The position numbers and the translations under genes were made by a program. Below, piece by piece: positions 1 to 33,320 of a stretch of DNA of 33,320 nucleotides. How positions within the stretch are numbered: position 1 is the first letter of the stretch; each line of letters starts with the position of its first letter. This DNA is from Bacteroidota bacterium (GTDB taxonomy: Bacteria > Bacteroidota > Bacteroidia > Chitinophagales > Saprospiraceae), in assembly GCA_011321935.1 (NCBI GenBank), contig DROJ01000332.1, positions 1 through 33,320 of the forward strand, written 5' to 3'. The notes below the pieces were generated by a model. It had not been told where the DNA came from and did not search any database. It saw nothing but the letters and a program-made list of their open reading frames with translations.

Positions 1-392
1 AAAGGGGCGAAACCTTATTGGATAAAAATGGGACATACTGCCAGTGGGTTTTGTAACCCGCTCATAACCAATTAGTTGGCAACAATCTGTCTTTCTAACA
101 ATAAACTGATGTATAGTAGTATGATTCGCATTAGTGGTTCGATTCGTAATTAGCGGACTGTTTATTTTTTGGTAAATACCACATTATCAAGGGTTTGGCG
201 AACTAATCACTAATCAACTAATTACGAATCACTGCATTAGTAACGGATGACAGACGGAAATACTTTTTCAGGTAAGACAATATTGTCGGTGCCAACCCCA
301 ACAAGCTCTAAAAAGTGCAGGCCGAAAATCAACCCAATGAAGTTGCGTTTTTTTTATGTGAAAACTATTTTGACCTTTGCGCCTTTGAAAAA
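1..392. other. Intergenic region, no gene seen
   Basis: I find no credible coding region here. The only ORF in the track (268-471, minus) has no recognisable domain and runs into the palindrome that follows. The stretch holds a short hairpin around 46-62 (GTGGGTT/AACCCGC) and a 13-bp inverted repeat described separately. It also holds heptad-like words (AATCACT, ATTAGTG) of the kind repeated at several other loci in the window. It may be the 3' flank of a gene outside the window, or lspA leader DNA. Confidence 0.6.
141..230. repeat. 13-bp inverted repeat with heptad-like words
   Basis: GATTCGTAATTAG at 141-153 is the exact reverse complement of CTAATTACGAATC at 218-230. The space between includes AACTAATCACTAATCA, the same 7-bp-periodic word found between natA and natB and downstream of ruvA. 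It could be a hairpin in a transcript or a decayed copy of the heptad repeat family. Confidence 0.6.
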
Positions 393-528
393 AGAGAATT
401 TGAGAGGTTGAGAAAATGAGAGGTTGAGAACAGTGCAGCGGAAGGGCTTTTGATTTTTGCCCAAAAATCAAAAGCCCTTCCGCTGCACTGTTCTCAACCT
501 CTCATTTTCTCAACCTCTCAAATTCTCT
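393..528. repeat. Perfect 67-bp palindrome upstream of lspA
   Basis: The left arm 393-459 and right arm 462-528 are exact reverse complements over 67 bp, separated by only two bases (CC). Each arm carries an internal direct repeat of GAGAGGTTGAGAA. The right arm ends 17 bp before the lspA start codon, so any lspA transcript beginning upstream would carry this hairpin in its leader. An uninterrupted palindrome this long is normally unstable in replicating DNA, so either it is recent or it should be checked as an assembly artefact. Confidence 0.9.
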
Positions 529-545
529 CCTTATAAAATTCCATT

Positions 546-1283
546 TTGAAAAATTCGACCAAAGTTGGCCTCATTATAATTGTCGTTCTGATCATCGACC
601 AGGCATTAAAAATATGGATCAAAACCCACATGCACCTCAACGAGGATTCATTTGAAGATTGGAGTTGGTGGACAGTTCCGTGGGGCCGGATCCATTTTGT
701 GGAAAACGAAGGCATGGCCTTTGGCATCGAACTGCCCGGCAATTATGGGAAACTGATACTCAGCCTTTTCCGCATCGCTGCCGTCGGTTTTTTGTTTTAT
801 TATTTGAAACTGCTCATCCGGGCAAAAGCATCATTTGGGCTGCTTGCCTGTTTTGGGTTGATACTTGCCGGAGCGCTCGGCAATATTCTGGACAGTGCAT
901 TTTACGGGGCGATTTTTTCTAAATCCCCTTTCCATTCTTTGGAGGTGGCAAGGCTGTTCCCTCCGGAGGGCGGTTATGCCGATTTCCTCCACGGCAGGGT
1001 AGTTGATATGTTTTATTTTCCCATGTTTTCGGGCACTTTCCCAGAGTGGCTACCTGTGTGGGGCGGCGAAGATTTTTTGTTTTTCCGGCCTGTTTTTAAT
1101 GTTGCAGATGCTTCTATTACGGTCGGTGTCATCAGCTTGCTGCTGTTCCACCGTGATTTTTTCAGCGGCGATTCTATTGAAAAAAAGACAGCGGAGGAAG
1201 AGGTAGAATTGGTCAAAGAAACGGCAAAGGCAGCGCAAGAAGAGGACGGCAGCATTACGGGGAAAGAGGACGCCCCGGTGTGA
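546..1283 (+). CDS. lspA: Lipoprotein signal peptidase (signal peptidase II)
   Basis: This is an inner-membrane aspartyl protease that cleaves the signal peptide of prolipoproteins after their lipid modification. The 245-residue protein shows the family blocks in order: an N-terminal membrane segment with IDQALKIWIK, ENEGMAFG near 53-60, ALGNILDS with the first catalytic Asp (about D116), and FNVADASITVG with the second (about D188). Further hydrophobic segments lie around 70-115 and 190-202. It is longer than the E. coli enzyme (164 residues) because of an insert before the FNVAD block, common in Bacteroidota, and a charged Glu/Lys-rich tail. The start is a TTG at 546, as no in-frame ATG lies upstream before the palindrome. 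No ribosome binding site is visible. Its 3' end is convergent with moeA, 34 bp away. Confidence 0.95.
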   Translation: MKNSTKVGLIIIVVLIIDQALKIWIKTHMHLNEDSFEDWSWWTVPWGRIHFVENEGMAFGIELPGNYGKLILSLFRIAAVGFLFYYLKLLIRAKASFGLLACFGLILAGALGNILDSAFYGAIFSKSPFHSLEVARLFPPEGGYADFLHGRVVDMFYFPMFSGTFPEWLPVWGGEDFLFFRPVFNVADASITVGVISLLLFHRDFFSGDSIEKKTAEEEVELVKETAKAAQEEDGSITGKEDAPV

Positions 1284-1285
1284 AC

Positions 1286-1308
1286 GGGCGGGCTTGGCTT
1301 CCCCGCCC
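1286..1308. terminator. Possible hairpin between convergent lspA and moeA
   Basis: GGGCGGG at 1286-1292 pairs with CCCGCCC at 1302-1308 in the 34-bp gap between two convergent genes. There is no T-run on either side, so it is not a classical intrinsic terminator. It is listed only because of its position. Confidence 0.3.
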
Positions 1309-1317
1309 TTGGCATGT

Positions 1318-2511
1318 TCAACGATACACAAAAACCGGGAAGACTTCTCCTTTTTTAAACTTGTCCCTTCCTTTTGGCAACTCCATAAAAGCATCGGTTT
1401 CCACGAGGTTGGCAAGGTCGCCCGAGCCCTTGCCTTCGAGGGGCATGCCCATCCATTTCCCGTCTTTTCCATTTTCCAATTTCACCTGCAAAAAATAAGT
1501 GAGGTCAGGTTTGAAAGAAAAATCTTTTCCCAAAACGGCATATTGCTGCGCAAAAGGGGAGAGGCCGAGCGATGCCCTCAGCCAGGGCTGGAAATAACGG
1601 TTGAGGCACATAAAAGAAGAAACGGGGTTGCCGGGAAAAGCAAAGACAAATGCCCCCTCCGTGCGGCCAAACCAAAAGGGCTTGCCGGGGCGCTGCGAGA
1701 CTTTATGGAATAGTTTTTTTACGCCCAGTTCTTCTAATATCTCGGGCAAAAAATCCAGCTTGCCCATTGACACGCCGCCGCTCATGAGCAGGGCGTCGTA
1801 TTCTACCAAAACTTTTGACAAAATGCGGCGGATGGCCTCTTTCTCGTCCAGTAAATGAAAGAGGTCGGCAGTGATGCCCCACTGCCCGGCCATAGCTGCC
1901 AAATTGTGGACGTTGGATTTCCTGATCTGGTGGGCCTGGGGTTTTTCATTGACTTCCACCAGCTCGTCGCCCGTGGAAATGATGGCCACTTTTGGCATTT
2001 TGCTGACCAACAAACCTGCCTTCCCGACAGTGGCCGCCACTCCTATTTCTGCTGCGGATATTTTACAGCCTTTGCGAACGATCAGCGAACCCGCTGCCCG
2101 GTCAGTTCCTTTTCGATGAATGTTTTGTTTGTCTTTTATCTCATCAATCAAGATGGTTGCCTGCCCGTTTCTTATCTCTAAATCTTCGTAACGGATCACG
2201 GTGTCAGTGTTCAGGGGGAGCATGGCACCGGTCATCACTTCTAGGCAGTTTTCATCTTTTTGCAAAGTCATTTGCGGGGCGCCCGCGGCTTGCAGCCCTT
2301 CTATTTTAAAAACCCTTTTTCCTTTTTTGAAATATTCAAACTGGATCGTTATGCCGTCCATGGAGACCCGGTCGAAAGGAGGGAAATCGCGGTCGGCGTA
2401 GAGGCCTTCGCACAAAACACGGCCGGTGGCCTGATGGAAAGGGATGCGTTCTTCTCCGAAGGATGCCGTGTTTTGGAGGACTGTTTTTGTTGCTTGTTCT
2501 ACGCTGGTCAT
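1318..2511 (-). CDS. moeA: Molybdopterin molybdenumtransferase MoeA
   Basis: MoeA inserts molybdate into adenylylated molybdopterin in the last step of molybdenum cofactor synthesis, in the cytoplasm. Visible family motifs are ATGRVL with FPPFDRVSMDG in the N-terminal domain, STGDELVEV followed by QIRKSN in the central MoCF-like domain, MSGGVSMGKLDF, and the RPGKPFWFGR...FAFPGNPVSSF block near the C-terminus. The track ORF begins 25 codons earlier, but homology begins at MTSVEQATK, so I place the start at the ATG whose first base is 2511. The resulting 397 residues match the usual MoeA length. It lies downstream of sprA on the same strand, separated by a terminator and repeats, so it is probably transcribed separately. 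No other molybdenum cofactor gene is in the window. Confidence 0.93.
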   Translation of the reverse strand: MTSVEQATKTVLQNTASFGEERIPFHQATGRVLCEGLYADRDFPPFDRVSMDGITIQFEYFKKGKRVFKIEGLQAAGAPQMTLQKDENCLEVMTGAMLPLNTDTVIRYEDLEIRNGQATILIDEIKDKQNIHRKGTDRAAGSLIVRKGCKISAAEIGVAATVGKAGLLVSKMPKVAIISTGDELVEVNEKPQAHQIRKSNVHNLAAMAGQWGITADLFHLLDEKEAIRRILSKVLVEYDALLMSGGVSMGKLDFLPEILEELGVKKLFHKVSQRPGKPFWFGRTEGAFVFAFPGNPVSSFMCLNRYFQPWLRASLGLSPFAQQYAVLGKDFSFKPDLTYFLQVKLENGKDGKWMGMPLEGKGSGDLANLVETDAFMELPKGRDKFKKGEVFPVFVYR

Positions 2512-2541
2512 TTTTAAAAAAATTAGTTGCCTTTTATACCC

Positions 2542-2614
2542 TGACAATGTTAAATTAGGATTTTTAAAAAATAGCGGAAGCCACATTAAATATTATTCTA
2601 ATTTAACATTGTCA
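2542..2614. repeat. 17-bp perfect inverted repeat upstream of moeA
   Basis: TGACAATGTTAAATTAG (2542-2558) is exactly complemented by CTAATTTAACATTGTCA (2598-2614). It lies 30 to 100 bp upstream of the moeA start. It could be a leader hairpin or operator, or a remnant of a small mobile repeat. No direct repeats flank it. Confidence 0.75.
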
Positions 2615-2630
2615 AGATACTTTATCCGTT

Positions 2631-2746
2631 TTTTTTTTGCAAAGCTCCTCTTGCGGGAGGGTTTTTGAAACCTTCCCTTTTCTCAAATACCATTGTGGGA
2701 TGCGGGTTTCAAAAACCCGCCTACGGAAGGAGCTTTGCAAAAAAAA
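2631..2746. repeat. Imperfect inverted repeat of about 42 bp per arm
   Basis: The left arm (about 2631-2672) starts with a T-run and GCAAAGCTCCT and includes GGGTTTTTGAAACC. The right arm (about 2704-2746) reads GGGTTTCAAAAACCC and ends in AGGAGCTTTGC plus an A-run. The middle of the arms is diverged. It is a REP-like palindrome in the sprA-moeA spacer. Confidence 0.7.
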
Positions 2747-2796
2747 GTCGCTATGAATTTGCGGAAACGAAGGTAAGCACAAAAGTAAAAAGCTGG

Positions 2797-2845
2797 CTTC
2801 GGACTTCCGTCCGAGATACTTGGCTCGGACTTCCGTCCGAGATAC
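2797..2845. repeat. Two tandem copies of a 21-bp hairpin word
   Basis: TCGGACTTCCGTCCGAGATAC occurs twice in tandem, separated by a few bases. Each copy folds as a small hairpin (CGGAC/GTCCG with a TTCC loop). The pair sits directly after the sprA terminator. The short ORF read through it (2683-2895, minus) is an artefact of these repeats. Confidence 0.7.
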
Positions 2846-2880
2846 AAAAAGCCCCGGAGAAGAACCTCCGGGGCTTTTTT
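2846..2880 (-). terminator. Intrinsic terminator of sprA
   Basis: A 9-bp GC-rich stem (GCCCCGGAG / CTCCGGGGC, 2851-2859 and 2866-2874) with a 6-base loop is flanked by T-runs on both strands. On the minus strand it lies 18 bp beyond the sprA stop and is followed by TTTTT. It could also act bidirectionally. Confidence 0.9.
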
Positions 2881-2897
2881 GTTTTTAAAAAACACTT

Positions 2898-5800
2898 TTA
2901 CTCAAGCGAGAAGCGCACTGTCACGCCGCTCCTGATATTGGTCGTTGGATAGCCTTCCGACGTCTTTGGCTCTTGTCGGCGGTAATCAAAAAAGAAGCGC
3001 AGGGATAATTGTTTGTTCAATTGATAGGTTGCCTGCGGCAAAATGGTAATGATCTTATTGCCCCTCGTTGGGTCTTGTGTACCGTAGAACAAATCATAGC
3101 GGTTGGTCTCGTCATCACGGATGGAAAAGTCGAAGGTAATGTCGAGGCTGCCGGGTTCGTTCGTTCTGCGCCTGCCTGCCCGGCTGGAAGAGCCCGGCTT
3201 GTTTTTATCGTCCTTTTTTTGTTTTGCCCGGCTTTTTTTCTTTTTCTTAGAAGTAAGGAAACCAAGTTCCACTTCTTTTATTTTGTACCCAAAACCAACG
3301 GTAATGTCTGTTCCGACGGTCTCGTTCATATAGCCTTCCAAATCGAGGGCAAGCGTTCTCCTCTTGGAAAATTCCCCTTTAAAAGACATATCGTTTTTCA
3401 AGCGGACATCCACTCCGAGCAGCGGGCTGAACTGTTCTTGAACCTGTACGTCAGGGATCCTGAAACGGGAAAAGTAGTTGAGGTTAGGATTGGCCTCCAG
3501 GTCATTCGTCTGCTCTGTGACCAGCAAAAACGGGTCAGTACTGTCGTAAGAATTATTGGTGCGGTAGCTGCTCACCGACATTGTTCCCTTGTACCCGTGG
3601 CTGATACTGATGCTCCGGAAATACTCTTTGAACGGTGCCAGGTCTGCCAAGCCATCATAGGTAAGACGCCAATTGGGAGCGGGTTTTGTTTTGATCAAAA
3701 CATTGCTCAAATAATCATCGGCAACGGCAATATTGCCGGGGTCTTTACCGGTATAAGCTGCAAAAAATGCTGGCAACAATACATCGGGATGAGTACGGCC
3801 GTAGCCCCTTGGATAGCCTTGGGCGGCGTTGTCGGGATCGTCGTGGCTGCCCGGCGGGTCGGAAGACAGGCGGTTCGCAATGCCGACCCTAGCATCCGAA
3901 AAGGTTTTAAAAAGGCCGAAAAGGTCTTTCTCGAACAGTGTATTGAAAGCTCCGATATAGGAAACCTGGAAAGTCCCGAAATCGGACTCGGCAAAGTGTT
4001 CCATTTCTGTCTGCGAACGGTTGTCGGGGTTGGCTGGGTCAAGGATTTGGTTGCGCGCAAATTTCTCCTCGTGGTTTCTGGTCTTTGATCTGCTGGCATC
4101 CACGTCAATACGGAATTTACGGAAAGGTTCAATGGTCAGCTTGCCGTCCATCTCTTGCTTATAAGTCTGCAAAAGTGGGTTTGGCTGCGTGACATCACCT
4201 GAAATCCACTGCCAGTTTTTGTATAAATAATCTTTGTCCGTGTACCAGTCTTTTTGGTCAATGTTGGGCTGGAAACCTGCCACAAAGCCCCATCCGGGGG
4301 CATCAAAACTTTGCATTCCGAACAACTTGCTGTCTGGCAGATAACCGGGGATGACGGTGGTATAGCTTTCCCGGTAGTTCAGCCTCAATTTTCGGACAGC
4401 CATCAGTGGCCGGATGAAGGCGCGCTCCATCTTGCTGGGCTGCTTGTCTTTGTTTTTCTTCTTGTCCCTATCTGAGCGGTTCTTGCCCGCCTTGTCTTTT
4501 TTATCGGAGTCTTTGCCTTTGTCTCCGTTTTTCTTTTTTGATTTTTTATCATCGGCCTTACTGCCCCTTTTGTTCTTTTTATCTCCTTTGCTGGCGTCCC
4601 GGAGGCCTCGGCTACCGCGGCCGCGGCGGGGCTTTGAATTGATTTTTTTCAGGTAAGGGACATAATTGTACAACTTTTCAAAATCAAGGTCTCCGTTGAT
4701 TGTCTTGTCCTGTGAGTTGTTGATGATGTTGCCTTGGGCGATGGCAGTAGGGGTGCGGCTCGAAGCATCCCAGCCATAGCCCGCTTTGTAACTTGCCTTT
4801 AAACCTACCCAATCGAGGAAGGGGATGTCTTTGGTGGGCACTTTATAGGTCGCATTGATATTGTGCTGGTAGTGTTTGGTCCGCCCAAAATCGCGGAGGC
4901 TCTTTTTTATGGAATCGCGGCGGAATTTACCGATGTCGGAAATGTAGAGGGGGTCATTGGCCGGCAATTGGTTTCGCTCCAGCATTTCTATTTCATCCGG
5001 TTCGTCAATGACTGCGTTGTTGTCGGCATTGAACTGGAACTTGAGGTTGCGGGTAATGTCCCACTGTAAATCATAGATCCGGTTCCAGACAAACTGCTTA
5101 TTATAATAGGTGTTGTACAAAGGGTTGGCGCCCGCAAAACGGTGCTTGGTCACATTGAACTTCCGGTCGAGGTCGGTGCTGAAAGCAAAAGAATTGGGGA
5201 AAGGATTGAAGTTCATGTTTTTTAAAAACTTCAGGTTTTTGCTTTTGATGACCTTTTTCAGGGGTTCGATATATTTTACTTTCCGGGTATAATTATAATC
5301 CAGTGCGCCCCTTCGTCTGGTCAGCACGTCACTTTCCACGATGGGATCGTGCTGTGAAGTTTCATCAAAAGCATAGGTAGCCGTAAAATTGGAGATGTCC
5401 CAGGGCATTGGTTTTTTATCGGTATTGGTGCGCTGCTTCCGCACGTTCGTGAAATTGTAGCTTTTGATGGTCTTTACGGTTTGTGCATCGGTCTTGGCTT
5501 GCTGTGGGTTTGCTTCCGTTTTCAACTTCTCGTCGAGTTCAAGGTCAAGGTCGTAGGGGTCGTACTGCGGGGTGCTTACTTCTTTTGAATATTGGAAATA
5601 AAAGGGAACGGACAGCCCTGTTTTTTCCGGCAGGAATTTATCCAATTGTGCCGTGCCGGCAATGTCGTATTGCAGCTTTTTTTCTCTCTGCCTATCGGCC
5701 AATTGTTTGTCGAGCGGCCCAAAGCCGATGCTGCTTGCTGCCACCGAACCCGAGAGGGTCATGAAGTCGGCCAATTGCATATCTATCCGGGCCGTACCCG

Positions 5801-8800
5801 CCACACCGCCCCTTTCGTCGAGGCCAAAGGCGCGGAGTTCGTTGATCCAGATTTCGATGCTTTTTTCATCGTTTTGCAAACAGTCGTCCCCGATGACGGG
5901 GTTGCGGATGCCGACCATGACCGTTTTTACCAGGCCAAGGTTGGGGTTTCCTTTTATCCGGAAAATGGCGCCCGTTTTTTTCTCTCCGGGCATGTTCTTG
6001 ATTTCGTACAGTTTCCCCAATGTCGCATCGGGGTCTGCGTTCCTTATTGTTTTCAGTTTTTTTAGCAAATCAAAATCAATGGTGATGTCGTTCGAGTCCG
6101 GCCAGACGACGCGCGCGTACTCATCGCTCCTCTCCTGAACGATTGTATTGGGATCAGACATGGTGATGGGTATTTCATATTCATAAAAATTGCTGTTGAT
6201 GTCGCTTCCCAGGCGGATGAAAACATTTAAATCACCATCTTGCAAGGGTTCGTTTGTTGCGCAGTTTTTAGTGTCCTCTGCGTGCAAGAACATCTTTAAT
6301 TTTTTCAGCACGCGCATATCGAGGTTCAGGTTTTTAAAAACCCCTCTTGCATCGCCGTCTTCCAAATTGCAGACCCTCAAAGAAAGCGCTTGCTCGTTTT
6401 GCAGGGCACTGATATTTACTCCCAGTGCTTGCTCCCTGGTGATGCCCGGGGGAAGGGTATAGCCAAATGGTTCGCGTTCGCTGTTTTCCTCAATGTTCAC
6501 CGCATTGATGTCAAAAGATGTTTCGTCAAAATCAAAACAAGGCTCTTCTTCCAGTTCCCTGGTGTACCGGCGCCATTGGCTCCGTACCAGTTCTAAAGTT
6601 GCGAAGCGCAGGACAACGGGCTGTTGAAACCCTTTGAGGTACATCCGCATGAAACGGATGGAACGGAAATCGCGGATGCCACCGACTTTTCTGAAGAAGG
6701 GGTCGGAGTCCAATAGGTTGAGGGGGATGCGGAAGCGGTGCCATACCCGGCGGTCGTCATTGCTTACTCTTGTCTCGGTAATAAAAGGGTTGGCGTCAGC
6801 GTCAATGCCCCGGAGGCCATCATAAACGATGGGCACCCGGTACTCAAAATAACTTTCCGTTTCGTTCACCGTCCGGTCACCGTCGAGGTCTTCTCCATCG
6901 GGTAATGTAGTGGAGGAACGGGTCAAGGATTCACCTTGGTTGATGGGGGTGTTGCCTTCCAGGCCAAAGAAGCGGTCATAGCGGTCAAGTGTTGAAGTAC
7001 CATTGCTGTAACTGCGGTAATGCCGGAAGTTGTCGTTGGAGGGGTCGGCAGTGATTGTAGCTATAGCAGGGGCAGAGAGGGATTGTATTGCGGCTATATA
7101 ATCCGCAAATTTGACCCTTTCGCCTGCATCGTTAAGGCCGTCGAGACCGACGTCCTGTGCTGCCCTGTTGTCGGGATCCGTATCAAAATTGTTAGTGATC
7201 TGCGGGTTGAGCGGTATCTGCCCCCAATTGGTTTCGGTAGATCTCAGTCCTTGTGTATTGGGGCCGGGAAGGCCATTTTCAAAAAACTTTCTTGAATCGG
7301 GCATGATGTCTTCGGAAATGTTTCCGAAGTTGATAATCAACTCGCCGTTCATCCTGCCAGAAGCGGCATCGGGGTTGGCAGCGATAGCGCCGGTTGTATC
7401 TAGGTAAGGGCTCATCATCCAAAATTCGAGGAATTCGATGTTGGAAGATTGAAAGTCGTTGGTGGTCATTTGCCGCATAATGCCGGCCCAGCGCGTTTCG
7501 GGGTCTTTGAGCGAGCCATCAGGGTTGAGGCCTGCTGAAAAAGCAGACCCGGTTGGGGGATCGTAATTATAGGGCCCCCTCCGGGTAGGGTCATAAGCAA
7601 GGTCCAATGAGCGGATCAAAGCGGCGCCCAATTGGTTTGCGTTTTGCCGGTTAGGAAAAATTTCTGTTTGCTGGACAACAACACCGTATGGGTTTCCATT
7701 GTCGTTGCCAGAAGAACTACGGTCAATGCTGTACCAACTAAGGTGTGCCCGGTTCATGCCGGCCACGAGCGAATCGTTCAAGAAGGCTTCGGGGAAAATG
7801 GGATCGGTGGCATCTTGGTCATCACGTGGTACACTTGACATCATCCAGCCATTTACTCCAACAGAAGGAGTGGTCAGGTTGAGGGGCGTTACAGCGCCTT
7901 CAAAGTCATCTATGTAAACGACGCCCCCCTTGTTCTTTTCCGTGGGAGAGTCTTCGTTGATAGCGCGGGCGTGGCCTGGTTTCAGTACCGCTGTTTCGGC
8001 GGTAAAATTGATGTTCGACATTTCTTTGGTAGAGATCAAGGGTATCTTGTCCACTAAGCGGGTCAGCCACGGGGCTTCATTGCTGTAATTTACATCAAAG
8101 CCATAGATGCGGTTGTTGATGGGGTCGTCGCCGATATTTACTTTTTGGGTATAGGGCCTTTCAAATAGGTGCAGATAGGTGCCCCCCAGGGTCAAGTGCT
8201 TGTTGACCATATAATCGGCGCGCACACCCAACATGGTCTTGGTTTGAAAGCCAAAAAGGGAATTGTCTTCAAATTCGACCCGGATCGGCGCACCTGAATT
8301 GAGGTACACATCATTTAGGATACGCACCCGGCCGATCTGGTAATCTATTTCATAATCACGGCCTTCTTCTAATTTTTTTCCGCCCGAATAAACACTCACG
8401 GCCCCTTGTGGAATATTGAACGCGCCGAGGGAAATTTCAGAGGAGACGGATGATTTATAACTGCCTTTTATGGTGAAGCGGTTGAACTCCTGAAACTCCC
8501 TGGCATTGAAAAGGGTCTGTTTGTACAATTGTTCATAAACAAACTTGGCAGTGTCTTGAGGTTGGAGTTGGCTGGCGAGCGAGCTGCCGAAAGGCTCTAA
8601 GACCGGGAACATGATCCGCCCGTTGCGGGTATTGATAGTGAGCCCGTCCACAAAGTCAAAAACCCCATCGGGCTGCGGGTCGAGCTGCACGTTGAGCTGG
8701 TCGAGGTTGAAAATGCGGAGCAGGGGCTTGTCCGAGATGCCGGCTGCCGGCATAAATTGCTTGGTGCCCTCGCCGGGGTCTTCATAATAAACGCCCAGTT

Positions 8801-10487
8801 CAAAATCTTCTCTTGATACATTATAGGCACCGATGTTGTAAACATTTTTCATCATCAAGTCCCAAGTCGGCAACTCAACGGGCTGAATGGTGCTTTTCAA
8901 CATTTTCACGAACAGTACATTTTGCGTGACCGAATCGGTTGCCCTTTCCTGGTCTTCTGCAATCTGCCCTACTTTATAAAACTTATCTTGGTAAAAATAT
9001 TCAAATGCAACCCCTACCACTTGATCAGGCTGGATGTTGATGTTCAACGAAACAAAACCCAGCTTGGGGTGATAGGTGAACTCTGTGGGCGACAATTGGC
9101 GTGCTGTCACTTTCTCGAAATCACGTCCTTGCTGTAAACCCATGCCCCTTAATACATTGACCACTTTGTCCACCTCTTTTGAATTTGGCGTATTCAAGAT
9201 GGTATTGTAAAGGTCGTTCGCCCTGTTTTCTGGCAGGGCGTTCAAGCCAGTAATGTCGGTGGCAAAAGGAGGGGTCCGCTCGTCTTGCTCAGGGTTGGTG
9301 AAGCGGCTTGTTTCGCCCAGATCAGCGAGGGCAACAATGTCGCGGATGTTCTCCGTCGAGTTGCGGGTGTCGGTCACCCATACCTGAATGTTTTTGATGT
9401 CAAAAAGAGACTTGATGGTGGGCAGTTCGCTCAGTGCTTCCTCAAAATGTTCGCGGTTGTAATGGGTGAGGAAAAAGTGGCGGTTCTCGTCGTACTCATC
9501 GGCTTTTACTTCAAATTCTTGAAATTGGCTGCCGCCCTCTAAGGTGATGGATTCGCGCTCCGATTTTTGTTGCGAAGCGACAAGGTTCAAGGTCAAGCGG
9601 CCGAATTGCAGTTCTGTTTTAATACCGAACAAACTCTGGCTGCCCTGTATCAAAGTGCCCCGCAGAGGCAGGCTCACGTTTCCCGCTTCTATTTTTTTGA
9701 TGATGTCGTCTTCGCCAAATGTTTCGGTATTGTAATCCAACTTCATGGTATTGTCGAAGTCGAAAGTTGCCTGGGTATTGTAGTTGGTATTCAGTTTTAG
9801 TTTTTCGCCGATGGAGCCGTCCACGTTCATCTGGATAGCCATGTCAAAATCGAAACCGCCCTGCCGTTGTTGCCGCTGGGGGAGGGTTGGGTTCAAGATG
9901 TTGTTGAACTCCACGCCAAAGGTCAGGTCAATGTTTCCTTGCGGTTTGATGTCCACTTCTGTGCCTCCAAAAAGGCGCTCGATCATCTGGTCCTTGATGT
10001 CGATTTTTGCCAGTGGGTCCAACCTGCCCGAAGTTCCCCGCCCTGTGCTTGAACCTGAAAGTGCATTAAAATATTCTTGCTCCTGCTGTCTGGCCTGATA
10101 CTCCATGTACTCATCGAAAGTCATGTAAGTAGGGGGGCGGAAATAGTCGCCGCCTATCGTTTCGGTAATGATGTAATTGCCCGTTTCGGGGTCGAACTCT
10201 ACTGTTTGCTCTACCGCCGCAGGGTCTTGCAGGTCGAAGGGGTTTTGGTTGGCATCGTTCAGGAAATCATCCTGCCGGTCGATGAGGGGGATCGTATCTG
10301 CTGGAGGGGAAGCTGTTTCCTGGAGCATGTTCTGCTCGGTGGGTTCAGTTTCGGTCTCGTTAGAGGCCAGTACATATTCGGGCGCAAAAGGGTTTTCTGG
10401 CATGTTGGTGCTTCCAAAAACGGAGGGGTTTTCAGCGAGCATCAAGAACACCAGCATACTAACAATAAGTAAAAATCTCTTCTTCAT
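2898..10487 (-). CDS. sprA: T9SS outer-membrane translocon protein SprA
   Basis: SprA is the very large beta-barrel that forms the outer-membrane pore of the type IX secretion system. It exports adhesins, enzymes and gliding proteins that carry C-terminal sorting domains. The 2529-residue length is in the family range (about 2400-2500). Recognisable parts are an N-terminal signal peptide (MKKRFLLIVSMLVFLMLA), the SprA N-terminal repeat type (GNIDLTFGVEFNNI, LNTNYNTQATFDFDN, GNVSLPLRGTLIQGSQSLFG), a VYIDDFEGA block typical of SprA, and many amphipathic strands to an FSLE C-terminus. I start at the ATG at 10487 because the upstream track residues lack a signal peptide. Two odd Lys/Arg/Asp-rich insertions lie at about residues 1950-2023 and 2412-2445. 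ruvA upstream on the same strand matches a common Bacteroidota gene order, but about 500 bp of repeats separate them. Confidence 0.96.
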   Translation of the reverse strand: MKKRFLLIVSMLVFLMLAENPSVFGSTNMPENPFAPEYVLASNETETEPTEQNMLQETASPPADTIPLIDRQDDFLNDANQNPFDLQDPAAVEQTVEFDPETGNYIITETIGGDYFRPPTYMTFDEYMEYQARQQEQEYFNALSGSSTGRGTSGRLDPLAKIDIKDQMIERLFGGTEVDIKPQGNIDLTFGVEFNNILNPTLPQRQQRQGGFDFDMAIQMNVDGSIGEKLKLNTNYNTQATFDFDNTMKLDYNTETFGEDDIIKKIEAGNVSLPLRGTLIQGSQSLFGIKTELQFGRLTLNLVASQQKSERESITLEGGSQFQEFEVKADEYDENRHFFLTHYNREHFEEALSELPTIKSLFDIKNIQVWVTDTRNSTENIRDIVALADLGETSRFTNPEQDERTPPFATDITGLNALPENRANDLYNTILNTPNSKEVDKVVNVLRGMGLQQGRDFEKVTARQLSPTEFTYHPKLGFVSLNINIQPDQVVGVAFEYFYQDKFYKVGQIAEDQERATDSVTQNVLFVKMLKSTIQPVELPTWDLMMKNVYNIGAYNVSREDFELGVYYEDPGEGTKQFMPAAGISDKPLLRIFNLDQLNVQLDPQPDGVFDFVDGLTINTRNGRIMFPVLEPFGSSLASQLQPQDTAKFVYEQLYKQTLFNAREFQEFNRFTIKGSYKSSVSSEISLGAFNIPQGAVSVYSGGKKLEEGRDYEIDYQIGRVRILNDVYLNSGAPIRVEFEDNSLFGFQTKTMLGVRADYMVNKHLTLGGTYLHLFERPYTQKVNIGDDPINNRIYGFDVNYSNEAPWLTRLVDKIPLISTKEMSNINFTAETAVLKPGHARAINEDSPTEKNKGGVVYIDDFEGAVTPLNLTTPSVGVNGWMMSSVPRDDQDATDPIFPEAFLNDSLVAGMNRAHLSWYSIDRSSSGNDNGNPYGVVVQQTEIFPNRQNANQLGAALIRSLDLAYDPTRRGPYNYDPPTGSAFSAGLNPDGSLKDPETRWAGIMRQMTTNDFQSSNIEFLEFWMMSPYLDTTGAIAANPDAASGRMNGELIINFGNISEDIMPDSRKFFENGLPGPNTQGLRSTETNWGQIPLNPQITNNFDTDPDNRAAQDVGLDGLNDAGERVKFADYIAAIQSLSAPAIATITADPSNDNFRHYRSYSNGTSTLDRYDRFFGLEGNTPINQGESLTRSSTTLPDGEDLDGDRTVNETESYFEYRVPIVYDGLRGIDADANPFITETRVSNDDRRVWHRFRIPLNLLDSDPFFRKVGGIRDFRSIRFMRMYLKGFQQPVVLRFATLELVRSQWRRYTRELEEEPCFDFDETSFDINAVNIEENSEREPFGYTLPPGITREQALGVNISALQNEQALSLRVCNLEDGDARGVFKNLNLDMRVLKKLKMFLHAEDTKNCATNEPLQDGDLNVFIRLGSDINSNFYEYEIPITMSDPNTIVQERSDEYARVVWPDSNDITIDFDLLKKLKTIRNADPDATLGKLYEIKNMPGEKKTGAIFRIKGNPNLGLVKTVMVGIRNPVIGDDCLQNDEKSIEIWINELRAFGLDERGGVAGTARIDMQLADFMTLSGSVAASSIGFGPLDKQLADRQREKKLQYDIAGTAQLDKFLPEKTGLSVPFYFQYSKEVSTPQYDPYDLDLELDEKLKTEANPQQAKTDAQTVKTIKSYNFTNVRKQRTNTDKKPMPWDISNFTATYAFDETSQHDPIVESDVLTRRRGALDYNYTRKVKYIEPLKKVIKSKNLKFLKNMNFNPFPNSFAFSTDLDRKFNVTKHRFAGANPLYNTYYNKQFVWNRIYDLQWDITRNLKFQFNADNNAVIDEPDEIEMLERNQLPANDPLYISDIGKFRRDSIKKSLRDFGRTKHYQHNINATYKVPTKDIPFLDWVGLKASYKAGYGWDASSRTPTAIAQGNIINNSQDKTINGDLDFEKLYNYVPYLKKINSKPRRGRGSRGLRDASKGDKKNKRGSKADDKKSKKKNGDKGKDSDKKDKAGKNRSDRDKKKNKDKQPSKMERAFIRPLMAVRKLRLNYRESYTTVIPGYLPDSKLFGMQSFDAPGWGFVAGFQPNIDQKDWYTDKDYLYKNWQWISGDVTQPNPLLQTYKQEMDGKLTIEPFRKFRIDVDASRSKTRNHEEKFARNQILDPANPDNRSQTEMEHFAESDFGTFQVSYIGAFNTLFEKDLFGLFKTFSDARVGIANRLSSDPPGSHDDPDNAAQGYPRGYGRTHPDVLLPAFFAAYTGKDPGNIAVADDYLSNVLIKTKPAPNWRLTYDGLADLAPFKEYFRSISISHGYKGTMSVSSYRTNNSYDSTDPFLLVTEQTNDLEANPNLNYFSRFRIPDVQVQEQFSPLLGVDVRLKNDMSFKGEFSKRRTLALDLEGYMNETVGTDITVGFGYKIKEVELGFLTSKKKKKSRAKQKKDDKNKPGSSSRAGRRRTNEPGSLDITFDFSIRDDETNRYDLFYGTQDPTRGNKIITILPQATYQLNKQLSLRFFFDYRRQEPKTSEGYPTTNIRSGVTVRFSLE

Positions 10488-10813
10488 AATATTGCGGCAA
10501 GATGCCTTCTTTTTACGATTAGTGCGTGTGTCTTTTAAGGAAAAAACTGGAACATCTATTTGCATAAAAAAAATATTTAAACAAATGATGCACAGTCCTT
10601 AAGACGGTATTTAAAATGCAAAACAAATTGAAGCAGTGTTGATCGCAGCCTCAAGGAAAAGAGTCTGTTACGAAATGGAATCGGAATGGTTGAGCAAAGT
10701 TGAAACTAGTTTAATGCTTTTCGTAAAATCCTAACATACCTTTGATTTTGTTTGCACACGGAATGGTTCAAAAACGCTGAATTCCTGATTGATTTTTTGA
10801 GGGCCTATTATTT
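10488..10813. other. Spacer upstream of sprA
   Basis: No gene was found. On the plus strand there is a perfect TACCTTTG box (10737-10744) matching the Bacteroidota -7 consensus TAnnTTTG. It points toward the heptad repeats and antisense to ruvA, and I see no good -33 partner for it. I could not find a convincing minus-strand promoter for sprA. The AT-rich stretch at 10560-10600 is the likely sprA leader. Confidence 0.4.
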
Positions 10814-11002
10814 AACAGTTGTCGTGATTAGTGATTAGTGACCAGTGATTAGTAGATTAGTGATTAGTAGATTAGTGACCAGTTATAGTGAACAGTGTTG
10901 ATAATACCCAACCACTGGTCACTAATCACTGGTCACTGATCACTAATCACTGGTCACTGATCACTGATCACTGATCACTGGTCACTGATCACGACAACTG
11001 TT
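10814..11002. repeat. Inverted heptanucleotide repeat array at the ruvA 3' end
   Basis: On the right, 10913-10989 is eleven in-register heptads of form CACTRRT (CACTGGT, CACTAAT, CACTGAT). On the left, about 10824-10880 holds the complementary words (GTGATTA, GTGACCA) with a few slips. The outer ends are also inverted: AACAGTTGTCGTGA at 10814-10827 is complemented by TCACGACAACTGTT at 10989-11002. That right end is the last 14 bases of the ruvA coding sequence, so the ruvA stop codon lies inside the repeat. Confidence 0.9.
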
Positions 11003-11579
11003 TGAGTGCCAACCGGATGAGGTCTTCCACATTTGAAACACCGGGGTCGGCCTGCAAAACTTTGTTGAGTGCCTTTTGTGCCTGTATCTTATTGACCTGC
11101 AAGGACATCAGGGCTGATAACGCATCCTGTCTCATTGTATTGTTTGCCGCAGCAATGGGAACAGTCACGCCGCCACCTGATTTTATCAATTTGTTTTTCA
11201 GGTCCAAAATAATCTGCTTGGCCGTCTTGTTGCCGATACCTTTTACCTTTTTCAATGCCGCTTCGTTTTCGGAAATAATGGCTGCCCGGAGTTCATCGGG
11301 CATCATGGTGGAAAGCACGATCTGGGCAGTAGAAGGCCCGACGCCTGAAACAGAGATCAAATGCACGAAAAGGTTGCGTTCGTCGTCGTCGGCAAAACCG
11401 TAAAGTGTCTGGGAATCTTCTTTTACATGGAAATAAGTAAGGATCTTTACATGTTCCAGCTTTTCTACCCTTGAATAAGTGTTCAAGCTGATGTGGACCC
11501 GATAGCCGACCCCGTTTGCCTCTACCACTATATAGGTGGGTGCTTTGAACGTGATGTTGCCCTTGATGTAAGTTATCAT
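10989..11579 (-). CDS. ruvA: Holliday junction branch migration protein RuvA
   Basis: RuvA binds four-way Holliday junctions and loads the RuvB motor during recombinational repair. The 196-residue protein has the N-terminal OB-fold domain (MITYIKGNITFKAPTYIVVEANGVGYRVHIS), two helix-hairpin-helix motifs (LISVSGVGPSTAQ and LKKVKGIGNKTAKQ), and the C-terminal domain III (about 150-196) that contacts RuvB. Length and motifs are typical. It is divergent from alr, and sprA follows downstream on the same strand. The last codons and the TGA stop lie in an inverted heptad repeat, so its mRNA would end in a long stem that may terminate or stabilise it. No ribosome binding site is evident, as usual in this phylum. 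Confidence 0.95.
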   Translation of the reverse strand: MITYIKGNITFKAPTYIVVEANGVGYRVHISLNTYSRVEKLEHVKILTYFHVKEDSQTLYGFADDDERNLFVHLISVSGVGPSTAQIVLSTMMPDELRAAIISENEAALKKVKGIGNKTAKQIILDLKNKLIKSGGGVTVPIAAANNTMRQDALSALMSLQVNKIQAQKALNKVLQADPGVSNVEDLIRLALKQLS

Positions 11580-11624
11580 TTTGGTAAACGGTGATTTTTA
11601 TAACTTGGCTTTTTGATTTGCGGC

Positions 11625-11643
11625 GCGAAATTACACATTTCGC
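11625..11643. promoter_or_regulatory. Palindrome in the ruvA-alr divergent promoter region
   Basis: GCGAAAT (11625-11631) and ATTTCGC (11637-11643) form a 7-bp inverted repeat with a 5-base spacer. On the minus strand the same bases give TAATTTCG, close to the Bacteroidota -7 box, about 50 bp before ruvA. It could be a shared operator or simply a symmetric pair of -7 elements. No experimental or comparative support is available here. Confidence 0.35.
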
Positions 11644-11707
11644 ATGTGGGGGTGGGAACGAATTGCCGGCCTATCGGAAAGCTGTTTTTAATAAAATAAA
11701 TATACTC

Positions 11708-12874
11708 TTGGCACCAACCTATCCAATTTTAGAGGTCAACTTATCTGCTTTGCGCCACAACTTGCAGCTTCATCAAAGCTTTCTCCTTCCAAGTACCAAA
11801 ACGATGGTCATGGTAAAGGCAAATGCTTATGGCAGCGGCAGCGTGGCAGTGGGCAGGTTTCTTGAAAAACAGCGAGTTGACTATCTCGGGGTGGCTTTCG
11901 TCCACGAAGGAGTAACATTGCGCAAGGCCGGCATCCAACTGCCCATCCTCGTGCTCAACCCTGCCGAAACAGCTTTCGGGACAATGTTGGAATTTGGGCT
12001 GGAGCCCGAAATATATAGCCTCGGCCTGCTGAAAGAATTCCTCTCTTTTGTCAAGTCAAAAAAGAGGCCCTCCCCCGCTGCCGGAAAATTTTTGATCCAT
12101 TTAAAATTGGACACGGGCATGCACCGCCTCGGATTTGAAGAAAGTGATTTGGAAAAATTGAATGCGCTCCTGACCGCCAACAACAAAACCATAACCGTTC
12201 GATCTATCTTTTCCCACCTTGCTGCCACCGAAGCCGTTGCCCACGACGATTTCACAAAAAACCAAATTGCTTTTTTTAATAAAATGTATAAAATACTGGC
12301 CAAAGAACTGGGCTATTGCCCCTTGCGCCACGTGCTCAATTCCGGGGGCATTGTCCGTTTCCCAACTTTCCAAATGGACATGGTTCGGCTGGGCATCGGC
12401 ATTTATGGAACAGGCCCGAGCGGGAAAATCCAAAAAGAACTACAAACAGTAAACACCCTCAAAGCTGCCGTTTCACAAATAAAAAAAATCAAAAAAGGAC
12501 AGACCGTCGGATATGGCAGGGCGGGGGCCGCAAAAGAAAACATGCGCATCGCCACCCTCAACATCGGCTATGCCGACGGGCTGCCGAGAAAGGCAGGGAA
12601 CGGCCGTTTCAGTGTTTTGATAAATGGCCAGAAAGCGCCAACCTTCGGCAATGTCTGCATGGACATGACGATGGTGGATATTTCCAAAATAAAAAAAGTG
12701 AGGGCAGGCGACGAGGCACTTATTTTTGGGAAAGATGGGTTCGGCAATGAACTGCCCGTCTCGGAACTGGCACAAAGCATGGAGACCATTCCATACGAAA
12801 TTTTCACTTCTGTTTCGGCGCGGGTGAAGCGGGTTTATATGGAGGGGCAGAGCGAAAACTTGGAGGTTTTTTGA
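11708..12874 (+). CDS. alr: Alanine racemase
   Basis: This PLP-dependent enzyme converts L-alanine to D-alanine for peptidoglycan. It has the N-terminal barrel with the PLP lysine in VMVKANAYGSG, the C-terminal domain with GYGRAG carrying the catalytic Tyr, then ATLNIGYADGLPR and GNVCMDMTMVD. The track starts at a GTG (11591), but the first 39 residues look like translated promoter DNA. Homology begins at APTYPILEVNLSALRHN, and there is no ATG nearby, so I place the start at TTG 11708 (388 residues, normal for the family). Many Bacteroidota carry Alr fused to MurF, whereas this one stands alone. Its stop codon lies in the loop of a terminator hairpin. Two genes follow on the same strand. Confidence 0.92.
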   Translation: MAPTYPILEVNLSALRHNLQLHQSFLLPSTKTMVMVKANAYGSGSVAVGRFLEKQRVDYLGVAFVHEGVTLRKAGIQLPILVLNPAETAFGTMLEFGLEPEIYSLGLLKEFLSFVKSKKRPSPAAGKFLIHLKLDTGMHRLGFEESDLEKLNALLTANNKTITVRSIFSHLAATEAVAHDDFTKNQIAFFNKMYKILAKELGYCPLRHVLNSGGIVRFPTFQMDMVRLGIGIYGTGPSGKIQKELQTVNTLKAAVSQIKKIKKGQTVGYGRAGAAKENMRIATLNIGYADGLPRKAGNGRFSVLINGQKAPTFGNVCMDMTMVDISKIKKVRAGDEALIFGKDGFGNELPVSELAQSMETIPYEIFTSVSARVKRVYMEGQSENLEVF

Positions 12875-12888
12875 ACCTCCAAGTTTTT
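12855..12888 (+). terminator. Intrinsic terminator overlapping the alr stop codon
   Basis: AAAACTTGGAGGTT (12855-12868) pairs with AACCTCCAAGTTTT (12874-12887), 14 bp of perfect stem with a 5-base loop and a T-run at the end. The alr TGA occupies 12872-12874, in the loop and first stem base, so the last alr codons form the left arm. A terminating ribosome would cover it, which may couple termination to translation. Confidence 0.8.
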
Positions 12889-12949
12889 AACCTGTCCCTC
12901 CTCCACCTTGCAGCCCAAACCCCTTCATGTTCCCATTTGTTTAAAAAAA

Positions 12950-13495
12950 ATGCAGCCAAAAACAATTGTCATAACCGGCCCGGAGTCAACTGGCAAAACA
13001 ACATTGGCCGGGCAGTTGGCAGCACATTTCAAAACTGTTTGGGTGCCTGAATTTGCCCGCTCCTATATCTCTGGTTTAGATCGGCAGTATATAGAAAATG
13101 ACCTGCTGGAAATTGCCAAAGGGCAGTTGCTGCAAGAAAATAAAATGAAGGAAAAAGCAGGCGGGGTTTTGTTCTTGGACACTAGTCTTGAAGTGCTGAA
13201 AATATGGTCGGGATATAAATACGGCCGTTGCCACCCTTTTATTTTGGACCAGTTAAAAGCACAAAAGCACCGTTTGTATTTATTGTGCGAACCGGATATA
13301 AAATGGGAAAAAGACCCCCAAAGAGAAAACCCGGATGACCGGCAAAAATTATTTGAACTATATGTGCAAGAATTAACCCAGCAAAACACTAACTTTGTGA
13401 AGATCAGCGGGATCGGAAACACCCGGTTTAAAAATGCCCTTCACTATGTCAGACAATATTTATCTATCCATGCAAAAACCGATGCTGCACAGTAG
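12950..13495 (+). CDS. NadR-like P-loop ATPase/kinase
   Basis: This is a 181-residue P-loop protein of the family covering the C-terminal ribosylnicotinamide kinase domain of NadR (AAA_28 type). The Walker A is GPESTGKTTL at residues 9-18. VPEFARSYI follows, a motif seen in NadR-type kinases, then a hydrophobic strand GGVLFLDTSLEVLK (Walker B region) and a lid with WEKDPQRENPDDR. By family it would phosphorylate nicotinamide riboside or a related nucleoside for NAD salvage, but the substrate cannot be read from sequence. The track start is a TTG at 12908. I prefer the ATG at 12950, which directly precedes the conserved QPKTIVITGPES. Its end overlaps the next gene, so the two are probably translationally coupled. 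Confidence 0.8.
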   Translation: MQPKTIVITGPESTGKTTLAGQLAAHFKTVWVPEFARSYISGLDRQYIENDLLEIAKGQLLQENKMKEKAGGVLFLDTSLEVLKIWSGYKYGRCHPFILDQLKAQKHRLYLLCEPDIKWEKDPQRENPDDRQKLFELYVQELTQQNTNFVKISGIGNTRFKNALHYVRQYLSIHAKTDAAQ

Positions 13496-13889
13496 CTATC
13501 CGGTCATATTATTTGATGGCGTGTGCAACTTCTGCAACGACACCATTAACTCCATCATCAAGTTGGACAAAAAAAATGTTTTCAAATTTGCCCCCCTGCA
13601 ATCTGAAATGGGGCAGCGGATGCTCGAAGCCTACAACCGTTCCACCGAAGATTTCAACTCGGTCGTGCTTATCTGCGACGGCAACCTCTACACTAAATCG
13701 GACGCTGCCCTGCAGACCTTTAAACACCTCGGAGGCCCCTGGCGCTACCTGCGCATATTTTCGGTGGTGCCCCGCCCCGTCCGCAATGCCGTTTATGATT
13801 TTATTGCCAAAAACAGGTACAAATGGTTTGGCAAAAAAGAGCAGTGCATGGTGCCTACCCCAGATATAAAAGCAAGGTTTTTGGACTGA
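13470..13889 (+). CDS. DCC-family thiol-disulfide oxidoreductase (DUF393)
   Basis: Small protein of the DCC family, named for a conserved Asp-x-x-Cys-x-x-Cys motif, here FDGVCNFCN with Cys at about 19 and 22. The family is predicted to have a thioredoxin-like fold and redox activity, but its physiological role is not established. Other family features are FAPLQSEMG, a D-ALQTFKHLGGPWRYLRIF segment, and VPRPVRNAVYDFIAKNRYKWFG. In-frame ATGs occur at 13434, 13446, 13470 and 13482. I chose 13470 because it leaves the usual short lead before the DCC motif (139 residues), and 13482 is also possible. It overlaps the end of the NadR-like gene. Confidence 0.85.
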   Translation: MQKPMLHSSYPVILFDGVCNFCNDTINSIIKLDKKNVFKFAPLQSEMGQRMLEAYNRSTEDFNSVVLICDGNLYTKSDAALQTFKHLGGPWRYLRIFSVVPRPVRNAVYDFIAKNRYKWFGKKEQCMVPTPDIKARFLD

Positions 13890-13990
13890 TGGCTGCCGCC
13901 CGATTCCTGACTGCCGACAGGCAATTGGGGAGGCTGATCAAAAACAGCAATCCCTAAAAAAACGGGCATCAAAATATTATGAACAATTGA

Positions 13991-14317
13991 GGTATTGTTC
14001 CCTGCCTGCCCAAAACAAGAAGGGGCTGCAACTGTGGTCGCAACTGTTCAATATCAGTTGGGCTTGAAAAAGCCATTTCCCTGCCAGTACAACCCAACTC
14101 AACTTCGGGTATAGCATATATCCCATCGGACAAAATCATTGGTTCGGAAGTTTTGGTAAATATATACGTTACGAGAGGACGGCTAATGAGCCAATCATCT
14201 AAAACAATAAACCAAGCCAATTTGGAAATTGACCTTTCAGGCTTCAGTCCAGGAGTTTACTTTGCTCAGATAATAGATGACGACCGTTCATTTATTTCTA
14301 AAATAATCCTCCAGTAA
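13991..14317 (+). pseudogene. Orphan T9SS C-terminal sorting domain (gene remnant)
   Basis: An open frame from a TGA at 13988 to the TAA at 14315-14317 has no usable start for a secreted protein. Its last 80 or so codons read as a type A T9SS sorting domain: PNSTSGIAYI (a decayed version of the usual PNPTSG), VLVNIYVTRGRLM, IDLSGFSPGVYFAQI, and the basic-hydrophobic end FISKIILQ. No signal peptide or passenger domain is upstream; the DCC gene ends 100 bp before. The ORF track misses it. I read it as the 3' remnant of a deleted cargo gene at the edge of the T9SS cargo locus, and a possible donor of sorting-domain sequence for recombination. Confidence 0.75.
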
Positions 14318-14331
14318 ACCATATAAAACAG

Positions 14332-14366
14332 GGGCCAGTTGCATTAATTCAACTGGCCCTTTATTG
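14332..14366 (+). terminator. Intrinsic terminator after the sorting-domain remnant
   Basis: GGGCCAGTTG (14332-14341) and CAACTGGCCC (14350-14359) form a perfect 10-bp stem with an 8-base loop, followed by TTTATT. It separates the remnant from the next secreted-protein gene, which starts 23 bp after the stem. Confidence 0.85.
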
Positions 14367-14381
14367 ATCAAATCAATTATC

Positions 14382-15383
14382 ATGAAAACAACCTCAATAA
14401 TTTTTGTTTTATTGTTTTTATTAAATCATTGCTTGGCGCAAGGCATATTTGCTGCCGATATTCATGTTAATGTGTCTAATGGCGCAGATGGAATTTATGT
14501 AACTACATTCGTTTCAACGTTCACCCAAGAAGAGGCCCAGCCATTTATCCTAATTGATTATGGTGATGGAACGGAAGATGTATTGTTCGGTCAAAATTTT
14601 GAACTATATACTGGTTATTATCAAAACGAATACTATATGGGGCATCATTTTTATCAAGATACAGGCATGTACACCATTACCTATATTGACAGTTCTTGGA
14701 TAGATGGCGTAACCAATATGGAGGACTCCGGCAATCAACCTTTCAAAATGACCGCCGATGTACTCATTAGCAATGAAAGCGGCTTTACTACAAATCAATC
14801 TGTCTTTTTCAGCTCGACTGCGGATTTTATACTATACGAAGACAATGGGATAATCAGCCATCCTGTTATTCCTGTCGATTTTCAAGTAGATACCATTGTC
14901 CAGCGCTTTGTGGATATAGATGTCCCTGGGTATTATCTGCCAGAGGCAACGGATACCCTGGCCTGCTGCCTCGTATGGGACAGGCCGACAGAACCCGGTA
15001 GGTATGTCTTCGGTTTTGATTTTGAGGACTGGCGCTACGGGAGGATGATGAGCAGAGTACAACGCTATATCACCGTGGAAGTAGATTCCGTCATAATAAC
15101 CGACAGTAAAGAACAGACGCTTGATGATAACAGCTTCTCCGTATTTCCGAACCCGGCCGATACCGATCTCCGCATATTTTTCAGGGGGGCTTATATATTG
15201 GGCGCCCAACATTCCATCAGCATTGCCGATGCATTGGGAAGATGTCTGTTCCAAAAAACAATCGGGCTGATAGAATATGGCAGTGGTATTACAATCGACG
15301 TGGGCAGTTGGCTGTCCGGTCTGTATATTATCAGTTTTAAGGTTGATGGACATATATGGTCGGAGAAAATAATTGTTTATTGA
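14382..15383 (+). CDS. Secreted T9SS cargo protein, PKD-like, paralogue of the 16904 gene
   Basis: A 333-residue exported protein with an N-terminal signal peptide (MKTTSIIFVLLFLLNHCLAQ). A PKD-like module at about 40-105 has FILIDYGDGTEDVLF and HHFYQDTGMYTITYID. A second module has LVWDRPTEPGRYVFGFDFEDWRYG, a signature of a large Bacteroidota surface family. A type A T9SS sorting domain begins near FSVFPNPADTDLRI and ends in SEKIIVY. It would pass through the inner membrane by Sec and the outer membrane through SprA, to be anchored or released. Ligand or role is unknown. I start at ATG 14382, ahead of the signal peptide, rather than the TTG at 14364. Confidence 0.85.
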   Translation: MKTTSIIFVLLFLLNHCLAQGIFAADIHVNVSNGADGIYVTTFVSTFTQEEAQPFILIDYGDGTEDVLFGQNFELYTGYYQNEYYMGHHFYQDTGMYTITYIDSSWIDGVTNMEDSGNQPFKMTADVLISNESGFTTNQSVFFSSTADFILYEDNGIISHPVIPVDFQVDTIVQRFVDIDVPGYYLPEATDTLACCLVWDRPTEPGRYVFGFDFEDWRYGRMMSRVQRYITVEVDSVIITDSKEQTLDDNSFSVFPNPADTDLRIFFRGAYILGAQHSISIADALGRCLFQKTIGLIEYGSGITIDVGSWLSGLYIISFKVDGHIWSEKIIVY

Positions 15384-15470
15384 TGAAGGGACTAATTCAG
15401 GTCAAAGTTCATTTTTTTTTCAAAACCAGCCCGGTTTGGGCTATGTTTTGATCGCCCGCAAATCTATGTC

Positions 15471-16898
15471 ATGAAACATTCAATTATTATAATACTATTT
15501 CTTTCGGCCAGCACCACTGCCAAGGCCCAACTCTGGGAACAAGTGGGCGGCCCAGAATGGTGGGGCGCGGGCGCCATGTACAGCGACACCCTGACCAATT
15601 CGCTTTATATCGGCGGCATCTTCCTTTGGCCCGGGGATACCGTGCGGGGCATCTTCAGGTACGATGGCAATGAATGGGAGACCGTGGCGGCATTCGACAA
15701 ATATTCATCTTTTGATTGGAGGGGGGCATTGACCAGGTATCAAGGTAAGATCATTTACGGCGGCTATTTCCGCTTGTTCGATGATGTCTTCCCGACCAAC
15801 ATTGCTGCATGGAACGGTACGGGATGGGAGCCAATGGGGGCTACTTCCGAGGGGCTTTTATGGGGCCCGGTTCATGCCTTTTATGACTGGCAAGGCAGCT
15901 TGGTTGTCGGGGGGCAGGTGATATATGTGGATTCGGTAAGGGTGGATGGCATCGCAAGATGGGACGGCTCAGAATGGGACCCTTTGGGCACGGACATGTT
16001 TCTGGACGCTTTCAATAGAGAGGTGACCGCCATTGAGGAGTACCACGGTGAGTTATATATGGGGGGGAGGATCACCATGTCCGTGCCCGGTCCGTTTTCG
16101 CCGCACAGCTATGGGTTGGCAAAGTGGGACGGGGAAAAGTGGAAGCCTGTCGGGTACGGTGGTTTGGGGCCATGGTCTCCAATTTGTGGAATTTCTTCTG
16201 TGAATGCCCTAGCAACCTTTCAGGGCGAGCTCTATATAGGAGGTTGTTTCCCATTACTCCCAGTATATGAACCGGGTACCAACTTCCCCATCGCCACAGC
16301 ATTAGTGAAATGGAACGGAACCGAATACCGGGCATTGGGAGCGGAAGAACCCTACGTAATTGATATGGTCGTTTTTAATGAAGAACTGTACGTAGTGGGA
16401 GAGTTTGATTCCCATTCAGAGGTCGGGGAGACCAATGTGTTCAAATGGGACGGCAGTCGGTGGTGCAGCCTGGGCAGTATATTCAACGGGCCGATACACC
16501 ACATCGGGATACACAATGGGGAACTGTACGTTTCGGGCGGTTTTACCCATATAAACGGCGAGCCTTTTCGGGGCGTCGTGAAATGGGTCGGCGGTGATTA
16601 TACAGCAGCATGCGGCACTCCCGTGGCAACGGACGAGCCGCTGCCTAAAAGGGACGGTTTTGTTATTTCCCCCAACCCTGCCGGGGAAAAAATAAGCCTT
16701 TCCTTTTCCAATCCTATATTCCAAAAAAATACAAACCTGAAAGTGTTCGATACGCTGGGACATATTGTTTTTAAAAAAAACAACCTGAAAAATATAGACG
16801 GATATATAATAGAAGTGAGCAGTTGGCCGCCGGGCGTATATTTTATGAATATGGAAGTTGATGGGCAGGCATGGACGAAAAAAATAATAATACAATAA
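15471..16898 (+). CDS. Secreted seven-bladed propeller with T9SS sorting domain
   Basis: A 475-residue exported protein with signal peptide MKHSIIIILFLSASTTAKAQ. The body contains seven copies of a motif like (A/K)WDGxxWxPLG, at about 61, 111, 161, 216, 278, 323 and 369 (for example ARWDGSEWDPLG and AKWDGEKWKPVG). They are interspersed with xGELYxGG strands, which suggests a seven-bladed Kelch-like beta-propeller. The sorting domain starts at about 397 (FVISPNPAGEKISLSF) and ends in WTKKIIIQ. The role is probably binding at the cell surface, with no catalytic residues recognised. The next gene begins 5 bp after its stop, so they are likely cotranscribed. Its sorting domain is nearly identical in DNA to that of the next gene over 66 bp. 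Confidence 0.85.
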   Translation: MKHSIIIILFLSASTTAKAQLWEQVGGPEWWGAGAMYSDTLTNSLYIGGIFLWPGDTVRGIFRYDGNEWETVAAFDKYSSFDWRGALTRYQGKIIYGGYFRLFDDVFPTNIAAWNGTGWEPMGATSEGLLWGPVHAFYDWQGSLVVGGQVIYVDSVRVDGIARWDGSEWDPLGTDMFLDAFNREVTAIEEYHGELYMGGRITMSVPGPFSPHSYGLAKWDGEKWKPVGYGGLGPWSPICGISSVNALATFQGELYIGGCFPLLPVYEPGTNFPIATALVKWNGTEYRALGAEEPYVIDMVVFNEELYVVGEFDSHSEVGETNVFKWDGSRWCSLGSIFNGPIHHIGIHNGELYVSGGFTHINGEPFRGVVKWVGGDYTAACGTPVATDEPLPKRDGFVISPNPAGEKISLSFSNPIFQKNTNLKVFDTLGHIVFKKNNLKNIDGYIIEVSSWPPGVYFMNMEVDGQAWTKKIIIQ

Positions 16899-16903
16899 TA
16901 CCG

Positions 16904-17917
16904 ATGAAAAAATATATCTACCCAATAGTCATATTTTCCCTTATTTCTTTTACTGCCTATTCACAGGAGCTTCGAGGAGGAGAAATTTCTCTCAATCGAG
17001 TCGTATATCACACTTACGATATATTCTTTGATTTGTACTATCATAATTTAGAACCGCCCTATAAACCTTTTCTTTTGGTTGACCTTGACGGTGTCCCTGA
17101 TACTGCGTTTCTTTCTACAGTCATAGATATTGATAATGAAATGTCTTTGCTCAGGTACTACACAACACATACTTTCCCAGGAACAAATGCCTCTGTAGCT
17201 GTGATAGACACCTTGTACCTGCCAGAATTAAAAAACCTACAAGGGCCCAACAAAGACAAATTGCGGCTGTTTACGTTTTTCGAAATACATTCCGTTGCAT
17301 TGGGATTTAATGTGCCCCCAACATTCACTAATCTACAGACGGATTATGAAATAACGGACGGCATTTTTAGCTATAATATAGAAGCTGCGGATGCCGACAG
17401 GGATACCCTTTTTTATTTTGCAAAAGATTTTTCTGATTTTCCGGGCTATGAATACAGCTATCCCGGCATACCCGATACCACATATTTTATGAACCCCCTG
17501 ACCGGGGAAGTGCTTTGGGACAGGCCATTGGAGCCGGGCAAATATTTGATAGGCTTTGACGTGGAGGAATATACAACCAGCGCAATTTATTTGGGTACGT
17601 GGGAAAGGATCATGGTCGTCGAGATAAAGGAGGAAGACATCGTTCCACTATCGGTACAAGGCCAAGAAAAATTTCCCCTTTTTACTATTTCCCCCAACCC
17701 CGCCGGGGAAAAAATAAGCCTTTCCTTTTCCAATCCTATATTTCAAAAAAACATAAAAATAAAAGCTTACAACACCATCGGGCAGATTGTTTTTGAAAAA
17801 GAAATAATGGGGAGTGGGGAGGAAGAAATAGATGTGAAAAACTGGCCGCCGGGCATATATTTTATAAATATAGAAACTGGCGAAAAAACATGGACGGAGA
17901 AATTGGTGGTGAAATAA
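16904..17917 (+). CDS. Secreted T9SS cargo protein with GGEI/WDRP surface domains
   Basis: A 337-residue exported protein with signal peptide MKKYIYPIVIFSLISFTAYSQ, followed by ELRGGEISLNRV. Both this GGEI opening and the later AADADRDTLFYF...NPLTGEVLWDRPLEPGKYLIGFDVEEY are features of a Bacteroidota surface protein family with Ig-like modules. It ends with a type A sorting domain (FTISPNPAGEKISLSF ... WTEKLVVK). It resembles the protein at 14382 in the WDRP block, so the two are paralogues flanking the propeller gene. The start is the ATG at 16904, since the track start at 16871 lies inside the previous gene. No enzymatic motif was seen. Confidence 0.85.
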   Translation: MKKYIYPIVIFSLISFTAYSQELRGGEISLNRVVYHTYDIFFDLYYHNLEPPYKPFLLVDLDGVPDTAFLSTVIDIDNEMSLLRYYTTHTFPGTNASVAVIDTLYLPELKNLQGPNKDKLRLFTFFEIHSVALGFNVPPTFTNLQTDYEITDGIFSYNIEAADADRDTLFYFAKDFSDFPGYEYSYPGIPDTTYFMNPLTGEVLWDRPLEPGKYLIGFDVEEYTTSAIYLGTWERIMVVEIKEEDIVPLSVQGQEKFPLFTISPNPAGEKISLSFSNPIFQKNIKIKAYNTIGQIVFEKEIMGSGEEEIDVKNWPPGIYFINIETGEKTWTEKLVVK

Positions 17918-18007
17918 TGTTTCATTGCTTCATGCCCGCCCCGATTGCTCGGGGGCTACATTGTTTCATTGTTTCATTGTCAGAGAGGATAGAGCTATTT
18001 AAAAATG
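17918..18007. repeat. TTTCATTG octad repeats
   Basis: After the cargo gene stop the spacer iterates TTTCATTG (for example GTTTCATTGTTTCATTG near 17961-17980) and CTTCATG variants. The same word recurs near 21989-22003 upstream of the response regulator. It belongs to the short-word repeats common in this window's spacers. No gene was seen. Confidence 0.6.
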
Positions 18008-18254
18008 GTAACTGTTTAGTCCCCAACGAATCCCGAAGGGATTGAATGTGAATAGCCCCGGATTGCATCCGGGGGAAGCAGTAAAAGTGGGCGGCAACCC
18101 CGAAGGGGTTGAATATTGCCATTCACATTCAACCCCTTCGGGGTTGCCGCCCACCTTTACATCTTTTCCCCGGATTGCCTGCCTACCGGCAGGCAGGCAT
18201 CCGGGGCTATTCACATTCAATCCCTTCGGGATTCGTTGGGGACTAAACAGTTAC
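18008..18254. mobile_element. MITE-like 247-bp palindromic element with 8-bp target duplication
   Basis: The element begins GTAACTGTTTAGTCCCC and ends with the exact complement GGGGACTAAACAGTTAC. The complementarity continues inward over roughly 100 bp per side. It is flanked directly by identical 8-bp direct repeats, TAAAAATG at 18000-18007 and 18255-18262, as left by transposition. GTAA termini and 8-bp duplications are features of IS66-family elements, so mobilisation by such a transposase is possible, but this is an inference. Nested hairpins occur inside (CCCGAAGGG, CCCCGGAT/ATCCGGGG). No coding sequence is present, and the short ORFs across it are repeat artefacts. Confidence 0.85.
18179..18198. 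repeat. 20-bp mini-palindrome nested in the MITE
   Basis: CTGCCTACCGGCAGGCAGGC splits the loop of the right-hand CCCCGGATTGC/ATCCGGGG hairpin. The left-hand hairpin of the same element (about 18055-18075) lacks it and reads straight through CCCCGGATTGCATCCGGGG. Comparison of the two arms therefore shows an insertion of exactly 20 bp. Translated, this word gives the LPAGRQ strings often seen in Bacteroidota spacer ORFs. Confidence 0.75.
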
Positions 18255-18358
18255 TAAAAATGATAGTAGGCAGACCTGATTTAATATTTCAATTAATTCG
18301 CTGATCATAGCTGGCATTTTCAATGAAACCATTCAGCCATTTAACCATTCAACCATTT

Positions 18359-19696
18359 TTATATCCTCAAAGTAAACACCGTGCCTTCCCCCGGCACCGA
18401 CTGCACTGAAATGCGTCCCCGGTGCGTGCGCATGATCTGCCGGGAGAGGCTCAGGCCGATGCCGCTGCCCTCCTCTTTGGTGGTATAAAAGGGGACGAAT
18501 ACCTGCGCCAGTTTTTCCTTTTCGATGCCTTTGCCGTTGTCTGCTATTTTAATGACGGCACTGCCCTCTTTGGTGCGTTGGGTGCTGATGGATATGGTCG
18601 GGCCTTCTTTTCCTTTTATGGCGTCCACCGCATTTTTTACAATATTGATGATGACCTGCTCGATCAGTTCCACGTCGGCCTGAAAGATGACGGGGGTTTG
18701 CGAAAGCTGTGTTTTGAACTGGATATTGTTTTTTTCAAAAACAGGCTGGTACAAAACACGGAGGCGCTCCACCAGGTCATTGGCGTCCACCAACTGGAAT
18801 TTCGGGGGCGGCAGCCGCGTCAGGTTGCGGTAGGTTTCGGTGAAGTGCATCAGCCCCTCGCTGCGGTTTCGGATGGCCGAGATGGCCGCCCGGATGTCGT
18901 CCGATTGTTCTTTGTCGGTGATTCCATCGGGTGCATCGGCCAGCATATTGTCAATAGTGGAAGCGAGCGAAACGATGGGCGCTATGGAGTTCATGATCTC
19001 GTGCCGGAGTATGCGGATGAGCTTTTGCCAAGCATCGAGTTCCTGCTCTTCCAGCTCTCCTTGTATGTTGTGGAAAGAAATAAGTTTGAGTTTTTGGTCG
19101 CGCAAAACAAACTCGGCGGCCTGCAGGGCGAGCTGCATGGTCTTGTTTTCGAGTTCCACTTTTACCATGTCCCGCTCCCCGGTCTTTATTCTTTTCACGG
19201 CAGCGTGCAGTCCTTCGTGTACTTGTTGAAAGGCATCCACATGCACGAGGTAGGGCTTGTTGAGGAGCTTCTGCAAAGCCTTGTTCATCATAAAAATGCC
19301 CCCCCCCTCGTCAATGCAGAGCAGGCCCACGTTTACCGATTCGACGATGGTCTGCAGGTATTGGTGGTTGGCTTCTTTCTCCGCCCGGATGTTCAAAAAT
19401 TTCCGGTTGATGTCGTTGAAGGCATCGTACATGGCCCCAAAACTTTTGCCCTTGTGGTGGCCGGAATAGGTGGCCGAAAAGTCGTCGTACTTGATGCCCA
19501 ACAGGAAGGCCGTAAAATCTTTGTTCGTTTGGTCAACATAGCGCACCATGTCCATCACCGTCAAAACAATGACCACAAAAAGGATGAACATGGTAATATA
19601 AAATTCCGTTTTTGCTGCGCAATAGACCAGCGCCAATACCAGCGCAATGAGGAAAAGGAGGCGGAAGGTGATATTTGTGCGGAAGGATTTAAACAT
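18359..19696 (-). CDS. NtrY-like membrane sensor histidine kinase
   Basis: A 445-residue sensor kinase that should phosphorylate the NtrC-like regulator encoded just upstream. It has two N-terminal membrane segments (about 10-27 and 33-50), a PAS-like region (about 110-205), the dimerisation/phosphoacceptor helix with ILRHEIMNSIAPI (His about 232), the N-box VKNAVDAIKG, and G-boxes IADNGKGIEKE, FYTTKEEGSGIGLSLS and SVPGEGTVF. There is almost no periplasmic loop between the membrane segments, so the signal is probably membrane-borne or cytoplasmic. The start codon overlaps the end of the PIN toxin gene by 8 bp, which suggests one transcript. The long plus-strand ORF across it is an antisense shadow. 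Confidence 0.93.
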   Translation of the reverse strand: MFKSFRTNITFRLLFLIALVLALVYCAAKTEFYITMFILFVVIVLTVMDMVRYVDQTNKDFTAFLLGIKYDDFSATYSGHHKGKSFGAMYDAFNDINRKFLNIRAEKEANHQYLQTIVESVNVGLLCIDEGGGIFMMNKALQKLLNKPYLVHVDAFQQVHEGLHAAVKRIKTGERDMVKVELENKTMQLALQAAEFVLRDQKLKLISFHNIQGELEEQELDAWQKLIRILRHEIMNSIAPIVSLASTIDNMLADAPDGITDKEQSDDIRAAISAIRNRSEGLMHFTETYRNLTRLPPPKFQLVDANDLVERLRVLYQPVFEKNNIQFKTQLSQTPVIFQADVELIEQVIINIVKNAVDAIKGKEGPTISISTQRTKEGSAVIKIADNGKGIEKEKLAQVFVPFYTTKEEGSGIGLSLSRQIMRTHRGRISVQSVPGEGTVFTLRI

Positions 19697-20171
19697 GGGC
19701 GTCGGGGCTGAAATATTTTTCCTGATCTATATATATCACTTCAATAAACCTCCCATCTAAATGAAAGAAATCTTTATCCGAAGTTATCAACGACATTTCG
19801 CCAGCAGCGGCGGTGGCCGCAATCCATAAATCGTTTTTGCCCATATTCCTAACTGAAAATTTCTTTGGAAGCCGAAGGCTCTTATGGCGGTCGTGGCTAT
19901 AAGCCGAAATTTGCATATAATAATCCACAACCCTTTTAGATGAAATCAGAACCGGCTGAAATTGTAGATATGAAGTCCTTAACTTTCCCATTTTATTTTT
20001 GCCCCATCCATTTTCATAAGCAAATGCAGAAAGCTCTCCCACTGTAACATAACTTATAAAACCATAATTTTTTATCCCTTTTTTAAAATAGGTTTTCTCT
20101 ATATCTTCCCATATTATGGATTGCCTGATTTTTTGGACAAGGATATTGGTATCCGCTAAAATAAGTTTCAT
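19689..20171 (-). CDS. PIN-domain toxin (VapC-like)
   Basis: A 160-residue PIN-fold ribonuclease. The acidic metal-binding residues are in place: Asp7 in LILADTNIL, Glu46 in TVGELSAF, Asp114 in GKNDLWIAATA, and Asp132/Asp134 in ITSDKDFF. By family it would cleave RNA (often tRNA or rRNA) unless neutralised by the antitoxin encoded 1 bp upstream. Its 3' end overlaps the histidine kinase start. The nuclease residues look intact, so the toxin is predicted active. The name vapC is the usual family label, but the partner here is not a classical VapB, so I leave the symbol blank. Confidence 0.85.
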   Translation of the reverse strand: MKLILADTNILVQKIRQSIIWEDIEKTYFKKGIKNYGFISYVTVGELSAFAYENGWGKNKMGKLRTSYLQFQPVLISSKRVVDYYMQISAYSHDRHKSLRLPKKFSVRNMGKNDLWIAATAAAGEMSLITSDKDFFHLDGRFIEVIYIDQEKYFSPDAHV

Positions 20172-20172
20172 G

Positions 20173-20445
20173 TCAAGACATTTCGTTAATGGCCTTCATA
20201 TACTCTTCATCCGTCATTTCTTTTTCATCTTCTTCTGGCAAGTCTTTTTCCCATTCCATTGGTTCTTGCAATTCCAAAACGGTTTTGGCATTCGCCAACT
20301 CCAGCCATTTAATCAATCCTTTTTTTTCGAGCTCCTCTTTTAATAGCCTGCACAACTTTTCTTTTTTTTCATCAGACAATTGCCCGACCAATTCGAATAT
20401 TTCATCGAAATCAAAATGGACACTAAAAGCTGCATCTTTTCCCAT
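20173..20445 (-). CDS. Probable antitoxin of the PIN-domain toxin
   Basis: A 90-residue acidic protein directly upstream of the PIN toxin. Its TGA is one base from the toxin ATG, so translation is probably coupled. It has a helical N-terminal half (FDEIFELVGQLSDEKKEKLCRLLKEEL) and an acidic C-terminal half (KDLPEEDEKEMTDEEYMKAINEM) suited to wrapping a basic toxin. I see no clear ribbon-helix-helix or AbrB DNA-binding motif. Assignment rests on position, size and charge, so function is inferred. It may represent an antitoxin type common beside PIN genes in Bacteroidota and cyanobacteria. Confidence 0.7.
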   Translation of the reverse strand: MGKDAAFSVHFDFDEIFELVGQLSDEKKEKLCRLLKEELEKKGLIKWLELANAKTVLELQEPMEWEKDLPEEDEKEMTDEEYMKAINEMS

Positions 20446-20521
20446 ATCTTTTCTTTTTTAGTGAAACGAATTAAAATGAAATACGAAGGTAAACAAATAT
20501 CCGCCCTGTTTCAAGCCAGCC

Positions 20522-21895
20522 TCACAGCCCATATTTCTCCAACCGCCGGTAAAGCGCCGCCCTCGTCAGCCCCAGTTCCTCCGCGGCGCGGGTGATGTTG
20601 CCCTGGTGCCGGGTCATGGATTTTTGGATCGCCCATTTTTCGAGTTCGTCCAAGTTATAGGAAGGCAGCGCCGTTTCGCCTTCGTCTTCGATCAGGTTTT
20701 GCAGCATGAAATCGTTTGGTTCGAGCAGGTCGCCGTCGCAGAGGATCACCGCCCGTTCCACTGCATGGCGCAGCTCGCGGATATTGCCCGGCCAGTTGTA
20801 GGCTTGCAGTTTTTTTATGGTGCCTTCGGCAAATACGAGATTCGGTTTTTGATATTTGCGTGCGTACATTTTCCTGAAATGTTCGGCGAGCAAGGGGATG
20901 TCGGTCATCCGTTCGCGCAGCGGCGGCAAGGTGATTTCGACGGTATTGATTCTGAAAAGCAGGTCTTGGCGGAAAGTTTTTTCCCGCACCTTTTCATAAA
21001 GCGGCACATTGGTCGCACAAACGAGGCGGATGTCAATGGGCGTCGGGTGCACCGCCCCTACCCGGATGACCTCCCTGTTTTGCAGGACGGTCAATAATTT
21101 GGATTGCGAGGCAAAGGGCAGGTTGCCTATTTCGTCCAAAAACAATGTGCCCTTGCTTGCCGCCTCGAAGCGCCCCGTGCGGTCCTCTTTCGCATCGGTG
21201 AACGAGCCTTTTTTGTGGCCGAACAGCTCGCTCTCAAAAAGGGTCTCCGGTATCGCCCCCAGGTCAACGTTGATAAAGACCTCGCCCGAACGCTTCGACT
21301 GCCGGTGCAAAGCCCTGGCCACCAGTTCTTTGCCTGTTCCATTTTCGCCGAGTATCAGCACGTCCGCATCCGTTTTGGCCACCTTTTCGATGGTCTGGAA
21401 AACCTGTTGCATCGCCGGCGACTCCCCGATCATCTCCGTAAAATTTTGGTCCATGTCCGCACTGAGCATGCGTTGGCGGCTTTGCAGTTGTTTCACCTCT
21501 TTTTTCGACTTGCTCAGTTTCACCACCGCATTGATGGTAGCGAGCAGCTTCTCGTTTCGCCAGGGTTTTTCCACAAAATCAACGGCGCCGGCTTTCAGGC
21601 ATTTCACGGCCACCTTCACGTCGCCGTAAGCCGTTATCATGATGACGTTGGCGTTGGGGTCGAGTTCGTTGGCTTTTTTCAGCCAGCGCATGCCCTCTGT
21701 TCCGCTCGTATCGCCCTTTCGGAAATTCATGTCCAAAAGGATAATATCAGGTTCATATTGCCGCATCATGCGCGGCAACAGGTGCGGGTTGTGCTCGGTG
21801 AATACCCTCGTAAAATGTTGTTTTAGGAAAAGGCGGAGAGTCAACAGTATGTCCTCTTCATCGTCCACGATGAGTATGGTTGCATCTTTCTTCAT
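20522..21895 (-). CDS. NtrC-family sigma-54-dependent response regulator
   Basis: A 457-residue regulator with three domains. The receiver (about 5-120) has IVDDEED, phosphoacceptor Asp55 in LLDMNF and Lys110 in EKPW. The AAA+ domain (about 155-385) has Walker A GENGTGKE, Walker B LFLDEIGN and R-fingers in PPLRERMTDIP. A Fis-type helix-turn-helix sits at the C-terminus (GNITRAAEELGLTRAALYRRL). It should activate sigma-54 promoters on phosphorylation by the kinase two genes downstream. The loop that contacts sigma-54, usually GAFTGA, reads GSFTDA. I recall GxFTDA forms from other Bacteroidota regulators, so it is probably still functional. The track start adds 33 residues without homology, so I use the ATG at 21895. 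Confidence 0.93.
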   Translation of the reverse strand: MKKDATILIVDDEEDILLTLRLFLKQHFTRVFTEHNPHLLPRMMRQYEPDIILLDMNFRKGDTSGTEGMRWLKKANELDPNANVIMITAYGDVKVAVKCLKAGAVDFVEKPWRNEKLLATINAVVKLSKSKKEVKQLQSRQRMLSADMDQNFTEMIGESPAMQQVFQTIEKVAKTDADVLILGENGTGKELVARALHRQSKRSGEVFINVDLGAIPETLFESELFGHKKGSFTDAKEDRTGRFEAASKGTLFLDEIGNLPFASQSKLLTVLQNREVIRVGAVHPTPIDIRLVCATNVPLYEKVREKTFRQDLLFRINTVEITLPPLRERMTDIPLLAEHFRKMYARKYQKPNLVFAEGTIKKLQAYNWPGNIRELRHAVERAVILCDGDLLEPNDFMLQNLIEDEGETALPSYNLDELEKWAIQKSMTRHQGNITRAAEELGLTRAALYRRLEKYGL

Positions 21896-22137
21896 AAAGT
21901 CGGGTCTGTCTTTTGTTTTAAAGAAAAGCAAGTTAAACGGAAAAGTGATATTGCCCGGTTTTTTTCGACATATTTTTTGAAATGACGGATTCATTGTTTC
22001 ATTGCTCCGCGGGATTTGTCAAAGGGATGCCTCTGGAGCAAAAAAAATATGTTGTCCAAAGCACTCCTTTGGAGTTGCCCATAAAATGCCAGTTTTATTT
22101 TTTTATGGGAAAGCCCTCCGTTGCCAAGTTGGCACAT

Positions 22138-22656
22138 TTACCATTCGTTTTTCACCAACAGCGCCGGGTCTTTTTCAAATTGCATTTGCCGCTCGCGCGA
22201 ATATCCGAACGACGCATGTGGCAACAACCGGTTCAAAAACCTCGATACCATTTTCATTTTTTTGGCAGGCAGGCTTATGCTTATTTCACCTCCGTCCAAT
22301 AATTTAAAATACATATTGCCGGTGTCCCATAAATGAAAACCAAAAGGCATGCAGCGCGTGGTAACGGAATATACCCAAACTATTTTTTCCGGCTGTTCTT
22401 TCAGTAAAAACCAAAGCCGTTCATCCACCGTCCTCGGCGTCCTTATTATGTCCAACAACAATTTTGACCCGATAATCAAAGCAATTAATCCGGCTATTAC
22501 CGCATAGCTGTTAAATTGGAAATAAATATACGGAACGACCACCCCGCCCGTCATCAGGCAGAGCGCAAAAACGAGCTTGATGTTCCGCTCTTTCCGGATG
22601 GCCGCATGGAGCAGTTTCATCGCGGGATGGAGGTGGTATGTTTTTTTGAAATTCAT
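22138..22656 (-). CDS. Small integral membrane protein, unknown function
   Basis: A 172-residue protein I do not recognise. It has a basic N-terminal segment, two adjacent hydrophobic helices (IKLVFALCLMTGGVVVPYIYF and YAVIAGLIALIIGSKLLL, about residues 26-72), and a C-terminal soluble domain of about 95 residues. That domain has beta-like patterns (EKIVWVYSVTTRCMPFGFHLW, GNMYFKLLDGGEISISL) resembling PH-like domains of small bacterial membrane proteins. I start at ATG 22656 because the upstream track residues are proline/arginine-rich and uncharacteristic. It lies upstream of the response regulator on the same strand but with a 240-bp gap, so membership in that operon is uncertain. Confidence 0.7.
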   Translation of the reverse strand: MNFKKTYHLHPAMKLLHAAIRKERNIKLVFALCLMTGGVVVPYIYFQFNSYAVIAGLIALIIGSKLLLDIIRTPRTVDERLWFLLKEQPEKIVWVYSVTTRCMPFGFHLWDTGNMYFKLLDGGEISISLPAKKMKMVSRFLNRLLPHASFGYSRERQMQFEKDPALLVKNEW

Positions 22657-22734
22657 ATCGCAGCCGCCCTCCCGAAACCGTTCGGGATTGGGTAGGCTCA
22701 GCAACCAAATTTATTTGTTTTCAAATAAAAACAA

Positions 22735-22767
22735 TTTGTTTTGTTGGGTGGAAAATGATTAGCTTTG
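22735..22767 (+). promoter_or_regulatory. Bacteroidota-type promoter ahead of the 22839 ORF
   Basis: TTTG at 22735-22738 and TAGCTTTG at 22760-22767 match the Bacteroidota primary sigma consensus (-33 TTTG, -7 TAnnTTTG) with a 21-base spacer. It points to the plus-strand small ORF that begins 72 bp later and suggests that region is, or was, expressed. Confidence 0.6.
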
Positions 22768-22838
22768 CGTAAAATTGGGGTTTATTTCGCAACTGCGGAA
22801 GTACCCTTCCGACAGTTGGAAACCTTCATCCGAATTTA

Positions 22839-23185
22839 ATGCAAATCAAAGATGTAAAAATATGGAAACCCATCGGGTTCACTGAAAACTGGGGAAATGC
22901 CAGCACTTCCCGGTTGGATGTGCTACTGCCCTCGTGGGTGCGGAAGCGGCAGGCATTAAAAGCGGATGAGGGCATGCCGATGTACCTGGTTTATTTTTTT
23001 TGAAAATATACAAGTAGAAATAATAAAATCAATATTGCAACCAAAAGCTATTGGGCACAATGGAAATGTGGAATTTCTCTTTGATAAGGGAAAAGAAATA
23101 ACTAAATGTGAATTTAGTTAACAGTGGCACTTTCACTAAAGAAGCAACTGACTGGTATAAATTCAACTTGAATACATATGCTTGA
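22839..23185 (+). pseudogene. Frameshifted small ORF, unknown product
   Basis: An ATG at 22839 opens 54 codons (MQIKDVKIWKPIGFTENWG...) ending at a TGA (23001-23003) just after an 8-T run. A one-base shift at that run continues as ENIQVEIIKSILQPKAIGHNGNVEFLFDKGKEITKCEFS to 23121. Another shift continues as NSGTFTKEATDWYKFNLNTYA to 23185. The three pieces join end to end and look protein-like, so this is probably one decayed gene. It could instead be an intact 54-residue protein followed by non-coding DNA. A good promoter lies upstream. I recognise no domain. Confidence 0.5.
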
Positions 23186-23212
23186 CTTTCAAACTATAAC
23201 ATCAAATATATA

Positions 23213-23318
23213 GCTCCGCTCTTTTGTCATCCTGAAAGGAACTGTTCACGTGAGAAGTGAAGCCATGACAGCCGCTCTAACGTGAACAGATCCTTTCAGG
23301 ATGACAAAAGAGCGGAGC
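23213..23318. repeat. REP-like palindrome upstream of parE
   Basis: The 42-bp arms at 23213-23254 and 23277-23318 are complementary except for two positions. They start GCTCCGCTCTTTTGTCATCC and enclose a 22-base loop. No direct repeats flank the element. The core word (TCATCCTGAAAGGATCTG) resembles sequences I recall as dispersed in Bacteroidota spacers. The element may act as a terminator for the decayed ORF or as a mobile REP-type repeat. Confidence 0.85.
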
Positions 23319-23334
23319 CGAATGATTGAGATTG

Positions 23335-23342
23335 TACCTTTG
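23335..23342 (+). promoter_or_regulatory. Candidate -7 box for parE
   Basis: TACCTTTG matches the Bacteroidota -7 consensus exactly and lies 109 bp before the parE ATG, just after the REP-like palindrome. A convincing -33 element is not visible because the palindrome occupies that position. Confidence 0.45.
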
Positions 23343-23450
23343 CTTTGAATGATTAAAATGTACAAATATGTCATTTTTAAAAAAAAATGAGATATTGAAC
23401 TAACCCCAAAACAACCCATAATTAATAAATAATAAACTACCATTCATAAA

Positions 23451-25373
23451 ATGTCAAAAGTAACCTACAACGAAGACAACATCCGCCACCTTGACTGGCG
23501 AGAGCACATCCGCATGCGCCCCGGCATGTACATCGGAAAACTCGGCGACGGTTCCTCTGCCGACGACGGCATCTATGTCCTGTTAAAAGAAGTGCTCGAC
23601 AACTGCATTGACGAGTACGTGATGGGTTTCGGAAAAGAAATAGACGTGCAGATCCACGACGGCGTGGTGGAGGTGCGCGACTATGGCCGCGGCATCCCGC
23701 TCGGCAAGGTAGTGGCCTGCGTTTCGCAAATAAATACCGGCGGAAAATACGACAGCAAAGCATTTAAAAAATCCGTCGGGCTGAACGGGGTCGGTACAAA
23801 AGCGGTCAATGCTTTGTCCGATTATTTTAAGGTGCAGTCGGTGCGGGAAGGGAAGGCCAAGGTGGCGGAATTCAATATCGGCGACCTCATCAAAGACCAC
23901 AGGCTGGCCAAGACCAAAGAGGGCAACGGAACGCTCGTGGTTTTCAAGCCCGACCCGACCGTTTTCAAAAATTACCGCTTCCGCGCCGAATATGTGGAGA
24001 GCCAATTATGGAACTATGCCTACCTCAATTCCGGCCTCAAACTCCACTTCAACGGCAAGACGATGTACTCCCGCAAAGGGCTGCTCGACCTGCTCAGCAA
24101 CAAGACGCAAAAGGAGAACCTCCGCTACCCCATCATCCATTTGGTGGGCGAAGACATCGAGGTGGCCCTCTCGCACGGCAACCACTACGGCGAGCAATAT
24201 TATTCGTTCGTGAACGGGCAGAACACCACGCAGGGCGGCACGCATTTGAATGCTTTTAAAGAGAGCATCGTGAAAACGGTGCGCGATTTTTACGGCAAAA
24301 ATTACGACGCAAAAGACATCCGCGCATCCATCGTGGCGGCCATCAGCGTGCGGGTGGAAGAACCCGTTTTTGAATCGCAGACGAAGACCAAACTCGGCTC
24401 CAACGACATCGGCCCCAAAGGCCCCACGGTGCGCACTTTCGTGAACGATTTTTTGAAAAAAGAACTCGACAACTATCTGCACAAAAACGAGGCGGTCGCC
24501 AAAGAACTGCAACGCCGCATCCAACAATCGGAGCGGGAAAGGAAGGAAATTGCTGGCATCAAAAAACTCGCCAACGCAAGGGCAAAAAAGGCCAACCTCC
24601 ACAACAAAAAACTCCGCGACTGCCGCGTGCATTTCAACGATTCCAACCGCAAATCGCCGGAAGAGAAAAGGATGAAAACGACTGTTTTTATTACCGAGGG
24701 AGATTCGGCGAGCGGCAGCATCACCAAGGCAAGGGACGTGCAGACGCAGGCCGTTTTCAGCCTCCGCGGCAAGCCGCTCAACTGCTTCGGCATGACCAAA
24801 AAAATCGTTTACCAAAACGAAGAACTCAACCTGCTGCAACATGCCCTCAATATCGAAAACGACCTCGAAGACCTCCGCTTCAACCAAGTGGTGATCGCTA
24901 CCGATGCCGATGTGGACGGCATGCACATCCGGCTGCTGTTGCTCACTTTTTTCCTCCAATTTTTCCCCGACCTCGTGCGCAGCGGACACCTATATATATT
25001 GCAGACACCGCTGTTCCGGGTGCGCGACAAGCGCAAAACTTTCTATTGTTACAGCGAAACGGAAAAGCAGGATGCCATCCGAAAACTGAGGGGCAAAGCA
25101 GAGATTACCCGCTTTAAAGGTTTGGGTGAAATATCGCCCAACGAGTTCAAAGATTTTATCAACGAGAACATGCGCCTCGAACCGGTAGTGCTGCAACAGG
25201 ACACCGAACTCGACGAACTGCTCGCCTATTATATGGGCAAAAACACGCCCCTCCGGCAGAAATTCATCATCGAAAACCTGCGCATCGAACTGGACGAAAT
25301 CGAGGACGATATTGAAATTGCGGAAGCGATGGGAGAGGAGAAAAAGGAGGAAATGGAAATGGTGGGGGCGTGA
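23451..25373 (+). CDS. parE: DNA topoisomerase IV subunit B (ParE/GyrB family)
   Basis: The ATPase subunit of a type IIA topoisomerase, which separates linked daughter chromosomes. The 640-residue protein has a GHKL ATPase domain ([36 protein letters not shown]), a transducer domain, and a TOPRIM domain with TEGDSASG at about 414 and DADVDGMH at about 483. The C-terminus has [15 protein letters not shown]. Its length and the sequence around the ATPase motifs fit the ParE branch rather than GyrB, though separating the two needs a tree. In Bacteroidota parC often follows parE. Here a palindrome and a restriction-modification pair follow instead, and parC is not in the window. Confidence 0.9.
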
Positions 25374-25583
25374 TTTTTTGGGAGAAGACCTTCCAATTTT
25401 TTCTCCACAGGAGTCCCATCGGGAAAAACTCGGAATGTCTGAAAAAGCAGCCTGAATACCAACGCTTTAAGAATTTGGCTTTGAATCAAACCGGTCACTT
25501 GACCCGCTAAACTCTTTCTTTGGTTCTTCGCCAAAATCCTAAAGTTTTGATTTTTAGTTCGTATAAAAATTGTTCGATTCAAT

Positions 25584-25687
25584 TATACTGAACCATAATA
25601 GGTTTTGTGCATTGAGGGCAGAGGCTCCCCTTCTGGGGCTGGGGGCTGGCGAGGGCAAATGCACAAAACCTATTATGGTTCAGTATA
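25584..25687. repeat. 30-bp perfect inverted repeat upstream of the R-M genes
   Basis: The arm at 25584-25613 (starting TATACTGAACCATAATAGG) is exactly complemented at 25658-25687. The 44-base centre is G-rich on the plus strand (GGGGCTGGGGGCTGG). It lies between parE and the methyltransferase and may mark the left edge of the transferred island. No flanking target duplication was seen. The rest of the spacer 25374-25583 holds nothing I can identify. Confidence 0.85.
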
Positions 25688-25745
25688 AGAAGAAAAAACA
25701 AAACCAATAGTTGTATATTGCCATTTTTCACAAACAGTTTAATTA

Positions 25746-26852
25746 ATGAAAGCCATATCTTTATTTTCGGGGGCAGGTGGACTTGACCAAGGATTGACCA
25801 AAGCTGGTTTTGAGGTGATATTCGCAAATGATCATGATAAAAATGCTTGTGCAACTTATGCAAAAAACATTGGAAATCATATAGTACATGGCGATATAGA
25901 TAATTTCAAAGAAAATTTACTTCAGCATAGAAATAAAATTGATTTAATTGCTGGTGGACCGCCTTGCCAAGGATTTTCCGTTGCAGGCAAGATGAATCCA
26001 GATGACCCAAGAAGTAAACATGTTTGGACTTTCGCTGAATTAGTTTCCAAAATTCTACCAAATGCTTTTATTATGGAAAATGTAAAAGCCCTCGGTACAT
26101 TACAAAAATGGGAACCTCTCCGAAAATCGCTGATTAAGAAATTTAGAGAATCTGGATATGCAACAAATTTTATAGTCCTTAATTCTTCTGAATTTAATGT
26201 TCCTCAAAATCGGTACAGGGTCTTTTTCATCGGCTTTAAAACCAATAGAATGTTGATTCCTGATTTGAAGCAAATGCTTGAGCCATATAAGAAAAAAGCA
26301 CCGACTGTAAGAGAGGCAATTTCAATCTTGGATAGGGCAGGGACAGGAAATAATACTGGTTTGTGTAAAGCTAAAATCACTCTTACTTCGAAGCCCGTTA
26401 TGCGTAAATCACCTTATGCAGGAATGCTTTTCAATGGAGCAGGAAGACCCACAAGGCTTGACGGATATTCTGCGACACTACCAGCATCAATGGGAGGAAA
26501 TAAAACACCAATAATTGATGAATTAGAATTGTATGAAAATGCTGAAAGTTGGGTAGAAAAATATCACAAAGGATTGGTTAAAGGAAAACAGCCAAGTGAA
26601 TACAAAGAAGCCCCTAAAAGATTAAGGCGACTGACTTATCAAGAGGCAGCAATTCTACAAACATTTCCGATTGATTATGATTGGCAGGGGTCTCAATCAT
26701 CAATATTCAAACAAATTGGTAATGCCGTTCCCTGTAATTTAGGGTATCGGATTGGAAAAATGATTATGGACTGTCTATTACAGGATGAGGTGGATAAACT
26801 CATGATTGCTTTACCTCATCAATTAGAATTCGCAAATGGCAATTTCAATTAA
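25746..26852 (+). CDS. DNA (cytosine-5) methyltransferase of an R-M system
   Basis: A 368-residue C5-cytosine methyltransferase. Conserved motifs run in the usual order: motif I SLFSGAGGLDQG (AdoMet binding), motif IV AGGPPCQGFS with the catalytic Cys at about 75, motif VI MENVKAL, motif VIII QNRYRVFFIGF, then the target recognition region, motif IX RRLTYQEAAILQTFP, and motif X QIGNAVPCNLG. It protects the host from the endonuclease encoded next, whose frame overlaps by 17 bp. If the partner is SacI-like, the site would be GAGCTC, but the recognition region cannot be decoded by eye. Codons are much more A/T-rich than in parE or natA, which suggests horizontal transfer. Confidence 0.93.
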   Translation: MKAISLFSGAGGLDQGLTKAGFEVIFANDHDKNACATYAKNIGNHIVHGDIDNFKENLLQHRNKIDLIAGGPPCQGFSVAGKMNPDDPRSKHVWTFAELVSKILPNAFIMENVKALGTLQKWEPLRKSLIKKFRESGYATNFIVLNSSEFNVPQNRYRVFFIGFKTNRMLIPDLKQMLEPYKKKAPTVREAISILDRAGTGNNTGLCKAKITLTSKPVMRKSPYAGMLFNGAGRPTRLDGYSATLPASMGGNKTPIIDELELYENAESWVEKYHKGLVKGKQPSEYKEAPKRLRRLTYQEAAILQTFPIDYDWQGSQSSIFKQIGNAVPCNLGYRIGKMIMDCLLQDEVDKLMIALPHQLEFANGNFN

Positions 26853-27915
26853 TCAAAAGGACGCAGAGAAAGTATTGCTTGCAGCGTTTCGGGCAAGGTG
26901 TACCAAAAATGATGATTTATCTAACCGAATTGAAGCTGTCCTAAATGGAAACCACAAGACTTATAAATACATTCTTGTCAATGGTCTTTTAGCTAAAGCA
27001 ACAAACAATTCAGCTAACCCTTTGGCACTTCAAGCTGGTTCAAATTTAAAAGGAGCATTTGACGCAAGAAGTTTGTGCCACAAAGTCTTGGTTCAATTTG
27101 AAAGAGATTTTTTATACAACGCTTTGGGTGGTTCAAATGAACCCTTTCTAAACAAACCTGCAAGATTTACAGAATTAAGTGCATCTAACGCTGTTAGAAA
27201 AGGAAAAGATAAGGAAACCTTAATCTCCCTAATTCATATATTTTCTAATTTGCCTTCGTCAAAAGAAGCCGAAAAGTATTTAGCCTGCGCATTACATTTT
27301 CTTAATGACAGGATTCAAAAATTGCAGACCCTAAATGAAAAGAAGATCAATTACAGTCCAACCCTTGTTGAGATTTATGAGTTCATTTTAATTTTTTGCG
27401 AAAAATCATTTGAAGGAGAAACCTCTGTTCTGATTGTTGCTACCTTGGAAAAACTCTATCATTCAAGTTTAAAAGGAAACTTCGCTGTAATTGCACATAA
27501 GGTAAATCAAAGTGGCGCATCATCCAAAGAGATTGGCGATATAGATGTTTTCAAAGATGACCTATTTAAATACGCAATTGAAGTAAAAGACAAAGACTTT
27601 ACATCTTATGATATAACTCATGCGTTTGATAAAATTATTGCAAATTCAGGAGAGAAAGGACAGTTCATTTTTGGTGCGAACGCAAACCACGATTGGAATG
27701 AAATAAGACCTACCTTGAAGAAGTACGCTAAACAAGGGTTTTTTACTTTTTTCATGGGGATTTTTGAATATTCCCGAACAATGCTTTTCAAAATAGGGCA
27801 TTTGAACAAACAAGAATTTGTTGATACATTAATTGGAACAGCAAATGAAATCAATGCTAAAGTTCAAACAAGAGAATGGATTCAAGAATTGTTTAAAAAA
27901 TTAAAATGGAAATGA
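26836..27915 (+). CDS. Type II restriction endonuclease, SacI family
   Basis: A 359-residue endonuclease paired with the upstream methyltransferase. The segment NPLALQAGSNLKGAFDARSLCHKVLVQFER resembles what I remember of the SacI family (RE_SacI), and the length is close to SacI. A PD-(D/E)xK type active site is visible as IDVF (Asp237), twelve residues, then EVK (Glu249, Lys251). By analogy with SacI it may cleave GAGCTC. I noticed that site at 16227 and 20329 in this window, which the methyltransferase would have to modify. The start ATG lies inside the methyltransferase gene, so expression is probably coupled. The AT-rich codon use matches its partner. Confidence 0.8.
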   Translation: MAISINQKDAEKVLLAAFRARCTKNDDLSNRIEAVLNGNHKTYKYILVNGLLAKATNNSANPLALQAGSNLKGAFDARSLCHKVLVQFERDFLYNALGGSNEPFLNKPARFTELSASNAVRKGKDKETLISLIHIFSNLPSSKEAEKYLACALHFLNDRIQKLQTLNEKKINYSPTLVEIYEFILIFCEKSFEGETSVLIVATLEKLYHSSLKGNFAVIAHKVNQSGASSKEIGDIDVFKDDLFKYAIEVKDKDFTSYDITHAFDKIIANSGEKGQFIFGANANHDWNEIRPTLKKYAKQGFFTFFMGIFEYSRTMLFKIGHLNKQEFVDTLIGTANEINAKVQTREWIQELFKKLKWK

Positions 27916-28019
27916 AAACCGAGTCGAACAAAGGCTAAAAAGGTCGAGTATAACCCATCCATATATTTCAATGGTTTTTCCTCCCTTATATTTTGTAAAC
28001 AAATCAAAAACCAGAAATT

Positions 28020-28196
28020 TCACGCCGCACTTTTTTTTATTTTATTAAATATAAACAGCGCAATGGCAGTAACAAAAAATATCAGGCCAGCAATTAAAAA
28101 CAGTTTTCCGCTGGGTTCGTTTTCCAGCTTCAGAAAAGCGCCCAAAAAAATACTGATTGATGAAAATACAATGAGGTATGCAGCTTTTTTTTCCAT
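28020..28196 (-). CDS. Small two-helix membrane protein, unknown function
   Basis: A 58-residue protein from the ATG at 28196; the track begins 29 residues earlier without support. It consists of a short basic N-terminus, two hydrophobic helices (AAYLIVFSSISIFLGAFLK and LFLIAGLIFFVTAIALFIF) joined by a short polar turn, and a basic tail KIKKSAA. The helix-turn-helix layout and GAFLK motif faintly recall the membrane segments of GldL-type Bacteroidota proteins, but that is not enough for an assignment. It stands alone between the restriction-modification genes and the ABC exporter. Confidence 0.5.
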   Translation of the reverse strand: MEKKAAYLIVFSSISIFLGAFLKLENEPSGKLFLIAGLIFFVTAIALFIFNKIKKSAA

Positions 28197-28549
28197 GATT
28201 ATATGATTTAAAAACAGTGTTTTATAAAGTACAAAATTTTTCTCCCGACATTTATCGGGATTAAAAACCCGAAATATATCCATATATTTTAAAGGCTCTG
28301 CAATATAGGTATTTACATGGCAATTTTCCAGCGGCGCACATTTTTTTTCATCCGAAAAACTTGTTGTCCTGCCATATTATCGCCCAACGGCAGGCATAGT
28401 CCCTATCCTTGCCGCTATTATTTCATCGAAAAAAACTCCCCCTCAATAGAATTCCTGTTAACATTTCCCTAACACCTTCCTATCTTGCCTTCCTCTTTTA
28501 TATTTCAACCCCTCGGCCATTATTTTTATAAAACATTAGCACCGATAAT
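28197..28549. other. Spacer before the ABC exporter
   Basis: I see no gene. The 200 bp before natA are C-rich and A-poor on the plus strand (ACATTTCCCTAACACCTTCC), with possible -7-like TATATTTC around 28499. It is probably the natA leader and promoter region, but no element is clear enough to call. Confidence 0.4.
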
Positions 28550-29470
28550 ATGAGCATACTCCGCTTAGAAGATGTCGTAAAAATTTACGGCGATTACGCC
28601 GCTGTAAACCACCTCAGTTTCGCCATTCCAAAAGGGGCCGTCTTTGGCCTGCTCGGCCCAAACGGCGCCGGCAAGACCACCCTCATCCGCATCATCACTT
28701 CCATCATCCGCGCCGACACCGGGCAGGTTTGGCTCGACGGCGAAAAGCTGAACACCAAGCATCCCGGGCAAATCGGCTATATGCCGGAGGAGCGGGGATT
28801 GTACAAAAAAATGAAAGTCGGCGAGCAGTTGACCTACCTCGCAAGGCTCAAAGGGCTGTCCCCTGCCGATACCAAAAAAGAACTCCGCTATTGGTTCGAG
28901 CGATTCGAGATCAAAGATTGGTGGGACAAAAAAATAGAAGAACTATCCAAAGGAATGCAGCAGAAAGTGCAGTTCATCGCCACCGTGCTGCACAAGCCCA
29001 AACTGCTCATCCTCGACGAGCCCTTCAGCGGCCTTGACCCCATCAATACCAACCTCATCAAAGATGAAATCAGGAAACTGAACAAGGACGGCACGAGCAT
29101 TATTTTTTCCACCCACCGCATGGAATCCGTGGAAGAAATGTGCGAGCATATCGTACTCATCAATAAAGGCAAAAACGTGTTGGAGGGAAAAGTAACTGAC
29201 GTGAAAGAACAGTTCAAAGACCATATTTTCAAAATAGAATATGCGGGCAGCTTGCCCCCCGACCTCGCCGCAACCGACGAGGCCAATGATTCATTCGAAA
29301 TAAAAGCGACCACCGACCGCGAGCTAAAAGTAAAGGTGGCCGAAAATGCCGACTCCAACGAGATACTCCGCCACCTCATTTCCAAAGGCGTACACATCCG
29401 CTCGTTCAATGAAATACTGCCGACCATTAATGAGATTTTTATCAAAAGGGTTGGCGAAAGCGATGAGTAG
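28550..29470 (+). CDS. ABC exporter ATP-binding protein (NatA-like)
   Basis: A 306-residue ABC ATPase that should power the permease encoded next. Walker A is GPNGAGKTTL (36-45), the signature is LSKGMQQKVQ (132-141), Walker B is LLILDEPFSGLDP (152-164), and the H-loop is STHRMES. The C-terminal extension of about 80 residues after the core is typical of the NatA/DUF4162 group. This group pairs with ABC-2 permeases for export of sodium, antibiotics or other compounds, and the substrate here is unknown. The permease is 271 bp downstream, an unusually long gap for this pair, filled with heptad repeats. Confidence 0.92.
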   Translation: MSILRLEDVVKIYGDYAAVNHLSFAIPKGAVFGLLGPNGAGKTTLIRIITSIIRADTGQVWLDGEKLNTKHPGQIGYMPEERGLYKKMKVGEQLTYLARLKGLSPADTKKELRYWFERFEIKDWWDKKIEELSKGMQQKVQFIATVLHKPKLLILDEPFSGLDPINTNLIKDEIRKLNKDGTSIIFSTHRMESVEEMCEHIVLINKGKNVLEGKVTDVKEQFKDHIFKIEYAGSLPPDLAATDEANDSFEIKATTDRELKVKVAENADSNEILRHLISKGVHIRSFNEILPTINEIFIKRVGESDE

Positions 29471-29494
29471 TTTTCTCCGAAGGAGTCCTTTGGA

Positions 29495-29551
29495 CAGTCC
29501 GCAGTCCATCAGTCCGTCAGTCCGCAGTCCGTCAGTCTGCAGTCTGGTCAG
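29495..29551. repeat. CAGTCCG(T) tandem repeat
   Basis: Seven consecutive copies of a 7 or 8-base word (CAGTCCG, CAGTCCAT, CAGTCCGT, CAGTCTG and so on) follow the natA stop. The word differs from the CACTAAT heptads that start 22 bp later, but the periodicity is the same. Confidence 0.8.
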
Positions 29552-29572
29552 AAGTAAATTTAGAGCAGCCAC

Positions 29573-29737
29573 CTAATCACTAATCACTGCTCTACTAATC
29601 ACTAATCACTGTTCTACTAATCACTGCCCTACTAATCACTAATCACTGCTCTACTAATCACTGCTCTACCAATCACTAATCACTGCTCTACTAATCACTG
29701 CTCTACCAATCACTAATCACTAATTTACCAATCACTA
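29573..29737. repeat. CTAATCA/CTGCTCTA tandem array between natA and natB
   Basis: The array is built from the heptad CTAATCA (once or twice) plus the octad CTGCTCTA, giving alternating 15 and 22-bp units, about eight in all, up to a few bases before the natB ATG. TAGAGCAG just before it (29561-29568) is the inverse of CTGCTCTA. The same heptad in the opposite orientation follows natB. The array would lie in the natAB message. Confidence 0.9.
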
Positions 29738-29741
29738 AAAA

Positions 29742-31064
29742 ATGAATAAATTAGGTTTAATTATCCAGCGTGAATATTTGACAAGGGTCAAAAAGAAAAG
29801 TTTTATCCTATTGACCTTGCTTGCGCCGCTCATATTTGTAGCGCTGTTCACGGTGCCCGCATTGCTGGCCGTATATGCCGGAAAAGAAACAAAGACGGTC
29901 GCCGTGAAAGACCCTTCCGGCATTTTTGTGCCGCCCAAGGACACTACCAAAAGAGTCCGCTATGAACTGCGGAGCGAGCCACTGGACGAGCTAAAAGCCC
30001 GTTATAAAAAAATGGGCTACGACGCTGTGCTGTACATCCCTTCCCTGCCCGATTCGGGGGACAGGAAAATGGAAGTATATTATTTTTCCGAAGGGCAATT
30101 GTCGCTCGGCACAAAATCGAGCATCGAGAGAAGGATCGCTTCGAGCGTGGAGGACTACAATATAAAACGGTCGGGTTATGACGAGGAGGTACTGAAAAAT
30201 TTCCGGCCGGACGTTTCACTAAAACAAAAAGAACTGACCCTGAACGAGGCCGGCGAACTGGTGGAAAAAGACAAGCAGAACAGTGCCGGCATCGCCACTG
30301 CAATCGGTTTTGTTGCCGGGTTCATCATTTACATGGTACTGATGATTTACGGCACGATGATAATGCGCTCGGTGATGGAGGAAAAAACGAACCGCATCGT
30401 GGAGGTCATCATTTCGTCGGTCAAGCCGTTCAAATTGATGCTCGGAAAAATCATCGGCGTGAGCGCAGTCGGCCTTACCCAAATGCTCATCTGGCTGGTA
30501 ATGACCATTGCGCTGATCTCGGTGGTCGGCATGTTCATCCCCATGGATCAAATGGCGGAGGCACAGCAGGGGATGCAGGGACCGCCGCCCGAAGAAATGT
30601 CGGCAGTAATGGAAAATTTGAACGCGCTGAAATCCCAAAATTGGGGCTATATCATTCCGGTTTTTCTGTTCTATTTTATTGGGGGCTACTTTATTTATGC
30701 CTCCCTTTTTGCTGCCGTTGGCTCGGCAATGGGCGACGACATGGGCGAGAGCCAACCCATCACTTTTGTGGCCATGGCACCTATCATTATCGCCATCGTC
30801 CTCATCAGCCCGGTCATTGAAAACCCGACGAGCCCGCTGGCTACTTGGATGTCCATTGTACCGTTGTTTTCTCCGGTGCTGATGCCAGCAAGGTTGGCCT
30901 TTGAACCACCGCTTTGGGAACTGCTACTTTCGATGACTGTGCTTGCCGCTGCCGCTTTTTTCTTTGTCTGGCTGTCGGGAAGGATTTACCGGGTGGGTAT
31001 TTTGATGTATGGAAAAAAAGTGACGCTGAAGGAACTGGGCAAGTGGCTGTTTTATAAGGAGTGA
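29742..31064 (+). CDS. ABC exporter permease (NatB-like, ABC-2 type)
   Basis: A 440-residue ABC-2 permease. An N-terminal helix follows the IQREYLTRVKKKSF motif common in this family (helix about 20-42). A large extracytoplasmic domain follows (about 43-180), then about five membrane segments between 185 and 425 (for example GIATAIGFVAGFIIYMVLMIYG and WGYIIPVFLFYFIGGYFIYAS). NRIVEVIISSVKPFKLMLGKIIG is the conserved coupling region of NatB-like permeases. It forms an exporter with the upstream ATPase. Its TGA stop is the TGA of the first heptad (GTGATTA) of a downstream repeat array, so the gene is bracketed by heptads in opposite orientations. Confidence 0.92.
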   Translation: MNKLGLIIQREYLTRVKKKSFILLTLLAPLIFVALFTVPALLAVYAGKETKTVAVKDPSGIFVPPKDTTKRVRYELRSEPLDELKARYKKMGYDAVLYIPSLPDSGDRKMEVYYFSEGQLSLGTKSSIERRIASSVEDYNIKRSGYDEEVLKNFRPDVSLKQKELTLNEAGELVEKDKQNSAGIATAIGFVAGFIIYMVLMIYGTMIMRSVMEEKTNRIVEVIISSVKPFKLMLGKIIGVSAVGLTQMLIWLVMTIALISVVGMFIPMDQMAEAQQGMQGPPPEEMSAVMENLNALKSQNWGYIIPVFLFYFIGGYFIYASLFAAVGSAMGDDMGESQPITFVAMAPIIIAIVLISPVIENPTSPLATWMSIVPLFSPVLMPARLAFEPPLWELLLSMTVLAAAAFFFVWLSGRIYRVGILMYGKKVTLKELGKWLFYKE

Positions 31065-31112
31065 TTAGTGGATCAGTAGATCAGTGATTAGTGATTAGTA
31101 ATTAGTGATTCG
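31061..31112. repeat. GTGATTA heptad array starting at the natB stop
   Basis: GTGATTA, GTGGATCA, GTAGATCA, GTGATTA, GTGATTA, GTAATTA and GTGATTC follow each other from the natB stop codon. This is the complement of the CTAATCA heptads upstream of natB and matches the array at ruvA. Confidence 0.85.
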
Positions 31113-31158
31113 GGTAGTGGTTAAAAAAAGACCCCGTCAGTTAAAAGCTACCACTACC
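31113..31158. mobile_element. 46-bp mini-element with 9-bp inverted ends and 8-bp direct repeats
   Basis: GGTAGTGGT (31113-31121) and ACCACTACC (31150-31158) are exact terminal inverted repeats. The element is flanked exactly by GTGATTCG on both sides (31105-31112 and 31159-31166), which looks like a target-site duplication. Part of the left flank is also a heptad word, so chance cannot be fully excluded. It is too short to code for anything. Confidence 0.55.
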
Positions 31159-31195
31159 GTGATTCGTCTATCAGTGGTCAGCCGATCAGGAAAAG

Positions 31196-31229
31196 GGCTT
31201 GCAACATATGCTGTTGCAAGCCTTTTTTT
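31196..31229 (+). terminator. Intrinsic terminator of the natAB transcript
   Basis: GGCTTGCAACA (31196-31206) and TGTTGCAAGCC (31212-31222) form a perfect 11-bp stem with a 5-base loop followed by seven T residues. It is about 130 bp after the natB stop and before the 67-bp repeat array. Confidence 0.92.
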
Positions 31230-31231
31230 GT

Positions 31232-31292
31232 TTTTAAAATTTGAGGTGATGCCTTTGCGTGGGGATGGAGGGAGGAAAGGCGTTGCCTCAAA
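31232..31292. repeat. Inverted first copy of the 67-bp array unit
   Basis: The stretch TTTGAGGTGATGCCTTT...AAAGGCGTTGCCTCAAA has the same hairpin arms as the downstream units. Its loop reads GCGTGGGGATGGAGGGAGG, the complement of the CCTCCCTCCATCC loop of the others, so this copy is inverted relative to the array. Confidence 0.8.
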
Positions 31293-31628
31293 TTCCCCTG
31301 CTCATTTTTGAGACAACGCCTTTCCTCCCTTCGTCTATGCGCAAAGGCATCGCCTCAAATTCCCCTGCCCATTTTTGAGGCAACGCCTTTCCTCCCTCCG
31401 TCCACGCACAAAGGCATCGCCTCAAATTCCCCTGCTCATTTTTGAGGCAACGCCTTTCCTCCCTCCGTCCACGCACAAAGGCATCGCCTCAAATTCCCCT
31501 GCCCATTTTTGAGGCAACGCCTTTCCTCCCTTCGTCTATGCGCAAAGGCATCGCCTCAAATTCCCCTGCTCATTTTTGAGGCAACGCCTTTCCTCCCTCC
31601 ATCCACGCGCAAAGGCATCGCCTCAAAA
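31287..31628. repeat. Tandem array of five 67-bp hairpin units
   Basis: CTCAAATTCCCCTGC begins at 31287, 31354, 31421, 31488 and 31555, an exact 67-bp period, with a final partial CTCAAA at 31622. Each unit holds a hairpin with 17-bp arms (TTTGAGGCAACGCCTTT and AAAGGCATCGCCTCAAA, two mismatches), a pyrimidine-rich loop and a 14-base linker. Copies differ at a few places (GCTCATT or GCCCATT; TTCGTCTATGCGC or CTCCGTCCACGCAC). Because 67 is not a multiple of three and no long frame spans it cleanly, it is not coding. The rest of the spacer, 31629-31753, is the SPFH gene leader. Confidence 0.93.
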
Positions 31629-31690
31629 AACGGAAAAAGCATGATCCCGATCAATTGGCAGAACAATCAAGGCCGCCCATCGAAAAAAAC

Positions 31691-31721
31691 TTGCTTTTTA
31701 CGATTCAATTAAATATCTTTA
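31691..31721 (+). promoter_or_regulatory. Candidate promoter of the SPFH gene
   Basis: TTG at 31691-31693 and TATCTTTA at 31714-31721, with a 20-base spacer, approximate the Bacteroidota -33/-7 consensus (TTTG and TAnnTTTG, one mismatch in the last base). They lie about 30 bp before the ATG. Confidence 0.4.
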
Positions 31722-31753
31722 TGTCATTATTTTAATATCAAAATAAAACTATC

Positions 31754-32605
31754 ATGCAAGAAAAAAATGTTCGTCCAATTTCAGGTTATATTGTATTGCT
31801 GGTTTGGTTGGCCATGGTTGCGGGGGCAGTTTATTTATTTACAAGCCACCGGGTACTTTTAGCAATGCTGTTGGCGGTGCTGGCCGTGTTCACCATGATC
31901 GGCTTCTTTTTTATCAACCCGAACGGGTCGGTGGTGCTGACGCTGTTCGGCGAGTACAAGGGCAGTGTAAAGCACAACGGTTTCTTTTGGGTCAACCCGT
32001 TTTTCGCAAAAAAATCCATCTCCCTGCGTGCCCGCAACTTTGAGAGCGAACGGGTAAAAGTGAACGACAAGCGCGGCAACCCCATCCTCATCAGCGTCAT
32101 CACGGTGTGGCGGGTAAAAGACACTTTCAAGGCCGCTTTTGACGTGGACAAATACGAACACTTCGTGATGGTGCAGAGCGATGCTGCCGTGCGGCATTTG
32201 GCGGGCATCTATTCTTACGACAATTTTGACGACGAGCAGGAAGAAATAACTTTGCGCTCCGGCATGGAAGAAATCAACCATGCCCTCGAAAGAGAACTCG
32301 GCGAACGCCTCTCCATTGCCGGCATCGAGGTCATGGAATCGCGGATCGGGTATTTGGCATATGCCGAAGAAATAGCGAGTGCCATGCTAAAACGCCAACA
32401 GGCCGAGGCCATCGTGGCCGCCCGTTTCAAAATAGTGGAAGGCGCCGTGAGCATGGTCGAAATGGCCCTCGAAGACCTTTCAAAAAAAGACATCATCCAT
32501 TTGGACGAGGACAAAAAAGCCGCCATGGTCAGCAACCTCATGGTCGTGCTTTGTGCCGATAAAGAAGCCACTCCCGTCCTGAACACGGGCACGCTGCACC
32601 AATAA
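31754..32605 (+). CDS. SPFH-domain membrane protein
   Basis: A 283-residue protein with two N-terminal membrane helices (about 11-30 and 33-54), then FFINPNGSVVLTLFGEYKGSVKHNGFFWVNPF, which is the start of an SPFH (stomatin/prohibitin/flotillin) domain. It continues through RNFESERVKVNDKRGNPILISVITVWRVKD and ends with a helical region around EEIASAMLKRQQAEAIVAARFKIVEGAV. Such proteins form membrane-bound ring or cage assemblies and are linked to membrane organisation or protease control, but the specific role here is unknown. A small ribbon-helix-helix protein follows, an arrangement I recall from other Bacteroidota. Confidence 0.9.
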   Translation: MQEKNVRPISGYIVLLVWLAMVAGAVYLFTSHRVLLAMLLAVLAVFTMIGFFFINPNGSVVLTLFGEYKGSVKHNGFFWVNPFFAKKSISLRARNFESERVKVNDKRGNPILISVITVWRVKDTFKAAFDVDKYEHFVMVQSDAAVRHLAGIYSYDNFDDEQEEITLRSGMEEINHALERELGERLSIAGIEVMESRIGYLAYAEEIASAMLKRQQAEAIVAARFKIVEGAVSMVEMALEDLSKKDIIHLDEDKKAAMVSNLMVVLCADKEATPVLNTGTLHQ

Positions 32606-32626
32606 ATGATTTGTGATCAATGTTAA

Positions 32627-32659
32627 ATGGCCAATGATTAATGATTAATCATTGGCCAT
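32627..32659. repeat. 16-bp inverted repeat between the SPFH and RHH genes
   Basis: ATGGCCAATGATTAAT (32627-32642) is complemented exactly by ATTAATCATTGGCCAT (32644-32659) with one base between. It ends 13 bp before the next ATG. There is no T-run, so it is not a clear terminator. It could modulate expression of the second gene or be a binding site for it. Confidence 0.75.
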
Positions 32660-32672
32660 TAACCATTCAAAA

Positions 32673-32858
32673 ATGGCTAAAAAAAAATTTGTCCTGCGAA
32701 TAGACGAAGACCTCTACGCCGCCGTGGAGAAATGGGCTGCCGATGAGTTCCGCAGCGTAAACGGGCAACTCGAATGGATCATTTTCCAAAAACTAAAAGA
32801 GGCCAAACGCCTCAAAAAAAAGAAGGCCGCCCCGCCAGAAAAAAAAGAAGGGAATTAA
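32673..32858 (+). CDS. Arc-like ribbon-helix-helix protein
   Basis: A 61-residue protein with the ribbon-helix-helix pattern of the Arc/MetJ fold: strand KKFVLRID, helix DEDLYAAVEKWAADEF, then SVNGQLEWIIFQKLKEAKRL, and a Lys-rich tail KKKKAAPPEKKEGN. Arc-type proteins bind operators as dimers. Here it may regulate the SPFH gene, which is 67 bp upstream on the same strand. The start is ATG 32673, since the earlier TTG of the track would translate the palindrome. Function is inferred from fold pattern and neighbour only. Confidence 0.8.
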   Translation: MAKKKFVLRIDEDLYAAVEKWAADEFRSVNGQLEWIIFQKLKEAKRLKKKKAAPPEKKEGN

Positions 32859-33037
32859 AATTTTCAAAAATCCGTTTTTCATTTCCAAAAAACCTGTAAT
32901 TTCGCAGCCGCTAATGAAAAGATCATTGGCTTGTTTTAAAAAGCAGTTCCAGATCCCTGTCCATGACAATGCTCTGCCATCAATAACTATCGAGAAGCAG
33001 ACTGTGGACTGTGGACTAAAAAACTGCCGACTGAACC
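32859..33037. other. Leader of tRNA-Ala with -7-like box and GACTGTG repeat
   Basis: No gene is visible. TAATTTCG at 32897-32904 resembles the Bacteroidota -7 box and could drive the tRNA. Near 33000-33016 the word GACTGTG is repeated, another seven-base repeat like those in other spacers. Confidence 0.4.
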
Positions 33038-33111
33038 GGGGGATTAGCTCAGTTGGCTAGAGCGCTACGCTGGCAGCGTAGAGGTCATCGGTTCGAATCC
33101 GATATTCTCCA
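33038..33111 (+). tRNA. tRNA-Ala (anticodon GGC)
   Basis: The cloverleaf is complete: acceptor GGGGGAT with ATTCTCC (two G-U pairs), D stem GCTC/GAGC, anticodon stem CTACG/CGTAG with loop CTGGCAG giving anticodon GGC, and T stem ATCGG/CCGAT around TTCGAAT. The discriminator is A. The following bases are CAT, so the 3' CCA is not encoded and must be added enzymatically. It reads GCC and GCU alanine codons. Confidence 0.95.
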
Positions 33112-33120
33112 CATATTCTC

Positions 33121-33154
33121 AAACCCTCTGTATTTACAGGGGGTTTGGTGTTTT
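33121..33154 (+). terminator. Terminator after tRNA-Ala
   Basis: AAACCCTCTGT and ACAGGGGGTTT pair (one mismatch or wobble) around a 4-base loop, followed by GGTGTTTT. It starts 10 bp after the tRNA. Confidence 0.7.
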
Positions 33155-33189
33155 ATGATGTCCTCCCGTTTTATAGCTTCGCACCCACG

Positions 33190-33220
33190 CCAATTGCGAA
33201 CTCAGTGCGTTCGCAATTGG
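33190..33220. repeat. 12-bp perfect inverted repeat
   Basis: CCAATTGCGAAC (33190-33201) is complemented by GTTCGCAATTGG (33209-33220) around a 7-base loop. A second small palindrome, GCGGATTT/AAATCCGC, lies at 33295-33312 at the window edge. No gene is visible in 33155-33320. Confidence 0.75.
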
Positions 33221-33320
33221 AAAAGTCAGGTACAACTGCCGGAAAAGCTCCAATTGTCGGCGGGAGTATCCCCTCTTAAATCCGGCAGCTATTTGCGGAT
33301 TTGGAAATCCGCGCTACTAA

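Follow-up and report, generated by a model that had tools for sequence, protein, structure and literature searches.

The window, a 33,320-nucleotide stretch of a Saprospiraceae draft genome (6.74 Mb, 633 contigs, 94% complete), carries a short palindromic element that is very probably a non-autonomous MITE of the IS66 type, apparently moved in trans by a TnpC transposase and enclosing a REP-like body that belongs to a family associated with IS200/RAYT-like Y1 transposases. MITEs, IS66 elements and REP sequences are each already known kinds of element. IS66-family MITEs have been little described to date, and REP sequences and the MITEs of DDE transposons are usually handled as distinct classes of short repeat. 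In the window genome alone, dozens of elements have IS66-type ends around hairpin arrays that also surround Y1 genes. If the two systems truly combine, the Y1 enzyme need not be the only means by which REPs spread, and the expansion of REP families and their change of host would become a testable question.

The element occupies a 441-bp gap between convergent genes for a type IX-secreted protein and a histidine kinase (Table 1). Kinase orthologues in two congeners, G010 (84% identical) and G008 (75% identical), have no such element alongside, but the neighbouring gene differs there, and the window copy could not be matched to an exact empty site. Elsewhere in the window, a 2555-aa open reading frame runs from 2898 to 10565 on the minus strand. 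The element itself is a near-perfect palindrome of 247 bp (18008-18254), whose termini at 18008 and 18254 read GTAACTGTTTAG... and whose two ends are both GTAACTGTTTAGTCCCCAACGAATCCC. An earlier note on this DNA, made from the sequence alone, had proposed a MITE-like element with an 8-bp target duplication at 18000-18262, and this was borne out by perfect copies of TAAAAATG at both borders. The inverted arms of about 100 bp that it described are also real, although its word "imperfect" understates them, as the outer arms (18008-18063 and 18199-18254) are 100% complementary over 56 bp; the remainder is self-complementary too, with 44-bp arms (89%) that enclose a centre of 12 bp. The element has a folding energy of -134.7 kcal/mol as single-stranded DNA, against -35.7 +/- 3.5 kcal/mol in dinucleotide shuffles (z = -28). 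No open reading frame of 80 aa or more lies within the 247 bp, and an Rfam scan of the window for known structured RNAs returned tRNA only. Being short, non-coding and bounded by terminal inverted repeats, the element has the form of a MITE.

Table 1 Features of the element and its flanking genes, in window coordinates
Feature	Position	Strand	Basis
Flanking gene, 348-aa protein with type IX secretion sorting tail (PF18962)	16871..17917	+	
Left 8-bp target-site duplication copy, TAAAAATG	18000..18007	.	Sequence; family-wide flank test
Left terminal inverted repeat, GTAACTGTTTAGTCCCCAACGA	18008..18029	+	Matches IS66/ISBst12-type IS ends position by position
Left REP-like module, three hairpins	18029..18113	+	Model R1, 100.6 bits; pair covariation
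Right REP-like module, inverted orientation	18128..18233	-	Model R1, 89 bits; alignment
Right terminal inverted repeat, ending ...CTAAACAGTTAC	18233..18254	-	Sequence
Right 8-bp target-site duplication copy, TAAAAATG	18255..18262	.	Sequence
Flanking gene, PAS/HATPase histidine kinase	18359..19696	-	

BLAST of the element against its own genome gave 85 matches at about 40 places, and near-matches to the terminal 15-mer pattern numbered 229 in the genome, compared with 24 for the reversed pattern. The proposal of a mobile element hinged on other copies having distinct 8-bp duplications of their own. When 56 end-pairs from the window genome were paired without regard to their flanks, 34 were bordered by an exact direct repeat of 8 bp, in 33 distinct sequences, and 14 had no flank repeat of any kind. 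With the right flank shifted by 2-3 bases there were no exact 8-bp repeats (0 to 2 over all slid flanks), and comparing left flanks with the right flanks of other elements gave 10 matches in 3080, so the 8-bp repeat is not due to chance. The duplicated targets, taken from a flank-filtered set, are 80% A+T, compared with about 51% in a sample of the genome. The family thus consists of multiple dispersed copies with independent target duplications, as MITEs do. Four loci considered as further copies (L033, L034, L037 and L038) were set aside: GTAACTGTTTAGCCC is nested there in the longer arms GGTAGTGGTAAAAAGTACGTGATG... of a larger palindrome, and the 8-bp flanks are inverted and not direct, so that they represent another palindromic family. 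A 172-bp element with a GTAACTGTTTAGCACCCCTCGAAA end and the 8-bp repeat ATTTTATG was also seen in a MAG labelled Lachnospiraceae (UBA2734; L097:1678-1849); since this label denotes another phylum, the element reflects either transfer or a binning error.

To find complete IS with matching ends, GTDB genomes were scanned for GTAACTGTTTAGCACC. The scan matched a 1510-bp IS (L088) in a Bacteroidetes MAG, with ends GTAACTATTTAGCCC / GTAACTGTTTAGCACCC, flanks that agree at 6 of 8 positions, and a single 470-aa TnpC protein (NCBIfam transpos_IS66, 262 bits with a cut-off of 180; Pfam DDE_Tnp_IS66, 130 bits). Sister copies of the MITE are identical to one end of this IS over their first 17 bp; the window copy agrees with that end for its first 12 bp (GTAACTGTTTAG), after which it has TCCCC in place of the CACCC of the IS. 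Relatives of this TnpC were detected in 18 of 298 genomes of the window's family, and 13 IS of this type (1465-1554 bp) share the end pattern GTAACT(A/G)(T/C)T(T/C)A(G/C), with the MITE ends varying at the same positions as theirs. Perfect or one-mismatch 8-bp duplications border at least 7 of the 13, and congener G007 carries one such IS with its tnpC split over two frames. ISDge4 (ISBst12 group, IS66), whose transposition has been observed, has the terminal repeats GTGACTACTCAGCA / GTAACTGCTCAGCA, a 449-aa single ORF and an 8-bp repeat (PMC12898284). The ISDge4/ISBst12 group resembles the window element in its imperfect terminal repeats of the GTAACTGCTCAGCA type and its 8-bp duplication, and ISDge4 shares a single-ORF transposase with the IS found here, in which it measures about 450-500 aa; the group nevertheless consists of autonomous 1.5-kb IS, whereas the window element is geneless, 247 bp long and filled with a hairpin array (PMC12898284). 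The description of the ends as IS66-like is therefore upheld at the aligned ends of 13 IS66-family IS and by the published ISDge4, and complete IS66-family elements with matching ends do exist (single-ORF TnpC, ISBst12 type), among other Saprospiraceae as well as in a further Bacteroidetes MAG. Judging by its terminal repeats and 8-bp duplication, the window element is a putative non-autonomous member of the IS66 family, ISBst12 group.

The transposase had been expected elsewhere in the same genome. Its IS66 type is supported, but the matching IS lie in related genomes and not in this assembly. Queries with Pfam IS66 and the L088 TnpC (E<=1e-30) detected no matching TnpC in the 633-contig draft. 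The only IS66-like (PF03050) transposases of the window genome are two distant ones, from elements ending in GTAAGTACTCA and GAATCCCC, and, with their divergent proteins and different ends, neither was taken as the matching autonomous partner. We also rejected as an IS a Pedobacter pair carrying the end motif (L083/L094), because its mirror-image flanks suggest one sequence in two orientations. The mover has either been lost or not been assembled, two cases that look the same in a draft of this kind, or it is a resident distant IS66-like transposase that tolerates a loose match to the ends. A cognate transposase in the same genome is not a defining requirement for a MITE.

While the non-autonomous IS66-type reading is supported, the earlier note missed the interior, which is a REP/BIME-like hairpin array. 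This interior is not IS debris but an inverted pair of REP-like modules, BIME/REPIN-like in arrangement, formed by two inverted copies of an 85-base module with three short hairpins each. In the left module the hairpins are AATCCC-GAA-GGGATT, CCCCGGAT-TGC-ATCCGGGG and CAACCCC-GAA-GGGGTTG; in the right module the second hairpin holds an additional inserted hairpin (CCTGCCTACCGGCAGGCAGG). Among 31 module halves from this genome and its congeners, 98.9% of cells are paired and double changes occur in 10 of 21 pairs, compared with 2.4 expected by shuffling; this covariation indicates that the hairpins are kept and not why, because template-switch correction of imperfect palindromes could also yield paired changes. 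The linker before the second hairpin is conserved as TGAATAG/TGAATAA, and no GTAG/GTGG or CGTC tag was identified at the hairpin foot in the module alignment, for which reason we call the modules REP-like and atypical and do not file them as classical REPs. A home-made covariance model of the module half (R1), with rough E-values, matched 17 genomes out of the 120 taken from the family and 20 out of 148 from the phylum, frequently with tens of copies each. Across Bacteroidota, the modules stand alone, in tandem arrays or as inverted pairs, and their flanks are mostly quite different; in most other genomes they lack IS66-type ends, and none of 40 loci outside the window genus showed 8-bp duplications around module pairs. 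These are repeated intergenic hairpin units, single, paired or arrayed, as in REP/BIME families. The module pairs of G143 (L246-L255) have outer inverted repeats TAATGTCGTCAACTTAG with a flank repeat of about 12 bp in at least one copy, and those of G099 (L236-L245) have outer inverted repeats TCTATTGATACCCCACATCT without obvious duplication.

Furthermore, the same ends were found around other interiors. In the window genome, at least four mutually unrelated hairpin bodies occur between IS66-type ends that are bordered by 8-bp duplications: body A, which is the window interior, body B, carrying CCCCCGACTTCAGTCGGGGG, body C, carrying GGGAATAAATTCCC, and body D, carrying GTAGCACAGC...GCTGTGCTAC. 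There are also TIR-to-TIR forms of 57-62 bp that consist of little beyond the two ends and have duplications of their own, and 4 of 36 body-A copies have no recognisable ends. In congener G007, body A lies between (C/G)GTTCTTTGACAATT ends with the perfect 8-bp duplications AAGGTTTT and TTTTTTTA (L122 about 1475-1714 and L137 about 1410-1649), and an ISL3-family IS in congener G010 (L189) has the same ends. Since several bodies occur in IS66-type ends and body A also occurs in ISL3-like ends, bodies and ends combine freely. In L036 and L076, from position 1501, body C runs in tandem (units of about 150 bp) after an IS66-type end, forming a minisatellite inside the MITE at which the contigs break. 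BrickBuilt of Porphyromonas gingivalis is likewise a Bacteroidota MITE whose repetitive interior is unrelated to the end-donor transposase, but it has a 23-bp minisatellite interior, irregular duplications and no IS66 ends (PMC4596501). GTAG-15 of A. variabilis and CGTC-1 of H. neapolitanus, two unrelated bacteria, are similar in that REP dimers are nested in an outer palindrome; theirs was not tied to an IS family or target duplications (PMC3733652), whereas that of the window element consists of paired IS66-type TIRs bordered by 8-bp duplications. A literature search, with most subscription journals outside its reach, turned up no paper describing MITEs of the IS66 type that carry REP bodies.

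As in REP/BIME families, copies also flank genes for Y1 (RAYT-like) transposases. On contig C193 of the window genome, a 148-aa Y1 transposase gene has modules on either side; its product belongs to NF033573 (IS200/IS605) and has HLH and YVKNQEEHH motifs. On contig C415, a second Y1 gene (171 aa; L306 1467-1982, minus strand) is flanked on both sides (L306:1183-2429) by GGGGGAATAAATTCCCCC repeats, the interior of the body-C MITEs. A third Y1 gene, on contig C59 (L308:750-1681), is flanked by a different palindromic repeat, ATCCTAGTCCCGCAGGGACGGC, which was not seen inside the MITEs examined. Modules were located within about 1.5 kb of 8 of 30 Y1 loci, as against 0 of 30 IS66/ISL3 loci; most Y1 loci are without a detectable module. 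The subclass 2.6 REPtrons of Bacteroidetes tnpA-REP are comparable, with a Y1 gene flanked by atypical hairpins that are repeated genome-wide (PMC6006769). The Y1 proteins here have YVKNQEEHH / YVFNQERHH, as opposed to the YIH(Q/N)NP listed for that subclass, and the repeats, unlike those of the REPtrons, are also packaged inside MITEs of a DDE transposase (PMC6006769).

We infer the following scenario, in which movement of the element by TnpC, movement of the modules by a Y1 protein and the first joining of the two are all reconstructed. An ISBst12-type TnpC acting in trans would recognise the GTAACTRTTTAGC ends, cut or copy the element there and insert it into A+T-rich 8-bp targets, which would then be duplicated, while Y1 enzymes would spread the hairpin modules. 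The composite may have arisen when a REP dimer entered a short palindrome of the IS66 type (the 57-62 bp forms are a possible target, if they are not a deletion product) or when ends were captured; it would then have dispersed as a single unit via its IS66-type ends. A broader idea, conceivable but on balance doubtful, is that Y1/RAYT-type enzymes of Saprospiraceae repeatedly load REP-dimer bodies into the palindromic centres of MITEs from unrelated DDE families (IS66-type, ISL3-like), with the MITE ends serving as interchangeable vehicles, and that REPs would thus gain a second, copy-amplifying route with target duplications. For annotation of Bacteroidota, the ends, the length of the target-site duplication and the covariance model of the module supply family definitions.

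It is unlikely that the element is an ordinary IS66-derived MITE, an internal-deletion relic with neutral palindromic filler and no real link to REPs. Ends, duplications and copy family require nothing further, and the TIR-to-TIR forms with their own duplications exist, but the interior shares homology with modules of distant Bacteroidota whose flanks are quite different, shows compensatory changes and flanks a Y1 gene in the window genome, and a second interior, body C, matches a second Y1 locus. Less probable still is that a Y1 (RAYT-like) transposase spread the element, which would then be a REP/BIME first of all, with GTAAC ends and 8-bp repeats of no consequence. The wide occurrence of modules without IS66-type ends, as singles, arrays and pairs, and their presence around Y1 genes are in keeping with that idea; the exact 8-bp duplications in 34 of 56 end-pairs, and the same ends and duplications around unrelated interiors, are not. 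Transposition of the IS200/IS605 Y1 type makes no target duplication. Spread by Y1 alone is therefore contradicted for the window copy by the statistics of its target duplications and terminal repeats, and an IS66-type MITE with a REP-like body remains the preferred reading. Finally, the least credible account makes the element a regulatory hairpin, such as a bidirectional transcription terminator; as the primary explanation it is refuted by the evidence of mobility, despite very stable hairpins and a window copy between convergent genes: only 4 of the 39 copies with genes on both sides lie between convergent genes (26 are co-directional and 9 divergent), and terminator sites are thus not preferred. 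The hairpin may still have a secondary effect on neighbouring genes.

What the first reader, a model, noticed from the sequence alone, without database searches (positions are those of the whole stretch)
31232..31628. 67-bp hairpin-unit tandem array with an inverted leading copy
Seen: exact 67-bp period over five units plus an inverted unit at the front. Units fall into variants that alternate in the linker (GCTCATT or GCCCATT) and loop, which suggests higher-order duplication and conversion. Each unit can fold into a 17-bp stem. It lies between a strong terminator and the SPFH promoter. Inference: possible variable-number locus, structured RNA, or binding array.
Basis: seen in the sequence. 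Interest (0 to 1): 0.6.

Follow-up and report, generated by a model that had tools for sequence, protein, structure and literature searches.

The report
Tandem-expanded copy of dispersed palindromic repeat
The 67-base repeats are one locally multiplied copy of a palindromic DNA repeat that is scattered about 90 times or more over this bacterium's genome; many of its sister copies sit inside mini-transposons, but nothing found here shows that the array itself does anything for the cell.

Summary
In detail: an inverted 55-nt unit (31238-31292) is followed by five direct units at an exact 67-bp period, ending at 31627. It is not a stand-alone structure. The unit occurs at least 93 times at 47 or more places in the same Saprospiraceae genome, typically as a head-to-head pair (28 of 28 inverted neighbours are -/+), that is, one long palindrome. 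In the array, "3' arm + loop + unit" of such a pair was copied in tandem: the repeat frame starts exactly in the inverted unit's 3' arm, a near-direct repeat of every later 3' arm, so slippage or unequal exchange between arms gives the 67-bp step. Sister species OFTM40 has the same genes, terminator and promoter but no array (164 against 689 bp intergenic). About 18 of 28 pairs carry ends GTAACTGTTCAGCA; elements with these ends have 8-bp target duplications: ISBst12-group (IS66 family) MITEs. The window array has neither ends nor duplication and is not filed as a MITE. Other arrays occur, one in frame inside a polyketide-synthase-like gene. Nothing supports a structured RNA, binding array or regulation. 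Copy number is uncertain: the 633-contig draft breaks at these repeats.

The parts
29742..31064 (+). ABC transporter permease-like gene upstream; orthologue in OFTM40 (L176)
   Evidence: ORF; 78% DNA identity to L176
31191..31227 (+). intrinsic terminator of the permease gene, conserved in OFTM40
   Evidence: 16-nt arms 94% complementary + T run; alignment
31238..31292 (-). inverted palindromic unit; left arm of the original head-to-head pair
   Evidence: (I1-I5): 94% complementary to the last direct unit, 85-91% to the others
31293..31306 (.). 14-nt loop between inverted and first direct unit; same sequence recurs as the linker of every later unit
31276..31610 (+). five 67-bp tandem repeats in register, starting in the 3' arm of the inverted unit
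31307..31359 (+). direct unit 1 (loop type A)
31374..31426 (+). direct unit 2 (loop type B)
31441..31493 (+). direct unit 3 (loop type B)
31508..31560 (+). direct unit 4 (loop type A)
31575..31627 (+). direct unit 5 (type B'); best match to the inverted unit, probably its original partner
   Evidence: (I3, 94%)
31611..31627 (+). terminal 3' arm AAAGGCATCGCCTCAAA that closes the array
31682..31753 (+). conserved upstream (promoter) region of the SPFH gene, untouched by the array
   Evidence: alignment with OFTM40
31754..32605 (+). SPFH-domain gene (283 aa), downstream neighbour
   Evidence: 83% identical orthologue

Best explanation
The array is a selfish-type palindromic repeat that lies between a terminator and the next promoter and expanded in place. 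Shown: the usual form elsewhere in the genome is a head-to-head pair of about 53-nt imperfect palindromes (-unit, loop, +unit). In such a pair the 3' arm of the inverted unit and the 3' arm of the direct unit are near-identical direct repeats (15 of 17 nt here), one unit plus one loop apart, here 67 bp. Inferred: slippage or unequal exchange between these arms, probably helped by hairpin extrusion during replication, added a 67-bp 'loop + unit' each time, giving five copies that end in a single arm. Arms of one palindrome are kept alike by template switching or conversion. Many sister pairs are carried inside ISBst12-group (IS66 family) MITEs with ends GTAACTGTTCAGCA, which explains much of the dispersal; the window copy belongs to a form without these ends, so how it arrived is not known. 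No function for the cell is inferred.
For: Unit dispersed: 94 matches in the own genome; 93 units at 47 loci, adjacent orientations 28 -+, 10 ++, 5 --, never +-. Array register starts at 31276 in the inverted unit's arm and closes with one arm. The inverted unit matches the last unit best. Empty orthologous site in sister species OFTM40 with terminator and promoter conserved. Palindrome arms evolve together: variable core 0.83 identical within pairs, permuted 0.704 +/- 0.013, maximum 0.75 of 5000; same change in both arms 57 times, shuffled 18 +/- 4, maximum 38. TIR-bounded elements: TSD match 6.5 of 8, shuffled 3.25 +/- 0.23; 16 of 44 perfect at length 8, 3 at length 7, none at 9-12. Complete IS66-family ISs with the same ends in relatives: L161, L163; relatives with variant ends and perfect 8-bp TSDs: L164, L165, L168. 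ISDge4 (ISBst12 group, seen to transpose) has ends GTAACTGCTCAGCA / GTGACTACTCAGCA and an 8-bp repeat (PMC12898284).
Against: The window copy lacks the GTAAC ends and any 8-bp target duplication, so its arrival as an insert is inferred from the empty site alone; loss from OFTM40 is not excluded by one outgroup. No close transposase homologue was found in the own assembly, which has 633 contigs. The slippage model does not by itself explain the order A, B, B, A, B' or the linker alternation; later exchange between copies is needed. Other arrays have periods (87, 76, 99, 117 bp) that are not simply unit + loop, so they took in flanking DNA.
Confidence: 0.82

Rival explanations
1. REP/BIME (REPIN) system: the units are REPs moved by a RAYT (TnpA-REP) transposase, and the array is a REPIN cluster.
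For: Imperfect extragenic palindromes in head-to-head pairs with tandem clusters that include flanks look like REPINs (PMC3116915; PMC3733652). The genome has four Y1_Tnp genes.
Against: No unit lies within the 2-3 kb fetched around any of the four Y1_Tnp genes; one of them (L012) has its own, different hairpins, 8 x CGGACGGAAGTCCG. The unit has no GTAG or CGTC tag at its foot and is longer (53 nt) than REPs (20-40 bp). TIR-bearing copies show 8-bp target duplications, which fit a DDE transposase.
Confidence: 0.12
2. Structured RNA or attenuator in the 5' region of the SPFH gene.
For: Strong folding (z = -15); minus-strand hairpins 98% paired counting G.U (546 + 115 of 672 cells).
Against: Lies between a terminator and a conserved promoter region, so probably little transcribed; absent in OFTM40; no Rfam family; short-hairpin changes are one-sided (38 against 1); pairs occur in divergent, tandem and convergent gene contexts.
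Confidence: 0.04
3. Protein-binding array (for example a nucleoid, gyrase or IHF-like site) that is selected for its number of copies.
For: BIMEs in other bacteria bind such proteins (stated in the abstract of PMC2817692); conserved arm sequence in all units.
Against: No conservation of the array at this place; conservation of arms is equally expected for a recently spread repeat.
Confidence: 0.04
4. Assembly artefact (wrong number of copies).
For: Draft of 633 contigs; a dozen or so contigs end at or within about 100 bp of a unit.
Against: Units differ at diagnostic positions and the flanks on both sides are unique and syntenic with OFTM40; an artefact would change the count, not the existence.
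Confidence: 0.1

Closest known systems
REPINs / BIMEs (head-to-head REP doublets, with tandem clusters)
   Same: Two inverted imperfect palindromes with a loop as the spread unit; tandem clusters including flanks; arms alike within a pair; mostly extragenic; some in-frame intragenic copies (PMC3116915, PMC3733652).
   Different: No GTAG/CGTC tag, 53-nt unit, no RAYT gene near any unit; TIR-bearing copies have 8-bp target duplications.
MITEs of the ISBst12 group, IS66 family (cf. ISDge4, PMC12898284)
   Same: Ends GTAACTGTTCAGCA match the ISDge4 end GTAACTGCTCAGCA at 13 of 14 nt (some copies at 14 of 14), 8-bp target duplication, no gene, dispersed.
   Different: Applies to TIR-bearing sister copies and to window 18008-18254, not to the array, which lacks ends and target duplication; interiors are long palindromes of several unrelated families.
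REP dimers nested in 'target palindromes' (A. variabilis GTAG-15, H. neapolitanus CGTC-1; PMC3733652)
   Same: A palindromic dimer sits inside an unrelated outer palindrome.
   Different: Here the outer palindrome also occurs alone and with other interiors and has transposon-type target duplications.
Rickettsia palindromic elements / intragenic REPs
   Same: At C501 (L016) three tandem units are read in frame inside a large gene.
   Different: Other sequence; tandem period 99 bp = 33 codons; only one clear intragenic case here.

Membership tests
IS66/ISBst12-type MITE (window array) | terminal inverted repeats starting GTAA at both outer ends | tested here: not met
   no GTAACTGTTCAGC-like end beside 31238 or 31627
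IS66/ISBst12-type MITE (window array) | 8-bp target-site duplication | tested here: not met
   flanks of 31238-31629 share no 8-mer at the ends (read)
IS66/ISBst12-type MITE (TIR-bearing sister elements) | GTAACTGTTCAGC ends and 8-bp TSD | tested here: met
   44 elements, mean 6.5 of 8, 16 perfect, peak only at length 8
IS66/ISBst12-type MITE (TIR-bearing sister elements) | autonomous IS with the same ends | tested here: inconclusive
   found in other Saprospiraceae (L161, L163); in the own genome only a 1720-bp IS66-like IS with ends GTAAGTACTCAATAG (L084); no close transposase homologue
REP/BIME (REPIN) | head-to-head pairs of imperfect palindromes | tested here: met
   28 of 28 inverted neighbours are -/+
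REP/BIME (REPIN) | GTAG or CGTC tag at one foot | tested here: not met
   consensus GAGGCAACGCCTTT...AAAGGCATCGCCTC has no such tag at its ends (definition)
REP/BIME (REPIN) | RAYT gene flanked by the repeat | tested here: not met
   four Y1_Tnp loci without units nearby; draft genome, so absence is not final
CRISPR array | identical repeats with different spacers and cas genes | tested here: not met
   linkers are all the same sequence but for one position; cas genes not searched
known RNA family | match to an Rfam model | tested here: not met
   only a tRNA at 33038-33111
VNTR | copy number differs between isolates | not testable with these tools
   no second isolate of the species held; sister species has no array

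The most novel reading that the evidence does not exclude
One ISBst12-type transposition system in this lineage carries many unrelated long palindromes: the same 14-nt ends with 8-bp target duplications bracket at least four unrelated palindromic interiors and bare hairpins down to 41 bp. The ends would act as a general carrier that picks up and spreads hairpins, the window's repeat being one cargo that later lost the ends and multiplied in place.
Probability: 0.2. Interest if true: 0.62.

Novelty: new variant of a known kind. Interest (0 to 1): 0.38.

Why it matters
The array itself is ordinary genome litter. The family behind it is more useful: it gives a clean natural case of palindromes whose arms evolve together, shows how a head-to-head palindrome can turn into a regular tandem array through its own arms, and documents ISBst12-group MITEs with very diverse palindromic cargo in Saprospiraceae, a group whose small repeats seem little described (no paper found for ISBst12 + MITE in the held library).

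Tried and rejected
RAYT partner: four Y1_Tnp genes found, none beside a unit. Own-genome autonomous IS with the same ends: TIR pairs 0.7-4.5 kb apart were scanned in all held loci, none with a matching target duplication and a transposase; PF03050 gives two distant IS66-like genes only. Unit in other genera: none in 150 family genomes sampled with the pair probe other than the own one; in the genus only the own genome and OFTM40 of 14. Rfam: nothing but a tRNA. Idea that the linker CCCCTGCTCA is a remnant of the TIR (CCTGCTGAACAG): possible, but the loop of C320 (L043) holds a similar stretch in the other orientation and without TIR, so it was not used as evidence. Literature: no paper found on these repeats.

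Full report
Observation. The array is real. Five direct units at an exact 67-bp period (31276-31627 in TRF register, 93% matches, no indels) follow an inverted unit at 31238-31292 that is 85-94% complementary to them. In register the repeat is AAAGGC(ATC/GTT)GCCTCAAA - TTCCCCTGC(T/C)CATT - TTTGAGGCAACGCCTTT - loop. The first of the five copies begins inside the inverted unit's own 3' arm (it carries GTT where all later copies carry ATC), and the array ends with a single arm at 31611-31627. The linkers alternate T/C as reported, but the loop types run A, B, B, A, B'.

The unit is a dispersed repeat. A search of the window's own genome (6.74 Mb, 633 contigs) gave 94 matches. In the stretches fetched, 93 units at 47 loci were parsed; neighbours are -/+ in 28 cases, ++ in 10 and -- in 5, never +/-. 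The normal form is therefore a head-to-head pair with a 13-24 nt inner gap (between the 47-nt cores): one long palindrome made of two imperfect palindromes. The family is narrow: no match outside the own genome in a sample of 150 family genomes with a pair probe, and within the genus only in this genome and in Saprospiraceae bacterium OFTM40 (15 matches).

The array arose in this lineage or was lost next door. OFTM40 has the orthologous permease and SPFH genes (SPFH 83% identical). There the intergenic region is 164 bp (L176:2350-2513), against 689 bp here; the terminator and about 70 bp upstream of the SPFH start align, and the array is absent. The array thus sits between a conserved terminator and a conserved promoter region, a place where an insert does least harm.

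How the array grew (inference from anatomy). In every -/+ pair the two 3' arms read almost alike on one strand (here AAAGGCGTTGCCTCAAA and AAAGGCATCGCCTCAAA), one unit plus one loop apart. Misalignment between them adds exactly 'loop + unit'. At this locus that distance is 67 bp, which is the period; each linker is the loop; the array ends in one arm; and the inverted unit is most like the last direct unit (94%), as expected if the extra copies were added between the original partners. The A, B, B, A, B' order needs later exchange among copies. Other loci have arrays of their own with other periods (C360 87 bp, C348 76 bp, C501 99 bp, C525 117 bp), so expansion recurs, in several cases with flanking DNA included.

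Palindrome arms evolve together. The variable middle of the two units is 0.83 identical within a pair; when partners are permuted it is 0.704 +/- 0.013 (maximum 0.75 in 5000). The same departure from consensus appears on both arms 57 times, against 18 +/- 4 after shuffling. Within a single unit's short hairpin, changes are one-sided (38 against 1). The structure that is kept is the long palindrome. Template switching in quasi-palindromes is a known mechanism that makes arms alike (PMC7202029, PMC8794818), so no selection has to be invoked; common descent of whole pairs from several source copies also contributes.

How the family spreads. About 18 of 28 pairs have further inverted ends GTAACTGTTCAGCA(GG) on at least one side, some of them degenerate. 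This end motif occurs 268 times with up to three mismatches in the genome, against 59 for the reversed control. Among 44 elements bounded by it, the eight flanking bases agree at 6.5 positions on average (shuffled 3.25 +/- 0.23), 16 are perfect, and exact agreement peaks at length 8. GTAA ends and 8-bp duplications are features of the IS66 family (established knowledge; an example in PMC12898284). Complete IS66-family elements with a single transposase gene and these ends exist in other Saprospiraceae (L161, L163: 1511 bp, GTAACTATTCAGC / GTAACTGTTCAGC; L164, L165, L168 with variant ends and perfect 8-bp duplications). ISDge4 of the ISBst12 group, seen to transpose in Deinococcus geothermalis, has ends GTAACTGCTCAGCA / GTGACTACTCAGCA and an 8-bp repeat (PMC12898284). 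The TIR-bearing copies are therefore best read as ISBst12-type MITEs. Their interiors fall in at least four unrelated palindromic groups (11, 6, 5 and 2 members) plus single ones and bare hairpins of 41-57 bp; five of these short forms keep GCATCACCTC or its complement, so they look like deletion derivatives of the unit pairs.

The window copy is not filed as a MITE. It has no GTAAC end and no target duplication. Pairs without TIR have longer inner gaps on average (13-24 against 13-19 nt, Mann-Whitney p = 0.013), which hints at a separate subfamily; one of them (L043) shares much of the window's loop in inverted orientation. How this subfamily moved is open.

Comparison with REPs. The anatomy is that of a REPIN/BIME: head-to-head palindromes, tandem clusters with flanks, rare in-frame copies in genes (PMC3116915, PMC3733652). 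Tag and RAYT association were tested and not met. It resembles a REPIN cluster in anatomy; it is not shown to be one.

Limits. The genome is a draft that breaks at these repeats, so copy numbers are lower bounds and the count of five may be wrong. Coding context was judged with a simple ORF method. One outgroup locus cannot fully separate gain from loss.

Noticed in passing
window 18008-18254: A complete 247-bp palindromic element with GTAACTGTTTAG ends and a perfect 8-bp target duplication (taaaaatg), interior unrelated to the 67-bp unit; a sister is at L099 2041-2285 (gctttgac).
   Followed up: yes
L016 2009-2253 (C501:6308-6552): Three tandem units with a 99-bp period (33 codons) lie in frame inside a polyketide-synthase-like ORF of 1433 aa or more, adding FEAMPLRGxGGWKGVASNG... 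three times between domains.
   Followed up: partly
L012 1295-2231 (C48); two copies in the window: One of four Y1_Tnp genes is accompanied by eight hairpins CGGACGGAAGTCCG: probably a separate RAYT/REP system of this genome.
   Followed up: partly
window 10824-10992, 29579-29738, 31060-31110: Heptamer-type repeats GTGATTAGT / AATCACT in several intergenic regions; the one after the permease stop codon is absent from the OFTM40 orthologue.
   Followed up: partly
L084 390-2109 (C234): Intact 1720-bp IS66-like IS with ends GTAAGTACTCAATAG, perfect 8-bp duplication GAATTATG and a 539-aa transposase; next to it a 61-bp hairpin with ends GTAACTACCTACC and a 7 of 8 duplication.
   Followed up: partly
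L074 1142-1516: A 375-bp TIR element with a perfect 8-bp duplication in which another long palindrome appears to be nested: palindromes inserted in palindromes.
   Followed up: no
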